The position numbers and the translations under genes were made by a program. Shown here one piece after another: positions 1 to 64,000 of a DNA stretch of 64,000 nucleotides (position 1 is its first letter; every line of letters starts with the position of its first letter). Source of the stretch: Actinoalloteichus fjordicus (GTDB lineage: Bacteria > Actinomycetota > Actinomycetes > Mycobacteriales > Pseudonocardiaceae); contig NZ_CP016076.1 of NCBI RefSeq assembly GCF_001941625.1, positions 7,052,001-7,116,000 on the forward strand. The letters run 5' to 3'. The notes beneath the pieces are model-generated. The model saw only the letters and a list, made by a program, of their open reading frames with translations, ran no database searches and was not told the origin of the DNA.

Positions 1-342
1 GCCCCCGGCTCGGTGGAGCTGCGCCTGCGCGGCCGCGATCCGAACTTCGTCGTGACCGCACCGCCCGCCGAGCCGCCGCCCGCCGCCGCCCAGGACGATC
101 CGGCGGCCGACGGCGGCGCGCTGATCGCCGAGGACGGCCCCAGCTCGCGGATCAACGTGCGACTCCCGGAGCAGCTCAAGGCCGCGATCGAGGAGGCCGC
201 AGCCAAGGAGGGCCGCTCGGTCAACGCCTGGCTGGTCCGCGCGGCCTCGACCGCCCTACAGCGTTCCGACCGCGACCAGTTCGCCGAGCAGCACACCGGC
301 GGCCGACGGAGCAGGCAGCACCTCACCGGCTGGGTGCGCTGA
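1..342 (+). CDS. Ribbon-helix-helix (HicB/Arc-type) protein, 5' end outside window
   Basis: The reading frame is open from the first base, so the gene probably begins upstream; a GTG at 13 is the first start codon in the window. A Pro/Ala-rich linker is followed by a ribbon-helix-helix core (INVRLPEQLKAAIEEAA, then GRSVNAWLVRAA), the fold of HicB/Arc-type DNA-binding antitoxins. No toxin partner is visible downstream; the next gene is a DUF4097 protein 72 bases away. Such a protein could regulate the DUF4097/ABC exporter genes that follow, which is inference from position only. Confidence 0.65.
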   Translation, partial: APGSVELRLRGRDPNFVVTAPPAEPPPAAAQDDPAADGGALIAEDGPSSRINVRLPEQLKAAIEEAAAKEGRSVNAWLVRAASTALQRSDRDQFAEQHTGGRRSRQHLTGWVR

Positions 343-414
343 CGCACCACCTTCCACCACATCACGCCCCTGAACTGCGGGGATGCTTCACCGATCCATG
401 ACGAGGGGACAGCC

Positions 415-1260
415 ATGCCTGAATTCGCCACACCCGAACCGATCTCCGCCACGCTCGAACTGGGCGTCGGCACCGTGCGGATCAGCGCGAGCGACCGCGC
501 CGACACCATCGTCGACGTGCGTCCGAGCGATGAATCCGATGAGTCGGACGTGCAGGCCGCCCGCGACGTCCGGGTGGACTACGCGAACGGCGTGCTCCGC
601 ATCACCGGGCCGAAAGCGCCCCTCTTCGACTTCTCCCGCAAGACCAGGTCGGTGGACGTGTCCATCGTGCTGCCCAGCGGCTCGCAGCTCTCCGGTGACG
701 TCCAGGTGGGCAGCCTCAACGGCACCGGTCTGCTGGGGAAGTGCCGGTTCAAGACCTCCGCCGGAGACGTCCGGCTGGAGCGGACCGGTCCGCTGCGGGT
801 GGACACCGCAGCCGGTCACGTCACCGCAACCCGCGTCGCGGGCGACGTCGAGATCCACACCGGATCAGGGAAGGTCCGCATCGGCAAGGTCGAAGGCTCC
901 GTGGCCGTCAAGAACTCCAACGGCGATACCGAGATCGAGGCCGCCGACGGCGACGTGCGGGTGCGCTCGGCCAACGGCGGCATCTCCATCGAGCGGGCAG
1001 GCGGGGGTGTCGATGCGAAGACGTCCAACGGCAGCGTTCGCGTCGGCGAGGTGGCCCGAGGCTCCGTCGAACTCGGCTCCGCGATGGGCGATCTGGACAT
1101 CGGCATCGCCGAGGGCACCGCCGCGTGGCTCGAGGTGCACACCAAGTTCGGGCAGGTGCACAACCTGCTGGACACCGCCGCCCGGCCCGAGGAGTCCGAC
1201 GAGACCGTCGAGGTGCGCGCGCGTACCTCGTTCGGCGGCATCACGATCCGACGTTCGTAA
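415..1260 (+). CDS. DUF4097 beta-strand repeat protein
   Basis: 281 residues. The body is a run of short repeated beta segments of the form G-D-V-x-V-x-(S/T)-A-x-G (for example AAGHVTATRVAGDVEI and NGDTEIEAADGDVRVRSANG), the pattern of the DUF4097 family, which is predicted to fold as a beta-solenoid. No signal peptide or membrane segment is seen, so it is probably cytoplasmic. The ATG at 415 follows a GAGGGGA ribosome site. It is 8 bases upstream of the ABC ATPase start, so the two are likely co-transcribed. Function is unknown; in actinomycetes such proteins often sit beside Drr-type exporters. Confidence 0.8.
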   Translation: MPEFATPEPISATLELGVGTVRISASDRADTIVDVRPSDESDESDVQAARDVRVDYANGVLRITGPKAPLFDFSRKTRSVDVSIVLPSGSQLSGDVQVGSLNGTGLLGKCRFKTSAGDVRLERTGPLRVDTAAGHVTATRVAGDVEIHTGSGKVRIGKVEGSVAVKNSNGDTEIEAADGDVRVRSANGGISIERAGGGVDAKTSNGSVRVGEVARGSVELGSAMGDLDIGIAEGTAAWLEVHTKFGQVHNLLDTAARPEESDETVEVRARTSFGGITIRRS

Positions 1261-1268
1261 GGAGAGCC

Positions 1269-2228
1269 ATGACCACCACACGATCTACGCCTGCAATCGT
1301 GGTGACCGGGTTGCGCAAGTCGTTCGGCGACCAGGTCGTACTCGACGGCATCGACCTCACCATCCCACCGGGAACGGTCTACGCACTGCTCGGGGCGAAC
1401 GGCGCAGGGAAGACCACCACGGTCAAGATCCTGGCCACGTTGATCAGTGCCGATGCCGGTGACGTCCGCATCGCAGGCCACGACCTGGCAGGCGAACCCG
1501 GTGCGGTGCGCGCCGCTATCGGTGTCACCGGCCAGTTCTCGACGGTGGACAACCTGCTCACCGGCCGGGAGAACCTGCTCCTGATGGCGGACCTGCACCA
1601 CCTCGCCAAAGGCGAGGGCAGGCAGCGCGTCGCCGGACTGCTGGAACGGTTCGACCTGGTCGGGGCGGCAGAGAAGCCGGTCTCGACGTACTCCGGGGGG
1701 ATGCGGCGTCGGCTCGACCTGGCGATGACCCTGGTCGGCAGCCCGCGAGTGATCTTCCTCGATGAGCCGACGACCGGCCTGGATCCGCGCAGCCGCCTGG
1801 GCATGTGGCAGATCGTCCGAGAGCTGGTGGCCGAGGGCGTCACCATCTTCCTGACCACGCAGTACCTGGCGGAGGCCGATGAGCTGGCCGATCGGATCGC
1901 GGTCCTCGACCACGGTCGGCTGGTCGCCGAGGGCACCCCGGACGAGTTGAAGCGTCGCATCCCCGGCAGCCATGTCCGTCTGCGGTTCGGCGATCAGCGC
2001 AGCCTCGACGCAGCCGCACGCATGCTGGGTCAGGTCTCTCCCGACGGCGACCCGCTCAGCCTGCGGGTCCCCGGCGACGGCAGCCTGCGCTCGCTGCAGA
2101 CCCTGATCGACCAACTAGCAGCCGGTGCGGTCGAGGTCGACGAACTGTCGGTGCACACCACCGATCTCGACGACGTTTTCCTCGCCCTCACCAGCGACTC
2201 CTCCGACACGAAGGCGACCTCCCGATGA
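1269..2228 (+). CDS. ABC exporter ATP-binding protein (DrrA family)
   Basis: 319 residues. It hydrolyses ATP to drive the membrane partner encoded next. Walker A is at residues 42-50 (GANGAGKTT), the signature is YSGGMRRRLDLA, and Walker B is VIFLDEPTTGLD; the C-terminal extension is typical of the daunorubicin-resistance DrrA group. The frame is open far upstream, but the ATG at 1269 has a GGAGAG site and follows the DUF4097 stop directly, so I chose it. The stop overlaps the permease start (ATGA). The substrate cannot be told from sequence; lipophilic drugs or lipids are usual for the family. Confidence 0.9.
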   Translation: MTTTRSTPAIVVTGLRKSFGDQVVLDGIDLTIPPGTVYALLGANGAGKTTTVKILATLISADAGDVRIAGHDLAGEPGAVRAAIGVTGQFSTVDNLLTGRENLLLMADLHHLAKGEGRQRVAGLLERFDLVGAAEKPVSTYSGGMRRRLDLAMTLVGSPRVIFLDEPTTGLDPRSRLGMWQIVRELVAEGVTIFLTTQYLAEADELADRIAVLDHGRLVAEGTPDELKRRIPGSHVRLRFGDQRSLDAAARMLGQVSPDGDPLSLRVPGDGSLRSLQTLIDQLAAGAVEVDELSVHTTDLDDVFLALTSDSSDTKATSR

Positions 2229-3055
2229 GCGACTCCGCCCATGCCCTCACCGGGCAGGCACCGGCGAGCATCCGTCTCCATCCGCTGCGCGACTCGGCGA
2301 CGATGCTGCGCCGCAACCTCAAGCATCTGCTGCGATACCCGTCGATGACCGTGCTGCTCATCGGGATGCCGATCGTCATGCTGCTGCTGTTCGTGTCCGT
2401 GTTCGGCGGAACGCTGGGCGCCGGGCTCAGCGGCGGATCGGGCGGACGCGCCGAGTACCTCGAGTACGTCACCCCCGCGATCATCCTGCTGACCGTCACG
2501 GCCACGGTGCAGGGGACCGCGATATCGATTGCCATGGACATGGCCGAGGGCATCATCGCCCGATTCCGCACCATGCACATCGCCCGGGTCTCGGTGCTCA
2601 CCGGGCACGTGTTGGGCAGCGTCATCCAGGCCATGCTCAGCGTGGCGGTCCTGATCGGCGTGGCAATGCTGATCGGCTTCCGATCCACTGCGGGAGTGGT
2701 CGAGTGGCTGGCCACAGCCGGGCTTCTCCTGGCGTTGACGTTCGCGCTCGTCTGGCTCTGCGTCGCACTGGGCCAGGTGAGCAAGAGCGTGGAGACCGCG
2801 AGCAACCTGCCCATGCCGCTGATGCTCCTGCCATTCTTCGGCAGTGGCTTCGTCCCCACTGACTCCATGCCCGACGGGCTGCGCTGGTTCGCCGAATATC
2901 AGCCGTTCACGTCGATCATCGAGACCCTACGCGGCCTGCTGACGGGCGGACCGATCGGCAACAATGCGTGGATCGCCCTCGCCTGGTGCGCGGTCATCGC
3001 ATTCGGCGGATACCTGTGGTCGAAGAAGCTGTTCAATCGCGAGGATTCGCGTTGA
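2225..3055 (+). CDS. ABC-2 type exporter permease (DrrB family)
   Basis: 276 residues with about six hydrophobic segments, beginning with one near residues 38-60 (MTVLLIGMPIVMLLLFVSVF), as in ABC2-membrane exporters. It forms the pore for the ATPase encoded immediately upstream, with which it shares a 4-base ATGA overlap that implies translational coupling. A 334-base regulatory region follows before the P450, so the P450 probably has its own promoter. Confidence 0.88.
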   Translation: MSDSAHALTGQAPASIRLHPLRDSATMLRRNLKHLLRYPSMTVLLIGMPIVMLLLFVSVFGGTLGAGLSGGSGGRAEYLEYVTPAIILLTVTATVQGTAISIAMDMAEGIIARFRTMHIARVSVLTGHVLGSVIQAMLSVAVLIGVAMLIGFRSTAGVVEWLATAGLLLALTFALVWLCVALGQVSKSVETASNLPMPLMLLPFFGSGFVPTDSMPDGLRWFAEYQPFTSIIETLRGLLTGGPIGNNAWIALAWCAVIAFGGYLWSKKLFNREDSR

Positions 3056-3389
3056 TCCCGTAACCGAATGAACGATGCGGCACAGACTTTCGGTGATCAC
3101 CCCCGAGAGGACAGCTGTCCCGGCAGTAGGAAAAACGACCTTTCCCAGTTCATGGTGATCACCATGTGCTGATCGCGCACGGGTCATCACGAATGACCCC
3201 GATCGGCGACGGCTGCATCATCATCGGCCGCGCGACATTTATCGCCCCATCCCGGCATTCCTGCCGATATCAACCATCGCCACAACGCGCCCTGATCAAC
3301 CATGCCTCCGGCATCGCCGTTGTCCGAGTCAGTCGGCGAGCAGAAACGACAGCGATTACGCCTGGCACCATCGCCACGAGAGGAAATTC
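3056..3389. promoter_or_regulatory. Intergenic region with three inverted repeats upstream of the P450
   Basis: There is no credible gene here. The region holds a 10-base perfect palindrome GGTGATCACC at 3092-3101, a 16-base perfect palindrome CATGGTGATCACCATG at 3151-3166 that contains the same 10-mer, and a third inverted repeat at 3181-3199 (GGGTCAT, 5-base spacer, ATGACCC). The first two are in register 62 bases apart, as expected for paired sites of one dimeric regulator. The base composition is more AT-rich than the flanks. Promoter elements were not identified with confidence. Confidence 0.55.
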
Positions 3390-4616
3390 ATGAACCACCC
3401 GATCTCCATTCCGCACGGCCTCCCCATGGAACGCGATGCGGGCCCCTTCGATCCGCCCCGCGCCATCACCCGACTCCGGGAGGCTCGTCCCGTCAGCCCC
3501 ATGGTCTTCCCCGACGGTCACGAGGGCTGGCTCATCACCGGTTACGACGCCGTCCGCAAGGCCATGGCCGACACCCGATTCAGCTCCCGCCAGGACATCG
3601 GCGTCCTCCACGTACCGTGGGAGATCCCCGGCATGCCCACCTTCACCGAACCGTCCCCGCAGCCGCCGGGCATGTTCATCGCCATGGACCCGCCGGACCA
3701 CACCCGACTGCGACGCAGGCTCACCGGAGCCTTCACCGTCAGACGGATGAAGCAGCTCGAAGCACACATCGCCGAAATCGTCGAGCATCGGCTGGCCGCG
3801 ATGGCTCGCCTTACTCCGCCGGTCGACCTGGTGGCGGAATTCGCGGTTCCGGTGCCGTTGCTGGTGATCTGTGAGCTCCTCGGCGTCCCCTACGCGGACC
3901 GGCAGGAATTTCAGGCCCGCTCCGCGAGATTCCTCGTCAAGGACCTGCCGCTCGAGGAGAAGATGGCCGTGCACGGCGCACTCAACACCTACCTGACCGA
4001 ACTGATCACGCGCACTCGCACCGCTCCCGGCGAGAACATCCTGTCCGACCTGGCCCGCCAGGAGGACCTCACCATCGACGAACTGACCGGCATCGCCTTC
4101 CTGCTGCTGCTCGCGGGCCACGAGACCACCGCCAACATGCTGGGGCTGGGCACCTTCGCACTCTTAGAAGATCCCGAGCAGGCCGACGAACTGCGGGCCC
4201 GTCCCGAGCTGTTACCCGATGCCGTCGAGGAACTCCTGCGCTCGCTGTCCGTCGTCGACATCCTTCTCCGCTATGCCACGGAGGACATCGAGCTCGGCGG
4301 GGAGACGATCAGCAGAGGATCGAGCGTCATCATCTCGATGCTGGCCGCCAACCGGGACCCCCGACGCTTCGAAGACCCCGACGCCCTGGACATCCGCCGC
4401 CGGGCCCGCGGTCATCTCTCCTTCGGCCACGGCATCCACCAGTGTCTCGGCCAACAGCTGGCCCGCATCGAGATGCGCGCCGGTTTCGAGGGACTCCTGC
4501 ATCGCTTCCCGACCTTGAAACTCGCCGTCCCCGCCGATGCGGTGCGGCTCAAGACCGACATGAACATCTACGGCGTCCATGAACTGCCGGTCACCTGGGA
4601 TCAGGGGAGGGGATGA
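3390..4616 (+). CDS. Cytochrome P450 monooxygenase
   Basis: 408 residues, normal for soluble bacterial P450s. The I-helix oxygen-activation motif AGHETT is at 242-247, the K-helix ExxR at 281-284, and the heme-binding loop FGHGIHQCLG at 345-354 with the thiolate ligand Cys352. All key residues are intact, so it should be an active monooxygenase. No ferredoxin or ferredoxin reductase gene lies in this neighbourhood, so electrons must come from partners encoded elsewhere. The ATG at 3390 has a GAGGAAA site. No biosynthetic cluster surrounds it, so the substrate is unknown. Confidence 0.93.
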   Translation: MNHPISIPHGLPMERDAGPFDPPRAITRLREARPVSPMVFPDGHEGWLITGYDAVRKAMADTRFSSRQDIGVLHVPWEIPGMPTFTEPSPQPPGMFIAMDPPDHTRLRRRLTGAFTVRRMKQLEAHIAEIVEHRLAAMARLTPPVDLVAEFAVPVPLLVICELLGVPYADRQEFQARSARFLVKDLPLEEKMAVHGALNTYLTELITRTRTAPGENILSDLARQEDLTIDELTGIAFLLLLAGHETTANMLGLGTFALLEDPEQADELRARPELLPDAVEELLRSLSVVDILLRYATEDIELGGETISRGSSVIISMLAANRDPRRFEDPDALDIRRRARGHLSFGHGIHQCLGQQLARIEMRAGFEGLLHRFPTLKLAVPADAVRLKTDMNIYGVHELPVTWDQGRG

Positions 4617-4859
4617 AACCCGGCTAGACCATTCGCTCGGACATTCGACCGCTTCTCGGCGACGGCAGGCCGTCGGCACCGAGGGGACGAGGGGACGCGG
4701 GAGTCCTCTGCTGATTCCGGCTGGCCTCGACTCGACGACGACGTCGGCAGAAGAAGAACACGCTGCGGGACGACGTCGACATGTCGTCGGAGGGGGACAC
4801 CGCACGCGGTGCGGCCCGAGTTCGCCCGCCGCAACTGGTCCGAGGGCCGCAAAACGGGC

Positions 4860-4890
4860 TTGAGTCTCACGCTGCTTGAGGCGCCATAGT
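4860..4890 (+). promoter_or_regulatory. MerR-type promoter with 19-bp spacer (probable autoregulation)
   Basis: A -35-like TTGAGT (4860-4865) and a -10-like CATAGT (4885-4890) are separated by 19 bases, the over-long spacer characteristic of MerR-family promoters. The spacer contains a short inverted repeat CTCA...TGAG (4866-4880). Transcription would begin close to the GTG at 4898, giving a leaderless message for the MerR gene itself. Confidence 0.45.
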
Positions 4891-4897
4891 GGGCGCC

Positions 4898-5935
4898 GTG
4901 GACGACAAGGAGCTGTACCCCATCGGGGATGTGGCCCGGCGGACTGGCCTGAGCGTCAGCGCCGTCCGGTTCTACTCCGATGCCGGGCTCGTTCCGCCCG
5001 ACGGCCATACGAGCGTGGGCTACCGGCTGTACGACGTCGGCTCCATCGCCCGACTGGAACTCGTCCGCACGCTCCGCGAACTGGGCGCCAGCCTGAATGA
5101 CATCCGGAGTCTGCTCGCCGAGGAGACCACGCTGCACGAGTTGGCCAGGACGCATCTGGCGCTCGTCGAGCGCCAGACGCGTCGGCTCCAGGCCAGACGG
5201 GCCGTCCTCCGCACCATCGTGAGACAAGACAGCGCGACCGAACGGATTGCTCTCATGCACAAGCTCGCGGCCATGTCCGACGACGACCGAGATCAGCTCA
5301 TCGACGAGTTCTGGGATGAGGTCAGTGACGGCCTCCCGGTACACCCCGCCTACACCAGGCTGCTGCATCAGATGCGCCCGAAGCTTCCGGAGGAACCCAC
5401 CACTGAACAACTCGAAGCCTGGATCGAATTGGCCGACATGGTCCGGGACGCCGACTTCCGACGCGAGGTCCGCCGGTTCTTCCACGACAGCTTCGCCGGT
5501 GACAAGGCACTACAGGTGACCTCGCCGGAGATGCTGAAGCGGCTGGAGGAACAGGGGGCGATCGAGCAGGAGATCGGGGCAGCCCGCACGTCCGGGCTCC
5601 CGGTGGACTCGCCCCGCGCCCGTGAGCTCGCCGAGCGGCTCGTGAAAGCCACGACCGAGTTCACTGCCGAGATCACCGGCGAGTACGACGCCGACGAGAC
5701 GCGCCGCTACCTGGCTTCGGGGCCGGACACCACGACCGAGTCATACGAACGCGCCCAGGAGTTCGTCTCCCGCTTCACCGGTGTACTCGACCGGTATCTG
5801 GCGCTGACCGCGACGATCAGCGGATCGCCGCAGCCGGACCCGACGGACGCCGACGCGAATGAGGCGTGGATCTCTGCCGTACTCACGCACTTCGCGTCGC
5901 CCCAGCCGCGTACGGAACTCGCCCCAGAGCGGTGA
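4898..5935 (+). CDS. MerR family transcriptional regulator with large C-terminal domain
   Basis: 345 residues from the GTG at 4898 (a GTG at 4889 would add three residues but lies inside the putative -10 box). The N-terminal 70 residues are a MerR winged helix (YPIGDVARRTGLSVSAVRFY, then VGYRLYDVGSIARLELVRTL), followed by a coiled-coil dimerisation helix. The C-terminal 240 residues are largely helical and acidic, far larger than the effector domain of metal sensors, and may bind an organic ligand as TipA-type regulators do. Its target may be its own promoter or the neighbouring P450; this is inference. Confidence 0.85.
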   Translation: MDDKELYPIGDVARRTGLSVSAVRFYSDAGLVPPDGHTSVGYRLYDVGSIARLELVRTLRELGASLNDIRSLLAEETTLHELARTHLALVERQTRRLQARRAVLRTIVRQDSATERIALMHKLAAMSDDDRDQLIDEFWDEVSDGLPVHPAYTRLLHQMRPKLPEEPTTEQLEAWIELADMVRDADFRREVRRFFHDSFAGDKALQVTSPEMLKRLEEQGAIEQEIGAARTSGLPVDSPRARELAERLVKATTEFTAEITGEYDADETRRYLASGPDTTTESYERAQEFVSRFTGVLDRYLALTATISGSPQPDPTDADANEAWISAVLTHFASPQPRTELAPER

Positions 5936-5998
5936 GGAGGAGTCTGCGTCACAGGTGGCCGGTTGACCTACAGGCCTGCCGGTCGTGACAGGCGCGCC

Positions 5999-6170
5999 TA
6001 TGCCACGACGAGGACGCCGCTGGTGACGGTGAGTCGGTACGCGCTGGAGTCGGCGGCGGCGTTCGTCTCGCCGCCGCCGTGCAGTCACACCAACGCCGGG
6101 CGAGGGATCCCAGGTCGTGGGCACGGTGCCCGCCGGCACCAGGCGGTCCTTGTCGAGCGAGGTGACCTCC
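5999..6170 (-). pseudogene. Degenerate alpha/beta-hydrolase fragment
   Basis: On the minus strand, around 6090 to 5999, one frame reads PALV-stop-LHGGGETNAAADSS...RLTVTSGVLVVA-stop. ALVxLHGGG resembles the oxyanion-hole strand of HSL-type alpha/beta hydrolases, and the segment up to VLVVA matches the next helix and strand. There is an internal TGA where a Trp codon is usual, a stop where the next strand should continue, and a preceding segment in another frame. This looks like an eroded gene end between the MerR and SDR genes. The match is by eye only. Confidence 0.35.
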
Positions 6171-6219
6171 GTGATCGCTCAGCACGCTGCTCCAGCGCCA
6201 TGCCCGACAGCCGTCCTGA

Positions 6220-7173
6220 TCAGAAGGCGTCCAGCCCGGTGAGCTCGCTGGAGAGCGTCCAGAGCCGCTCCGCCGCAGCCGGGTCGATCGCCCACGGCTT
6301 GACGCCGCCGACCAGCATGTCGTCCGAGGTGGCGGGCTCGGCGACATCGCAGTCCTGGCAGTAGGCACCGCCCCGGTCGCCCAGCAGGGGTGACGTCGCC
6401 GCCCACACGGCGGTCGCCGCGCCCTGTTCGGGGGTCTTGAAGCCTGCGACGGGCTCGCCGTCGGACGTCACCCAGCCCTGCTCGAACCATTGCGAGCGAG
6501 GGATGTGGCGTTGCAACGGCGTCAGGATGCTGCCCGGGTGCACGGCGAAGGAGTTCAGGCCCAGGTCGCTGCCGAGGCGGTCGAGATGCACGGCGAACAG
6601 GGCGTTGGCGGTCTTGGACTGGGCGTATGCCAGCCACCGGTCGTAGCCGGCACGGAAGTGGAGGTCCGTCCAGCGGATGTCGGACAGGAAGTGCCCGGAC
6701 GAGGCCACCGTGACCACCCGCGACCCGGATGAGGTCAGCGCGGGCCGCAGGCGGTTGACGAGAGCGAAGTGCCCCAGGTGATTGATCGCGAAGTGTGCCT
6801 CCCAGCCGGCGCCGACGCTCGACTGCGGACAGGCCATCACGCCCGCGCCGTTGATGAGCAGGTCCAACGGACGACCGGACTCGAGGACTCGCTCAGCGAA
6901 GACTCGCACGCTGTCCAGGTCTGCCAGATCGAGTGCGTGCACCTCGGTTCTGGGCAGGTCGCGCAGCGCGGCCTCGGCCGCAGCCGGTCGACGAGCGGGA
7001 ACGATGACGTGTGCTCCGGCGCGGACCAGCGCACGGCTGGTCGCCAGGCCGAGCCCGGAATACCCGCCGGTGACCAGCGCGGTGGTGCCGGTCAGGTCGA
7101 TCTGGGCGAGGACGTCGTCGGCCGTGCTGTGGGCACCGAGGCCGGTGCCGATCTTCTGCTGTCTCGTGGTCAC
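6220..7173 (-). CDS. Short-chain dehydrogenase/reductase
   Basis: 317 residues. It should catalyse NAD(P)-dependent oxidoreduction. The Rossmann motif TGGYSGLG is at 35-42, NGAG at 108-111, and the catalytic Ser near 158 and Tyr183-x3-Lys187 (YAQSK) are all present. Length and C-terminal extension match the SDRs related to retinol dehydrogenase/WW-domain oxidoreductase. The GTG start at 7173 has no ribosome site, but a MerR-type -10 lies 7 bases upstream, so the message is probably leaderless. It is divergent from the small MerR regulator that most likely controls it. Confidence 0.9.
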   Translation of the reverse strand: MTTRQQKIGTGLGAHSTADDVLAQIDLTGTTALVTGGYSGLGLATSRALVRAGAHVIVPARRPAAAEAALRDLPRTEVHALDLADLDSVRVFAERVLESGRPLDLLINGAGVMACPQSSVGAGWEAHFAINHLGHFALVNRLRPALTSSGSRVVTVASSGHFLSDIRWTDLHFRAGYDRWLAYAQSKTANALFAVHLDRLGSDLGLNSFAVHPGSILTPLQRHIPRSQWFEQGWVTSDGEPVAGFKTPEQGAATAVWAATSPLLGDRGGAYCQDCDVAEPATSDDMLVGGVKPWAIDPAAAERLWTLSSELTGLDAF

Positions 7174-7179
7174 AGCGCG

Positions 7180-7210
7180 ACGCTAGGATCTAGAGTGCAC
7201 CCTAGGTCAA
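7180..7210 (-). promoter_or_regulatory. MerR operator/promoter for the SDR gene
   Basis: Read on the minus strand: -35 TTGACC (7205-7210), exactly 19 bases of spacer, and -10 TAGCGT (7180-7185). The spacer is filled by an imperfect 16-base palindrome at 7190-7205 (CTAGAGTGCACCCTAG on the plus strand). This is the canonical geometry at which MerR proteins twist the DNA to activate. The predicted start site falls at or next to the SDR GTG codon. Confidence 0.75.
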
Positions 7211-7226
7211 GGTATCGTTCGGTCCC

Positions 7227-7646
7227 GTGAGCGGAGAGTCGAGCGGCCTGTCCATCGGGACGGTCGCCGAACGGACCGGGCTGGGCGTGCACGCGCTGCG
7301 GTACTTCGAGCGTGAAGGGCTGTTCCTGCGGGAGATCCCCCGCACCAACGGCGGGCAGCGGGTCTATGACCAGGCGGATGTGGACTGGCTGATGTTGTGC
7401 GGCAGGCTGCGCGACTCCGGCATGTCGATCGCCACGCTCAGGAAGTTCGCCGGGCTCGTCCGGTCCGGCCCGGGTAACGAGCAGGCTCGCCTGGCGCTGT
7501 TGCAGGAGCATGAACGCAGCGTGCAGGCCAGGATCGACGCCCTGACCGCAAGCCTGGGGATCATCCACGGCAAGGTGGTCACCTACGAACGGCATGTTCG
7601 CGAGGGAACGGCCGTGGGACTCTGGTCCCCGAACTCGGCGGACTGA
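7227..7646 (+). CDS. MerR family regulator, divergent from the SDR gene
   Basis: 139 residues, the normal size of small MerR regulators. The winged helix SIGTVAERTGLGVHALRYFE opens the protein, the second motif is GGQRVYDQADVDWLMLCGRL, and a dimerisation coiled coil follows (about residues 80-120). No cysteine cluster typical of metal sensors is visible at the C-terminus, so an organic or redox signal is more likely. It shares a 53-base promoter region with the SDR gene and should both repress and activate across it. Confidence 0.9.
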   Translation: MSGESSGLSIGTVAERTGLGVHALRYFEREGLFLREIPRTNGGQRVYDQADVDWLMLCGRLRDSGMSIATLRKFAGLVRSGPGNEQARLALLQEHERSVQARIDALTASLGIIHGKVVTYERHVREGTAVGLWSPNSAD

Positions 7647-7854
7647 CCCGCCGGGCATTCGATGAACCGGGTCATCTGACCGAGGACTCTTCCGAGGGCA
7701 TCGGCTTCGCGGCGAGCCGGGGCCTCATAGTGGGAGGAAACGGACTTTCCGCCGGTGACCTCGGTCTCTCCGAGCGGTGATGCATGAATCCGCGCAGAAG
7801 TCCAGACGCCTACCACGACTGTATCCGCCTGGCATCTCCGTAGAATCAGCCCAC

Positions 7855-8970
7855 ATGAATAACGCAGCCCCTTCTGGCGGGGCAGCCGCGCGGAGCGACT
7901 CGAACGACGGGTCCTCGACAGCCCTGATGGCGGCCCGACCGGAGGCGCAGGAGTCGACCGAGGAGAAGTCGGCCAACGACTTCGCCCAGCTCGCTCGGCG
8001 GATCAACGACGCGGGCCTGCTCGATCGACGGCCCGTCTACTACGCCATCCGCCTGAGCATCGTCGCGACGTTGCTCATCGGCGGTTGGGTCGCGTTCTTC
8101 CTCGTCGGCGACTCCTGGTGGCAGATCGCCATCGCGGTCTACCTCGCGATCGTGTTCGGTCAGGTGGCGTTGGTCGCCCATGACCTCGCGCATCGTCAGG
8201 TCTTCCGGAAGCGGAAGATCAGCGCGTTCAGCGGCCGACTCGCGGGCAATCTCGGCATCGGGATGAGCTACGGCTGGTGGATGGACAAGCACACCCGCCA
8301 CCACGCCAACCCCAACCACGAGGAGCTGGACCCGGACGTCTCGCCGGAGCTGCTCATCTGGTCGAAGCGCCAGGCGCGGGTGAGCAGCGGGATCGCCAAG
8401 TTCATCGGCCGCAGGCAGGCCTTCCTCTTCTTCCCGCTGCTCACGCTGGAGGGCTTCAACCTCCACGTCTCCAGCGTCCGCGCCCTCTTCCGCCGTGACC
8501 TGCGCGGTCGAGGCCTGGAGGCGGTGACCCTGATCAGTCACTTCGTGCTCTACCTCGCGGCGCTGTTCACCGTGCTGCCGGTGGGCAAGGCGATCGTCTT
8601 CATGCTCGTCCACCAGGCCCTGTTCGGCGTCTACCTCGGCAGCATCTTCGCGCCCAACCACAAGGGAATGCCGACCCTCACCAAGGAGGACGAGCTCGAC
8701 TTCCTCCGTCGCCAGGTGCTCACCTCGCGCAACGTCACCGGTGGCCTGGTGACCGACGTGGCGCTGGGCGGTCTGAACTATCAGATCGAGCATCATCTGT
8801 TCCCGCATATGCCGAGCCCGAATCTGCGCAAGGCCAAGCCGATCGTTCAGGACTACTGCCGGGAACTCGGCGTCTCTTACCAGGAGACCAGTCTGATCAC
8901 CTCGTATGTGATGGCGCTGAAGCACATGCACGAGATCGGCGAGCCGATCCGCTCCGCCGCCAAGGCATAG
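7855..8970 (+). CDS. Membrane fatty acid / acyl-lipid desaturase
   Basis: 371 residues from the ATG at 7855. It should insert a double bond in a lipid acyl chain using a di-iron centre. The three histidine clusters of the membrane desaturase superfamily are present: HDLAH at 109-113, HTRHH at 146-150, and IEHH at 311-314, the last followed by LFPH. Hydrophobic segments flank them near 65-105 and 230-275. An upstream frame extension exists, but a TAGAAT -10-like box 8 bases before the ATG suggests a leaderless start there. The electron donor is not encoded nearby. Confidence 0.88.
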   Translation: MNNAAPSGGAAARSDSNDGSSTALMAARPEAQESTEEKSANDFAQLARRINDAGLLDRRPVYYAIRLSIVATLLIGGWVAFFLVGDSWWQIAIAVYLAIVFGQVALVAHDLAHRQVFRKRKISAFSGRLAGNLGIGMSYGWWMDKHTRHHANPNHEELDPDVSPELLIWSKRQARVSSGIAKFIGRRQAFLFFPLLTLEGFNLHVSSVRALFRRDLRGRGLEAVTLISHFVLYLAALFTVLPVGKAIVFMLVHQALFGVYLGSIFAPNHKGMPTLTKEDELDFLRRQVLTSRNVTGGLVTDVALGGLNYQIEHHLFPHMPSPNLRKAKPIVQDYCRELGVSYQETSLITSYVMALKHMHEIGEPIRSAAKA

Positions 8971-9004
8971 TTCTGGGCTCGACGGGCGTAACGTGCATCG
9001 CCGC

Positions 9005-9805
9005 TCAGCGGCGATGCACCTCGCCGAGGAACCCGTGGATCAGCTTCGACCACTGCTCGGGCTGCTCGACGAACGGCAGGTGCCCGGTGTCGATGTCGAC
9101 CAGCCGGGCGGCGGGGATGCCCTCGGCGAGTTCGCGCTGACTCGCCGGGGTCGCCAGCAGGTCCTCGGTGGTCGAGATGACCAGCGTGGGCACCGCGATG
9201 TGGGGCAGGTCCGCCCGGACGTCCATCCGACCGGCCAGGTCGACATGCTCGGGCGTCCCTGACGGGACGGTGCGCGCCGTGTGTGCCGCGATCCCGTCGA
9301 TCTGCTCCCCGGACAACCCGTCCAGGTAGGGGACGCCGCCCGCGATGATCGTCAGGAAGCTGCCGAGAAGGGCCTCGTCACCGTGCTCCAGCAGGCCCTT
9401 CCACAGCCGTACGGCGTGCCGCAGGCGAGGCCCGGCCACCGCGAAGCCTGCGGTCAGCACGAGAGCCCGCACTCGATCCGGATGCCTGCGTGCCGCTCGG
9501 ACCGCCAACGGCGCACCCATCGAGTAGCCGACGACGGCGAAGGTGTCCAGGCCCTCCTCGACGGCGGCGGCGACCAGCTGATCGGCCAGGACGTCGATGT
9601 CCAGTGGTCGAGTCGACCTCGGCGTCCGCCCCGCACCGGGGTAGTCGGGGCCGACGACCGTGTACTCCGCAGCCAGGCCGTCGAGAAGCGGGCCGAAGTT
9701 GGCCTCGGCGCCGCCGCCCCCTCCGTGGGCGAGAAGCACACCGGGGCCGGTGCCGCGCACGAGCCGGGTCAGCGCGGGGGTGTCCGATCGGGAGATGGAC
9801 GTCAT
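9005..9805 (-). CDS. Alpha/beta-fold hydrolase
   Basis: 266 residues. The oxyanion loop LLAHGGGG (24-31), nucleophile elbow GYSMG (93-97, Ser95), an acid region STTEDLLATP and the C-terminal DTGHLPF His complete a catalytic triad. The frame is open 12 codons further, but the ATG at 9805 is preceded by a strong AGAAGGAG site, so I chose it. The next gene upstream on the same strand is the MFS exporter, whose stop lies 64 bases away, so the two may be co-transcribed. Substrate unknown. Confidence 0.88.
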   Translation of the reverse strand: MTSISRSDTPALTRLVRGTGPGVLLAHGGGGGAEANFGPLLDGLAAEYTVVGPDYPGAGRTPRSTRPLDIDVLADQLVAAAVEEGLDTFAVVGYSMGAPLAVRAARRHPDRVRALVLTAGFAVAGPRLRHAVRLWKGLLEHGDEALLGSFLTIIAGGVPYLDGLSGEQIDGIAAHTARTVPSGTPEHVDLAGRMDVRADLPHIAVPTLVISTTEDLLATPASQRELAEGIPAARLVDIDTGHLPFVEQPEQWSKLIHGFLGEVHRR

Positions 9806-9869
9806 CTGCACTCCTTCTGCTGGCGAGAAATGTTCCGTCACGACGACGGCTGCCGGTGATCGCGGCAGG

Positions 9870-11138
9870 TCAAGGGTTTTCGATCGATCCGGCCGGTGAC
9901 GACGCCGACGGTGCTCCTGCTGCCGGGCGACGTGGAGGGCCGATCGGCACCTCAGTGGATCGGGCCCGCATTCGACGGGCGAGCAGACACGCGAGAACGA
10001 GTCCGCCCATGACCAGCAGTGCCGCCGTCACGGGCAGGCTGATCAGCCCGAAGCCCGCGTCCAGCTGCCTGCCGCCGAGCCAGGAGCCCGCGGCAATGCC
10101 CAGGTTGAAGCCGGAGGTGTTGGTCGCGATCGCGAGCGTCGGTGCCGAGGCGGCCAGCGCGGCGACCCGAGTCTGCAGAACCGGGACCAACGCGAACGCC
10201 GCCGTTCCGAGCAGCACCAAGGCCACGGTGACGCCCGGCCGGCTGGTGGCGGTCACGAGGAAGACCGCCGAGGTCGCCGCAAGCGCGGCGATCAGCGCGA
10301 CGAGAGAGCCCCATGGACTTCGGTCGGCCAGGCTGCCGCCGAACAGATTCCCGACGAGCGCGCCCGCGCCGAAGAGCATGAGCAGCGGAGCCACCGTCTG
10401 CCCGTCGAATCCGCTGACCTCGGTGAGCAGCGGAGCGATATAGGTGTACAGCGTGAACAGCCCGGCCTGGGTGAGAACGGTGATCGCCAACATGGTCGCG
10501 ACTCGACCGTCGAGGAGGGCACGGACCTCACTGCGAAGGCCGGGCGAGGACGACACCGTGCCCCGGACCGCGAGCGGAAGCGCGATCGCCACCGTCACGG
10601 CGAGGATCGTGATCGCCCAGAATGTGGCGCGCCAACCGTGAACCGCGCCGAGCCAGGTCCCCGCCGGAGCACCGAGGACGGTGGCGAGGTTGAAACCGGC
10701 CGACACCATGGCTACGGCGAGACCACGGCGGTGGGCAGGCACCAGCGCCACGGCGGTGACCAGCGCGACGGCGAAGAAGGTGCTGTGCGTCAACGCCGTC
10801 ACCACCCGCGCTGCGACCAGCAGGCCGTACGTGTCCGCCGTCGCCGCGACGAGATTGCCGAGCGCGAAGAGGAGTGCGGCGCAGGACAGCAACAGACGCC
10901 GTGGCAGCCGGAGTGTCGCGAGGGTGATGAGCGGCCCGCCCACCGTGACGGTGAGCGCGTACCAGGTGATGAGCATTCCTGCCGTCGGTACCGAGACGTC
11001 GAGATCGACGGAGAGCTGGGGAAGCAGCCCCACGACGACGTACTCCGCCGTGCCGATGACGAACACGCCCGCCGTGAGCACCAGCAACGGCACCGTCCGC
11101 CCGACTCCCGCCGTGTGCTGCCCGAGCATCCGCACCAT
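9870..11138 (-). CDS. MFS transporter, DHA1-type drug/sugar exporter
   Basis: 422 residues with about 12 hydrophobic segments; the N-terminus (FVIGTAEYVVVGLLPQLSVD) is the hallmark of the AraJ/Cmx-like DHA1 exporters. The inter-helix loop between TM2 and TM3 carries basic residues as usual for the family. A near-perfect 16-base palindrome lies 37-53 bases upstream, a likely operator. Substrate cannot be inferred; drugs, arabinose-type sugars and purines are all known in the family. Confidence 0.9.
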   Translation of the reverse strand: MVRMLGQHTAGVGRTVPLLVLTAGVFVIGTAEYVVVGLLPQLSVDLDVSVPTAGMLITWYALTVTVGGPLITLATLRLPRRLLLSCAALLFALGNLVAATADTYGLLVAARVVTALTHSTFFAVALVTAVALVPAHRRGLAVAMVSAGFNLATVLGAPAGTWLGAVHGWRATFWAITILAVTVAIALPLAVRGTVSSSPGLRSEVRALLDGRVATMLAITVLTQAGLFTLYTYIAPLLTEVSGFDGQTVAPLLMLFGAGALVGNLFGGSLADRSPWGSLVALIAALAATSAVFLVTATSRPGVTVALVLLGTAAFALVPVLQTRVAALAASAPTLAIATNTSGFNLGIAAGSWLGGRQLDAGFGLISLPVTAALLVMGGLVLACLLARRMRARSTEVPIGPPRRPAAGAPSASSPAGSIENP

Positions 11139-11175
11139 CCCGTCGGCGATCGCGCGCCTCGGTGAGCCACCTTTG

Positions 11176-11191
11176 TTTATCGATCGCTAAA
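11176..11191. promoter_or_regulatory. 16-base near-palindrome upstream of the MFS gene
   Basis: TTTATCGATCGCTAAA reads the same on both strands except at one mirrored position. It is AT-rich against a GC-rich background and lies within the probable promoter of the MFS gene, so it is a good candidate for a TetR or MarR-type operator. The regulator is not encoded next to it. Confidence 0.5.
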
Positions 11192-11303
11192 TAAAGCTAG
11201 CACGGCGGGCCGGTCGATCCGCAGCAGTCTGCGACTCGCGATGCCCGGCCTGACTGTCTCGTCGCGGACCTGCGACGATCGCCGCAGGCCGAGGATCACC
11301 TCG

Positions 11304-11338
11304 CATCCGGCATCCGGCATCCGGCATCCGGCATCCGG
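11304..11338. repeat. Five tandem copies of CATCCGG
   Basis: Five exact, contiguous 7-base units fill 35 bases, ending 10 bases after the stop of the Tat-exported protein gene (minus strand). It is noncoding, and the 7-base period could not keep a reading frame. This is a simple-sequence tract likely to vary in copy number. Confidence 0.9.
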
Positions 11339-11348
11339 GGAGCGTCTA

Positions 11349-12422
11349 TCACCAAGGGCGTCGGATGATCCGCTCCCAGCCGTCGAAGAGTCGTCGGGCG
11401 GATCCACCAACCGGTCCCACCACGTCGCGACGGGTCGACGCGTCGACCGGCTGCGCCTGCTCGACCGAGGTCACGATGTCCGCCGGATCACGAATGATCG
11501 ACGAGCACACGCGCAACAGATGCTCCGGTACCGCCAGCGCGGGATCGACACAGCCGACAAGGGGTGTTCCTACGGCGGCGACCAGGGGAAACACCGAGCC
11601 GGGGATACCGACGGCCGTCTCGACCAGTGCGGAGGCGTCAACGGAAGGCAACGGGGTGATCTCGTAGTCGTCCCATAACGCCGGGTCTTCACGCGGATGC
11701 AGCCCGACGATGATCCGCTTCCCAGACTCGGCCAACCGCGCAGCGGAACCAGCCAGCAGCTCGGCACCCGGCGCGGCACCGCCGGTCTCGTCCGCGTGCG
11801 TGACGCTCGTCAGAATGAGCACCGTGTCAGGTTCAGGCCGCCGGACGGGCAGGTCATCAGTCTGCGGCGACCCGACCGGCCAGACCCATCCCCGATACCC
11901 CAGGTACTCCCGGAACGCCCGCGCCTCGGCAGGGGAGCCGGCCGAAGCCCACCGCACTCGCCCACGCAGTTCGCGTGCGCGGGCCGTCTCCTCGGCAGGC
12001 AGATAGGCGAGGGAGGCGGCTGCCAGCGGCAGTCGACGCAGTCGACGGGCGCAGTCAGCCGGCCAGTCCTCCGCCCCGTTGACCACCAAAAGGTCTGCGT
12101 CGGGCGCGTTCTCCAGTGTGACGGCCTCGACCGGATCGTCCGGCGCGATGTTCGACAGGTCCGGCACCAGCTGAGTCAGTTCCCAGCCGCGTCGACGCGC
12201 CTCGGTGAGCAGCGGTTTCACGTGATACGTGCCCCACGGTTCGTTCGTTGCGAACAACACGCGTCGGCGACGGGAGCCCGGCGGTCTCCACGGCCCGAAG
12301 GAGGCCGGATCGGGATCGGCTGTCGCGGCGGCCCCGCTGAGCAGGATGGCACCGGTGCCGAGCGCAGCGCCGAGTACCGCCCGGCGAGAGGCCTGGCGAA
12401 GGTGAGTAGGCAGGCTGTCCAT
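11349..12422 (-). CDS. Tat-exported protein of unknown function, possible GT-B-like fold
   Basis: 357 residues. The N-terminus has a twin-arginine signal (SRRAVLGAALGTG, then a hydrophobic stretch ending AAATA), so it should leave the cell folded. The mature part begins RRVLFATNEPWGTYHVKPLL and alternates Rossmann-like strands and helices with a C-terminal half containing VGLHPRED and a segment FPLVAAVGTPLVG. This resembles the two-domain GT-B layout of UDP-sugar or CDP-glycerol transferases, but no signature motif is convincing. I do not recognise the family. It stands alone between noncoding stretches. Confidence 0.7.
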   Translation of the reverse strand: MDSLPTHLRQASRRAVLGAALGTGAILLSGAAATADPDPASFGPWRPPGSRRRRVLFATNEPWGTYHVKPLLTEARRRGWELTQLVPDLSNIAPDDPVEAVTLENAPDADLLVVNGAEDWPADCARRLRRLPLAAASLAYLPAEETARARELRGRVRWASAGSPAEARAFREYLGYRGWVWPVGSPQTDDLPVRRPEPDTVLILTSVTHADETGGAAPGAELLAGSAARLAESGKRIIVGLHPREDPALWDDYEITPLPSVDASALVETAVGIPGSVFPLVAAVGTPLVGCVDPALAVPEHLLRVCSSIIRDPADIVTSVEQAQPVDASTRRDVVGPVGGSARRLFDGWERIIRRPW

Positions 12423-12798
12423 GGGCGGACGTTAACGACGCAAGTCGACGAGGACGTGAACGCGGGATGCCGTTCCAACCATCGTCGAAGGAAGGTCGCT
12501 GCGACCGCGCTCCTTGCCGAGGAGGTCATCTGACTGCGAGAGACCTCCGCTTCTACTCGCGGGCCCCGTCCACGGCTGCGGCACGGCCGCTCGCATACCG
12601 GCGGATCGCACTTGGCGGCCTCCGCTCCGAAGGAGTCCCACCACCGGGTCGGGCCTACTCGGTCACTGGCCACTTCACTCAGCGTTCATAGATCGATAGA
12701 GAAACCACCCATCTGAGGCCCCCGGTGGACTTGAACTGGGGCGAACCGCAGGGGAGGCTCAGCTCCAGTGCTCCGTTCGGCGGAAGGTATGGGGCCAA
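12423..12798. other. 376-base intergenic region between divergent genes
   Basis: It separates the Tat-exported protein (minus) from the PAS-GGDEF gene (plus). I see no supported gene or RNA. The only structure is a short inverted repeat GGAGGTC...GACCTCC near 12525-12550. Promoters for both flanking genes must lie here, but none could be assigned. Confidence 0.5.
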
Positions 12799-13656
12799 AT
12801 GAGTGCCGTGGGGACGGCGGCACGACGAGAAACCGGCTCGGTCTGGGGCGATGTCGTCGCGGAGCTGCCGGTCGGAGTGCTGCTACAGAATGCGGGCGGC
12901 GAGGTGCTCGCCGCGAACGAACTCGCAGCGATGCTGCTCGGCCTGTCCAGGGCGGAGCTGCTCGCGGGCGGCCTGCGGGTCGAACGGGTACTGCGAGACG
13001 AGTCCGGCGCGCCGCTGCCCGGAACGAACGAGCTCATCGACCAGCTGACCCGCCGGGCGGGTGTCCTCCAGCTTCCCGTGCTCCGAGTCGACGCAAGCCA
13101 CGTCGAGACTAGGCTGTGGGTCGGCTTCCATGTGACCAGCCTGCACGGAGCGCCCGCGCTGCTGTCGATCCTGCAACCTGTGGACGGCGAACCCGCGCGC
13201 CGGGCTGGCGTGATCGATCCACTGACCGGCCTGCCGAACCGGGTGCTGCTGCTCGACCGACTCCAGGAGAGCCTCGTCCGGGCGGACACCAGGGGCACCA
13301 TGGTCACCCTGGTGTTGATGGACATCTGTCGCCTCGCCCAGGTGAACGCCGTTCATGGCTTCGAGCGCGGCGACGAACTGCTCATGACGCTGGCCGACCG
13401 TCTCAAGGTCGGTCTCCGTGCTGACTACACCGTCGCCCGCTACGGCAGCGACGAGTTCGCGGTCGTCGCGGAGCATCCCAGGGGGAGCGGCTGCGCCATC
13501 GCCGCGAAGGTGAACGAGGTCGCCGGCCGACCCGTGCTCCTCGGCCGCGTCAGGCTGCGGCCCGAACTGCGGACCGCATGGGTGACCAACGACGGGACCG
13601 CGCCGTCGGTCGCGATGCTCGACCGCGCCGAGGCGATCCTGCGTCGCCGCGGCTGA
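12799..13656 (+). CDS. PAS-GGDEF protein with degenerate GGDEF motif
   Basis: 285 residues. Residues 15-128 resemble a PAS sensor (LPVGVLLQNAGGEVLAANELA). Residues 140-285 are a GGDEF domain entered by DPLTGLPNR (140-148). The signature is GSDEF (216-220) rather than GGDEF, the usual D-x-D-x-F-K segment reads MDICRLAQVN, and the inhibitory RxxD site is not in register. The domain may therefore bind GTP or c-di-GMP without making it, or be weakly active. No membrane segment is seen. It ends at a strong convergent terminator. Confidence 0.82.
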   Translation: MSAVGTAARRETGSVWGDVVAELPVGVLLQNAGGEVLAANELAAMLLGLSRAELLAGGLRVERVLRDESGAPLPGTNELIDQLTRRAGVLQLPVLRVDASHVETRLWVGFHVTSLHGAPALLSILQPVDGEPARRAGVIDPLTGLPNRVLLLDRLQESLVRADTRGTMVTLVLMDICRLAQVNAVHGFERGDELLMTLADRLKVGLRADYTVARYGSDEFAVVAEHPRGSGCAIAAKVNEVAGRPVLLGRVRLRPELRTAWVTNDGTAPSVAMLDRAEAILRRRG

Positions 13657-14141
13657 TCGGTAATCAGTCCGCATCCCCTGGATCGACCCGCCGTGATTCA
13701 CACCGAGTTCGGGCCGGACTCGACCACCGAACCACCGATCACGGCGGTCCGCCACGCGCCGAGGTGCGGTGCGATCCCGGCGAAGGTCTGCCGACCGCGC
13801 CGAGCCCGGCCGCAGGCCACACGGGCCCGCGACTCGTCCGACGACCACACCACCAGCGAGAGGGACCAGCCGGTTCGGCGTCGACGAGAGGGACCGGAGT
13901 GCCCCGCCGGCCGGTGCGTCAAGGCTTCGACGGGTCGGTCGGCGGAACACGCCGATCTCCGCTCCGGCCTTGGCCCCTCCGCGCACTTCCCACCCGGCAG
14001 TCCGGGCCTCGCCCACCGGCACCTCAGCTGGCAGCCGCACCGATACTCAGACCGCGGGCCTCGACGACGAGAGCGGGTCGACGGAGGCTCTCGCCGCCGT
14101 CGACCCGCTCCTGGTCCAGCTGATCTGACCCGTTCAGTCGC
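13657..14141. other. 485-base region between convergent genes
   Basis: Several frames are open here, as is common in GC-rich DNA, but none shows a recognisable domain, a ribosome site or family likeness, so I assign no gene. The last part holds the bidirectional terminator described separately. The rest carries no feature I can support. Confidence 0.5.
14071..14110. terminator. Bidirectional terminator, 14-bp perfect stem
   Basis: GAGCGGGTCGACGG (14071-14084) pairs perfectly with 14097-14110 across a 12-base loop. It lies between the convergent PAS-GGDEF gene and the exported low-complexity protein gene and can serve both. There is no clear U-tract, as is usual in GC-rich actinomycetes. Confidence 0.75.
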
Positions 14142-16229
14142 TCAATTCCGGGCTGCGAGGTCTCCGGTCTCCTCACTGGTGACAGCGCGCAGCAGCACAG
14201 CGGTGTCCAGCGTGCTCAGGGCGGGAACCTCGGGACGGCCGAGCAGCGGAAGTCCGTTCATGTCGTTGAGCGCGTCGAACTGCAGCGAGCCCGTCGGCCC
14301 GTCGAGCGGCAGGCCGCCGCCGAGGCCGAGCCCTTCGAGACCACGCTGCCGAGCGACCGAGCCGCCTGCAACCGCCGCAGTCGACGCGCCCTGCGGCAGC
14401 GGCTCCGCCTGCTCGTCGTCGGCGCGCTGTTCGGCGGCGACCAGAACACGGGGCTCGGTCACGCCTGCCTCGGAGACATCCGCCTGCGGAGCATCGGCCC
14501 CGGCGGCATCGGTCGAGGTGGTGCTCGCGGGCAGGCTCACCACGACGACGCCGTGCTCGGCCGTCGTGCCTGCTCCCTGCGCCGTCGGCGTGGGCAGGCT
14601 GACCATCACCACGGCCGGGTCGCTCAGCGACACCGCGCCGAAGGCGTCGGCCAGCTCGGGGATCTCCGGCAGATCGGTAGCGCCGAGCAGTCCCCACGAC
14701 TTGGACTGAATCGCGGGAAGCATGGGCAGGTCGGCGGGGTCCTCGGCGATCGCCCACACCCTGGGCAGCTCCACCGTCGGACGGTCGTCGCCCTCGACCC
14801 GCTGGAAGGCAGCGGACTCGACCTCGGAGCCTGCCGCGACGTCGGAACCTGCCGACTCGGAGCCGGGAGCAGGCAGTGCGACCGGCAGGGGCACGGCCAC
14901 GCCGAGGCCGCCGAGCCTGCCCATCTCCGGCAGCACGCTCGCGGGAGAGAGCGCCGCGCTGCGGACGACTGCGGTCAGTTCCGGGATGCGTGGCAGTTCG
15001 CCCGCGCCGGGCAGGAACTCGCCCCACACGGCAAGCGGGTCGACGTCCTCGGCAGTAGGAGCGCTCGGCAGCGGACCTCGGCTCAGGCTCGCGCGAATCA
15101 CCTCGGTGGGCACGGATGCCAGCCGGAGCATCGACCCGTCGGGCAGGACGCTCTCGGTGTATCCGGGCACCTGCACCTGGTCCGTCGACCGAGCGGTGTG
15201 GGAACTCTCCGCCGTCGTCGCGAATTCGCCGTCCTGGGCGGTGTCCGCGTCCTTTGTGAGCTCCGTGATCCTCGGCAGCTCCGCCGTCACCGAGGCGTCG
15301 AGAACCGAGGGCGACGTGGGCACCGCGAGCTTCGGACCGACGTTCGAGGCATCGGTCTTCGCCTGGTGCAGCCGACCGTTCAACTCGCCGAGGGAGAACT
15401 CGGCCGTCACCGCCGTCGGGTCCACGACCCGGTGCGCCGACTGGACGGGCTCGGTGAGGATCTGCCCCGTCATCACCCGGTGCAGGCCGTGGAAGAGCGG
15501 GCCGGCGGGGAGCCGATCGAGGGCCTCGGCCGACAGCGTCCGAGTGGAGGAGTTGACGTCCGCCCAGACATCCCAGTACTCGGCGATCTCACGGTGCTGG
15601 CTGTATCGAGGCTGGTCGTATGTGGGAAGCGCCGCGTCGTCGGCCGCAGGCATCGTCATGGTGTTCCTGCTTTCCTGCTGAACGGGGAGGTCGGGGGAGC
15701 CGCTGGTACGGGGGAGGGCGGCGGTCGATCTGGTCTCGGAACCGGGCACCTCGGCGGTGGCTCCGGCGGACGGTGCGGTGGAGGGGACAAGGAATCCGGT
15801 GAAGAAGCCGGACGACTCGGAGCGGGCGGACTCCGCCGGACGCTCCGGGCAGCATTCGAGTGGGCCGGAGACCGTCTCGGTGACGGGGGGTTCGATCTCC
15901 GCCGACGCCATTCCCGGACCGGCGATCAGCAGCCCGCCGGTCATGAGTGCGGCCCGCACGCCTCGATGAATTCCGTGACGGAAGGAGAATGCGTCGCGGT
16001 ACGGACTCGCCTCCGCGCCGCGACCGGAGAAGGAGTCGCGGCGGGAATGGGCGCCGATGGGGGGCTGTTCATCACGCCGGGCGTGAGTGCCGGTGGAGCG
16101 GGAACGGTCTTCGCGCCGAGTGCGGCACTCGTCCGATACGGGAAGAGCGTCGGGAGCGGCCTGGCTGTGGTCTCCGCCTGCACCTCCGGCGGGAAGCTCA
16201 TCTCTGCGGTGCTTCGCCCAAGTCTGCAT
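14142..16229 (-). CDS. Exported low-complexity protein with LPxIPEL-like repeats
   Basis: 695 residues from the ATG at 16229, chosen because an AAGGAG site precedes it; the frame is open 28 codons further. A basic, Arg-rich N-region of about 90 residues precedes a hydrophobic stretch (AALMTGGLLIAGPGMASA), so export would use an unusually long signal. The mature part is rich in Ala, Ser, Pro and Glu and contains recurring motifs ELPRITEL, ELPRIPEL, ELPRVWAI and DLPEIPEL. No enzymatic domain is recognised. It lies downstream of a second exported protein on the same strand. A surface or wall-associated structural role is a guess. Confidence 0.65.
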   Translation of the reverse strand: MQTWAKHRRDELPAGGAGGDHSQAAPDALPVSDECRTRREDRSRSTGTHARRDEQPPIGAHSRRDSFSGRGAEASPYRDAFSFRHGIHRGVRAALMTGGLLIAGPGMASAEIEPPVTETVSGPLECCPERPAESARSESSGFFTGFLVPSTAPSAGATAEVPGSETRSTAALPRTSGSPDLPVQQESRNTMTMPAADDAALPTYDQPRYSQHREIAEYWDVWADVNSSTRTLSAEALDRLPAGPLFHGLHRVMTGQILTEPVQSAHRVVDPTAVTAEFSLGELNGRLHQAKTDASNVGPKLAVPTSPSVLDASVTAELPRITELTKDADTAQDGEFATTAESSHTARSTDQVQVPGYTESVLPDGSMLRLASVPTEVIRASLSRGPLPSAPTAEDVDPLAVWGEFLPGAGELPRIPELTAVVRSAALSPASVLPEMGRLGGLGVAVPLPVALPAPGSESAGSDVAAGSEVESAAFQRVEGDDRPTVELPRVWAIAEDPADLPMLPAIQSKSWGLLGATDLPEIPELADAFGAVSLSDPAVVMVSLPTPTAQGAGTTAEHGVVVVSLPASTTSTDAAGADAPQADVSEAGVTEPRVLVAAEQRADDEQAEPLPQGASTAAVAGGSVARQRGLEGLGLGGGLPLDGPTGSLQFDALNDMNGLPLLGRPEVPALSTLDTAVLLRAVTSEETGDLAARN

Positions 16230-16466
16230 GGGAGTTCTCCTTCCGTCTTTCATGGCCCGAGAGCGATGAGGAGGGGATGGCCGAGCCGGTCCGAGTGGAA
16301 GCGGACTGATCACGCTGCGGACCCGACCACCCTGTTCAGGGACGGGCGGCCGCGCTGAAGCGGCGACACCCGAGGATGGGCAGGAACGGCATCGGCGAAG
16401 AGAACTCAGGCACGCAGGGGAATCACCCGCAGCGACGAGCCCGAAGGCCGATACCGCGCGCGGGAT

Positions 16467-17468
16467 TCAGTCAGGAGTGGTGCCGGGCTGCTCGGCGAAT
16501 TCAGCCGAGGCGCCGACGGCGGCGGACCGCACAGCCGAACCGGCCGTGCGCAGCGGGGAGTGCGCGGCTGGAACCACGTAACCGGGAATGACCCCGCCCG
16601 CGAGGTTGGCGCCGGAATGCGCTGATGAAGCGGAATGCGGCGCGATGCCCGCACTCGGCAGGCGACCCACAGCAGACGTCCCGTGCGGGGTCGCGTCGGA
16701 GGCGGCGTCGATCGAGGCCGTGTCGACGGCGGGCAGCGGAACCGACTGCGGGATCACGACGAAGATCGGGGTGGGACCACCGGCGGCGACCTCGTCCGAC
16801 GCGTCATCCCGTTCTGCCTCGGCCGCCGAGTCCTCCTCGTCGGATTCCGGTCCGTGTTCGCCCTGCTCATCCGACGACTGCCCGGTGGGCCGGTCGAAGG
16901 GCCGCAGCGGGCCCGAGGCGGGAGGGCTTCCGATGAGACCGGGATCGGTCGCCGCGTCGCCACCGCCTCCCGAGCCGCCGAGACCGATCAGCGGAAGCAG
17001 GGAGGGCGACTCCGGCAGCAGCCCGCCGTCGGATTCCGAATCCGATCGCACCAGTCCGGTGATGCCGTCGGCAGCCTCGCCGATCGGCCGGATGACGGTG
17101 CGAAGCGGGCCGTCTTCCCTGTCGTTCCCCGACTCCTGCGCGACGGGCTCGTCCTCGTGCGGGACGGAGAGGAGCCGACCGGCGCCCTCGAGAGGAACCT
17201 CGACGACCTGATCGACCGTGTCGATCAGCTCCAGCTCGGTGAGTCGAGAGACGCCGCCGTCGGTGAGACCGCCCAGCAGGCCAGCAGGCCTGCCCGACTC
17301 CGGGTAAGACGAAGGGTGCGACGAGGTGGTGTCCGCACTGGCCGCGCCGGAGAAGCTCCACGCTGCCGCAGTACAGGCTGCGGTGCCGCCCAGGACCAGC
17401 AGGGCACGAGACAGGACATGCCGCAGACGGCGTGCTCCTGTCTGTGGCTGCCGATCTGATCCGGACAC
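16467..17468 (-). CDS. Exported Ser/Gly/Asp-rich protein of unknown function
   Basis: 333 residues from the GTG at 17468, which has an AGAGGTGA site. A signal peptide is clear: basic start, hydrophobic core RALLVLGGTAACTAAAW, cleavage after GAASA near residue 44. The mature part is low-complexity, with an acidic Asp/Glu/Ser stretch in the middle and a Gly/Ala/Ser-rich end around GGVIPGYVVPAA. No known domain. It is 237 bases upstream of the other exported protein gene on the same strand, and the shared location suggests a joint envelope role. Confidence 0.7.
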   Translation of the reverse strand: MSGSDRQPQTGARRLRHVLSRALLVLGGTAACTAAAWSFSGAASADTTSSHPSSYPESGRPAGLLGGLTDGGVSRLTELELIDTVDQVVEVPLEGAGRLLSVPHEDEPVAQESGNDREDGPLRTVIRPIGEAADGITGLVRSDSESDGGLLPESPSLLPLIGLGGSGGGGDAATDPGLIGSPPASGPLRPFDRPTGQSSDEQGEHGPESDEEDSAAEAERDDASDEVAAGGPTPIFVVIPQSVPLPAVDTASIDAASDATPHGTSAVGRLPSAGIAPHSASSAHSGANLAGGVIPGYVVPAAHSPLRTAGSAVRSAAVGASAEFAEQPGTTPD

Positions 17469-17508
17469 CGGTTCACCTCTCGCAATCAGCGAAATCCCTG
17501 CGCACAAC

Positions 17509-17559
17509 GGATTCTCGTGAATCCAGGGAACGTCTGCTCCCGTGCTGTGGTGATCACAG
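17509..17559. promoter_or_regulatory. Inverted repeats upstream of the exported-protein gene
   Basis: Two short inverted repeats lie 40-90 bases before the GTG at 17468 (minus strand): GGATTC-tcgt-GAATCC (17509-17524) and CTGTG-gtgat-CACAG (17545-17559). The second contains TGGTGATCAC, also present in the palindrome at 3151-3166. Either could be an operator for the exported-protein gene. Confidence 0.4.
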
Positions 17560-17755
17560 TACCCAGCAGGAAAGCCTCGGCGTTAGGCCCAGCGGAGAAG
17601 ATCACCGGACCGGATGAACGGCAAGCAGTAGAGATCACCTGATGTTCGCGTTATCGGGAAAGAATGTGTCCGCAAGCACCCCTGGATGAGTGGCGCACCC
17701 GGTTGTTGTGACTCGTAGCCGACATCCTGGCAGCCAGACCTGCTCGATCATCATG

Positions 17756-20026
17756 TCAGCCGCGCTTCAACACTCGGGTGGTTCCCGCCGCGGCGGTGGA
17801 GGCGAGAATCCACCCGGCGGCGGTCAACACACCCGCTATCCACTGGGAGGACTCGTCTATCCGCCAGACACCGTCATGTCCCAGATTCACCACGGGTAAC
17901 AGCAGATCCGCCGACAACAGCCACGGATTCCACACCGGATTCTGCCCGTCGTCGAGATTCTGCATCTCGTGGCCTCGGAACCACCAGGCACCGCCTAGCC
18001 AGAACAGCACCAGCCAGCAGCCCGCCAGCCAAGGCCGATAGCCGTACCCGACGGTGAACTCCTGCAGCCTGCCCCACACGCGGCCGATCGGCCCCAGCGC
18101 GGCGAATCGACGCTTCTGCTTGGCAAGCAGCACCCGGTCGGCCTGTTCGTCGTCCCCGGCCTCCCGATAGGCCCTGGCCAGCTGTTCATAAGGCCAGGGC
18201 AGGTAGTTGGGCAGCACCCGGCGCAGCCATCGAAGCCGGGTCCGGACCATCACGGGCGGGGCGGCGGCGATGCTCTCGAAGGCGAAGTCCTCCAGCTCCA
18301 CCCCGCCCTCGGCCTCCCACAACTCGGCGGCGTCGGAAACCGAGGCGGCCTTGGCCCTGGTCAGGACGACCGACCCCTTCGGCGGCACGCCGAAACGGAA
18401 CACGAACCTCGGTGCGGAGAGGCCGTAGGCGTTCAGAGCGGGCGTCGCGGTGCCTGCACCGCCCCGATCCGAGGCACCGCCCAACGTCGCCTCATGAAAG
18501 CTGACCAGCTTGCCAGCCTCGACGAGACGAACCCGAACGCCGCCGGTCGCGACGAAGCCTCGGCTGCACAACAGGTCCTTGCCCACCACGGCGACCCTGG
18601 CGTCCAGCGACGGCTTGATCGTGCCGTCCTGCCTGCATCGGGGCATGGTCAGCCGTGCGCCGGTGCAGTCGAGGCTCGAACCGATCTGCGCGTTCTGCAG
18701 TCGCAGCGAGCCCTCCGCCACGAGGTACTGCAAGAACAGGGTGCCGCCGACGTGAATGCGGTCGGCCAACAGCACATCCAGTCCCCGCCCGTGCAGCCGA
18801 CCGCCGGTGAGCCTGGCGTTGCCCCTGATGCTCGCGTCGACGAGTCGGACCTGGCCGTAGGCCGTGAGCGGCGCCTCATTGCCGTTCCGCGCGCCGACGC
18901 GGGCCCTGGCCTCCAGGTCGCCGCCGATGTGCGCTCCGTCGGCCAGCAGGGCCACCGGGATGCGGGGCGAGTCGGCCGCCGCGCCGACAACAGGCAGCGT
19001 GGACACGCTGGCCGGACGTCCCAGCGTGGCACCGGAGAGATGCAGGTGCCCCCCGATCTGTGCGGAGGGGAGCCGAATGGAGCCGATCACTCGCAGGTCG
19101 TCGTCCAACTCCAGGTTGCCCTCGATCCGGATTCGATCGGCGATCAGCGCCGCGTTCGTGTCCAGCACCCCGCTGGGAATGACCGTCGTGTGCCGATCCG
19201 GGACCGCCGGAATCTCCATCCTCGCGCCGGAGAACACCGCGTCGCCGCCGATGCGGGCCCCGGGCAAGAGGATCCGGCCGTGAGAGAAGAAGCGGATCCG
19301 TCCGCTGTCGCCCCGTCCGGAGACTCCTCGTCCGGAGACCAACGGTCCGGAGTCGCAGAACAGGTTGCCCGCCACCACCAGTCCCGACGCCTCCAACGCA
19401 TTGCCGCCTGCATTGCCGATCCGAGCACCGGTCAGATGCAGACTGCCTCCGATCTCGGCGCCGCGCAGTCGGACCTCGCCGAGGGCGCGCAGTCCGGTGG
19501 CCTGTACCGAGCCGGAGACCTTCAGCCTGCCTGCGAGGAGAGCGTGATCGGGATTGCCGCGGAGGACTGCGTTCGTCAGCCGCAGGGTGCCGCGCACCTC
19601 CCCGTCGGTGAGATCGACCACGCCGTCGCTGCGAAAACCGCCCTCCAGCACGAGATCGCTGTCGACGCACAGATTCCGGCCCGACAGCGCGGGCACTCGG
19701 CAGCCGGTCATCCGCAGACCGGTGATCTTCGACATCTGGAGTTCGACGGGTTCGTCGAAGTGACAGTCGCGCAGGTCGACGAGATGCTTGACCTCCGCCG
19801 CCTCCAGGTTCAGCCGCCCGGTCACCCGCGCGCCGATCAGCCGTAGGGCCGGGATTCCCCTCGGCCTGACCCGATAGAGTCCGGTGAGCAGCCCGCTGAG
19901 GAACCCGCCGCGAAGCGAGCGGGCGCCGTCGGCGTCCGGCAGCCGGTGGACGTCACCGCCCGCGAAGCAGTTCAGCACTGCCAGTTCCGAATCGGTGAGA
20001 TCAGCGTGCCTGACGTGATCCGCCAT
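17756..20026 (-). CDS. Membrane-anchored beta-helix (pentapeptide-like) protein
   Basis: 756 residues. The first 600 are an irregular solenoid of about 20-residue coils of the type G-x-L-x-L-x-x-A-x-I-G-G-x-L-x-L-x-G-A-x-(I/L), for example VRLRGAEIGGSLHLTGARI. This implies a right-handed beta-helix similar to bactofilin or pentapeptide proteins. A helical linker leads to two C-terminal membrane segments (AGCWLVLFWLGGAWWF and WIAGVLTAAGWILASTAAAG), and the chain ends in a basic tail. No N-terminal signal is present, so the solenoid is predicted cytoplasmic. Streptomyces relatives are loosely annotated as oxidoreductases, for which I see no active site. Confidence 0.72.
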   Translation of the reverse strand: MADHVRHADLTDSELAVLNCFAGGDVHRLPDADGARSLRGGFLSGLLTGLYRVRPRGIPALRLIGARVTGRLNLEAAEVKHLVDLRDCHFDEPVELQMSKITGLRMTGCRVPALSGRNLCVDSDLVLEGGFRSDGVVDLTDGEVRGTLRLTNAVLRGNPDHALLAGRLKVSGSVQATGLRALGEVRLRGAEIGGSLHLTGARIGNAGGNALEASGLVVAGNLFCDSGPLVSGRGVSGRGDSGRIRFFSHGRILLPGARIGGDAVFSGARMEIPAVPDRHTTVIPSGVLDTNAALIADRIRIEGNLELDDDLRVIGSIRLPSAQIGGHLHLSGATLGRPASVSTLPVVGAAADSPRIPVALLADGAHIGGDLEARARVGARNGNEAPLTAYGQVRLVDASIRGNARLTGGRLHGRGLDVLLADRIHVGGTLFLQYLVAEGSLRLQNAQIGSSLDCTGARLTMPRCRQDGTIKPSLDARVAVVGKDLLCSRGFVATGGVRVRLVEAGKLVSFHEATLGGASDRGGAGTATPALNAYGLSAPRFVFRFGVPPKGSVVLTRAKAASVSDAAELWEAEGGVELEDFAFESIAAAPPVMVRTRLRWLRRVLPNYLPWPYEQLARAYREAGDDEQADRVLLAKQKRRFAALGPIGRVWGRLQEFTVGYGYRPWLAGCWLVLFWLGGAWWFRGHEMQNLDDGQNPVWNPWLLSADLLLPVVNLGHDGVWRIDESSQWIAGVLTAAGWILASTAAAGTTRVLKRG

Positions 20027-20093
20027 CGAGCCCCCATCGCGGCGAGATGCCGATCCGTGCGGGACGCCCGGATCGGCGAGCTACCGTAAGTAT

Positions 20094-21320
20094 GTGACTG
20101 AGATGAAGCAGACCAGCCAAGATCCGGTGGATTCGTCGGTACCACGCGGTCTGCAGGTTGCCAGTGCGGTGTGTTGGCGACTGCTCATCATCGCGGCAGC
20201 ACTGTGGGTGTTGACGTTGATCGTGGTGGCGACCAGAGTGGTCGTGATCCCGATCGCGGTGGCACTGCTGCTCTCCGCGTTAATGGCGCCCGCAGTCAAT
20301 CGACTGACCAAGTCAGGAGTGCCCCGGGGCTTGGCGGCGGGTTTCGTGCTGATCGCGGGTCTCGCGATCGTGGCAGGCGTGCTGACATTCGTGATCAGCG
20401 CCTTCACCAACGGCCTCCCCGAGATGGTCGTCCGGCTGACGACGAGCGTGGAGACGATCCGCAACTGGCTGATCAACGGACCGCTCAGCCTGGAACAGGA
20501 TCAGATCGACCAGTTCCTGGCCGGGTTCATCGACATGCTTCAGGAGAACCAGGAGATCATCACCTCCGGTGCGCTGTCGACCGCGGCCACCGTGGGCGAG
20601 CTGCTGGCAGGCATCCTGCTGACGCTGTTCACCCTGATCTTCTTCCTCTACGACGGTGAGAAGATCTGGTCCTTCCTGGTCAAGATCGTGCCCGCGAACG
20701 TCCGCACCCGCGTGCACACGGCGGGCACCCGTTCGTTCCGCACGCTGGTCGGCTACGTGCGGGCGACCGCGCTGGTCGCCGTCGTCGACGCGCTGGGCAT
20801 CGGCATCGGCCTGTTGATCCTCGACGTCCCGCTGGCGATCCCGCTGGCGGCGCTGGTGTTCCTCGCCGCCTTCGTGCCGATCATCGGCGCCGTGCTCTCC
20901 GGTTCGGTTGCCGTGCTGGTCGCACTGGTGACGGTGAACCCGGTGACCGCGCTGTTGGTGCTGCTGGTCGTCCTGCTGGTGCAGCAGCTCGAAGGCCACG
21001 TGCTTCAGCCGCTCCTGCTCGGCAGGGCCGTCCGGCTGCATCCCCTCGCGGTGGTCCTCGCCATCGCCGTCGGCGTCGTGCAGGCGGGCATCGCGGGCGC
21101 ACTGCTGGTGGTGCCGCTGCTCGCCGTGCTCAACGCCGCCGTCAAGTCGCTGCGGCAGGACGCGGCGAACGAACCGGAGGAGGAGCCGCAGCGTCCTCGG
21201 CTCAGCCTGCCCAAACTGAACCGGCTGAATCCGGGCAAGGCACGCGCCGTGCTGCCCAAGATCCGCAAGCCCGGCGCCCGACGCAGGCAGCCCAAGAACG
21301 TCGAGCCGGACGAGGGCTGA
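20094..21320 (+). CDS. AI-2E family (UPF0118) transporter
   Basis: 408 residues with about eight membrane segments. The N-terminal paired helices (LLIIAAALWVLTLIVVATRVVVIPIAVALLL is split over two), a central amphipathic region and the conserved C-terminal core PIIGAVLSG and QQLEGHVLQPLLLGRAVRLHPL are typical of the AI-2E/PerM family. Members export small molecules or exchange cations; the substrate here is unknown. A TACCGT box 6 bases before the GTG suggests a leaderless start. The C-terminus is a basic, Pro-rich tail. Confidence 0.88.
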   Translation: MTEMKQTSQDPVDSSVPRGLQVASAVCWRLLIIAAALWVLTLIVVATRVVVIPIAVALLLSALMAPAVNRLTKSGVPRGLAAGFVLIAGLAIVAGVLTFVISAFTNGLPEMVVRLTTSVETIRNWLINGPLSLEQDQIDQFLAGFIDMLQENQEIITSGALSTAATVGELLAGILLTLFTLIFFLYDGEKIWSFLVKIVPANVRTRVHTAGTRSFRTLVGYVRATALVAVVDALGIGIGLLILDVPLAIPLAALVFLAAFVPIIGAVLSGSVAVLVALVTVNPVTALLVLLVVLLVQQLEGHVLQPLLLGRAVRLHPLAVVLAIAVGVVQAGIAGALLVVPLLAVLNAAVKSLRQDAANEPEEEPQRPRLSLPKLNRLNPGKARAVLPKIRKPGARRRQPKNVEPDEG

Positions 21321-21329
21321 CCAATGATC

Positions 21330-21368
21330 GTGTTCGGCGGGGTCCGGCCGTCCCGGCCCGCCGAACAC
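21330..21368. terminator. Bidirectional terminator, 12-bp perfect stem
   Basis: GTGTTCGGCGGG (21330-21341) pairs with 21357-21368. It sits between the convergent AI-2E transporter and membrane diguanylate cyclase genes, 10 bases after the transporter stop. Confidence 0.75.
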
Positions 21369-21426
21369 CGTCGGGATCCCCGGCTGGGCGCCGAACCCGC
21401 GCTCGTCGAGCCGCCGTCGGCCCCGG

Positions 21427-22623
21427 TCAGGCCATGGTGACGAGGTTGCGGCCGGACCCCTTGGCCGCCAGCAGCGCGGAGTCCGCTGCGGCCAGCAGAT
21501 CCGGCAGCTCATAGCCGAAGCGCTGCGTGGTCGCGACGCCGATGCTCACCGTCAGACCGACGAGTTCGTGCGGGCTGCCGTCCGCCGTCGTCAGCGGCAC
21601 CCGGAGGGCGGCGACGGAGCGACGGACGCGCTGCGCGATGGCCTCGGCCTCCGAGGAGCCGGTGGCGGGGAGCAGGATCACGAACTCCTCGCCACCGAAT
21701 CGGCCGACGAGATCGCCGCGTCGGATGTTGGTACGCAGCAGGAGCGCGACGGCGGCCAGCACCGAGTCCCCGGCCAGGTGCCCGAGATCGTCGTTGACCC
21801 GTTTGAAGTGATCGAGGTCCAGCAGGAGCACGGCGGTCGGGTTCTTCCTGCTCTCGGCGCGACGCAGCTCGTCGACGGCGAGCCGGTCCCAGTGCATCGA
21901 GTTGGCCAGCCCGGTCTTGGCGTCGCGCTGTGCGGAACGCCGCCACTGCGGCAGGTGCCCGACCTGTTCGAGCAGCACCATCGGCGCTCCCGCCAGCAGC
22001 GCCATCACCGGCTCATCGACGACGACCCGGGCCATCAGCACGCCCACGCTGACGGCGACGATGCCCAGGGTGACGTCGATCGGATCGCCGAGGATCTCCG
22101 AGCCCGTCGCCTTCGGTCTGCGCAGCCGCAGGCCCAGCGCGATGATCGCGGCTCTGGCCAGCACGAGCACGGCGCCTGCCGCCAGCAGCATGGCGGGATG
22201 CCAGCTCGGCGTCTCCCAGCCGAGGATCAGCCGCGCGGCGAGCGTGGCCAGCACGGTGCCCGCCGTGGTGAAGACCCAGCGATGCGGCTGCATCCTCGCA
22301 CCGATCACGCCGTAGAGAGCCGGTCCGAGCAGCAGCAGGATCAGCAGATTCGGCGGCAGCACCATGATCCCGGCGACCAGATAGCACGCGTGCACCGACC
22401 ACGGGTTTCGCTTGGTGTCTCGAGACAGGTGGATGAAGACCGAGGTTCCGACGATGACGGCGGTGGCCGTGACGGCGATGCCCGCGAATCGCGCGATGTC
22501 CAGATCAAACGGTGGTTCCGCGTTGATGACCACGACGGCCGAGGTGGTCAGGGCCGCCGCATCGATGACCAGCCAGTAGCACAGGGCACTCAGAGGGAGC
22601 GTCCACAAGGACCACTGCCGCAC
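21427..22623 (-). CDS. Membrane diguanylate cyclase (GGDEF)
   Basis: 398 residues. Roughly seven hydrophobic segments fill residues 8-220, then a GGDEF domain begins DAKTGLANS (234-242). The catalytic signature GGEEF is intact at 310-314, the metal segment DLDHFKRVND is at 269-278, and the product-inhibition site RxxD is correctly placed (301-304). It should make c-di-GMP from two GTP and be feedback-inhibited. The GTG start has a GGGGAGG site. It is divergent from the histidine kinase gene. The signal sensed by the membrane part is unknown. Confidence 0.92.
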   Translation of the reverse strand: MRQWSLWTLPLSALCYWLVIDAAALTTSAVVVINAEPPFDLDIARFAGIAVTATAVIVGTSVFIHLSRDTKRNPWSVHACYLVAGIMVLPPNLLILLLLGPALYGVIGARMQPHRWVFTTAGTVLATLAARLILGWETPSWHPAMLLAAGAVLVLARAAIIALGLRLRRPKATGSEILGDPIDVTLGIVAVSVGVLMARVVVDEPVMALLAGAPMVLLEQVGHLPQWRRSAQRDAKTGLANSMHWDRLAVDELRRAESRKNPTAVLLLDLDHFKRVNDDLGHLAGDSVLAAVALLLRTNIRRGDLVGRFGGEEFVILLPATGSSEAEAIAQRVRRSVAALRVPLTTADGSPHELVGLTVSIGVATTQRFGYELPDLLAAADSALLAAKGSGRNLVTMA

Positions 22624-22714
22624 GCTGCCTCCCCGCGTGTACGGGTTGAGGGCCGACGCGAAACCGTCCGAGGCGGCGCTCTGCCGAGAGCGACATCACC
22701 TCAGAAATCCCTCT

Positions 22715-22741
22715 CCGACGGACTGCTCCCCACTCCGTCGG
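22715..22741. repeat. 8-bp inverted repeat in the divergent promoter region
   Basis: CCGACGGA (22715-22722) and TCCGTCGG (22734-22741) flank an 11-base spacer between the diguanylate cyclase and histidine kinase starts. It could be a leader hairpin or a regulator site; the sequence does not decide. Confidence 0.5.
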
Positions 22742-22855
22742 CCCTCCCCCTGGTCTTCAAGTCAGCCTGACACACCAGACGAGACAGCAGAAGACCGCCA
22801 CCTGGGGGTCGACACAAACACGAACGGAACAACAATGGCACCGGAGGAGGAATAC

Positions 22856-24034
22856 GTGGAGCGATCAGATACACCCGATTCAGTTACCCGAAGTCGAATA
22901 GACACGACGACTCCGCTCTGGAGAGGCGCTGTCGTCCTACGGATCGTCACTCTGCTGTTCGCTGCAGTCGGGGTGCTGGTGAATATCGATCGATACAGTC
23001 GGCCGGAACTGGGGCTGGCCGTCCTCCTCGTGATGACGGCGTGGACCGCGCTCACGTCCGTCCTCTACCTCCAGCCCGCCAGGCGCGGGAACGGCCTGGT
23101 ACTCGGCGATCTCGTCCTCACCCAGGTGCTGGTGCTCGCCTCCGAATACGTGCTCAGCCCTAGCCAGCTCGACGTCTCGACCACCCCCCTGGTGACGACG
23201 ATCTGGGCGCCGGGAGCGGTGATCGTCCTCGCCGTGCAGCGCGGCCCGGTGGCGGGGGTGCTCGCGGGATTCGTCGCCTCGGTGACCAACATCCTGCCCA
23301 GGGGTTATCTCAACGTCGACCTCGCCAGGGACGCGGTGCTGCTGATCGGCGTCGGCCTGGTCCTCGGGCTGGTCGCCGTCACGGCACGGCATTCCGAGGA
23401 ACAGCTTCGCAGGGCGGTCCGCCTCGACGCCGCGACCACGGAGCGGGAGCGGCTCGCCAGGATGGTCCACGACAGCGTGCTCCAGGTGTTGGCGCGGGTC
23501 CGCAGACGGGGTGCGGAGCTGGGTGGTGAGGCGGCAGAGCTGGCCAGGATGGCGGGCGAACAGGAGATCGCCCTGCGCACCCTGGTCAGCACTGCGCCGC
23601 AGGAGCCCGCCGAGTCCGACGAGATCGACCTCGGCGTCGGCCTCCGACTGCTCGCGACGTCCCGCGTCGAGGTCTCCGTGCCCGCCACCCCGGTGCCGCT
23701 GCCCTCGGCGATGGCGATCGAACTGCTGGCGGTGGCAAAGGAGGCTTTGGCCAATGTGGACGAACATGCCGGCCCGTCGGCCTCGGCATGGGTCCTGCTG
23801 GAAGACCTCGGCGACGCCGTGATCCTCAGCGTGCGCGATGACGGCGACGGCATTCCGGCGGGCAGGCTCGCGGAGGCCGAGGCCGCAGGCCGAATGGGGG
23901 TGTGTCTGTCGATGCGGGCCCGCGTGACTGCCCTCGGTGGCACCCTCACCCTGGAGACGGCGCCCGGCGCAGGTACCGAATGGGAGGCACGCGTGCCCAG
24001 AACGGTCGAGCGAGAAAGGAGACGACGGCGATGA
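22856..24034 (+). CDS. Sensor histidine kinase (HisKA_3 type)
   Basis: 392 residues. I chose the GTG at 22856 because GGAGGAGG lies 5 bases before it; the frame is open further upstream. Five or six membrane segments (about residues 23-175) are followed by the HisKA_3 dimerisation helix with the phospho-accepting His205 (MVHDSVLQVLARVR), then an ATPase domain with the N-box region EALANVDEHAG and the G1 box DDGDGIPAG. It should phosphorylate the NarL-type regulator encoded directly downstream with a 4-base overlap. No extracellular sensor domain is present, so the cue is probably sensed in the membrane. Confidence 0.92.
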   Translation: MERSDTPDSVTRSRIDTTTPLWRGAVVLRIVTLLFAAVGVLVNIDRYSRPELGLAVLLVMTAWTALTSVLYLQPARRGNGLVLGDLVLTQVLVLASEYVLSPSQLDVSTTPLVTTIWAPGAVIVLAVQRGPVAGVLAGFVASVTNILPRGYLNVDLARDAVLLIGVGLVLGLVAVTARHSEEQLRRAVRLDAATTERERLARMVHDSVLQVLARVRRRGAELGGEAAELARMAGEQEIALRTLVSTAPQEPAESDEIDLGVGLRLLATSRVEVSVPATPVPLPSAMAIELLAVAKEALANVDEHAGPSASAWVLLEDLGDAVILSVRDDGDGIPAGRLAEAEAAGRMGVCLSMRARVTALGGTLTLETAPGAGTEWEARVPRTVERERRRRR

Positions 24035-24687
24035 ATGAGCCAGCCATCTCGGTGATGGTCGTCGACGACCACCCGATCTGGCGGGACGGTGTGGCCCGCG
24101 ATCTGTCCGAACGCGGCTATTCCGTGGTGGCGACCGCATCGGATGCCGAGAGCGCAGTGCGCATCGCCTCGACGGTGCGTCCCGACGTCGTGTTGATGGA
24201 CCTCCATCTGGGCGAGGTCTCCGGAGTACAGGCGATCATCGGGCTCGGTGCCGCGCTGCCGCGAACCCGCGTGCTGGTGCTCTCCGCCAGCGGCGCACAC
24301 GCCGACGTCCTGGAGGCGGTGAAGGCGGGCGCCTCCGGCTACCTGTTGAAGTCGGCGTCGGTGACGGAACTGGTGGACGCGGTGCGGCAGACCGCGGCAG
24401 GCGATGCGGTGTTCACCGCAGGCCTGGCAGGCCTGGTGCTCGGAGAGTTCCGGCGGATGGCGTCGGTGTCCGAGGGAGCGGCCGACACCCCGAGGATCAC
24501 CGAGCGGGAGACCGAGGTGCTCCGGCTGGTCGCGAAGGGTCTGTCGGCACGGATGATCGCCACTCGGCTGTCGCTCTCGCATCGGACCGTCGAGAACCAT
24601 GTCCAGTCCACGCTGCGAAAACTCCAGTTGCACAATCGCGTGGAGCTGACCAGATACGCCATCGAACACGGCCTCGACGACGACTGA
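24031..24687 (+). CDS. NarL/FixJ-family response regulator
   Basis: 218 residues. The receiver domain has the acidic pair Asp12-Asp13, phospho-acceptor Asp57 (VLMDLHL) and Lys107 (YLLKSA). The C-terminal LuxR-type helix-turn-helix reads ITERETEVLRLVAKGLSARM and SHRTVENHVQSTLRKL. The ATG overlaps the kinase stop (ATGA) with an AAGGAG site inside the kinase gene. Kinase and regulator form one operon and one signalling pair; the regulon is unknown. Confidence 0.94.
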   Translation: MNEPAISVMVVDDHPIWRDGVARDLSERGYSVVATASDAESAVRIASTVRPDVVLMDLHLGEVSGVQAIIGLGAALPRTRVLVLSASGAHADVLEAVKAGASGYLLKSASVTELVDAVRQTAAGDAVFTAGLAGLVLGEFRRMASVSEGAADTPRITERETEVLRLVAKGLSARMIATRLSLSHRTVENHVQSTLRKLQLHNRVELTRYAIEHGLDDD

Positions 24688-24754
24688 CGGGCGTCGGGGT
24701 GGAAAGGCGTCGAATCGCTCTCATCGACGGCCGGGATGTCTTACCGTGGACGTC

Positions 24755-25318
24755 GTGACAGCCGCAGATCCGGTACCGCCACGGCGTCTCCGTGTGTCCC
24801 ACGCAGAACGTGAGCATGTCATCGGACTGCTGCAGAAGGCGATCGGGCTCGGCCTCATCGACCTCGACGAGTTCAGCGAACGTACCGATCAGGCCCTGGC
24901 CTCCCGGACCAGGGAAGAGCTGAACGTCCTTCTGATCGACCTGCCCGGGCTGGTCGTCACCCCGCTGCCTGCTCGTCGACCGCTGCATCTGAAGGTCTCT
25001 CGCTCCAGCCTCGTGCGCAACGGCCCGTGGGCCGTGCCCTCGGCGATCTGCATCGACGCGCTCGCGGGCGACGTCCGGCTGGACTTCAGCGAGGCCGAGT
25101 TCGCCTCGCGGACCGTCGAGATCGAGTTCGACGTCAAAGGGTCCAATGTGGAGATCACCGTGTCGCGGACGACGCTGGTCGAGTCGATCGATCTCGACAA
25201 CCGCTTCGGCTTCTTCCGGGATCAGACGCGATCACCGAGCGCGGAGCCGGAACGGCGGCTGCGGCTCGACGGGACGGCCAAGGCCAGTTCCATCCGGGTC
25301 CGCAACTCCCGACGTTAG
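24755..25318 (+). CDS. DUF1707 (SHOCT-like) and LiaF-like C-terminal domain protein
   Basis: 187 residues from the GTG at 24755; a TACCGT -10-like box 7 bases earlier implies a leaderless message. The first 55 residues are a DUF1707 domain (LRVSHAEREHVIGLLQKAIGLGLIDLDEFSER is split by the family motif DEF), and the rest is a beta-rich domain resembling the LiaF/cell-wall-active antibiotic response fold. No signal or membrane segment is visible. Its place after a two-component pair fits a stress-response role. Its last 4 bases overlap the end of ptsI on the other strand. Confidence 0.8.
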   Translation: MTAADPVPPRRLRVSHAEREHVIGLLQKAIGLGLIDLDEFSERTDQALASRTREELNVLLIDLPGLVVTPLPARRPLHLKVSRSSLVRNGPWAVPSAICIDALAGDVRLDFSEAEFASRTVEIEFDVKGSNVEITVSRTTLVESIDLDNRFGFFRDQTRSPSAEPERRLRLDGTAKASSIRVRNSRR

Positions 25319-27015
25319 CGCTCTGCCGCGGGCCGATCCCCCTCGTGCCTCGGCGCGCCGTCGAACGCTGCGCTGATCGACTCGACGACGGCAGCCCGGA
25401 CCGAGGCCGGATCAGTCCCGAGGAGCGCCGCCTGCCCTGCCGCGATGCAGTGCGCCCTGCTGATCGACGCCAGTCGATTGCCGACCGAGGCCAACGACCC
25501 TGCCGCCATGGAGAGGCTGGTGGCGCCCAGCCCCACCAACACCGCAGCAAGCAGCGGATCGCCTGCCGCCTCGCCGCAGACGCCCACCGGGGTGCCGGTC
25601 TCCCGCGCGGCCCGCCCCAACAGGGCGAGCAGCCGCAGCAGGGCGGGCTGCCACGGATCGTTGAGCCCGGCCAGCGAGCCCAGCATCCGATCCGCCGCGA
25701 AGACGTACTGCGCCAGATCGTTGGTCCCCACGCTGACGAAGTCGACCGAACCGAAGACCTCCTGTGCGGTCAGCACCGCGGCAGGAACCTCGATCATGAC
25801 GCCGACGCGATTCAGGCCCGCCGCCCGCGCCCGCGTCGCGAACCAGTCGGCCTCCTCGGCGGTGGCCACCATCGGCGCCATGACCGAGACCGACGCCCCG
25901 GAGTCGGCCTGGGCGCCCGCGATGGCCGCGAGCTGCCGATCGAGCACGCCGACCTCCTCGCGGCCGATCCGCAGGCCGCGCACGCCGAGAGCCGGGTTCG
26001 GCTCGGCCGAGGAGCCCGACAGGAAGGGCAGTGGCTTGTCCGATCCGGCATCGAGGGTGCGGACCACCACGGGCAGGCCTGCGAACGCCGCCAGCACCTC
26101 CGCGTAGGCGGCTCGCTGGGCCGCCTCGGTCGGCTCGGTCTCCGCGTCGAGGTAGCAGAACTCGGTGCGGAACAGGCCGACGCCCTCCGCGCCTGCCGCG
26201 ACGGCAGTGGCGGCATCCGTCACGGAGCCGACGTTGGCCAGCAACGGGATCGGATCGCCGTCCGAGGTGTGCCCCGGTCCGGTCCAGGACGGCTCTGCCG
26301 CCCGATCGACCGCCTGCACCGAGATCTCGCCGGTCTGCACCTGGACCAGACCCGTGTCGCCGTCGACGATCAGTCCGACCGGCTCGGCGAGTTCCAGGGC
26401 GCCCCGGCAGCCGACGACGGCGGGGATGCGCAGTGCCCTGGCCAGGATCGCGGTGTGGCTGGTGGGGCCGCCCTCCTCGGTGACCAGCGCCAAGACCAGC
26501 GCGGGATCGAGGTCTGCGGTGTCGGCCGGGGCCAGGTCGCGGGCCACCAGCACGCCGGGCGCCTCGAGGACGGGCACGCCGGGCGGCCGCACCCCGGACA
26601 GCTCGGCCACCAGCCGATCTCGGACGTCGAGCACGTCGCGCGCCCGCTCGCCGAGATAGCCGCCCAGCGCACGCAGGTCGTCGGCGAACGTGCCTGCCGC
26701 CTCGTACACCGCACGAGGGGCGGGCAGCCCGCGCTGCACGACCAGTGTCTCCGCCGAGGCGATGAGCGCCGGGTCGGCGGCCATGGCCGCCGTGGTCTCC
26801 AGCACCGCTCTCGGCTCGCCGTCGGCCCGGCCTGCGCGGGCGGACAGCTCGGCCGCCACCGCCTCGGCGACGGGGCGGATCCGGGCGGCCTCCTCGGCAG
26901 GATCAGCAGGGGCGGGGCCGGACTCCGGCGGCGGCAGCGGATCGGCCACCCGCACCATCGGCCCGGCCGCTCGCCCGGCGCTGACCCCTACCCCTTGCAG
27001 ACCCGTGACCGCCAT
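25315..27015 (-). CDS. ptsI: Phosphoenolpyruvate-protein phosphotransferase (PTS enzyme I)
   Basis: 566 residues, normal length. It transfers phosphate from PEP to HPr. The swivelling phospho-His domain has GGPTSHTAIL with His187; the PEP-binding barrel has VMIEVPAAVL, GTNDLAQYVFA and the catalytic VGVCGEAAGD Cys. The reading frame is intact. HPr and sugar-specific EII genes are not in the window; the neighbour upstream is the ribose ABC operon, which does not need PTS. A 12-base inverted repeat directly precedes the ATG, and no ribosome site is present. Confidence 0.95.
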   Translation of the reverse strand: MAVTGLQGVGVSAGRAAGPMVRVADPLPPPESGPAPADPAEEAARIRPVAEAVAAELSARAGRADGEPRAVLETTAAMAADPALIASAETLVVQRGLPAPRAVYEAAGTFADDLRALGGYLGERARDVLDVRDRLVAELSGVRPPGVPVLEAPGVLVARDLAPADTADLDPALVLALVTEEGGPTSHTAILARALRIPAVVGCRGALELAEPVGLIVDGDTGLVQVQTGEISVQAVDRAAEPSWTGPGHTSDGDPIPLLANVGSVTDAATAVAAGAEGVGLFRTEFCYLDAETEPTEAAQRAAYAEVLAAFAGLPVVVRTLDAGSDKPLPFLSGSSAEPNPALGVRGLRIGREEVGVLDRQLAAIAGAQADSGASVSVMAPMVATAEEADWFATRARAAGLNRVGVMIEVPAAVLTAQEVFGSVDFVSVGTNDLAQYVFAADRMLGSLAGLNDPWQPALLRLLALLGRAARETGTPVGVCGEAAGDPLLAAVLVGLGATSLSMAAGSLASVGNRLASISRAHCIAAGQAALLGTDPASVRAAVVESISAAFDGAPRHEGDRPAAER

Positions 27016-27027
27016 GGTCTTGAGACC
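27016..27027. repeat. Inverted repeat abutting the ptsI start codon
   Basis: GGTCT-tg-AGACC lies immediately upstream of the ptsI ATG (minus strand), in the place where a ribosome site would be expected. With a TAGGGT box just beyond it, the transcript may start within a few bases of the ATG. Confidence 0.5.
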
Positions 27028-27063
27028 CTACTGGGGCACCGACCAGGTCGTCACGACTGCGAG

Positions 27064-27127
27064 GAACACGGTCGGCGTGCCGACCGCTGCGGCGGGCGAG
27101 GTCGGCATGGGCGTGCCGACCGTGTTC
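27064..27127. terminator. Nested inverted repeats after rbsD
   Basis: An outer 13-bp perfect stem pairs GAACACGGTCGGC (27064-27076) with 27115-27127. An inner 8-bp perfect stem pairs TGCCGACC (27078-27085) with GGTCGGCA (27100-27107). The unit GGTCGGC/GCCGACC occurs four times, so alternative pairings exist. It lies 20 bases after the rbsD stop and is probably the terminator of the ribose operon. Confidence 0.65.
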
Positions 27128-27147
27128 GTTCGGCTGTCCTGGTGAGT

Positions 27148-27537
27148 TCAGAACGGGACTCCACAGCGAAGGATGACGTTCGCATAGGGCGTCGCCTCGC
27201 CGGTGCGGATCACCAGACGCGAGTCCGCGACCAGGCTCTTGAACTCCTCGTGCTGCACTCGTTCCGGCTCGCCCAGCCGCTCGATCAGCGCCTTGGCGAT
27301 CATCGGATTCCCGCTGTCCATCTCGCCTGCCACCAGCGCGCTCTCGAAGACCGCCTCGGCGAGCAGCCCGTCCACGACCTCGAGGAAAGACGGCACACCG
27401 AAACGGAAGGCCAGGTCGATCAGTTCTGGTCCGTCGGGAATGGGCAGCCCACAGTCGGCCACCACGACCCGATCGGTGTGTCCGAGCCGGGCGAGCGCTC
27501 CGCTCAGTCCGGCATGAAGAATGCCGTCTCGCTTCAC
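27148..27537 (-). CDS. rbsD: D-ribose pyranase
   Basis: 129 residues. It interconverts beta-pyranose and beta-furanose ribose so that the imported sugar can be phosphorylated. Family motifs are intact: N-terminal HAGLSGALARLGHTD with the catalytic His, VADCGLPIP, and the C-terminal TGEATPYANVILRCGVPF with the conserved Tyr and Asn. The GTG start overlaps the rbsK stop (GTGA), and it is the last gene of the operon. Confidence 0.95.
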   Translation of the reverse strand: MKRDGILHAGLSGALARLGHTDRVVVADCGLPIPDGPELIDLAFRFGVPSFLEVVDGLLAEAVFESALVAGEMDSGNPMIAKALIERLGEPERVQHEEFKSLVADSRLVIRTGEATPYANVILRCGVPF

Positions 27538-28568
27538 GAGATCACCTCATTCGACGTCGGATACGAGGGCTGCGCGCCCACTCTCGTCACGGCGGTCGCC
27601 GCGACCCGTGCCGCGAAGGCAGCCGCGTCCGCCAGCGGCCGGTCCGCCGCCAGTCCCACCGCGAGGGCACCGGCGAAGGCGTCACCGGCGCCGGTGCTGT
27701 CCACCGCCCGCACCTCGGGTGCGGCGATCACCGTCGTTCCGTTCTCGTCGGAGGTCACCGCTCCCTTGGCGCCCAACGTGACCACCACCGAGCGCGGGCC
27801 GAGCGCCCGCAGCCTGCGTGCGATCTCCACGTAGCGCGCGGCGTCAGCGGAGTCCTGCGCCGAGACCTCCCGCGCTGAGTCCTCCTGCGCCGAGTCCTGC
27901 GCTGAGTCCTCCTGCGCCGAGTCCTGCGCTGAGTCCTCCTGCGCCGAGTCCTGCGCTGAGTCCTCCTGCGCCGAGTCCCGCGCGGTGAGCAGCCACGCCG
28001 CCTCGTGCTCGTTCACCACCAGCGGATCGAGGCGGCCCAGCGTCTCCTCGTCGAGCGAGGCGACCGGCGAGAGGTTCAGCAACACCCGGACTCCCGCCGA
28101 GGAGGCCGCCTCGACGGCATGACGCACCGTCTCCAGCGGGATCTCCAACGACAGGACGACCACCTTGGCGGCGGCGACCTCAGAAGAGGCCGCCGCCACA
28201 TCGGCGGGCAGCACCGAGGCGTTCGCCCCCGGCGAGACCACGATGGTGTTCTCGCCGTCGGGCGTCAGCGTGATGAAGGCGTTCCCGGTGGGACGATCCG
28301 CCGTGCGCAGCAGGCCGGTGTCAACGTTCGCCGACCGCAGCGACTCGCGAAGAAGCTCGCCGTACTGATCGGCACCGACGGCACCCAGCAGGGCGACCGA
28401 AGCGCCGAGCCTGCCTGCCGCCACCGCCTGATTCGCGCCCTTACCACCGGGGATCGTGGTCACGTCGTCACCCAGCACCGTCTCGCCCGCCGAGGGTCGC
28501 CGGGCGACCGTGACCACGAGATCGGCGTTGGCCGACCCGACCACCACCACGTCTGCTCGCCTGTTCAT
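27534..28568 (-). CDS. rbsK: Ribokinase with inserted 9-residue tandem repeats
   Basis: 344 residues, about 35 longer than usual. It phosphorylates ribose at O5. PfkB-family signatures are intact: the N-terminal GGKGANQAVAAGRLG and the C-terminal DSTGAGDAFAGALA with the catalytic Asp. After NEHEAAWLL, where other ribokinases have a short loop, an Asp/Ser/Ala/Gln/Glu repeat (unit DSAQEDSAQ) is inserted; the normal fold resumes at YVEIARRLRALGPRSVVVTLG. The insert sits in a surface loop, so activity is probably preserved. A GTG one codon earlier is an alternative start. Confidence 0.93.
   Translation of the reverse strand: MNRRADVVVVGSANADLVVTVARRPSAGETVLGDDVTTIPGGKGANQAVAAGRLGASVALLGAVGADQYGELLRESLRSANVDTGLLRTADRPTGNAFITLTPDGENTIVVSPGANASVLPADVAAASSEVAAAKVVVLSLEIPLETVRHAVEAASSAGVRVLLNLSPVASLDEETLGRLDPLVVNEHEAAWLLTARDSAQEDSAQDSAQEDSAQDSAQEDSAQDSAQEDSAREVSAQDSADAARYVEIARRLRALGPRSVVVTLGAKGAVTSDENGTTVIAAPEVRAVDSTGAGDAFAGALAVGLAADRPLADAAAFAARVAATAVTRVGAQPSYPTSNEVIS
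27874..27981. repeat. 27-bp minisatellite inside rbsK (four units)
   Basis: Four contiguous 27-base units occupy 27874-27900, 27901-27927, 27928-27954 and 27955-27981. The first three are identical and the fourth has one change near its end (CCCGC for CCTGC). Each encodes nine residues, so copy-number change keeps the frame. Degenerate partial units continue toward 27849. Confidence 0.95.
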
Positions 28569-28575
28569 CACCGGA

Positions 28576-29526
28576 TCAGGAGGTGTACTGCTCGACGTTC
28601 TGCGGCGTGACCGCCTGAACCTCGACCTGGATGACGGGCTCGATCTCGCCGCCGTCGAGCAGCTCGAGGGCCTGCTCCACCGCCTGACGGCCCATCTCCT
28701 CCGGCTGCTGGGCGATGGTGCCCGCCAGCGTCCCGGAGACGATCGCGTCGAGCCCGTCCGGCGTGCCGTCGAAGCCGAAGACGAGCACGTCCTCGCCCGC
28801 CCGGTCGCCGAGCGCCCGGATCGCGCCCAGTGCCATCTCGTCGTTCTCCGCGAACACGCCCGCGATGTCGCCGTTGGACTGCAGGATGTTCTCCATCACA
28901 TCCATGCCCTCGGTCCGGTCGAAGTTCGCGGGCTGCTCGGCGACGACATTCAGCGCGGAGTTCGCCTCGACGCCGTTGCCGAAGCCCTCGCCGCGGTCCC
29001 GGCTGGCCGAGGAGCCGGGGATGCCCTGGATCACGACGACGTCGCCGTCGACGCCCGCCTCCACCAGCGCATCCGCAGCCAGCTCGCCGCCCTGGACGTT
29101 GTCGGAGACGATCTCCTGCGCCACCTCGGCGTCAGTGATCGACCGGTCGAGCGCGATCACCGGAATGTTCGCGTTGGCTGCTGCGGCGGCGGCCGGAGTC
29201 GCCTGGTCGGAGTCGACCGCGTTGATGATGATCAGGTCGACGCCCTGAGTGACGAAGGTGTCGACGTGGTTGATCTGGGTCGCCGGGTCGTTCTGGGCGT
29301 CCTGCACGATGAGGTCGACGCCGAGTTCGGCAGCCGCCTCCTGTGCGCCGTCCTGAATGTCGACGAAGAACGGGTTGTTCAACGTGGAGACCGACAGTCC
29401 GATGGTGAACTCCGCGTCGCCGTTGCCGCCTCCGCCGTTGGTCTCGTCGGCGCTGCCGCAACCTGCGGCGAACCCGAGAGCGGCGACGGCGAGGACGGTC
29501 GTGCCCGTCCTGTATACCCCTCGCAT
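28576..29526 (-). CDS. rbsB: Ribose ABC transporter substrate-binding lipoprotein
   Basis: 316 residues from the ATG at 29526, which has a GGAGAG site; the frame is open further upstream. The N-terminus is a lipoprotein signal with lipobox FAAGC (Cys23). The body is a periplasmic-binding-protein fold of the RbsB group (TIGLSVSTLNNPFFVDIQDG, then VIALDRSITDAEV and the hinge VFGFDGTPDG). It delivers ribose to RbsC/RbsA outside the membrane. It lies between rbsC and rbsK in the operon. Confidence 0.94.
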   Translation of the reverse strand: MRGVYRTGTTVLAVAALGFAAGCGSADETNGGGGNGDAEFTIGLSVSTLNNPFFVDIQDGAQEAAAELGVDLIVQDAQNDPATQINHVDTFVTQGVDLIIINAVDSDQATPAAAAAANANIPVIALDRSITDAEVAQEIVSDNVQGGELAADALVEAGVDGDVVVIQGIPGSSASRDRGEGFGNGVEANSALNVVAEQPANFDRTEGMDVMENILQSNGDIAGVFAENDEMALGAIRALGDRAGEDVLVFGFDGTPDGLDAIVSGTLAGTIAQQPEEMGRQAVEQALELLDGGEIEPVIQVEVQAVTPQNVEQYTS

Positions 29527-29587
29527 CTGTACTTCTCTCCTTCCTCGGGTCGCCCCGAGTTCCCCGCCCGGCACGAGCCGGGACGAC

Positions 29588-30571
29588 TCACTTGCCGCGT
29601 CTGCGGACGGTGTCCACCAGTACTGCCAGCGCGATCACGACACCGATCACGACCTGCTGCCAGAACGGCGAGACCTGCAGCTGGTTCAGGCCGTTGCGCA
29701 GGACGGCCAGCACCAGCGAGCCCACCAGAGTCCCGGTGGCCCGTCCGATCCCGCCGGACAGCGAAGCCCCGCCGATGACGACCGCGGCGATCGCATCGAG
29801 TTCGTATCCCACGGCGGCCTGCGGGCCTGCCGAGGACAGGCGGCCGGCGAGCATCATGCCCGCCATCGCCGCGAACAGACCGGACAGGGCGTAGACCACC
29901 AGCTTCTGGTTGCGCACGCTGATCCCGGACAGTCGCGCGGCCTCCTCGTTGCCGCCGATCGCGTACATCGCCCGGCCCGAGTAGGTGCGGGTGAGGATGA
30001 ACCCCGTCACGAGGAACATCCCGACCAGGATGAGGACCGGCATCGGAAGCTGGATCGGCCCCGCTTCGATGGTCGATCCGAAGAAGCTGATCTCGTCCGG
30101 CGTGGCGGCGGGCCTCCCCTGCGAGACGACCAGCGTCAAGCCCCTGGCGATGCTCAGCATGGCGAGGGTGGCGATGAAGGCGGGCAGCTTGCCGAAGCTC
30201 ACCATCAGCCCGTTGACGAGTCCGGCCGCGACGCCGGTGAGCAGGCCCACGATCAGGGCGAGTCCGCCGGGCAGCCCGAGATCGGCGGCCGACCAGGCTC
30301 CGACCATCGCGGACAGCGCCGCGACGCTGCCCACCGACAGGTCGATGCCGCCGGAGATGATCACGAACGTGACGCCGAAGGCCATCACGGCGACGACGGC
30401 GGCCTGCACGCCGATGTTGAGGAGATTCTGCGGCGAGCCGAAGCTCGGCACCATGATCCACAGCGCCACGGAGAGCACGATGAGGCCCAGCAGGGCGCCG
30501 TTCTCCCCGAGCAGCTTGTTCATGTCGAAACCGCCTCGGGAACGGCGTCCGGTCTTCTCGACACTGGTCAT
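29588..30571 (-). CDS. rbsC: Ribose ABC transporter permease
   Basis: 327 residues with about nine or ten hydrophobic segments. The BPD_transp_2 signature near the middle (SFGKLPAFIATLAMLSIARG) and the C-terminal EAA-like segment (VVIGGASLSGGIGRATGT) are typical of RbsC. The ATG overlaps the rbsA stop (ATGA), so translation is coupled. It forms the channel through which ribose enters. Confidence 0.94.
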   Translation of the reverse strand: MTSVEKTGRRSRGGFDMNKLLGENGALLGLIVLSVALWIMVPSFGSPQNLLNIGVQAAVVAVMAFGVTFVIISGGIDLSVGSVAALSAMVGAWSAADLGLPGGLALIVGLLTGVAAGLVNGLMVSFGKLPAFIATLAMLSIARGLTLVVSQGRPAATPDEISFFGSTIEAGPIQLPMPVLILVGMFLVTGFILTRTYSGRAMYAIGGNEEAARLSGISVRNQKLVVYALSGLFAAMAGMMLAGRLSSAGPQAAVGYELDAIAAVVIGGASLSGGIGRATGTLVGSLVLAVLRNGLNQLQVSPFWQQVVIGVVIALAVLVDTVRRRGK

Positions 30572-32103
30572 GACGCCAGGTCCTCCTCTTCCCTGGCCGC
30601 CACCGCGAGCGCCATCACCTGTTCCTGGGTGACGCCGTCGGTGGACAGCTCGCCCGTGATGCGTCCATGCGCCATCACGAGAATCCGGTCACTCATGCCG
30701 ATGACCTCGGGCAGTTCGCTGGAGACCAGCAGGACCGCATGGCCAGACTCGGTGAGCTGATTGATGAGTTCGTAGATCTCGACCTTGGCGCCGACGTCGA
30801 TTCCCCTGGTCGGCTCGTCGAGCATCAGCACCTTGGGGTCGGCCAGCAGCCATTTGCCGATGGCGACCTTCTGCTGGTTGCCGCCGGAGAGCTCGCGGAT
30901 GGTCTGGCCCGCGTCGGAGTGCTTGACGCGCAGCCTGCCTGCCATCTCCGCCGCCCGGCGCGCCTGGCCTCGGCGATCCACGAGTCCGCCGGATGTGGCG
31001 GACCGCAGCGTCACCAGGCCCATGTTCTCCCCGACCGAGGAGTTCAGCACCAGCCCTTGTCCCTTGCGATCCTCCGGGACCAGGCCGATCCCCGCGCGCA
31101 TCGCGGCGGAGATGTCGCCGCCGCGCACGACGCGGCCCGCGACCTCGACCGTTCCCGAGTCGTAGGGGTCGGCGCCGAACACGGCCCGCACCACCTCGGT
31201 GCGACCGGAGCCGACGAGGCCGGAGATGCCGACCACCTCGCCCGCGCGGACCTCGAAGCCGATGTCGGAGAAGACGCCCTTACGGGTCAGTCCGGACACG
31301 CGCAACAGCGGCTCGCCCGTCCTGGTGCGATGCCTCGGGAACTGGTCGTCGATGTCACGGCCGACCATGGTGCGCACCATCTCGTCGATCGAGGCGCGGC
31401 CGGGCAGAATGCCCGCGCCTCGTCCGTCCCGCAGCACCGTGATCCGATCCGCGATGCGCTGGATCTCGTCGAGGTGATGGGTGATGAAGACCAGTCCGAC
31501 CTGCTGTTCCCGCAGGTCGTCCATGATCTCCAACAACCGATCGGTCTCGGTCCCGGTGAGCGCCGAGGTCGGCTCGTCGAGCACCAGCACCGTCGCGTCC
31601 TCGTCCAGCGCCCTGGCGATCTCCACCATCTGCTGCTGGGCGATGCCCAAGGAGTCGACCGGAGCGCTGGGATCGACCCGCAGGCCGACCCGGTCGAGAA
31701 GCGGGACCGCCTCCCGCAGCATCCTGGCTCGATCGACCATACCCAGCCGTCGCGGCGCCCGGCCGAGGAAGAGGTTCTCCGCGACCGAGAGCCGGGGCAC
31801 CAGGGTCAACTCCTGGTGGATGACGGCGATGCCGTGCTGGCGCGCCTGTCGAGGCGAACGGATCGTCGCCGGTCTGCCGTCGACGAGGATCTGGCCGCGA
31901 TCCGGGCTGTGCACTCCGCCGAGGACCTTGACGAGGGTGCTCTTGCCCGCGCCGTTCTCACCGAGCAGGACGTGCACCTCACCGGCACGCACCTGGAGGC
32001 TCACCTGGTCCAGCGCCAGCGCTCCGGTGAACCGCTTGCTGATGTCGCGCACTTCGAGCAGGACTCGGCCTGCCGGGTGCTGCATGGGGTCGTGCGAGGT
32101 CAT
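30568..32103 (-). CDS. rbsA: Ribose ABC transporter ATP-binding protein (two nucleotide-binding domains)
   Basis: 511 residues. The first domain has Walker A GENGAGKST (48-56) and the signature of an active ATPase. The second has the atypical P-loop ISGLVGSGRTEV, which is normal for RbsA/XylG proteins, and LSGGNQQKVAIGKWL. It powers ribose import through RbsC. It overlaps rbsR upstream and rbsC downstream by 4 bases each, so the three genes are translated in series. Confidence 0.95.
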   Translation of the reverse strand: MTSHDPMQHPAGRVLLEVRDISKRFTGALALDQVSLQVRAGEVHVLLGENGAGKSTLVKVLGGVHSPDRGQILVDGRPATIRSPRQARQHGIAVIHQELTLVPRLSVAENLFLGRAPRRLGMVDRARMLREAVPLLDRVGLRVDPSAPVDSLGIAQQQMVEIARALDEDATVLVLDEPTSALTGTETDRLLEIMDDLREQQVGLVFITHHLDEIQRIADRITVLRDGRGAGILPGRASIDEMVRTMVGRDIDDQFPRHRTRTGEPLLRVSGLTRKGVFSDIGFEVRAGEVVGISGLVGSGRTEVVRAVFGADPYDSGTVEVAGRVVRGGDISAAMRAGIGLVPEDRKGQGLVLNSSVGENMGLVTLRSATSGGLVDRRGQARRAAEMAGRLRVKHSDAGQTIRELSGGNQQKVAIGKWLLADPKVLMLDEPTRGIDVGAKVEIYELINQLTESGHAVLLVSSELPEVIGMSDRILVMAHGRITGELSTDGVTQEQVMALAVAAREEEDLAS

Positions 32104-33122
32104 ACACCTTCTCCTCGGCCGGATTCGGCCCGTTCTCCGCAGGAACTGCGGATGACCAGTTCCGCGTTCAGCACCACGTTCTCCGCGTTGCCCTGCCCGA
32201 TGAGGTCGAGCAGGGCTCGAACCGCCGCACGCCCGAGGTCGTCGGTGGGCTGGGCGATGGCGGTGATCGCCGGTTCGAGCAGCGAGAACCAGGGCAGATC
32301 GTCGTACACGGCCAGCCCGACGTCACCGGGCACCGAGAAGCCCATGGCGCGAAGCTGTTCCAGCGCACCGAGTCCCATCAGGTTGTCCATCGCCACCAGC
32401 GCCGTCGGCCGGTTCGCTCCGGACATCAGGGTCCGGGCCGCAGTGGCGCCGCTCTGCTGTTGGAAGTCGCCGTAGACGACCATCCGCTCGGCGAGCGGTG
32501 CGCCTCGGGAGCCCAGCGCCGCGGCGAACGCATCCAGCCGTTCCCGGCCGGTGCTGGCCTCGGCGGGGCCTGCGATCACGCCGATGCGGCGGTGCCCTAA
32601 CTCGACCAGGTGCGCGGCAAGGCACTCCAACGCCGCCGTGCCGTCGACGCGCACCACGGGGACCTTGACCGAGCCCGCTATCCGTCGGTCGAGGAGCACC
32701 AGCGGGACTCCGGTCTCCGCCGCCTCGCCCAGCCAGCTGCCCTCGTCGGTCGCCGGGCACACCAGCAGGCCGTCCACCTGCCGGTCGAGCAGGGTGTGGA
32801 CGTATCGCCGCTGCTGCTCGACGCTCTCGTTGGCGTTGCCGACGATGACGGAGTAGTCGTGTTCCCTGGCCTCGTTCTCGACGGCGCGGGCGACCTCGGC
32901 GAAGAACGGATTGGTCAGGTCGGAGATGACCAGTCCGAGGGTGTGGGTCGTGTGCAGCCGCAGAGAACGGGCCAGGGTGTTGGGCCGGTAGCCGAGCGCG
33001 TCGATCGCGGCGAGGACCCGCTCACGGGTCTGCTCGGTGGGGGCGGGATGCCCGTTGAGGACGCGCGACACGGTGGCGGTGGACACGCCCGCCGCCTGCG
33101 CCACGTCCTTCATGGTGGCCAC
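32100..33122 (-). CDS. rbsR: LacI-family repressor of the ribose operon
   Basis: 340 residues from the GTG at 33122, chosen for its GGGGAG site; the frame is open 12 codons upstream. The DNA-binding head reads MKDVAQAAGVSTATVSRVLNG, followed by the hinge helix YRPNTLARSLR and a sugar-binding core (LGLVISDLTNPFFAEVARAV). It is first in the rbs operon and should repress it until ribose binds. LacI-type half-palindromes at 33213-33247 are its likely operators, giving autoregulation. Confidence 0.92.
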   Translation of the reverse strand: MATMKDVAQAAGVSTATVSRVLNGHPAPTEQTRERVLAAIDALGYRPNTLARSLRLHTTHTLGLVISDLTNPFFAEVARAVENEAREHDYSVIVGNANESVEQQRRYVHTLLDRQVDGLLVCPATDEGSWLGEAAETGVPLVLLDRRIAGSVKVPVVRVDGTAALECLAAHLVELGHRRIGVIAGPAEASTGRERLDAFAAALGSRGAPLAERMVVYGDFQQQSGATAARTLMSGANRPTALVAMDNLMGLGALEQLRAMGFSVPGDVGLAVYDDLPWFSLLEPAITAIAQPTDDLGRAAVRALLDLIGQGNAENVVLNAELVIRSSCGERAESGRGEGV

Positions 33123-33212
33123 CGCGCACTCCCCGTTCCACGTCGCCAACGAACTCAAGAGATCAACTGTCGGGTCGAGACGTCCGCACGGTGTGTCATG
33201 GCTCCGTCGCCC

Positions 33213-33247
33213 TGGTAACGATTACAGGGGATGGTTAATCGAATACA
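33213..33247. promoter_or_regulatory. Two LacI-type operator candidates upstream of rbsR
   Basis: TGGTAACGATTACA (33213-33226) and GTTAATCGAATACA (33234-33247) each have the central CG and flanking A/T half-sites of LacI-family operators. They are 21 bases apart centre to centre, about two helical turns, upstream of the rbs operon. Confidence 0.55.
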
Positions 33248-33737
33248 CAAGCCCTTCCGGATGCTTGATCGGTCAAGTATCGGGACGTTTACCGGGCGAA
33301 GACCAATCCGTCATCCGAAGTTCGATCACAGCGTTGATCGACAACGCTAGCCGAGTCGATCTTCGGGACCGGCCGGGACCGGCATCCTCGATGATCTCTG
33401 CGTGAGCGGAAACGCGCAGACGTGATCTCCCCGACGAGTGGTTGCATCGCCGTGACACAGAACTCGCCCGATCAACGAAGTTGTTTGCAATAGAAGGGAT
33501 CCGGACGACCGTTCGCCGCGTCGGTTCCTTCGACCGGTGCACTTCTCGCCCTCGGGCGAGCAGGCCTGGTCGGCGGTGCCGGTCGTGGAGCCCCCCGACG
33601 CGGTCGGCACCGTCCCTCGCCCGATTCCCCTCGGCGCAGGACGCCCGCCCGGCTCGCCCGCACGTCCGCGCACACCGAGCACCCGCTCGCTGCGGCCCGG
33701 CGCACGAAGCAGGCCGGTCCGAGGCGAGGACCGAGAA
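33248..33737. other. Intergenic region of about 490 bases upstream of the rbs operon
   Basis: It lies between the rbsR operators and the terminator of the MMPL/glutaredoxin operon. Frames are open on both strands, but none has a recognisable domain or ribosome site. I see no supported gene or RNA. The promoter of the rbs operon should be near its left end. Confidence 0.45.
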
Positions 33738-33769
33738 AGCGGGGCCAGGGAAGACTCCCCGACCCCGCT
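33738..33769 (-). terminator. Terminator of the MMPL/glutaredoxin operon
   Basis: AGCGGGG (33738-33744) pairs with CCCCGCT (33763-33769); a weaker inner pairing of the CCAGGGA and TCCCCGA segments extends the stem. It lies 26 bases after the glutaredoxin stop on the minus strand. Confidence 0.65.
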
Positions 33770-33794
33770 CACGAGCACTCACGGCCCGGCCGCG

Positions 33795-34058
33795 CTATCC
33801 CTTCGGCAACAGCTCCGGCGCCTGCTCGGCCACCGCCGCCAGCACGTCCTCGGCAGGCGGGTTGACCATCCAGCGGGAACCGACGTTCACCGTGGGAACG
33901 GTCTCGTTCCCCCCTGCCGCCGCCCGGACCGCAGCGGCGGCCTCCGGGTCCTTCCAGATGTCTCGCTCGCGGAAGGGCAGGCCCCGACGTTGCAGATCGG
34001 CCCGCAGCATCGTGCAGAACGGACAACCAGGCCGAGCGTAGAAGACGACTTCACTCAT
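33795..34058 (-). CDS. Glutaredoxin / mycoredoxin-like protein
   Basis: 87 residues. The active site CPFC (Cys12-Cys15) follows VVFYARPG, and the cis-Pro segment TVPTVNVG is in place. In actinomycetes such proteins reduce mixed disulfides, usually with mycothiol rather than glutathione. Its ATG overlaps the stop of the MMPL transporter gene (ATGA), so it is co-translated with a membrane exporter, an uncommon pairing. It ends just before a terminator. Confidence 0.88.
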   Translation of the reverse strand: MSEVVFYARPGCPFCTMLRADLQRRGLPFRERDIWKDPEAAAAVRAAAGGNETVPTVNVGSRWMVNPPAEDVLAAVAEQAPELLPKG

Positions 34059-36325
34059 GGCGTCGAGGATCCTCGCTCCGTCGACTTATTCCCACCGGCG
34101 GCCACCGCCGCTCGCTCCTGGGCTTCCCCCTCCGACTCGGGAGGAGTCGAATCGGACCCCGACTCCGACTCGGGAGGAGTCGAATCGGACCCCGACTCCG
34201 GCTTCTCCACCTCGGAGAGGCCGACCCGCTCCTGCAGCCTGCGCAGCGGACCGGGCGCCCACCAGATCGCGTCGCCGAAGAGCTTCATCACCGCAGGCAC
34301 GAGGAGCATCCGGACGATCGTCGCGTCCAGGATCAGCGCGATGATCATGCCGACGCCGATGAACCGCATCATCTGGATGCCGGAGAAGGCGAACGCGCCC
34401 GTCACCACGACCAGCAGCAGCGCGGCGGCGCTGATGACCCGGCCGGTCCGCACGAGTCCGGTGCGCACCGCCTCCTCGGTCGTGGCGCCGCCCGCCCGCG
34501 CCTCCACCATCCGGGAGAGCAGGAAGACCTCGTAGTCGGTGGAGAGGCCGAACACGATCGCGGCGATCAGGACGATGATCCCCGCCTCCATCGGCATCGG
34601 CGTCACGCCCAACAGCCCTGAACCGTGCCCGTCGACGAACAGCCAGGTCAGCGCGCCGAAGGTCGCGGAGAGGCTGAGGAAGCTCAGGATCACCGCCTTG
34701 ATCGGCAGCAGCACGGAGCCGAAGGCGAGGAAGATCAGGATCAGGGTGGCCCCGACCAGCAGCACCGCCATCCACGGCAGCATCTCGGCCGTCGCGTCGA
34801 GACTGTCCAGGTTGGCTGCAGTGACTCCGCCGACGAGCACCTCGGTGTCCGCCGGTGCGTCCAGTGCCCGGATGTCTCGAACGGTCTGGTTGGCGACGTC
34901 GCCGAACGGATCACCGTCGACCTGTGCCTCCAGGACGACCACGTCGTCCGCCCCGCCGGTCGGCGCGACGGAGTCGACGCCTGCCAGCTGGTCCACCTCG
35001 GCGAGGTAACCACCGAGGGCGGCCTCGTCCGGCGGGGTGCCGTCACCCTGGAGCACGATCTGGATGCCGTCGCCGCCCATCTCCGGGAAGTCGGCCTTCA
35101 ACGCCTCGGTCGCGATGCGAGCGGGATCGTCGGCGGGCAGTACCCGTTCATCCGGCATGCCGAACTGGGCGCTGAGGAAGGGGGAGCCAAGCAGTACCAG
35201 TCCCGCGATGATCGGCAGCGCGATCAGGCCGGGCCGCTTCATCACGCCGTCGGCCAGCCGTCGCCAGCCCTCGCCGGTCGCCCGCTGCCGACGACGACGC
35301 AGCCAGGGCAGGGACAGCTTGTCCACCCGGTGGCCGAGCAGGCCGAGCAGCGCGGGCAGCACGGTGAGCGACAGCAGCGCGGCCAGGCCGACCGCGCTCA
35401 TCCCGCCGTAGGCCAGCGAGCGCAGGAACTCCTGCGGGAACAGCATCAGCCCGGACAGCGCGATGATCAGCAGCACGGCGGAGAAAGCGACGGTCCGGCC
35501 CGCCGTGGCGACACTGCGCCGCACTGCGGAGGCGGGGTCGCGACCCGAGTCCATCTCCTCGCGGAAGCGGCCCACCACGAAGAGTCCGTAGTCGATCGCC
35601 AACCCGAGCCCGAGCATGCTGGCGACGTTCACCGCGAAGACGTTCACCGTGGTGAACAGGGCGATCAGGTGCAGCAGCCCCAGGGCGCCGAAGACGGCGA
35701 GCCCGCCGACCACCACGGGCAGCGATGCGGCGACCAGTCCGCCGAAGATGACCACCAGCAGGATGAGCACGATCGGCAGCGACACGATCTCGGCCGCGAT
35801 GAGGTCCTGCTCGGCACGGTGACCGATGGCGTGCTCGGCGACGACACCGCCCGCGACCTGCGTCGAGACGCCGTCGATGATCAGGTCGTCCGCGATCTCG
35901 TCGTAGGCGGTCAGCTTCTCGTCGTCGCCGTCGCCCACCAGCCCGATCACCGCGAGTCCCACGGTGCCGTCGTCCGAGACGAACTCCGGCATTCCCGTGT
36001 GCCAGTACGAGATGGCGCTCTCGACCTGCTCCGCAGGCAGGGCCGCGAGGTTCTCGGTGACCGCGGCCGCCAGCTCGGGGTCGTCCAGCGACTGACCCTC
36101 CGAGGCGCGGTACATCACCACGACGTCGCCCGCCTGGCCCTCCATGGCGCCTGCGGCGACCTCCGCGGCGGCGGCGGCCTCACTGTTGGGATCGTCGTAG
36201 CCGCCCTGGGTGAGGCGGTCGAAGACGCCGATGCCCCAGAAGCCGCCGAGGATCGTGAGCACGAGCGTTGAGATGAGCACGGTCCACCGAGCACGGTGTA
36301 CCGCGGCCCCCCATCTGGCGAACAC
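34055..36325 (-). CDS. MMPL/RND-family membrane transporter
   Basis: 756 residues with about 12 membrane segments in two halves, each with a large external loop after the first helix. Two MMPL cores are visible, with ASMLGLGLAIDYGLFVVGRF in the first and IVFGLSTDYEVFLLSRMVEA in the second; the Asp-Tyr pairs are the proton-relay residues of the family. The C-terminal cytoplasmic tail carries a duplicated 11-residue unit (SESGSDSTPPE type). GTG start with a GGAGG site. Probably exports a lipid or drug; it is divergent from a TetR gene that likely represses it. Confidence 0.92.
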   Translation of the reverse strand: MFARWGAAVHRARWTVLISTLVLTILGGFWGIGVFDRLTQGGYDDPNSEAAAAAEVAAGAMEGQAGDVVVMYRASEGQSLDDPELAAAVTENLAALPAEQVESAISYWHTGMPEFVSDDGTVGLAVIGLVGDGDDEKLTAYDEIADDLIIDGVSTQVAGGVVAEHAIGHRAEQDLIAAEIVSLPIVLILLVVIFGGLVAASLPVVVGGLAVFGALGLLHLIALFTTVNVFAVNVASMLGLGLAIDYGLFVVGRFREEMDSGRDPASAVRRSVATAGRTVAFSAVLLIIALSGLMLFPQEFLRSLAYGGMSAVGLAALLSLTVLPALLGLLGHRVDKLSLPWLRRRRQRATGEGWRRLADGVMKRPGLIALPIIAGLVLLGSPFLSAQFGMPDERVLPADDPARIATEALKADFPEMGGDGIQIVLQGDGTPPDEAALGGYLAEVDQLAGVDSVAPTGGADDVVVLEAQVDGDPFGDVANQTVRDIRALDAPADTEVLVGGVTAANLDSLDATAEMLPWMAVLLVGATLILIFLAFGSVLLPIKAVILSFLSLSATFGALTWLFVDGHGSGLLGVTPMPMEAGIIVLIAAIVFGLSTDYEVFLLSRMVEARAGGATTEEAVRTGLVRTGRVISAAALLLVVVTGAFAFSGIQMMRFIGVGMIIALILDATIVRMLLVPAVMKLFGDAIWWAPGPLRRLQERVGLSEVEKPESGSDSTPPESESGSDSTPPESEGEAQERAAVAAGGNKSTERGSSTP
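34134..34200. repeat. 33-bp direct duplication in the MMPL C-terminal tail
   Basis: A 33-base unit (containing GGGAGGAGTCGAATCGGACC) occurs twice in tandem and in frame, adding 11 residues per copy to the charged tail of the transporter. Confidence 0.85.
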
Positions 36326-36391
36326 CTGGCGGCCTCCACATCTTGGTCACCGGCGACGGCCGGGCTAGGTTGTGTGAACAACGTGAACCGA

Positions 36392-36447
36392 GGTGAATAT
36401 CGTTCACCCGCAGCCGGATACTGTACGAGCCAGTAAACGGCGTTTAC
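36392..36447. promoter_or_regulatory. Two palindromic operator candidates between MMPL and TetR genes
   Basis: GTAAACG-g-CGTTTAC (36433-36447) is a perfect 15-base inverted repeat 20 bases before the TetR start. GGTGAA-tatcg-TTCACC (36392-36408) is a second one nearer the MMPL gene; a GTGAAC direct repeat lies just to its left. Both fit dimeric TetR binding and would let the regulator control both genes. Confidence 0.65.
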
Positions 36448-36466
36448 AACCCTTGAAGAGGGAGGC

Positions 36467-37195
36467 ATGACAGAGATCACGCGCCGAGAACGGCTACGGG
36501 CTGCCACTGAGTTGGAGATCCGCGAACACGCAAGGCAGCTCCTTGTTGAACAGGGGCAACACGCGGTCACTCTCCGTGCAATAGCCCGAGAACTCGGCGT
36601 GACCGCTCCCGCGCTATACCGGTATTACGACTCGCGCGAGGACCTACTGCGTCACGTCGGCGACGACATCTGCATGCGACTGGCGGCGGAGCTGACCGGC
36701 GCGACGGCCGAACTCGATCAGGCGGACCTGCCGGGCAGGGTGTTCACCGTCTGCAGGCGGCTGCGCACCTGGGCGCTGGACCATCCGAACGAGTTCGAAC
36801 TCGTCTTCGCATCGCGTGACGTCCGGGAACGCCCGGGCCGGGACGGCCCGCTCCCGGACCGCTTCGGGCAGATCTTCCTCGCGCTGCTCGGCGACATCCT
36901 CGCCAAGGACACGCCGATGCCGCAGGCCGAGGCCTTCCCGCCCGACCTGGAGGCCGATCTGGTCGCCGCCCGCGATGCCCTGGTCGCCAGCATGTCCTCG
37001 CTCGACATCATCCTGCCGCCGCAGCTGCTCCAGCTGGAGGCTCTGCACTCGCTGCTGCGCTGGTGGGTGCGGGTGTACGGACACATCGCCCTGGAGGTGT
37101 TCGGCCGGTTCCCCTTCGACGTGCGCAACGCCGAGCGGCTGTACGAGGCGATGCTGGCCGAGCTCGCCGAGGACACGGGCGTCTGCGGGCACTGA
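36467..37195 (+). CDS. TetR family transcriptional regulator
   Basis: 242 residues. The N-terminal helix-turn-helix reads VTLRAIARELGVTAPALYRYYDS (two helices within residues 27-50), preceded by an Arg-rich start. The C-terminal half resembles the WHG/TetR_C_13 ligand domain (LHSLLRWWVRVYGHIALEVFG). ATG with a GAGGGAGG site. It is divergent from the MMPL exporter, with palindromes in between, so it is most likely the repressor of that exporter, released by an exported compound. Confidence 0.92.
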   Translation: MTEITRRERLRAATELEIREHARQLLVEQGQHAVTLRAIARELGVTAPALYRYYDSREDLLRHVGDDICMRLAAELTGATAELDQADLPGRVFTVCRRLRTWALDHPNEFELVFASRDVRERPGRDGPLPDRFGQIFLALLGDILAKDTPMPQAEAFPPDLEADLVAARDALVASMSSLDIILPPQLLQLEALHSLLRWWVRVYGHIALEVFGRFPFDVRNAERLYEAMLAELAEDTGVCGH

Positions 37196-37245
37196 GCCGG
37201 TGCGACCCGCCCGCACAGTCTCGGCTCCTGACCCGCCACACCGGG

Positions 37246-37276
37246 ACGGGCCGCAGCCGATCGGGGTGCGGCCCGT
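37246..37276 (+). terminator. Terminator of the TetR gene
   Basis: ACGGGCCGCA (37246-37255) pairs perfectly with TGCGGCCCGT (37267-37276) across an 11-base loop, 50 bases after the TetR stop. Confidence 0.7.
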
Positions 37277-37339
37277 ACCAGAACACCTACTCTTGACGGC
37301 GCACGAGCTCATCGAGCCGCCGAGGCCTGGAGGTGCGCG

Positions 37340-37552
37340 ATGGCGACGCCGGACGCCCCCGAGCCGACCGAGTTCCCCCAGCGGATCGGCAAGACCGCGC
37401 GTCGCGTCTTGGCGCTGAACGGCTACACCCGCTATGCGCAGCTGACCGGCGTGACGCGGGCGGAACTGCTCAGACTCCACGGCATCGGCCCCAAGGGAAT
37501 CCGAATCCTGGACGAGGAGCTGACCCTGCGAGGTCTCGCGTTCGCCGACTAG
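37340..37552 (+). CDS. Small helix-hairpin-helix DNA-binding protein
   Basis: 70 residues. The C-terminal half (YAQLTGVTRAELLRLHGIGPKG, then IRILDEELTLRGLAF) is a helix-hairpin-helix similar to the C-terminal domain of RNA polymerase alpha, with the glycine hairpin HGIGPKG. ATG with a GGAGGTG site. Small proteins of this type are common in actinomycetes, and their role is not established. Its position next to a parS cluster may be coincidence. Confidence 0.8.
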   Translation: MATPDAPEPTEFPQRIGKTARRVLALNGYTRYAQLTGVTRAELLRLHGIGPKGIRILDEELTLRGLAFAD

Positions 37553-37654
37553 CGGCGGGTCGGGTCCTGCGCTGTGCCGAGCTTGCGACGGCCTCGACCA
37601 GACCGGATCGTCTCGACTCTGGACGCGCCCCGCCGATCACCCGGCCGCCCGCAA

Positions 37655-37708
37655 TGTGTCACGTGAACCGCAATGTGTCACGTGAACCGCAATGTTTCAC
37701 GTGAAACA
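37655..37708. promoter_or_regulatory. Tandem parS cluster (one perfect, two variant sites)
   Basis: TGTTTCACGTGAAACA at 37693-37708 is a perfect 16-base ParB-binding parS site. Two variants TGTGTCACGTGAACCG lie at 37655-37670 and 37674-37689; each 19-base unit (GCAATGTGTCACGTGAACC) is repeated exactly, so the array has a 19-base period. It lies about 24 kb from parAB, in the noncoding space downstream of leuS. Confidence 0.9.
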
Positions 37709-37722
37709 TTGCGCAGTCATGC

Positions 37723-37769
37723 ACGACGCCTCGCCGCCACCCCGATGCGGGGTGAGGGCGAGGCGTCGT
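37723..37769 (-). terminator. leuS terminator, 13-bp stem with inner hairpin
   Basis: ACGACGCCTCGCC (37723-37735) pairs with GGCGAGGCGTCGT (37757-37769), and an inner CACCCC/GGGGTG stem fills much of the loop. It lies 41 bases after the leuS stop and separates leuS from the parS cluster. Confidence 0.75.
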
Positions 37770-37810
37770 GTGTCGGTTCGACCGGCGCGTCATCCGCCGC
37801 CCGCAGGGCT

Positions 37811-40702
<2,892 letters not shown>

Positions 40703-40763
40703 GGGTCCGTTCCTTCCTCTTGGTCGCCTCGGCAGCCACGTGTGCGCCCCGAACAAGACGAAA

Positions 40764-40791
40764 CCCCTCCGCCCAGATGGGACGAGAGGGG
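40764..40791 (-). terminator. Attenuator terminator in the leuS leader
   Basis: On the transcribed (minus) strand CCCCTC and GAGGGG form the stem (arms 40786-40791 and 40764-40769), extended by an inner GTCCCA/TGGGC pairing. It is followed by TTTCGTCTTGTT. It lies 60-90 bases before the leuS start codon, so it can stop transcription before the gene. Confidence 0.7.
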
Positions 40792-40793
40792 CT

Positions 40794-40827
40794 GCCGCGT
40801 CGACCCTTCCTAGCTGGTCAACGCGGC
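40794..40827 (-). promoter_or_regulatory. Leader hairpin overlapping the leader-peptide stop codon
   Basis: GCCGCGTTGACC (40827-40816, minus strand) pairs with GGTCGACGCGGC (40805-40794) over 12 bases with one G-U wobble and a 10-base loop. The leader-peptide stop codon lies inside the first arm, so a ribosome stalled at the Leu codons or at the stop would block this hairpin. Confidence 0.7.
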
Positions 40828-40856
40828 GTACTAAGGAGCAGGCGACCCGTGCTCAT
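40818..40856 (-). CDS. leuS leader peptide with three consecutive Leu codons
   Basis: The 12-codon reading frame encodes [12 protein letters not shown] and stops at TGA. The three Leu codons are CTG-CTC-CTT; CTT is rare in such GC-rich genomes. A TATGCT -10-like box (40863-40868) ends 6 bases before the ATG, so the message would be leaderless. It is followed in order by a long hairpin, a terminator-like hairpin and leuS. This is the arrangement of ribosome-mediated attenuation: low charged tRNA-Leu stalls the ribosome and permits leuS transcription. It is too short to appear among ordinary gene predictions. Confidence 0.75.
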
Positions 40857-40862
40857 CGGCCA

Positions 40863-40883
40863 AGCATACCGGGGCCGCCCCGG
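40863..40883 (-). promoter_or_regulatory. Promoter of the leuS leader
   Basis: The -10-like TATGCT (40863-40868) is preceded by a perfect inverted repeat CCGGGG-ccg-CCCCGG (40869-40883) that fills the -10/-35 spacer and could be a regulator site. No good -35 is visible. Confidence 0.5.
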
Positions 40884-40989
40884 TGCCGACGAGCCGTGTC
40901 GGTCGCTGGACACCGCGCGCGCGTGACGGCGACCACGGCATGACGAGGGTGACCTCCGGCGTGCTCCGATCAGCGCTTACCCTGCTGGA

Positions 40990-41499
40990 GTGACGAATGC
41001 GGAGTCCATCCACGGGTCGATCCAGCGGTCTGTCCAGGGTGCTGCCCGAGAGTTCGCGCAGGCGACGACAGCCGAGCCGAGCGCACTGCCGCTCGCGGTC
41101 GCCGTCGTGCTGTCCGTGGTGCTTCTGCTGGCAGGTGCTGCCCTGCTGGTCATCGGCTGGCGCGGAATGAAGGAGACACTGCCCAGGAACCGCTTCGCCG
41201 GGGTGCGCACCGCGGCGACGCTGCGCAGCGACGAGGCCTTCCGGGTCGGCAACCGTGCCGCAGGCCTGCCGACGCTGGTGTCCGGCGCGATCGGCGTGCT
41301 GACGGCCGTCGGGCTCCTCGGCCTGTCCGGACCCGCCCAGTTGATCGCCCTCGGCGTCGGCGTCGTCGGCCTTCTCGGCCTGACCGTCGCGGGCGGCGTG
41401 CTCGGCACCCGGGCTGCGGCGACAGTGAAGGACAAACCCGCCCGCACTCTCGGCTGCGCGGGCCAGTGCTGCGGCAACGGGGCCTGCGGCATCGCCTGA
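40990..41499 (+). CDS. SdpI-family membrane protein
   Basis: 169 residues. Three hydrophobic segments (LAVAVVLSVVLLLAGAALLV, then two near residues 95-130) surround the SdpI motif RNRFAGVRTAATLRSDEAF. SdpI of Bacillus gives immunity to a toxin peptide; the role in actinomycetes is not known. TACCCT lies 6 bases before the GTG, so the transcript is probably leaderless. The C-terminus is cysteine-rich (CAGQCCGNGACG), unusual for the family. It is divergent from the leuS leader promoter. Confidence 0.82.
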   Translation: MTNAESIHGSIQRSVQGAAREFAQATTAEPSALPLAVAVVLSVVLLLAGAALLVIGWRGMKETLPRNRFAGVRTAATLRSDEAFRVGNRAAGLPTLVSGAIGVLTAVGLLGLSGPAQLIALGVGVVGLLGLTVAGGVLGTRAAATVKDKPARTLGCAGQCCGNGACGIA

Positions 41500-41504
41500 G
41501 AACG

Positions 41505-41529
41505 CGCAGGCCGATGAACACAGCCTGCG
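41505..41529. terminator. Short terminator between SdpI and YqgE genes
   Basis: CGCAGGC (41505-41511) pairs with GCCTGCG (41523-41529), 6 bases after the SdpI-like gene stop and between convergent genes. Confidence 0.55.
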
Positions 41530-41589
41530 GAGAAGCCGTTCTTCGCCCCCAATCAATGACGGCGAATAAGCACGAGTGTGCTGCGTGAA

Positions 41590-42213
41590 CTAATTTCTTC
41601 GCAGGTCAAGCGGGTGAGTCGCCAATAACGCCAGGGGCAGCGGCTGTCTGCGCAACACCAGTCCCCACAGGTCGGTTCCCGGCGGGCACACCACGTCGTC
41701 CGGCAGCCCCGGAACCACGAACCAGTCGCCGCGCTCGATCTCGCCTGCCAGCTGTCGCCGATCCCAGCCCGAATAGCCGACAAACACCCGCAGTCCCCGA
41801 AGTCGCGGCGCCAGCAGCTCGGGATCGGTGTCCAACGCGATGATCGCGATCGGATTGCGGACGCCGACGACACCGGCCAGGTCGGTGGTGTCCACTCCGG
41901 TGCGGAGGGCTGCCAGGCACAGCGCCACCTTCTGCTCGACCGGTCCGCCGACGAACACCGCCTGCGGGCTGCTCGCGTACGGGCCCCATTCGGGCAGCAC
42001 GTCTTCTACCGCGGTCTCGCCTGGCCGGTTGAGCACGACTCCCAGCGTCCCCTCGTCCCGGTGCTCGATGATGTAGACCACCGTGCGACGGAAATTGGGG
42101 TCAGCCAGCCCAGGCGACGCCACCAGCAGGCTGCCCGGTCCCACCTCGACGTCGGGTTGCACGCCGGACATGATCCCATTCGCGCCCGCATTCGAATCCG
42201 CCACCGGTCCCAA
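41590..42213 (-). CDS. YqgE/AlgH family protein (UPF0301)
   Basis: 207 residues. Family features are clear: GSLLVASPGLADPNFRRTVV, EHRDEGTLGVVLNRP, GGPVEQ and GYSGWDRRQLAGEIERGDW. The biochemical role is not established, though the family is widely conserved. The start is uncertain: TTG at 42213, GTG at 42204 or an internal ATG near 42171 are all possible and none has a strong ribosome site. The mycobacterial homologue Rv0038 also sits near leuS, consistent with the origin-proximal setting. Confidence 0.9.
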   Translation of the reverse strand: MGPVADSNAGANGIMSGVQPDVEVGPGSLLVASPGLADPNFRRTVVYIIEHRDEGTLGVVLNRPGETAVEDVLPEWGPYASSPQAVFVGGPVEQKVALCLAALRTGVDTTDLAGVVGVRNPIAIIALDTDPELLAPRLRGLRVFVGYSGWDRRQLAGEIERGDWFVVPGLPDDVVCPPGTDLWGLVLRRQPLPLALLATHPLDLRRN

Positions 42214-42398
42214 GGCGCCCGGATGCCGGTGCGCGCCGCCGAATTCGCCGTTCCAGGCGCTCGGACGTCCCTACCGCTCTGGCGGACACCGGACCTGCGG
42301 GTTCACGTCGGGACGCCGACGCGGCGGGCGAACGACGCGTGTGACGAACACGGCCGCGCGTTGCGCGGAACACCTCGCGGGGCGGGCTGCCTGCCCGG

Positions 42399-43049
42399 CT
42401 AGAAGCCCGGCTCGCCTCGCCTGATCACCTCGTCCAGCTCGCCGTCGCCGTCGGTGTCGACCAGCCGCACGTCCATCACCCCGTCGCCGTCCAGGTCCAG
42501 CAGCATGCCGCCCAGGATGCCGTGGTCACCGTCGAGATAGACCTCGTCGACGACGCCGTCGCCGTCGGTGTCCACGATCACCTCGCCCGCGTCCCCGTCG
42601 CCGTCGTAGTCCGCCCACGCCGTGTCGAGCACCCCGTCACCGTCCACGTCGATCTCGGCGACGCTGACCTGTTCGTCACCCCGTGCGTCCGTCCAGTGCA
42701 GCTCCACCGCCGCGGACCGGTCCTCGTCCTCGGCCTCCGCCGTCGCGGGAAGCTCTCCCGGCGCATTCCAGACACCGAGCCCCTCGGGATCGGTGAAGGC
42801 GGCGTCCACGACGCCGTCCCCGTCGAGATCCAGCAGCGCCGTGTCGGCGATCCCGTCGGCATCGGAGTCCCAGAGCAGGTCGACGGCACGGCCGTCACCC
42901 GTGAAGTCGAGGCGCACCGCGTCCGGCGCCCCGTGCCCGCTCACGGTCACGTCGGCGGCGCTCGTCCAGACCGTCGGCGGACCGGTTCCCGTCCCGAAGG
43001 AGTACTGCACCGCACCATCGGGAACCACGCCCCACTCCGCCTCGGACAC
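42399..43049 (-). CDS. Protein with DxDxDG calcium-binding-type repeats
   Basis: 216 residues, strongly acidic. At least eight copies of a D-x-D-x-D-G-x-x-D loop (for example LDLDGDGVVDAAF, VDTDGDGVVDEVY) recur through the chain, like the calcium loops of thrombospondin type-3 or dockerin domains. No signal peptide or membrane segment is present, so it is predicted cytoplasmic, which is odd for a calcium-loop protein. GTG start with GGTGAGG upstream. Function unknown. Confidence 0.75.
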   Translation of the reverse strand: MSEAEWGVVPDGAVQYSFGTGTGPPTVWTSAADVTVSGHGAPDAVRLDFTGDGRAVDLLWDSDADGIADTALLDLDGDGVVDAAFTDPEGLGVWNAPGELPATAEAEDEDRSAAVELHWTDARGDEQVSVAEIDVDGDGVLDTAWADYDGDGDAGEVIVDTDGDGVVDEVYLDGDHGILGGMLLDLDGDGVMDVRLVDTDGDGELDEVIRRGEPGF

Positions 43050-43108
43050 ACCTCACCATCGACACCACGGGCCGGTCGCCCGACCGCCCGGTGGAGTGAT
43101 CATCGGAG

Positions 43109-44647
43109 TCAGGGGCGCGCGGGCGGGTGGATGTCCTGGTCCGCTGCCCAGCGCAACAGCTCTGCCTCGGCGTCTGCCCTGCTCAGCGGCCCGCGATCGA
43201 GTCGAAGCTCCTTGAGGTGCTTCCACGCCCTGCCCACCACGGGACCCGGCGGCACGCCGAGCAGCTCCATGATCGCGTTGCCGTCGAGATCCGGCCGGAC
43301 CCGTTTGAGGTCCTCCTCGGCGAGCAGCCGGGCGATCCGGGCCTCCAGATCGTCGTAGGACCGCTGCAGAGCATTGGCCTTGCGTCGATTCCGGGTCGTG
43401 CAGTCGGCTCGGACCAGCTTGTGCAGCCGGGACAGCATCGGGCCTGCGTCGGTCACATAGCGACGCACCGCGGAATCGGTCCACTCGCCGGTGCCGTAGC
43501 CGTGGAAGCGCAGGTGGAGGTAGACGAGCTGGGAGACCTGCTCGACGACGTCCTTGGGAAACCGCAGCTCCCGAAGCCGCCGCCTGGTCATCTTGGCCCC
43601 GACGACCTCATGGTGATGGAAGCTCACCCCGCCGCCGGACTCGAATCGACGCGTGTCCGGCTTGCCGATGTCGTGGAGCAGGGCCGCGAGCCGCAGCACG
43701 AGGTCGGCCTTCGCGTCCGGGGCGTCGGCGCGTTCCAGCTCCACGGCCTGGTCGAGCACGACCAGCGAATGCTGGTAGACGTCCTTGTGCTGGTGATGCT
43801 CGTCGATCTCCAGCCGCATCGCGGGAACCTCCGGCAGCACGCGATCGGCGAGCCCGGTGTCCACCAGCAGCTCGATCCCCTGTCGTGGCGTGGCGCCGCA
43901 CATCAGCTTGGCGAGTTCGGCCTGGACCCGCTCGACGGTGATCCGCTCGATCTCGACCGCCATCGTCGTCATCGCCTCGACCACCCTCGGCGCGGGCGTG
44001 AACTCGAGCTGGGCGACGAACCGGGCGGCACGCAGCATCCGCAGCGGATCGTCGGCGAACGACTCCTGCGGCGTGGCGGGAGTGTCCAGCCTGCGAGTGA
44101 CCAGTGCATCCAGTCCGCCGTGTGGATCGACGAACCACTCCACCGGATCGACGGCGTCCCGGTCGCCGTCGAGGGAGCCTGCGGCGACGAGGTCGACGGC
44201 CATCGCGTTGACGGTGAAGTCCCGACGGATGAGATCGCCCTCGATGTCGTCGCCGTAGACGACCTCGGGGTTGCGACCCACCCTGTCGTACCGATCAGCA
44301 CGGAAGGTCGTGATCTCCAGCATCGCACCGTGCCGGGTGGCGCCGATCGTGCCGAACTCGATGCCGGTGTCCCAGACCGCCTCCGCCCAGCCTCTGACCA
44401 GCTGCATCACCTCGGCCGGGCGTGCGTCGGTGGTGAAGTCGAGATCGGTGCCGAGCCTGCCGAGCAGCGCATCGCGGACGCTGCCGCCGACCAGGTACAG
44501 CCGATGCCCCGCCTCGGCGAAGCGAGCGGCGAGCTCGGCGGCGACCGGGGTCGTTCGCAGCAGCGTCGCCACGGCGTCCTGTGGGACGACGCGGGCGGCG
44601 TCGACGGCGGCGGTCAGCGGCTGGGGGTCGGGCACGGAACGAGACAC
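43109..44647 (-). CDS. CCA tRNA nucleotidyltransferase
   Basis: 512 residues from the GTG at 44647; the frame continues upstream but would cross the divergent NUDIX gene. It adds or repairs the CCA end of tRNAs. The nucleotidyltransferase motif LVGGSVRDALLG is near residue 52 with the metal pair Asp68 and Asp70 (GTDLDFTT). RRDFTVNAMAV follows, and an HD phosphohydrolase domain is at LAALLHDIGKPDTRR. Orthologue of Mycobacterium tuberculosis Rv3907c (PcnA). A TACCCT box lies 8 bases upstream. Confidence 0.95.
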   Translation of the reverse strand: MSRSVPDPQPLTAAVDAARVVPQDAVATLLRTTPVAAELAARFAEAGHRLYLVGGSVRDALLGRLGTDLDFTTDARPAEVMQLVRGWAEAVWDTGIEFGTIGATRHGAMLEITTFRADRYDRVGRNPEVVYGDDIEGDLIRRDFTVNAMAVDLVAAGSLDGDRDAVDPVEWFVDPHGGLDALVTRRLDTPATPQESFADDPLRMLRAARFVAQLEFTPAPRVVEAMTTMAVEIERITVERVQAELAKLMCGATPRQGIELLVDTGLADRVLPEVPAMRLEIDEHHQHKDVYQHSLVVLDQAVELERADAPDAKADLVLRLAALLHDIGKPDTRRFESGGGVSFHHHEVVGAKMTRRRLRELRFPKDVVEQVSQLVYLHLRFHGYGTGEWTDSAVRRYVTDAGPMLSRLHKLVRADCTTRNRRKANALQRSYDDLEARIARLLAEEDLKRVRPDLDGNAIMELLGVPPGPVVGRAWKHLKELRLDRGPLSRADAEAELLRWAADQDIHPPARP

Positions 44648-44757
44648 GGTGAGCGAGGGTATCGCCTCCCGAAGACCCGCACGTCGGGCTCGTCGGTGGG
44701 TCGGTGATGTGGCAACAGAACCAGACGGGCATCGACCAGTCGGATTACCATCCAGGT

Positions 44758-45306
44758 ATGCCCACGTCATCCGGTCGTTCCGGCGGTGCGAAGCCGCGAC
44801 GCCGGAACCGGAGGCGACGTCGGCGCCTCCATACCGTGGACGAGACGTCCGCAGGCGGGCTGGTGCTCGACGCGGCGAAAGCGAACGCTGCGATCATTGG
44901 ACGGCTGGATCGACGGGGCAGACTGCTCTGGTCGCTTCCCAAGGGGCATCTTGAGGCGGGCGAGACCTCGCAACAGGCCGCCATCCGGGAAGTGGCCGAG
45001 GAGACGGGCATCCGTGGCACGGTCCTGGCTCCGCTGGGGACGATCGACTACTGGTTCGTCGCCGAGGATCGACGCGTGCACAAGACGGTGCATCACTTCG
45101 TGATCGAGGCCGTCGGTGGTGAGCTTTCCGACGAGGACGTGGAGGTCACCGAGGTGGCATGGGTGCCGCTTGGTGAGCTGAATGAACGACTGGCATACGC
45201 CGATGAGCGCAAGCTGGTCCGCAGGCTCGACCAGGTACTGACCGAGCTGGACGCCGCGACCGACCGGTCGTGGTCGATCCGTCCGGCAGGCACGGAGCAA
45301 GGGTGA
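44758..45306 (+). CDS. NUDIX hydrolase
   Basis: 182 residues. After an Arg-rich N-terminus (residues 10-24), the NUDIX box spans about residues 63-85 with all key residues (G-x5-E-x7-REVAEETG). It should hydrolyse a nucleoside-diphosphate-linked substrate; the mycobacterial counterpart in this position is MutT4. TACCAT 6 bases before the ATG indicates a leaderless transcript. It overlaps the next gene by 4 bases. Confidence 0.93.
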
Positions 45307-48080
45307 GACGACACATCGACCACCGCAGAGGCGGGACTCGACTCCTGCGCGCCGCGTTGGCCGCGCTCGTCACGGCGCCGCTGGTGTTGGCAGGCGCCGT
45401 GCGCCCCGCAGCGGCTCAGCCCGACGAGACGCTCGCCGAACTCCACATCGACGCGCTGGAGCCCCGAGTGGTCGTCGAGGACGGCGACCAGCTGCTCCGG
45501 ATCACCGGAACCCTCACGAACACCAGTGACCGAAGCATCGCGGAGATCTCGGTCCGGGCACAGCGCGGTGAACCGCTGCGCACGACCGACGAGACGCTGG
45601 CCTCGCTCCGAGGCGGTTCCGAGACCAACAGCGGCTCCTCGGAGTTCATGCCCGTCGCCTCGCCGTTGGATTCAGGAGAGAGCACCGAGTTCACCGTGAG
45701 CGTCCCCGTCAGCGGAGCGGACGGGCTGCAGATCAGCGAACCCGGCGTCTATCCGCTGCTGATGAACGTCAACGGGATGCCGGACTATGGGAATCAGGCC
45801 CGCATCGCGACCGCTGATCTGCTGCTGCCCGTGCTGGGCGTGCCCGGCGGTGCGTCGGCGGAGCCGTCGGTGCAGCCTGCGACGACGCTGATCTGGCCAC
45901 TGGCCGACGAGCCGAGGGTGATTCGCAACGGCGCCGACGGCGAGACGGTTCTCACCGACGACGAGCTCGCCTCCTCGCTGGTCGGGGACGGCAGGCTCGC
46001 CATGCTGCTGAACGCGATGAGCGACTCCGTCCCACCCGCCTCCGAGCTGTCGCGATCGATCTGTTTCGCGGTCGACCCCGACCTGCTGGTGACGGTCGAC
46101 GCCATGCAGGACGGGTATCAGGTCCGCTCGGGCACGGGCGAGCTGGTGGACGGCGTGGGGGCCGCTGCGGCAGGCGTCTGGCTGCATCGCCTGCGGGACG
46201 TCGCACAGGGCCGATGCCTGGTGGCGATGCCCTACGCCGACGCCGATCTGGTCGCCCTGTCCAGGGCCGACCGTCCCGACCTGATCGAGCTGGCGTTGGA
46301 CCGAGGCGCGACCGTGGTGGAAGAGGTCGTGGGCACCCGGCCGATGGAGAACCTCGTCTGGCCTGCCGACGGCGTGTTGGACGAGCAGACCCTCGACACG
46401 CTGGTCGAGGCGGGCGTCACCTCGACGCTGCTGCATCCGCGCAGCCTCGCCGAGGCACCACCGCAGCTCACCAGCACGAGCGTCCAGACGACGGTCGAGA
46501 CGGAGACCCCGCCCGTCGCGATACAGCTCGATCCCCTCGTCGGCGACGTGCTCGCGGGCTCGACCACCACGGGGTGGCGTCCGCAGAGCATGGTGGCGGC
46601 AGCCGGTTCCACCGTGCCGCCCGGCGTGCGCGATCCGCTTCAGGACGTGCTGAGCATGCTGGCGTTCCGCGCCATCGGCGACAGCAGCGCAGCACCCGCG
46701 ACCCGCATGGTGATCGCACCGCCACGTCGCTGGCAACCGGAGGCCGAGGATCTGTCGATCCTGATCGGCGAGCTGGGCAGGCTGTTCGAGTCGGGACTGG
46801 CGGTGCCCGCACCGCTGGCCGAGGGCCTCGACGCCCCGGAGGGCACCAGTGCGCTGAGCTACCCGCCGGAGGCGGGCGCAGCGGAGCTTCAGCCGTCGGT
46901 GTCGGCCGAGGTGTCCCGCGCGGCGACGCTGGTCCAGGAGTTCGAGTCGGCGATGAGCGCGGACCCCTCCGTCCCGCCGGAGTCCCGCACCGAGCCGGTG
47001 GACCTCGTGCAACCCGTCGAACTCGGCCTGCTGCGCGGCATGTCCAGCAGCCTGCGCGGCAACGAGCAGGCTGCGATGAACGTCGTGAATCGTGCGGTCG
47101 ACGAGCTGAGCAGGCTGCGGGACCGGGTCCAGGTCAACGACCCCGGCATCCCGCTGTCCCTCGCCGCCTCCGACAGTCCGCTGCCGTTGTCGGTCACCAA
47201 CGACCTGCCGGTGGACATCCGGGTCCAGGTGACGCTGGAGAACTCGCCGGGACTTCGCGCGGCGAGCGTGCAGGAATTCGCCGTCCCCGCGCACAACTCC
47301 CGGGCCATCCGGGTCCCCGCCGAGGTCAGCCGCTCCGGGCAGTTCACCACCGACGTCGCGCTGCGCACCCCCGACGGCACCGAACTGGGCAGCCCGGTGC
47401 GCTTCGTCGTCATGTCGACCGCCTACGGCACGCTGACGCTGATCCTCACCATCGTCGCGGGCGCCACGCTGATCCTCCTGGTCACCTACCGTCTCGTCCG
47501 TCGCATCCGCGCCGGTCGAGCAGGAGGCCCGGTCGACACGGAGGACGCGAACGCCCGAAAGCCGCCAGAAGGGGCCGAGGAGTCTGCGGGGTCCGAGAGC
47601 GACCGCGGACCTTCGGAGTCCGGGACGTCATCGGACACCGACGATGCACGTCCCGACGGATCGGATGCCCACGAGTCGGATGCCCGGGGATCGGATGCCG
47701 ATGGATCGGCCGCTCCCCGGTCGCACAGCGACGGATCGGCCGCCGATGAGTCAGACACCAAGGGATTAGACACCGAGGGATTAGACACCGGCGGATCAGC
47801 CGAGGAGACGTCCGATGGGAGGCACCAGGGACGATCGGCAGACGCCGGGTCGTCCGTGAGCAGGCCGTCCGAGCCGGGATCGGCAGGCGTCCACTCGGCT
47901 GACGCGACCTCATCGGATCCGCAGGCATCGGATGCCGCGTCCGCCGACTCGGCCGCAGCGAACGAGGACGAGTCGCGCTCGACGACCGAGACCTGGCTCT
48001 CGGCCGAACGGGCCGGGGTCGGTTCGGACGAGCCGGGCACGCGGCGCGGGGCGACGAGCGGCAAGAGATCCGGTGAGTGA
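45303..48080 (+). CDS. DUF6049 membrane-anchored extracellular protein
   Basis: 925 residues from the GTG at 45303, overlapping the NUDIX stop. A signal peptide ([20 protein letters not shown], cleavage near AAAQP) precedes a large extracellular part. One membrane helix at about residues 708-730 ([19 protein letters not shown]) is followed by a cytoplasmic tail of nearly 200 residues, rich in Ser, Asp and Gly in short repeats such as GSDADGSAA and [10 protein letters not shown]. It corresponds by position to Rv3909, between NUDIX and murJ, and probably works with MurJ in envelope assembly. Enzymatic activity is not apparent. Confidence 0.88.
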
Positions 48081-48179
48081 CCACGCCGATCGACTGGTTC
48101 TCCTGACCGCCGAGCGCGAGCATGGTGAACTGACGGCTCGCGACGGCAGACGGGCCGCCGGGCCGTCCGGCGAGGAGAC

Positions 48180-50426
48180 GTGGTGAACCAGGACGACGAG
48201 GAGACCACCCGGTTCGACGGTCCGCTGTATCCGCCGGGTGGTCCTCGGCGGCGAGGCAGGCCGGGCCCGCCGCCGGAGGACTCCTCGCGACCTGACCTGC
48301 GGGCGACGCCGCCCGAACCGTTCAGAAGTCAGCGACGACCACCACCTGTACCCCCGTCGCAGCCTCGGCTGCGACCCGACCACGCATCGGAGCCCGCTTT
48401 GCGGCCGGAGCACCAGGGGCGCCCGGCGCCTGGACCAGCACAGCCGACCTCGGCATCGGCGCACCATGCGCCGGGATCACAGCCGAACATCCGTCGTGAT
48501 CTGCCGCCGGGCACGCACGCTCGACAGGACCCGGCGACGACCCACGACCTCGGGCAGGCGGGCGGTCTCGACCAGGAGCGCACGCGACAGGCCGCCTCCG
48601 ACGCCGCTCGTCGGGCCGCTGCGGGCGCGGCACGCGCTGCCGCACCCGGCGGCCCGCGCGGTGCCCGAGGCGCCGACCTGGACCGAACCAGGGCGATTCC
48701 GGTGGTCGATCCGGTCGACCCCGTCGACCCGGAGCAGACCACGCAGATGTCGCCGGTCGCGGTGGTCGCGGATCGGGAGGCAGGCGAAGCCGTCACGGAC
48801 GTGACCGCGACCGACGAGCCGCAGAAGAAGGCCGGGAAGTCGCTGCTCAAGGCAAGCGGCACGATGGCTATCGCCACCCTGATCAGCCGGATCACCGGCT
48901 TCCTGTGGAAGGCGATGCTGGCGTGGGTCGTCGGCCTCGGTCTGATCAACGACTCGTTCACCGTGGCCAACAACCTGCCGACCATCATCACCGAGCTGCT
49001 GCTCGGCGGGGTGCTGACCAGCATCGTCGTGCCGGTGCTGGTGCGGGCGCAGAAGGAGGACTCGGACGGCGGACTGGCCTACACCCAGCGGCTGGTGACA
49101 CTGGCGACCGTCATCCTGGGCGTCGGCACCCTGCTCTCGGTGATCGCCGCGCCCCTGCTGACCGCCGTCTACGTCAGCGGCGGCGAGACCCAGGCCAACC
49201 GTGCCCTGGTCACGGCGTTCGCCTACCTGCTGCTGCCCCAGATCCTGTTCTACGGGCTGAGTGCGCTGCTGATGGCGATCCTCCAGTCCAAGCAGGTGTT
49301 CGGACCGCCTGCCTGGGCCCCGGTGGTGAACAACGTCGTGATCATCGGAACCATCCTGGTGTACTGGATGCTGCCCGGTGACATCGTGGTCGACCCGGTT
49401 CGGATGACCGACGCGCATCTGCTCGTGCTGGGCGTCGGCGTCACGCTGGGCGTGGTCGCACAGGCCGCCATCCTGATCCCCGCGCTCCGCCGCAGCGGCT
49501 TCCGGCCAGCGTGGCGGTGGGGCTGGGACTCTCGGCTCAGCGAGTTCGGCGGCCTGGCGGCCTGGGTGATCGGCTACGCGCTGGTCGGGATGCTCGGCGT
49601 CATCGCGCTGACCAGGGTGGCCACCGCCTACGAGGGCAGCCTGGCGATCTACCAGAACGCGTGGCTGCTGTTGCAGCTGCCCTACGGCGTCATCGGGTTC
49701 TCGATCATGACGGCGGTCCTGCCCAGAATGAGTCGGGCCGCCGCCGACGAGGACTACGACCGACTCAAGGCAGACCTCTCGCTGGGCGCCCGGCTCTGCA
49801 CGCTGATCCTGCTGCCGATGAGCGTGTTGATGACGGTCTTCGGCACCCAGATCGGCATCTCGCTGTTCTCGCTCGGCGAGGGAGCGGGTGGCGCGGGCAG
49901 GTTGGGGCAGGCCCTGGTCGTCTCGGCGTTCGGCCTGCTGCCCTACGCGATCACGATGCTCCAGCTTCGGGTGTTCTACGCGATGAAGGACTCGCGAACC
50001 CCCACCCTGATCCTCGCCATCATGACGGCGATCAAGGTGCCGCTGCTCTATCTCTGCCCGGTGCTGCTGGACGACGAACAGGTCGTCCTCGGCATCACCT
50101 TCGTGAACTCCTTCACCTTCGTCATCGGCTGGGTCATCGGCGAGATCTGGCTGCGCAGCAGGATCGGCAAGCTGGGCAACCGGGCGTTGTGGATCACGCT
50201 GGGCAAGGCGGCGATGGCATCGATCTGGGGCGGCGGCGCCGCGCTGCTCGCCGCACAGGGCGTCGGCGCGCTGATGCCGCAGGCGGACGGCGCAGGCACG
50301 GCCTGGGTTCAGCTCATCGTCGGTTCCGTGCTCTGCCTGATCGTCACCCTCGGCTTCATGCTGTTGCTGAAGGTGCGGGAGCTCGATCCGCTGATGAAGC
50401 GAGTACGAAGGATGGCAGGACGGTAA
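48180..50426 (+). CDS. murJ: Lipid II flippase MurJ with long N-terminal cytoplasmic extension
   Basis: 748 residues. After about 215 Pro/Arg-rich, probably disordered cytoplasmic residues, the MOP-family core begins (ASGTMAIATLISRITGFLWK) with about 14 membrane segments. It flips lipid II for peptidoglycan synthesis. In Mycobacterium tuberculosis the same gene also encodes a pseudokinase and an extracellular domain; here these are in a separate downstream gene. GTG at 48180 or 48183 follows a GAGGAGA site. The following gene starts 227 bases later. Confidence 0.92.
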   Translation: MVNQDDEETTRFDGPLYPPGGPRRRGRPGPPPEDSSRPDLRATPPEPFRSQRRPPPVPPSQPRLRPDHASEPALRPEHQGRPAPGPAQPTSASAHHAPGSQPNIRRDLPPGTHARQDPATTHDLGQAGGLDQERTRQAASDAARRAAAGAARAAAPGGPRGARGADLDRTRAIPVVDPVDPVDPEQTTQMSPVAVVADREAGEAVTDVTATDEPQKKAGKSLLKASGTMAIATLISRITGFLWKAMLAWVVGLGLINDSFTVANNLPTIITELLLGGVLTSIVVPVLVRAQKEDSDGGLAYTQRLVTLATVILGVGTLLSVIAAPLLTAVYVSGGETQANRALVTAFAYLLLPQILFYGLSALLMAILQSKQVFGPPAWAPVVNNVVIIGTILVYWMLPGDIVVDPVRMTDAHLLVLGVGVTLGVVAQAAILIPALRRSGFRPAWRWGWDSRLSEFGGLAAWVIGYALVGMLGVIALTRVATAYEGSLAIYQNAWLLLQLPYGVIGFSIMTAVLPRMSRAAADEDYDRLKADLSLGARLCTLILLPMSVLMTVFGTQIGISLFSLGEGAGGAGRLGQALVVSAFGLLPYAITMLQLRVFYAMKDSRTPTLILAIMTAIKVPLLYLCPVLLDDEQVVLGITFVNSFTFVIGWVIGEIWLRSRIGKLGNRALWITLGKAAMASIWGGGAALLAAQGVGALMPQADGAGTAWVQLIVGSVLCLIVTLGFMLLLKVRELDPLMKRVRRMAGR

Positions 50427-50653
50427 CGATTGACCTGCCTCACACGTATATGGGACGGGGAAGCAACCTCGCACCCCCTTCAGTACGTCCCTCCCAGTGT
50501 TGGAACCGCCCTTCGCCACACGGGTGTACTCCGAACAATGACGTGCTGGTGGCAACTCGATGACAGCCGACTTCCCGTACTCTCGGACGCGAGTCTCTCC
50601 AAGGCGCGCCTGCCGAGGCCTCCGCTGTCCGGGGAGTGGGTGGACCAGGAGAA

Positions 50654-52276
50654 ATGACCGTGAGCGGCAAGCCGACGGAGTACATCGCACCGAACCGGAA
50701 GGACATCGGTCAGGGCGTTGAGGATGCTGGGCTGGCCCCGGGCACCGTGCTCGGCGACGGCCGCTACCGCCTGATCGGCAACGTAGGGCAGGACGTGCGG
50801 GGTGGCGCGCAGCTGTGGCGGGCCAAGGACTCCGCGCTCGGCCGCGACGTCGCGCTGACCATCCTGGTCGGCGATCGAAGTGACACGCAGGTCAACGCGC
50901 GGGCCAGACGGGCGTTGGAACGCGCGATGCACGCGGCGAGCTTCCACTGCGTCGGCGCGGCCCGCGTGCTCGACGTGATCAGTGCCAAACACGGACTCGC
51001 CGAGTCGGATCGCGTCCTCGGCATCGTGGTGGCCGAGTGGACGCACGGCACGGACCTCGCCGAGCTGGTCAAGGACAACCCCGTGCCGCCCGCCACCGCG
51101 GCCCGGCTGCTTCAGTCGCTGGCCGTGGCCGTGGAGACCGCGCATCACGTCGGCCTCGTGCTCGGCATCGACCACCCGCAGCGCATCCGGGTGAGCGCCG
51201 ACGGCGAGCTGCGGTTCGCCTTCCCCGGCGTCCGGCCGGAGGCGAGCGCCACCGACGACGTCCGAGGTCTCGGCGCGGTGCTGTTCTACCTGCTCACCGG
51301 CCGGTGGCCGCTGGCAGAAGCGCCGGAAGGCGTCCCGACGGTGCAGATGCAGAAGGACGGCGTGCCCGTCACACCGCGGTCGCTGCGCCCGATCGTGCCG
51401 CTGGAGCTGTCGAACGCGGCGGTGAAGGCGCTGGCCGGCCCGGACAGCACGATCAACACCGGCGGCATCCGCACCGCAGCCGCGATGATCCCGGTCCTCG
51501 AGCGCGCTGCGGCGACCGAGGACTCCGGCACGAACGTGATGCACCAGTCGCCGATCGGCAACCCCGCTCCCGAGAACGACGTCTGGCGGGAGCGCGATCC
51601 CGAGCCGGACCAGGCCCGCAAGCGCAAGCTGAGCGTGGGCATGGCGATTCTGGGCGTCGCCACGCTGCTGATCGTCGGCTGGCTCGGCTTCCAGGTCGCG
51701 CAGATGTTCGCCCCCGGCGGCAGCAGCAGCGCGCAGAACTCGATCCTCCCCAGTGGCGTCACCGAGGACGGCGAGGGCGGGGACGACGAGGAGGAGCCGG
51801 ACAGCGGTCCGCCGGTCGCGGCGGGGCCGATCACCCCGGCCGGTGCGGCGGAGTGGCAGCCGCCCGGTGCGACCCTGGACCATCCGAATCGAGCGGGCGA
51901 TGCGATCGACGGCGACGCATCGACGGCGTGGACCACTTCGGCATACTTCGAATCCTTCGACAGCGACCGCGCCTATAAGCCGGGCGTTGGTCTGATGGTC
52001 TCCTTCTCTGAGGCCACTCGACTAGCTCAGGCGACCGTGAATTCCCCGAGTGCCGGCGGGGTCATCGAGATCCGCAGCTCACCGACCGCCACACCGGGCA
52101 GCGTCGACGAGACGACGCTGCTCGGCACGCTGAGCCTTTCCGGCGGCGACACCAGCCTCGACTTCGACGAGGTCGTCGAAGGTCAGCACATCTTGCTCTG
52201 GGTCACCGGGATCGTGCCGGTCGACGGCGGCTATCAGACGCGAATCAACGAGGTGACCTTCCAGACAGCCGAGTGA
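50654..52276 (+). CDS. Membrane pseudokinase with extracellular beta-sandwich (MurJ partner)
   Basis: 540 residues. Residues 40-280 have the outline of a Ser/Thr kinase, but the catalytic motifs are lost: the VAxK lysine region reads DVALTILVG, the HRD loop reads GIDHPQRIRV, and DFG is absent. One membrane helix lies near 328-349, followed by an acidic linker and a C-terminal discoidin-like domain (about 395-540). In mycobacteria this architecture is fused to MurJ and binds FhaA after phosphorylation by PknB. Here it is a free-standing protein directly after murJ. ATG with an AGGAGA site. Confidence 0.88.
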   Translation: MTVSGKPTEYIAPNRKDIGQGVEDAGLAPGTVLGDGRYRLIGNVGQDVRGGAQLWRAKDSALGRDVALTILVGDRSDTQVNARARRALERAMHAASFHCVGAARVLDVISAKHGLAESDRVLGIVVAEWTHGTDLAELVKDNPVPPATAARLLQSLAVAVETAHHVGLVLGIDHPQRIRVSADGELRFAFPGVRPEASATDDVRGLGAVLFYLLTGRWPLAEAPEGVPTVQMQKDGVPVTPRSLRPIVPLELSNAAVKALAGPDSTINTGGIRTAAAMIPVLERAAATEDSGTNVMHQSPIGNPAPENDVWRERDPEPDQARKRKLSVGMAILGVATLLIVGWLGFQVAQMFAPGGSSSAQNSILPSGVTEDGEGGDDEEEPDSGPPVAAGPITPAGAAEWQPPGATLDHPNRAGDAIDGDASTAWTTSAYFESFDSDRAYKPGVGLMVSFSEATRLAQATVNSPSAGGVIEIRSSPTATPGSVDETTLLGTLSLSGGDTSLDFDEVVEGQHILLWVTGIVPVDGGYQTRINEVTFQTAE

Positions 52277-52388
52277 GTCGGTAGGCCTTCGGCGAACCGA
52301 GGGAAGAGGACAAGGATCGCCGCTGCGACGGAAATCGACCGACCGTGCGCACAAGGGGCCGTGAGGTGACTGCCGCTATCCTCGGCGT

Positions 52389-53006
52389 GTGACAGCCCCA
52401 GCAAGTTCGGACGCCGACCTCATAGCGGCCCACGCAAGCGGGGATCCACACGCATTCACTGAGCTGGTCCGGCGGCACCGTGACCGCCTGTGGGCGGTGG
52501 CGCTGCGCACCATGCGAGACCCGGAGGACGCCGCCGACGCCCTTCAGGACGCCCTGATCTCCGCCTTCCGGGCAGCATCCTCGTTCCGCGCCGAGTCCAA
52601 GGTGACCACGTGGTTACACCGCATCGTGGTGAATGCGTGTCTGGACCGCATCAGACGTAAACAGAGCAGACCGGTCGTCCCGCTGCCGGAGGCGGGCCCC
52701 AACGAGCCCGCCATCACACGGGACGCCATAGCCGAGCAGGAGACCAGGCTCGCGGTGAACGATGCCCTCGCCGAATTGCCCGTGGAGCAGCGCTCCGCGA
52801 TCGTGCTGGTGGACGTGGAGGGTTACTCCGTGGCGGAGACCGCCCAGATCCTCGGGATCGCCGAGGGCACGGTGAAGAGCCGCTGTGCCCGGGGTCGCAC
52901 CCGCCTGGCGAAACTTCTCGGGCATCTCAGGAACCCCGATGCAGTTGCGAACGTCCCATCTGATGACATCGCTCGCCAGCAGCGACGCACTCGGGAGGGA
53001 CGATGA
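52389..53006 (+). CDS. sigM: ECF sigma factor SigM
   Basis: 205 residues. Region 2 (RTMRDPEDAADALQDALISAFRAA split by the core) and region 4 (VEGYSVAETAQILGIAEGTVKSR is in its C-terminal part) are intact, with no extra domains, as for ECF factors. Position before an anti-sigma gene and trxBA matches Rv3911 (SigM). The GTG start has a TATCCT box 6 bases upstream, suggesting a leaderless message. It should activate envelope or secretion genes when released from its anti-sigma partner. Confidence 0.92.
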   Translation: MTAPASSDADLIAAHASGDPHAFTELVRRHRDRLWAVALRTMRDPEDAADALQDALISAFRAASSFRAESKVTTWLHRIVVNACLDRIRRKQSRPVVPLPEAGPNEPAITRDAIAEQETRLAVNDALAELPVEQRSAIVLVDVEGYSVAETAQILGIAEGTVKSRCARGRTRLAKLLGHLRNPDAVANVPSDDIARQQRRTREGR

Positions 53007-53890
53007 CCGGCAGTGAGTGGGAAGGGCGTGGGCTCGACCCCACCAGCGGGTCACGGCCCGATCCGGACGACGGAGCCGCGTGGTCACTCGACCTCTTGGC
53101 GGATCTGCACGCCGGAGCACTCGACGACGAGACCGCGGCACGGCTGAGACCGCGCGCCGAGTCCGATTCCGATGCGACGGCCCTGTTCGCGGCGTTGGAC
53201 GCCACCCAGGCGGAGCTGCGTGACCTGCCGCCCGTGCCGCCGATGCCCGCGGCCTTCGCAGACCGGCTGGACGCGGCCCTGGCCCGCGAGGCCGCCGCCA
53301 TGTTCGGCCCGACTCGGGCCGTTCCGGCGACGGTGACGGAACTACCGTCCGCTCCGCCGGAACGAGGCGCTGCGCAGACGGAGGCGCCGCAGGGCCAGCC
53401 TGCGCCGATCGTCGACCTCGATGCGGTCCGGCGACGCCGACGACGCAACGCGGGCTGGGGTGCGGGCCTGCTGGTGGCGGCGGCAGCGGTGGTGAGCGTG
53501 GTCGCGATCAATCTGCCGTCGAACACCTCGCCCGGCACGCCGATGGCGGATGAGACCCAGGGCGAGGCACCGCCGGGGTCCGCGCAGCCGCCGCTGGCAC
53601 TGGGCGGGCAGGACGACCTGAACGCGCTCGGCACGGGCGACATCGCGGGACTGCTCGAGGTCGAGGAGTACGGCTCGCTCGGTGACGAGGACGCGCTGCT
53701 GTCGTGCCTGGCGGCGGGCGGCATTCCCGACGCCAACGTCCTCGGCTCGCGTGAGGCGGAGCTGGGCGGGCAGGCGGGCTTGATGGTCATCCTCGGCGAA
53801 GGCTTCAACCAGTTCCGCGTCGTGGTGGTCTCGGAAGACTGCGCGCAGGGCGACTCCGAGTTCCTCGGGGACACCACGATCGGAGGCTGA
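53003..53890 (+). CDS. Membrane anti-sigma factor of SigM
   Basis: 295 residues. An acidic N-terminal cytoplasmic part, a basic stretch RRRRRRNAGWG, a single membrane helix at about 148-170 (LLVAAAAVVSVVAINL), then a loosely structured extracellular part with two cysteines. It overlaps sigM by 4 bases (ATGA). By position it corresponds to Rv3912 (RsmA), which sequesters SigM; no classic zinc-binding ZAS motif is visible. Confidence 0.85.
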   Translation: MTGSEWEGRGLDPTSGSRPDPDDGAAWSLDLLADLHAGALDDETAARLRPRAESDSDATALFAALDATQAELRDLPPVPPMPAAFADRLDAALAREAAAMFGPTRAVPATVTELPSAPPERGAAQTEAPQGQPAPIVDLDAVRRRRRRNAGWGAGLLVAAAAVVSVVAINLPSNTSPGTPMADETQGEAPPGSAQPPLALGGQDDLNALGTGDIAGLLEVEEYGSLGDEDALLSCLAAGGIPDANVLGSREAELGGQAGLMVILGEGFNQFRVVVVSEDCAQGDSEFLGDTTIGG

Positions 53891-54095
53891 CCCGGCTCGG
53901 TTCCGCAAGCGGGCTCCAGGCGGCGGACAGAGCGGCGCAGGCGACCGTCCGCGTGCTCCCGGGCACACGGGGCAGCGGCGCGACGTACCGATGAGCGGAA
54001 CGACAGCCACGGCACCGGCACGAGGGGACATCGATGCGCAGGCGTCGGGTCCTTCTCGGCACGCCTGCGCCGTGGCTGCCTGCGCCGTGCGCCTG

Positions 54096-54119
54096 GGCTG
54101 CGTCAGGTGAGACGCAGCC
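54096..54119 (+). terminator. Terminator after the sigM operon
   Basis: GGCTGCGTC (54096-54104) pairs perfectly with GACGCAGCC (54111-54119) across a 6-base loop, about 200 bases after the anti-sigma stop and before the trxBA promoter. Confidence 0.55.
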
Positions 54120-54147
54120 GACGAACCGGCCTGACACGTCCGTGTCG

Positions 54148-54174
54148 GGGAACAGCCGCGCCTAGGATCGTGTT
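54148..54174 (+). promoter_or_regulatory. SigR/SigH-type promoter of trxB-trxA
   Basis: GGGAAC (54148-54153) and GTT (54172-54174) are separated by exactly 18 bases, the GGGAAT/C-N18-GTT consensus of the thiol-oxidative stress sigma factor. It lies about 100 bases upstream of trxB, whose orthologues are known members of that regulon in Streptomyces and mycobacteria. Confidence 0.65.
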
Positions 54175-54277
54175 GCACCGGATGCCGGGCTCACTCGACT
54201 TTCGGGGAGCCGGGGGCGGGCGAGGACAGGCTCGCCAGTGAGAACGGTGTACACGCGAGTCGGCGGAGGCGGCGAAG

Positions 54278-55261
54278 TTGTCCGACGTGAGAAATCTGAT
54301 CATCATCGGCTCGGGACCGGCGGGGTACACGGCTGCGGTGTACGCGGCACGGGCTCAACTCGAACCCCTGATCTTCGAGGGCACGCAGTTCGGCGGTGCC
54401 CTGATGACGACCACCGAGGTCGAGAACTACCCAGGCTTCCGCAACGGCATCATGGGCCCTGAGCTGATGGAGCAGATGCGCGCCCAGGCCGAGCGCTTCG
54501 GTGCGGAGCTGCGGCCGGAGGACGTCGAGTCCGTGTCGCTGGACGGCCCGGTGAAGACGGTGGTGGTCGACGGCACCGAGTACCGGGCCAAGGCGGTCAT
54601 CCTCGCGATGGGCGCCGCCGCGCGTTATGTGAACGTGCCGGGTGAGGAACGTCTCCTCGGCCGTGGCGTGTCCTCCTGCGCGACCTGCGACGGCTTCTTC
54701 TTCCGCGATCAGGACATCGCGGTGGTGGGCGGCGGCGACTCCGCCATGGAGGAGGCGACCTTCCTCACCCGCTTCGCGAAGTCGGTGACGATCGTGCACC
54801 GCCGCGAGGAGTTCCGTGCCTCCCGCATCATGCTGGAACGCGCCAGGGCCAACGAGAAGATCCGCTGGCGGACCAACGCCTCGGTCACCGAGGTGCTCGG
54901 CGAGACCTCGGTGAGCGGGCTCCGCCTCGTCGACACGGTGACCGGCGAAGAGTCCACCCTCGACGTGACGGCCATGTTCGTGGCGATCGGACACGACCCG
55001 CGCAGTGAGCTGGTCAAGGGACAGGTCGAAATGGACGAGGCGGGCTACGTGCGGGTCATGGAGCGCAGCACGAGCACCAACCTGACCGGGGTGTTCGCCG
55101 CAGGCGACCTCGTCGACCACACCTACCGGCAGGCCATCACCGCAGCGGGGTCCGGCTGTTCCTCGGCCATCGACGCCGAGCGCTGGCTCGCCCACCACGA
55201 GACGACGCCGGAGTCCGTCGGCGGCGGCTACGGACTCGGCGACCCGGTCCCCACGGTCTGA
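54278..55261 (+). CDS. trxB: Thioredoxin reductase
   Basis: 327 residues. It reduces thioredoxin with NADPH through FAD. The FAD motif [10 protein letters not shown] is at 11-20, the redox pair Cys134-x-x-Cys137 lies in [10 protein letters not shown], and the NADPH motif [10 protein letters not shown] follows. The start is TTG at 54278 with GGAGGC just before; a GTG three codons later is possible. It precedes trxA by 100 bases, and both probably respond to disulfide stress through the SigR-type promoter. Confidence 0.96.
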
Positions 55262-55361
55262 TCGACCGCACCCGGCGGACCACGCGACACGACGTGATCG
55301 ACAACGGCACCGGCAGGGCTGCTTCGCCCGGCCGCGACCAGCACACACGCTAGGAGAGACC

Positions 55362-55691
55362 ATGACAGGCACAACCGTCACCATCACCGACAAGACCTTC
55401 AAGTCGGAGGTGCTCGACAGCAGCAAGCCGGTGCTCGTCGACTTCTGGGCGACCTGGTGCGGACCGTGCAAGATGGTCGCCCCCGTGCTGGAGGAGATCG
55501 CTGCGGAGCACGCCGAGAAGCTGACCATCGCCAAGCTCGACGTCGACGCGAACCCGTCGACCCAGCGCGACTATCAGGTCATGTCGATCCCGACGCTGAT
55601 CCTGTTCAAGGACGGCAAGCCGGTGACGCAGATCGTCGGGGCGAAGCCGAAGGCGGCGCTGATGAGCGAGATCTCCAAGCACCTCGACTGA
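55362..55691 (+). CDS. trxA: Thioredoxin
   Basis: 109 residues, the normal size. The active site WCGPC (Cys33, Cys36) and the cis-Pro segment [11 protein letters not shown] are intact. It is reduced by TrxB and serves cytoplasmic protein disulfides. ATG with an AGGAGAG site. A strong terminator follows the stop. Confidence 0.97.
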
Positions 55692-56008
55692 CAGGTCGGA
55701 CTCGCCCGGCCCTGTCGATCTCCGCACCGCGTGGCCCGTGGCCGCGCGGTGCGGTGAAGGAATCGGCGGGGCGGGGCCATCCCGGCCCACGCCTGGCTCG
55801 TCCTGGCACGGCACCCCGGTACCAAGCCGACGCCACCCGACTTCATCCTTTCGAGTGCTGAAGCGCCCAAATAGGTGGAGAACCAAGCACTACCAGTGAG
55901 GATGCCTCGGCGCGCAGCCCGAAGTGTCGCCATGTCACCAGCAGGGCACAATAGGTTGTCTGCTTCCCCTCGCGTCGTCCATCGGCGCTCTAGTCAAGCG
56001 AGGAGTAC
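55692..56008. other. 317-base region between trxA and cwlM
   Basis: It holds the trxA terminator at its left end. Further right I see no gene and no structure I could assign to a known cell-wall riboswitch such as ydaO. CACAAT/TAGGTT elements around 55948-55960 may belong to the cwlM promoter. Confidence 0.45.
55722..55754 (+). terminator. trxA terminator, 10-bp perfect stem
   Basis: CCGCACCGCG (55722-55731) pairs with CGCGGTGCGG (55745-55754), beginning 31 bases after the trxA stop. Confidence 0.75.
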
Positions 56009-57163
56009 ATGCAACTGCTCCACCGCGGTGACTTCGGTCCGGCTGTTGCCGAGATCAAGGCCATTCTCACATCGCAAGGCCTGCTTCCGCCGTCGAACGG
56101 CCACATCGGCGACGACCACGAGCAGGTCTTCGACGGGCTCGTCGAGCACGCAGTTCGAGCCTTCCAGCAACAGCGTGGCCTGATCACCGACGGGGTGGTG
56201 GGCACTGCCACCTATCGGGCGCTGCGTGACGCCCGGTGGAATCTTGGCGACCGCCCGCTGGCCTACCAGATCAGTCAGTCGATCACCGGTGACGACGTCT
56301 TCGCCCTCCAGGAACGCCTGCTGGAGCTCGGCTACGACGCGGGCAGGCCCAACAAGGTCTTCGGCTCGCAGACCGAGCATGCGTTGAAGAGCTTCCAGCG
56401 CGACTACGGGATCACCGCCGACGGCGTGTTCGGCCCGGAGACGCTGCGGTCGCTCCGACAGCTCATGCCCAAGGTCCGAGGCGGCAGGCCGGTGCTGCTG
56501 CGCGAGCAGGAGCGGGTCCGCACCGCAGGGCCCCGGCTGCGCGGCAAACGCATCGTGCTCGATCCGGGGCACGGCGGCTCTGATCGCGGCGCGGTCGTGG
56601 AGGACGCCGCCGAGGCGGAGCTGGCCTGGGACCTCGCCCGCAGGCTCGAAGGCCGGATGGTCGCCACCGGCATGGAGGCCCTGCTGGTACGAGGCCCGGA
56701 CACCTGTCCGCCGGAGGCAGAACGGGCCGCGTTCGCCAACGACGCAGGCGCCGACCTCTTCCTCTCGCTGCACACCGACACGAACCCCTCGCCTGCCGCG
56801 CAGGGCATCGCGTCGTACCACTTCGGCACGGGCAACGGCACGACCTCGACCGTCGGAGAGGCACTCGCCGGCTACATCCAGCGCGAGGTCGTCGCCAAGA
56901 CCGGCATGGTCGACTGCGGCGCACATCCCAAGACGTGGGAGGTCCTGCGTCTGACCCGGATGCCCGCCGTGCACATCGAGGTCGGCTACCTCACCAACGC
57001 CACCGACCGGCGACGGCTGATGGACCCCACGTTCCGCGACATCCTCGCCGAGCGAATCCTGGTCGCGGTGAAGCGGCTCTACCTGCTCGGCGAGAACGAC
57101 CAGCCGACCGGGACGTTCACCTTCGACGACCTGCTGCGTCACGAACTGGCCAAGATCGACTGA
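56009..57163 (+). CDS. cwlM: CwlM-type N-acetylmuramoyl-L-alanine amidase homologue
   Basis: 384 residues. Two peptidoglycan-binding modules (about 5-75 and 90-152) precede an Amidase_3 domain with all four zinc/catalytic residues: His188 (DPGHGG), Glu204, His255 (SLHTDT) and Glu324 (VHIEVGYLTN). No signal peptide is present. In mycobacteria the orthologue (Rv3915) is cytoplasmic, is phosphorylated by PknB and activates MurA, so regulation rather than wall hydrolysis is the likely job. ATG with an AGGAG site. Confidence 0.93.
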   Translation: MQLLHRGDFGPAVAEIKAILTSQGLLPPSNGHIGDDHEQVFDGLVEHAVRAFQQQRGLITDGVVGTATYRALRDARWNLGDRPLAYQISQSITGDDVFALQERLLELGYDAGRPNKVFGSQTEHALKSFQRDYGITADGVFGPETLRSLRQLMPKVRGGRPVLLREQERVRTAGPRLRGKRIVLDPGHGGSDRGAVVEDAAEAELAWDLARRLEGRMVATGMEALLVRGPDTCPPEAERAAFANDAGADLFLSLHTDTNPSPAAQGIASYHFGTGNGTTSTVGEALAGYIQREVVAKTGMVDCGAHPKTWEVLRLTRMPAVHIEVGYLTNATDRRRLMDPTFRDILAERILVAVKRLYLLGENDQPTGTFTFDDLLRHELAKID

Positions 57164-57174
57164 TCAGGCTCGGG

Positions 57175-57215
57175 TCCCCCTCGACCGCTCGTTCTCGAGC
57201 CTCGGTCGAGGGGGA
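57175..57215. terminator. Bidirectional terminator, 13-bp perfect stem
   Basis: TCCCCCTCGACCG (57175-57187) pairs with CGGTCGAGGGGGA (57203-57215) between the convergent cwlM and acetyltransferase genes, starting 12 bases after the cwlM stop. Confidence 0.8.
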
Positions 57216-57316
57216 ACGGCCGATCTGACCCGGCGGCTCCTGCCCGGGGCGCGACCGCAGACGAGCCCGGGCGCATCGGTCCGGCTCCGTCGCGCAGGCG
57301 ACCGACCGGCCGTCGA

Positions 57317-57961
57317 TCAGCGAGCGGGGACCCCGACCGACGTGGACGACGCCGAGTCCGTGGACACCGTCATCGGCTCGAGCAGGCGTTCGAGGGCCGC
57401 CTCCACGTCTTCCTTCCAGGTGAACGCCGACCGGAGCTCGAGGCGGAGTCGGGGCCACCGCGGATGCGGGCGCACCGTCTTGAAGCCCACCTGACGCAGG
57501 AACTCCGCCGGGATCACGCAGTGGCCGTCGGATTCGCCGTCCGAGTAGCCGAAGGCCTCCACGGCCTTCACACCGCGTCGAGTGAGGTCCTTGGCCACTG
57601 CCTGCACGAGCAGGCGTCCCAGGCCCGTGTCGGCGAACTCCGGCATCACTTTGAGGGTCGTGAGGAGCACGGCGTCCGCGCTGACCGGGGAGGTCGGGAA
57701 GGTGCCGGACCGAGGCACCGCCGAGGGCGGGGCGTAGAGGGCGTATCCGGCGGGTACGCCGCCGACCCGGACCAGTCGTCCGCAGGAGCCCCACTCCAGC
57801 AGCACGCTGGAGATCCAGGCCTCCTTCTCGAACTCGGTCTGGCCGAACTCCTCGGCCTGCTCCCTGATGTGCGGCGCCAACTCCCAGAACACACAGCGCC
57901 GACACTGTTTCGGCAGCTCATGCAGGTTGTCCAGCGTGATGCCGACCACGCTTCTCGACAC
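57317..57961 (-). CDS. GNAT-family acetyltransferase-like protein
   Basis: 214 residues. The acetyl-CoA-binding region LLTTLKVMPEFADTGLGRLLVQAVAKDL matches GNAT motif A (the pyrophosphate loop is DTGLGRLL). A CRRC pair (Cys20, Cys23) near the N-terminus may bind zinc. GTG start with GAGGAGGT. It corresponds by position to Rv3916c. The substrate is unknown. Confidence 0.82.
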   Translation of the reverse strand: MSRSVVGITLDNLHELPKQCRRCVFWELAPHIREQAEEFGQTEFEKEAWISSVLLEWGSCGRLVRVGGVPAGYALYAPPSAVPRSGTFPTSPVSADAVLLTTLKVMPEFADTGLGRLLVQAVAKDLTRRGVKAVEAFGYSDGESDGHCVIPAEFLRQVGFKTVRPHPRWPRLRLELRSAFTWKEDVEAALERLLEPMTVSTDSASSTSVGVPAR

Positions 57962-58005
57962 CTGACCTCCTCAGCACGAGCCTCGGGCGCAGCCACGGGA
58001 GGCCG

Positions 58006-58021
58006 CCTGTACCAGTACAGG
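58006..58021. promoter_or_regulatory. 16-base inverted repeat between divergent genes
   Basis: CCTGTAC-ca-GTACAGG has perfect 7-base arms and lies in the shared upstream region of the acetyltransferase and aminotransferase genes. It is a candidate operator. Confidence 0.5.
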
Positions 58022-58176
58022 GTAACGGTGCACGTTCGCTGCCGAAGTTACACTGAGGGGTCAGACGCGCCTCTCGTTCGGCCGAATGCCCGTTCGGTGA
58101 TCCATCCGGTCACCGAAGTCGGATCACCTTCGGTCGAACCCACCGGGACGTGACGAGACACAGTTCGGAGTGCCGA

Positions 58177-59499
58177 ATGACCAGCCAGGAGTCGCAGCCG
58201 GCGCCGCGCAGTCGCGCGCGCAGTCTTGACGCGCATCTGAGCCGCTACGCGGCACGGACGGCAGGGATGACGGCGTCGGAGATCCGGGCACTGTTCTCCG
58301 TGGCCAGCAGGCCGGAGGTGGTCTCGCTGGCAGGCGGCATGCCGAACCTGTCGGCGCTGCCGATGGAGTCGCTCGCGGGCGAGGTCGCCCGGCTGGTCGC
58401 CGATGAAGGCCAGGTCGCCTTCCAGTACGGCTCCGCCCAGGGCGTCCCCGAACTGCGCGAGCAGATCACCGAGGTGATGGCGCTGGAAGGCATCAACGCC
58501 CACCCGGACGACGTCGTGGTCACCGTCGGCTCGCAGATGGCCCTGGACACCGTCACCCGGATCTTCTGCGACCCCGGCGACGTGGTGCTGGCCGAGGCAC
58601 CCTCCTACGTCGGCGCGCTCGGCAGCTTCACCGCGTATCAGGCCGAGGTCGTGCATGTCGCGATGGACGAGTCGGGGCTGATCCCGGCGGCGCTGCGCGC
58701 GGCGCTCGACGCCGTCCAGGCCTCGGGGAGACGGGTCAAATTCCTCTACACGATCCCCAACTTCCACAACCCGGCAGGCGTGACGATGGCCGTGTCCCGC
58801 CGTGCCGAGGTACTGGACATCTGCGCCCGTCACGGCGTGCTGGTCATCGAGGACAACCCGTACGGACTGCTGGGCTTCGACAACCAGATCTATCCCGCGC
58901 TGCGGTCGATGGACGAGGAGAACGTGGTCTACCTCGGGTCCTTCTCCAAGACCTTCGCCTCCGGTCTCCGGGTCGGCTGGGCGCTGGCACCGCACGCGGT
59001 GCGCGAGAAGCTCGTGCTGGCCTCAGAGTCGGCGACCCTCTGCCCACCCACGTTCAACCAGCTCCTCGTCTCCCGTTATCTCTCGACCCACGACTGGAAA
59101 GGCCAGGTCAAAACGTATCGAGAGGTCTACAGGGAGCGCAGGGACGCGATGCTCTCCGCGTTGGAGCAGCACCTGCCGCCCGGCTGCACCTGGACCCGAC
59201 CCGACGGCGGGTTCTACGTCTGGCTGACGGTCCCCGAAGGCGTCGACACCAAGGCGATGCTTCCGCGAGCGATCACCCAGCGGGTGGCCTATGTCTCCGG
59301 GACCGCGTTCCATGCGGACGGCTTCGGCAGCAGGCAGATTCGACTGTCCTTCTGCTACCCGACGCCGGAGCGAATCCAGGAGGGTGTGCGCAGGCTCGGG
59401 GGAGTGCTCCAGGACGAACTGGAGTTGCTGGCGACCTTCGGCAGTGTTCCCCAGCGTCCCCGCATCGGCGCCGACTCGCCCGGCCCGGACACCGCCTGA
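58177..59499 (+). CDS. PLP-dependent aminotransferase (class I/II)
   Basis: 440 residues from the ATG at 58177, chosen for a GGAGTG site. The fold-type I signature SFSKTFASGLRVGW carries the PLP lysine Lys258; NPAG (in IPNFHNPAGV) and the Asp of IEDNPYG are conserved. It resembles the 2-aminoadipate/LysN-like or valine-pyruvate group of transaminases without a DNA-binding domain. Substrate not determined. It is divergent from the acetyltransferase gene. Confidence 0.93.
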   Translation: MTSQESQPAPRSRARSLDAHLSRYAARTAGMTASEIRALFSVASRPEVVSLAGGMPNLSALPMESLAGEVARLVADEGQVAFQYGSAQGVPELREQITEVMALEGINAHPDDVVVTVGSQMALDTVTRIFCDPGDVVLAEAPSYVGALGSFTAYQAEVVHVAMDESGLIPAALRAALDAVQASGRRVKFLYTIPNFHNPAGVTMAVSRRAEVLDICARHGVLVIEDNPYGLLGFDNQIYPALRSMDEENVVYLGSFSKTFASGLRVGWALAPHAVREKLVLASESATLCPPTFNQLLVSRYLSTHDWKGQVKTYREVYRERRDAMLSALEQHLPPGCTWTRPDGGFYVWLTVPEGVDTKAMLPRAITQRVAYVSGTAFHADGFGSRQIRLSFCYPTPERIQEGVRRLGGVLQDELELLATFGSVPQRPRIGADSPGPDTA

Positions 59500-59911
59500 C
59501 GCACCCCGCCTGCGACGTCCGGATGGCGGCGGCACGACGATGGCGGCCGGGATGTCCGCGACGCGTGGATCTCCCGGCTGCACCGTCTGACGACGCTAAG
59601 GACGGTGTAACCGGACCGCCACCCCGGAGCAGGGGTTCTCATCGACTGCGGGCAGACGCGCCGCGCCAGGGTGGTTGTCGACGCGGGAGAGGTCTCCTGC
59701 CATGGTGTGACTCGGCGACCGGACCATGATCCCTTGGCCGGGGCTGTGCAGTGCGCGTCCCGCACTGCGGCGAGGAGTCGTCTTCTCCTTCTCGCCGCTC
59801 GCAGACGACGCCGGTCCTCGCCGTGGGCAGGCGGTACCGCCGGTCTCGGCTCGCCTTCCTGCCCGGCCCCGCGACGTCCGAGGGCTCGAACAACAGTCAA
59901 GGGAGTAGCAA
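59500..59911. other. 412-base region upstream of the ligase gene
   Basis: It lies between the aminotransferase and the D-Ala-D-Ala ligase-like gene on the plus strand. I see no supported gene, RNA or strong hairpin. Open frames are GC-driven and lack ribosome sites. Confidence 0.5.
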
Positions 59912-60859
59912 GTGTCAGATCGTTGGGTGGCGGTGCTGTCGGGAGGGCTCTCCCACGAACGGGACGTCTCGTTGCGTTCCGGTCGCAGGCTGTCCGCCGC
60001 GCTGCGCTCGGCGGGCGTGACGGTGGAGGAGTGGGACGCCGATGCCGAGCTGCTGTCGCGACTGGGTGCGGACCGACCGGACGCCGTGGTGGTCGCGCTG
60101 CACGGCGGTGAAGGAGAGAACGGCGCGGTCCAGGCCGTCCTGGAGATGCGGGGCATTCCCTTCGTCGGCACCGACTCACGCTCCTGCCGCCGTGCTTGGG
60201 ACAAGCCGTCCGCCAAGGCGGAGATCGCCGCCGCCGGACTGACCACACCGGACTGGATCGTGCTGCCGCACAGCACCTTCCGTTCGCTGGGCGCGCAGGC
60301 CGTGCTGGACGCCATGGTCGAACGGCTCGGTCTGCCGCTGATGCTCAAGCCGGATCAGGGCGGGTCAGCGTTGGGTGCGCGGGTGGTGCGCACCGCAGAG
60401 GAACTGCCCGCCGCGATGGTGGGGGTGCTGGCCTATGGCGATGCGGTTCTGGTCGAGCGCTTCGTCGAGGGCACCGAGGTGGCGGTGGGCGTGATCGACA
60501 CCGCCGACGGTCCGATCGCGTTGCCCGCCGTGGAGATCGATCCGGCAGGCGGGGTCTACGACTACACGGCGCGGTACACCGCCGGGCTCACGACCTTTCA
60601 CACGCCTGCCCGGTTGCCCGAGGCGCAGGCGGCGGAGGTGGGGGAGTTGGCAGTCGCCGCACATCGGCTACTCGGCCTTCGCGACGTCTCGCGGACCGAC
60701 GCCGTGGTGGGCACCGACGGCCGAGTGCACTTCCTGGAGGTGAACGTGTCGCCGGGGCTCACCGAGACGTCGCTGCTGCCGATGGCGATCGAGGCGGCGG
60801 ACCGCTCGTTCGGGAAGGTGTTCGCCGAATTGATCGAGCGGGCGATCGCTCGCGCCTGA
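59912..60859 (+). CDS. D-alanine-D-alanine ligase family protein
   Basis: 315 residues. ATP-grasp organisation is complete: N-terminal GGLSHERDVSLRSGR, VALHGGEGENGAVQ, ATP-binding LMLKPDQGGSALGA, and a C-terminal metal-binding segment FLEVNVSPGLTETSLLP. It joins two D-amino acids for the peptidoglycan stem, or a related ligation. The GTG start has a GGGAG site. This gene next to parAB is probably a second ligase of the family rather than the main Ddl, which is inference. Confidence 0.88.
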   Translation: MSDRWVAVLSGGLSHERDVSLRSGRRLSAALRSAGVTVEEWDADAELLSRLGADRPDAVVVALHGGEGENGAVQAVLEMRGIPFVGTDSRSCRRAWDKPSAKAEIAAAGLTTPDWIVLPHSTFRSLGAQAVLDAMVERLGLPLMLKPDQGGSALGARVVRTAEELPAAMVGVLAYGDAVLVERFVEGTEVAVGVIDTADGPIALPAVEIDPAGGVYDYTARYTAGLTTFHTPARLPEAQAAEVGELAVAAHRLLGLRDVSRTDAVVGTDGRVHFLEVNVSPGLTETSLLPMAIEAADRSFGKVFAELIERAIARA

Positions 60860-60866
60860 TGATCTC

Positions 60867-60910
60867 GGCTCGCCGGCGGTTCGGGTGGCTGATCGAGTCG
60901 CCGGCAAGCC
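60867..60910. terminator. Convergent terminator of the ligase and parB genes
   Basis: GGCTCGCCGGC (60867-60877) pairs with GCCGGCAAGCC (60900-60910) with one mismatch on the plus strand, which becomes a G-U wobble on the minus strand. A second palindrome CGTCAC-c-GTGACG lies at 60921-60933. Confidence 0.6.
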
Positions 60911-60964
60911 GAAAAGGAAACGTCACCGTGACGAAAGGGGTCGGTGTGGCGGGATGCGACTTTT

Positions 60965-61960
60965 CTATGTCTGAATAGTCCGATTTTCCGCCATCATCGT
61001 CACGATGCGTTCCAGATCATCGACCGACCCGAACTCCACGACGATTCGTCCCTTCCGACGTCCGAGTTCGACCTTGACTCGGGTGTCGAAGGCGTTGGAC
61101 AACCGATCGGCCACGTCCTGGAGCCCCGGTGCCTGCATCTGCTTCCGGGGAGCGGCCTTGGGCTTGGCAGGCTCCTCCAGCCGCGTCAACCGGACCGCCT
61201 CCTCGGTCGAGCGCACGGACATGCCCTCCCGAACGATCCGGGCCGCCAGGTCCTCCTGCGACTCCGCGTCGTCCAGACTCAGCAACGCCCTGGCGTGACC
61301 TGCCGACAGGATGTTCGCCGCCACCCGGCGCTGCACGGGCAGCGGCAGGTTCAGCAGTCGGATCGTGTTCGTGATGACCGGACGACTTCGGCCGATCCGT
61401 GCTGCCAGCTCCTCATGTGTCACGTGAAACTCCTCGAGGAGCTGCTGATACGCCGCAGCCTCCTCCAGGGGATTGAGCTGCACCCGGTGGATGTTCTCCA
61501 GCAGTGCATCCCGGAGCATCGCATCGTCCTTGGTGCGCCGGACGATGGCCGGGATGTGGGGGAGTCTGGCTCGCTGCGCCGCTCGCCAACGGCGCTCGCC
61601 CATGATCAGCTCGTACTTGCCGTCGCCAAGCTCGCGCACCACGATCGGCTGGAGCAGACCGAACTCTCGAATCGAATGCTCCAGCTCCTCCAGCGCCGGC
61701 TCGTCGAAGACCTGTCGAGGCTGCTTCGGGTTGGGCGTGATCGAGGCGATCGGCAGCTCGCGGTAGACCGCGCTCGCGGTCTCCTCGCGCAGCAATGCCT
61801 CCAGCTTCGCCTCGGTGGAGCCTGCCTGTGCCGCCGGGGGACCGGCAAGCCGGTCCCCGCGATGCGGTGCGTCGGTCGCGGCCCCGGCATCGGCCGGGGG
61901 CGGCCCACTGGGAATCAGCGCGGCAAGCCCGCGGCCGAGTCCCCCCCTGCGTTCCGTCAT
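60965..61960 (-). CDS. parB: Chromosome-partitioning protein ParB
   Basis: 331 residues. It spreads from parS and hydrolyses CTP. The N-terminal ParB/Srx motif GERRWRAAQ, helix-turn-helix around [23 protein letters not shown], and the C-terminal dimerisation domain are recognised. ATG overlaps the parA stop (ATGA). A variant parS site lies inside the gene at 61416-61431. Orthologue of Rv3917c. Confidence 0.95.
61416..61431. promoter_or_regulatory. parS-like site inside parB
   Basis: TGTGTCACGTGAAACT differs from the 14-base parS core GTTTCACGTGAAAC at one base. It lies within the coding region, a location known for parS in other bacteria. Confidence 0.6.
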
Positions 61961-62856
61961 CTGATCTCCAACTCGGCTCCCTTGACGGCCATCTCCCGAG
62001 CCGCGTCCAGGTAGCTCATCGCGCCACGAGAACCCGGATCGTAGGTCAGCACCGTCTGTCCGAAGCCCGGCGCTTCGGAAACCTTGACGCTCCGGGGGAT
62101 GACCGTACGCAACACGAGATCGCCGAAGTGCTTGCGCACCTCGGCCGACACCTGGTCGGCGAGCTTCGTCCGGCCGTCGTACATCGTGAGCAGGATCGTC
62201 GACACCCATAGCGAGGGATTGAGGTGCGCGCGCACCAGGTCGATGTTGTTCAACAGCTGCCCGAGACCCTCCAGCGCGTAGTACTCGCACTGGATGGGGA
62301 TCAACACCTCGGGCGCCGCGACCAACGCGTTCAACGTGAGCAGCCCCAGCGACGGCGGGCAGTCGATGAACACGTAGTCCGCTTCAAGCTGGTCCAGTGC
62401 CTCGGGGGAGAGCGCCTCCTTCAGCCGCGACTCCCGGGAGGCCATGGACACGAGTTCGATCTCGGAACCGGCCAGGTCGATCGTGGCGGGCACACAGACG
62501 AGATTGTCCGACTGGGTGCTCACCGCGGCCGCGTCGCCGATGCTGATCTCGCCGAGCAGCACCTCGTAGACCGACGGAGTCCCGGACCGGTGGTCGACAC
62601 CGAGCGCGGTGCTCGCATTGCCCTGTGGGTCGAGGTCGATGACGAGCACCTTCAACCCGCGCAGCGCCAGGCCTGCGGCCAGGTTCACCGTGCTGGTCGT
62701 CTTGCCGACGCCGCCCTTCTGGTTCGCGACGGTGAGGATTCTTCGTCGCGACGGTCGCGGCAGAGTCTCACTCGGATGCAGAACCTTGGTGGCTCGCTCC
62801 GCCTCCTCCGCGATCGGCGTCCATGAGGAGATCTGCTGATTCTGCGGACGATTCAC
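61957..62856 (-). CDS. parA: Chromosome-partitioning ATPase ParA
   Basis: 299 residues. The deviant Walker A KGGVGKTT is at 47-54, with [12 protein letters not shown] and [10 protein letters not shown]. It binds DNA and ATP and moves ParB-parS complexes. About 35 residues of N-terminal extension precede the core, as in actinobacterial homologues. GTG start. Orthologue of Rv3918c. Confidence 0.96.
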
Positions 62857-62901
62857 CGGTGCGAGCCTCCCCCGAAAGCCGTGGACATCCCTGTTCGGCG
62901 T

Positions 62902-62917
62902 TGTTTCACGTGGAACA
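62902..62917. promoter_or_regulatory. parS site upstream of parA
   Basis: TGTTTCACGTGGAACA; its complement is TGTTCCACGTGAAACA, the classical Bacillus parS sequence. It lies in the 147-base space between rsmG and parA. Confidence 0.85.
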
Positions 62918-63003
62918 TGCCGTGCTCCGATCTGCGCCAGGGGTCGTCGCGCCCGCTCGTCCCCACGCCTGAAACGGGTCGGGTCGATCGACCTGGAAAT
63001 CCG

Positions 63004-63834
63004 TCACCGATCTTTCCTGGAGTTCCGTCGAGTGTCACGGCCTTGAGCGGCATTCCCCCGCTCGACCAGGATCACCGTCGTCGGCTCCGTCACGAATCCC
63101 TCCCCGCAGGAGACGAGCTCCTGCCGAGAGCCCCCTACGGCAGCGACCGCCACCGCGTCCCTTGCCATCTCCTCCGCCGCCGACGCCCCCTTCAGCGCCA
63201 GCAACATGCCCCCCGGCCGAAGCAGCGGAAGTCCCCACCCCGCCAGCTTCGCCAGTGGCGCGACCGCCCGGGCGGTCACCACGTCGAAATCCCGTAGCCT
63301 GCGCCGCACGGTCAGCTCCTCCGCGCGACCCCGCACCACAGTGGTCGACAGCCCCAGCTCGGACACCACCTCTTCCAGCCAGGCGACCCGCCGGGCCATC
63401 GGCTCCAGCAGGGTCAGCCGGAGGTCCGGGCGCGCGAGCTGAAGCGGAATGCCCGGCAGCCCTGCGCCCGAGCCGACATCCACCACTCGACAGTTCGTCG
63501 GCATCAGCTCACCGACCACGGCCGAATTCAGCACGTGTCTGCTCCAGAGCCGATCGACCTCGCGGGGGCCGATCAGACCCCGCTCCACGCCGTGCTCGGC
63601 CAGCAGCTCGACATAGCGCCGGGCCGCGGGCAGGCGATCACCGAACACCCGCGCCGCCGCATCGGCCACCGCGTCGGAGCCCGACGAGGGCACGCCTGCG
63701 GACGGCGTCGCGGGGGAGTGCGTCCCGGAACCGCCTGCCGAGGACGAGTCCGTCGGGACGGAACCCGCCGGGGAGTTGGCCGAGGAGGAATCGGGAGAGT
63801 TCGTCGTGGAGGGGTCCGCGCTGGAGTTCGCCAT
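63004..63834 (-). CDS. rsmG: 16S rRNA (guanine527-N7)-methyltransferase
   Basis: 276 residues. The SAM-binding motif [15 protein letters not shown] and the conserved [12 protein letters not shown] are intact. The N-terminal 53 residues are an unusual Ser/Pro/Thr/Gly-rich extension before the methyltransferase domain starts near [12 protein letters not shown]; a shorter start at a downstream GTG is possible. ATG at 63834. Orthologue of Rv3919c (GidB); loss gives low-level streptomycin resistance in other bacteria. Confidence 0.93.
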
Positions 63835-63854
63835 GCCGCCTATCCATCATCTGA

Positions 63855-63870
63855 CGTTTCACGTGAAACG
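63855..63870. promoter_or_regulatory. parS site upstream of rsmG
   Basis: CGTTTCACGTGAAACG contains the perfect 14-base core GTTTCACGTGAAAC, 21 bases before the rsmG start. Confidence 0.85.
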
Positions 63871-63928
63871 TGGTCTCGAGGTCACCGGGTCGACCGGCGA
63901 CGAACCGGCGCCGAAGTCGCCTGGCGCC

Positions 63929-63944
63929 TGTTTCACGTGAAACA
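63929..63944. promoter_or_regulatory. parS site near the right end of the window
   Basis: TGTTTCACGTGAAACA is a perfect 16-base parS, 59 bases from the preceding site. The remaining bases to 64000 show no gene start. Confidence 0.92.
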
Positions 63945-64000
63945 CCGTCGTCGGCCCTGTTCGGGGTCGACGGGAACAGTGTCCCGCATGACGCAGTCGA

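Follow-up and report, generated by a model that had tools for sequence, protein, structure and literature searches.

The leucyl-tRNA synthetase gene (leuS) of Actinoalloteichus fjordicus is preceded by a leader that we read, with a probability of roughly one half, as a leucine-responsive, ribosome-mediated transcription attenuator that would operate without an antiterminator. A ribosome stalled by leucine starvation probably keeps leuS on via a conserved switch in this leader. The usual teaching is that attenuation selects one of two hairpins that overlap. Here the hairpins abut rather than compete, an arrangement that looks unusual and recurs at genes for isoleucine and branched-chain amino acids. 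The leader frame, the two hairpins, their conservation, covariation and spacings, and the lack of the usual alternative pairing in our models all come from sequence comparison and folding.

Organisation of the leader upstream of leuS

The window analysed is a stretch of 64,000 nucleotides (contig NZ_CP016076.1, positions 7,052,001 to 7,116,000), and coordinates refer to it unless stated otherwise. The elements of the leader lie on its minus strand:

40863..40868, minus: -10 element TATGCT (sequence), with a leaderless transcript start predicted at 40856
40818..40856, minus: leader peptide frame ATGAGCACGGGTCGCCTGCTCCTTAGTACGCCGCGTTGA, 12 residues, leaderless (sequence; frames of the same kind in relatives)
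40833..40841, minus: putative control codons CTG-CTC-CTT, the third being CTT in 44/46 leaders
40828..40832, minus: 5-nt gap from the third Leu codon to the base of H1 (5 nt in 41/46 leuS leaders, 3-4 nt in the other five)
40816..40827, minus: H1 arm 1 (GCCGCGUUGACC), with the leader stop codon inside (fold; covariation)
40794..40805, minus: H1 arm 2 (GGUCGACGCGGC), flush with the terminator hairpin (fold; covariation)
40762..40793, minus: terminator-like hairpin T (AGCCCCUC...GGGGUU, inner stem), 0 nt after H1 (folds)
40752..40763, minus: U-rich tail UUUCGUCUUGUU, its start overlapped by T (sequence)
37811..40702, minus: leuS, the presumed controlled gene, with its ATG at 40702 and purine-rich AGAGGAAGGA just upstream

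A first-pass annotation, made from the sequence alone, had proposed the -10 box, a leaderless 12-codon frame with CTG-CTC-CTT, a 12-bp hairpin with the leader stop codon in its first arm, and a second hairpin with a U-rich stretch ahead of leuS; each of these elements was recovered from the minus-strand sequence. The frame (ATG AGC ACG GGT CGC CTG CTC CTT AGT ACG CCG CGT TGA, from 40856 on) has its ATG at 40856, 6 nt downstream of the -10 element, and its TGA at 40820-40818. Given these 6 nt, the peptide would be leaderless, provided that transcription starts at the A of the ATG. By eye, no good -35 element was seen upstream of this -10 element. The first hairpin, H1, is made of 12 bp including one U-G pair (40827-40816 with 40805-40794), T spans 40793-40762 and is followed by its tail (40763-40752), and 49 nt separate the tail from the ATG (40702) of leuS, which we take, by its resemblance to LeuRS, to encode leucyl-tRNA synthetase. 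The predicted fold of the 105-nt leader has an energy of -55.0 kcal/mol (z = -4.24), and 0/200 shuffles were equally stable. No Rfam family, T-box included, was found in the window at gathering scores, and an Rfam scan of eight leuS- and cimA-leader loci at E <= 0.05 returned only two tRNAs and one weak sRNA match below its gathering score.

Two features had been picked out as exceptional. The leaderless state of the peptide is in fact ordinary, as the same has been described in S. lividans for the leader peptides of leuS, leuA, trpE and other genes (PMC8079986; here and below, published systems are described as given in the available excerpts of the cited papers). The other feature, an inverted repeat with 8-bp arms and a 1-nt centre (40868-40884) that shares the first T of the -10 element, is real and perfect, but does not stand out: it is one of 16 perfect inverted repeats of that kind in the window (against 4, 5, 7, 7 and 4 in five shuffles) and is imperfect at both congeneric loci, and on these grounds we rejected it as an operator.

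Conservation across actinomycetes

Loci of leuS were collected by a protein scan of named genomes, and the best 80 of a longer list were searched. A leaderless frame containing a run of three Leu codons was present, no more than 420 nt upstream of leuS, at 43 of these best 80 named loci, against 0.06 expected by chance from dinucleotide shuffles; the short Leu frame, whose presence in relatives had been proposed as a check, is kept. A TAnnnT at leaderless distance was part of the search pattern in these 43 relatives, so it is supporting, not independent. The carriers among the best 80 comprise 28/28 Streptomyces and 15/52 others (Amycolatopsis, Lentzea, Saccharopolyspora, Actinophytocola, Micromonospora, Plantactinospora, Paractinoplanes, Blastococcus, Geodermatophilus, Brachybacterium and one MAG). 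The strict frame pattern was not found at 37 of the best 80 named loci, among them 15/15 Mycobacteriales (Rhodococcus, Prescottella, Nocardia, Gordonia, Mycobacterium and kin, Corynebacterium) and leuS of Kibdelosporangium, Actinomycetospora, Frankia, Catellatospora and Acidimicrobiia. Both congeners carry the leuS leader, and in one of them (L004) the stop lies one codon past the Leu run.

A covariance model built from 30 leaders matched the leuS leader of the window's own genome at E = 1.4e-18 (the window being in the training set); at E <= 0.01 no second copy was found in that genome, where two weak matches had E values of 2.4 and 5.4. At the same threshold the model matched 127/150 family genomes (42/46 genera) and 201/394 class genomes (80/138 genera), tallies of model matches rather than of checked leuS leaders, since they include cimA leaders and the weakest matches may have arisen by chance. 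Eighty model matches, picked by hand for second copies and for spread over families, were fetched; leuS lay downstream in 69 of them (tblastn) and cimA in eight, two were unrelated (L175 and L176), and one was incomplete (L195).

The CTT at the end of the Leu run is a rare codon, accounting for 7 of the 197 Leu codons across four window genes. It is also the last Leu codon in 53/64 further leuS leaders (defined below). A conserved CUU has likewise been named as a control codon in C. glutamicum ilvBNC (PMC11857589). The residue after the Leu run is mostly Ser or Thr.

Covariation and two fixed spacings

We folded 46 leaders (the 43 relatives, the window and the two congeners), all found by the frame alone with structure unused, from 2 nt past the Leu run. 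H1 and T formed together in 46/46 of these stall-state minimum-energy folds. The gap between the Leu run and H1 was 5 nt in 41 leaders and 3-4 nt in five (with the control codon of L016 assigned by hand as the Leu codon next to H1), and the spacer between H1 and T was 0 nt in 38, 1 nt in five and 2 nt in three, the zero spacer being read from minimum-energy folds, which lengthen helices where possible. Other parts vary: H1 spans 30-79 nt, and the stop codon lies 1, 4, 8 or 14 codons past the Leu run. Between the stop and the first C of T lie 22-67 nt, with a median of 44.5; this distance is at least 27 nt in 38/46 leaders and 22-26 nt in the other eight, the window (26 nt) included. Of the 43 leaders with a TTT tail behind T, 42 had an H1 with at least seven basal pairs in position, against 5/430 shuffles.

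The hairpins, whose covariation in relatives had been proposed as a check, are conserved, and H1 covaries. Six of its 12 pairs changed on both sides, for example from C-G to U-A at two positions. In an alignment (A1) of 30 of the 46 leaders, with 15 Streptomyces and L003 left out, the whole-structure covariation score was 0.210 versus 0.132 in shuffles (reached by 0/500) and at most 0.094 when the structure was slid along the alignment; 91.8% of cells were paired, which was equalled by 0/500 shuffles and by no slid version. Other measures on A1 were weaker, the count of pairs changed on both sides being reached by 25/500 shuffles and that of further pair types by 67/500, and the loop-side end pair of H1 was unpaired in 21/30 sequences.

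The 69 leuS matches of the covariance model, less three with no leader frame (L177, L178 and L185) and two with no LL run (L218 and L235), gave a further set of 64 leaders, which is supportive only, since the model was trained on the same geometry. A TTT-tailed T was present in 46 of the 64; in these the gap was 5 nt in 32, 4 nt in 12, and 3 and 2 nt in one each, the spacer was 0 nt in 39, 1 nt in five, and 5 and 22 nt in one each, and H1 with at least seven basal pairs was in place in 42/46, against 12/460 shuffles. The script-found T had no TTT behind it in 3/46 leaders of the first set and in 18/64 of the further set; inspected by eye, 17 of these 21 have hairpins at most 3 nt apart, the exceptions being L165, L170, L188 and L194.

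Search for an antiterminator

Attenuators act during RNA synthesis, and we therefore folded RNA that ends before the 3' arm of T and asked if the 5' arm of T is captured upstream. In the stall state the RNA was open from 2 nt past the Leu run, and in the stop state from 9 nt past the frame. The control leaders thrL, leuL, trpL and pheM of E. coli gave pairing of 0.83-1.00 in the stall state versus 0.01-0.17 in the stop state; hisL gave 0.81 and 0.80, without contrast, and the test thus fails on one of five controls. A pattern search for a Streptomyces trp leader as an extra control was negative in two genomes. For the 46 leuS leaders the mean pairing of the T 5' arm was 0.15 in the stall and 0.31 in the stop state (window, 0.27 in the stall state), and stall-dependent capture, that is stall exceeding stop by 0.2, was found in only 2/46. 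Slightly different limits gave stall and stop means of 0.16 and 0.40 for leuS (43 leaders), 0.17 and 0.34 for the further leuS leaders (46), 0.14 and 0.28 for cimA (44) and 0.19 and 0.37 for ilvB, the last resting on the 25 of 30 leaders caught by another pattern.

Counting contiguous extension only, 0/46 leaders share 2 nt or more at the boundary between H1 and T. In the window with arm 1 masked, T can gain 4 bp over a bulge by pairing of arm 2 with the U-rich tail. No common pattern of pairing between the Leu codons and the terminator or the leuS ribosome-binding site, in the style of the LEU element, was seen by eye. Equilibrium folding with a masked ribosome was rejected as a test, as E. 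coli thrL, leuL, trpL, hisL and pheM keep their terminators in it too; hisL also has abutting hairpins in equilibrium folding. Of the attenuation proposed in the first-pass annotation after the trp, his and leu operons, the leaderless leucine leader peptide with an attenuator-like structure stands, whereas alternative pairing of the trp, his and leu type finds no support in the models (mean of 0.15 in 46 leaders).

A proposed docking model and its alternatives

From this layout we infer a course of events that runs from the transcript start and the leucine response to docking, occlusion and termination. Transcription would begin at the A of the leader ATG, where a 70S ribosome would initiate at once. 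With ample Leu-tRNA, the ribosome would reach the leader stop codon in or near arm 1 of H1, covering most of that arm, and keep H1 open; standing there, at least 22 nt from the T stem, it would allow T to fold, and transcription would end before leuS. With scarce Leu-tRNA, the ribosome would stall within the Leu run, mostly at its third codon, the rare CUU, with its leading edge just touching the base of H1, which would form. When the third Leu codon occupies the A site, the start of H1 is 5 nt downstream, close to the mRNA entrance of the ribosome; the spacing of frameshifting structures is 5-9 nt. By docking the stalled ribosome, H1 would place it at 3-7 nt from T (in the window at 5 nt, with the 5-nt gap and no spacer), cutting the path between them from 37-83 nt to 3-7 nt. 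The docked ribosome would hinder folding of T, RNA polymerase would read through, and leuS would be made. Without any ribosome, H1 and T would form side by side and transcription would terminate. Docking would account for both fixed spacings, for the free length of H1 and for low expression without translation.

The effect of such a distance has been measured in E. coli, where moving a stop codon to 5 bp before a terminator lowered termination from ~90% to <10%; termination was near its maximum with the stop >27-30 nt away and, with the stop at 17-18 nt, was 12% or 80% depending on sequence, and the repression of the terminator vanished when translation was uncoupled (PMC4824070). On this scale, which comes from another terminator and another host than the leuS leader, the shortening of the path by H1 would correspond to a change from no repression to full repression, and the window stop, at 26 nt, is slightly under the E. 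coli threshold, on the border of the safe range. In C. glutamicum ilvBNC, replacement of the leader start codon lowered expression by 80%, and a VVV-to-AAA change abolished valine-dependent expression (Morbach et al. in PMC11857589); the low expression without translation agrees with what docking requires. Several observations count against docking. Replacement of the possible control codons before ilvB of S. coelicolor reportedly had no effect (cited in PMC1262725), a stall on the first Leu codon would leave the ribosome 6 nt too far upstream for the geometry, some terminators have weak U-tracts, and the strict frame is absent at the 37 of the best 80 named loci mentioned above, all 15 Mycobacteriales included. 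Equilibrium folding does not discriminate, since E. coli attenuators keep their terminators in it.

An alternative pairing could exist after all, with H1 or another upstream pairing taking bases of the T stem in the manner of trp and his or of C. glutamicum ilvBNC. For leuS in S. coelicolor and S. avermitilis, attenuators of the classical kind were described, comprising antiterminator and terminator hairpins (PMC1262725), the antiterminator and terminator of ilvBNC are adjacent too (PMC11857589), and T of the window can extend 4 bp into arm 2 when arm 1 is masked. We nevertheless consider such pairing unlikely, given stall-dependent capture of the T 5' arm in only 2/46 leaders and 0/46 boundaries with 2 nt or more shared (contiguous extension only); extension of T through the tail would, moreover, probably need bases still held in the RNA-DNA hybrid. 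The 0-2 nt between H1 and T in 46/46 leaders, and the failure to find base-pair competition, would also suit a role of H1 alone, whereby a preformed, abutting H1 cannot be accommodated within the RNA exit channel at the base of T and the ribosome matters only by opening H1 on reaching the stop. The gap of 3-5 nt from the control codon to H1 would then go unexplained, and an untranslated leader should be read through, whereas loss of the start codon in ilvBNC, a related but not the same leader, cost 80% of expression (PMC11857589); we judge this explanation quite unlikely.

The formation of H1 and T together in 46/46 stall-state minimum-energy folds would equally fit an effect of the opposite sign, in which H1 helps T as part of a tandem terminator and leader translation, by opening H1, raises read-through, so that leuS would track translation capacity rather than leucine starvation. 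This explanation would not account for the conserved Leu run, the rare CUU (44/46) and the Ile run before an isoleucine-pathway gene, and appears very improbable. That there is no regulation, and that a chance frame happens to stand ahead of an ordinary terminator, is hardly credible in the face of the conservation, covariation and spacings. If, on the other hand, docking by H1 is the true mechanism, many leaders of high-GC bacteria would be misjudged or overlooked in searches for alternative pairing, and attenuators could be sought by a rule of two simple distances. Docking also offers an explanation, open to test, of how leucine would control leuS across the orders of actinomycetes.

Relation to known attenuators

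LeuL2 of S. lividans TK24, located before leuS, is a leaderless 12-residue peptide with LLL (MRAVRLLLSEPR), followed by a hairpin and a uridine run (PMC8079986). The window has the same arrangement, a leaderless 12-residue frame with three Leu codons upstream of leuS, with a hairpin and a U-rich tail in between. It differs from LeuL2 in coming from another order, and the two fixed spacings, the covariation and the absence of an antiterminator do not figure in the available portion of the LeuL2 description (PMC8079986). Attenuators of leuS had been predicted in 2005 in S. coelicolor and S. avermitilis (Seliverstov et al. 2005, PMC1262725), and these have the gene, a leader peptide and a terminator in common with the window. 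As excerpted, the 2005 predictions are of the classical kind with an antiterminator, whereas our test found none in the 46 leaders, which include 28 from other Streptomyces strains. The leuS leader of the window is a further member of this known set, and the novelty lies in how its mechanism is read and in the cimA leader described below. The literature on leuS attenuation that we found consists of RNA-seq annotation and prediction, with no experimental test among it.

With trp-type attenuators the leuS leaders share a leader peptide with control codons and a terminator hairpin with a U-tract (structure and tail predicted), but not an antiterminator that takes up the T 5' arm on stalling (mean pairing 0.15, compared with 0.81-1.00 in the controls). 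The 'fast' attenuator of C. glutamicum ilvBNC has a GCC trinucleotide that belongs to both its antiterminator and its terminator, which its authors call the hallmark (PMC11857589); in ilvBNC and the ilvB-II motif, the leader begins 1 nt from the transcript start and has conserved CUU and GUA control codons, with experimental support (PMC11857589, PMC10272879). The two hairpins of the leuS leaders are adjacent as well (0-2 nt in 46/46), but lack the shared boundary (0/46 share 2 nt or more), and ilvBNC differs in having an extra hairpin that covers the ribosome landing region. At tR2 of E. coli (PMC4824070, where pyrBI is also discussed), a ribosome near the terminator prevents termination, as proposed here; there the closeness is given by the linear position of the ribosome, whereas in leuS it would be brought about by H1 looping out 30-79 nt. 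The LEU element of leuA in Actinobacteria (PMC1262725) also has a leucine leader peptide, leaderless in S. lividans (PMC8079986), and is set apart, as described, by a pseudoknot of the Leu codons with a Shine-Dalgarno box and, in S. lividans, by the lack of a typical terminator.

Leaders upstream of cimA, ilvB and a second leuS gene

The work on leuS points to an isoleucine leader before the citramalate-synthase gene (cimA). The eight cimA loci among the 80 fetched model matches carry an Ile run in the leader (for example MNTSRVIIIAKRAG). At L171 a 156-residue protein fragment matched the NCBIfam family TIGR00977 (E = 6e-52, 176.6 bits; as a fragment, below the whole-protein cut-off), and the other seven genes were named by similarity to L171. 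A cimA protein search of 60 family genomes gave a match in 56, and the upstream regions of 50 were examined (L239-L288). An Ile-run leader precedes cimA in 44/50 of these genomes, by a loose frame rule that allows internal starts and a loose -10 and has no shuffle control of its own; many of the leaders have leaderless spacing, although this rule does not establish the leaderless state of each. The window's own genome is among them (VAHHGMIIIA, L269; G000:C1:6116583-6117700, minus strand).

Counted from the last Ile of the run, the gap to H1 in the 44 cimA leaders is 5 nt in 36 and 4 nt in eight, and the H1-T spacer is 0 nt in 41 and 1 nt in three. In an alignment (A2) of 38/44 leaders, six being omitted by hand, 5/11 pairs of H1 changed on both sides and the covariation score was 0.119 versus 0.086 in shuffles (0/500 reach it), while further pair types were not above shuffles (480/500 reach the count). 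Leu codons at leuS and Ile codons at an isoleucine-pathway gene are the match expected if the codons are sensors. We found no report of a cimA leader in the open-licence literature.

A leaderless leader with Ile, Leu and Val codons precedes ilvB in 28/30 genomes (L291-L320; own genome, L301), for example VLRLTNILVLPWRADA. H1 is flush with T in all of these (0 nt in 28/28), and the gap is 2-7 nt depending on the run end chosen. Tentatively, the three leaders may represent an antiterminator-free class of attenuators in actinomycetes, in which a hairpin of free length would bridge a ribosome, stalled on hungry codons about 5 nt ahead of the hairpin base, to a flush terminator, with termination shut off by the ribosome itself, and which would serve leuS, cimA and ilvB with Leu, Ile and Leu/Ile/Val codons, respectively.

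In several genomes a second and diverged gene for leucyl-tRNA synthetase comes with its own leader, for example VSTGFLLLTKPC, which resembles the Micromonospora-type leader. The loci concerned are L159/L160 (G109), L161/L162 (G360), L163/L164 (G112), L166/L168 (G145), L165 (G149) and L170 (G069). The second synthetase is 40-53% identical to that of the window over the first matched stretch, and its gene may have been acquired jointly with its leader.
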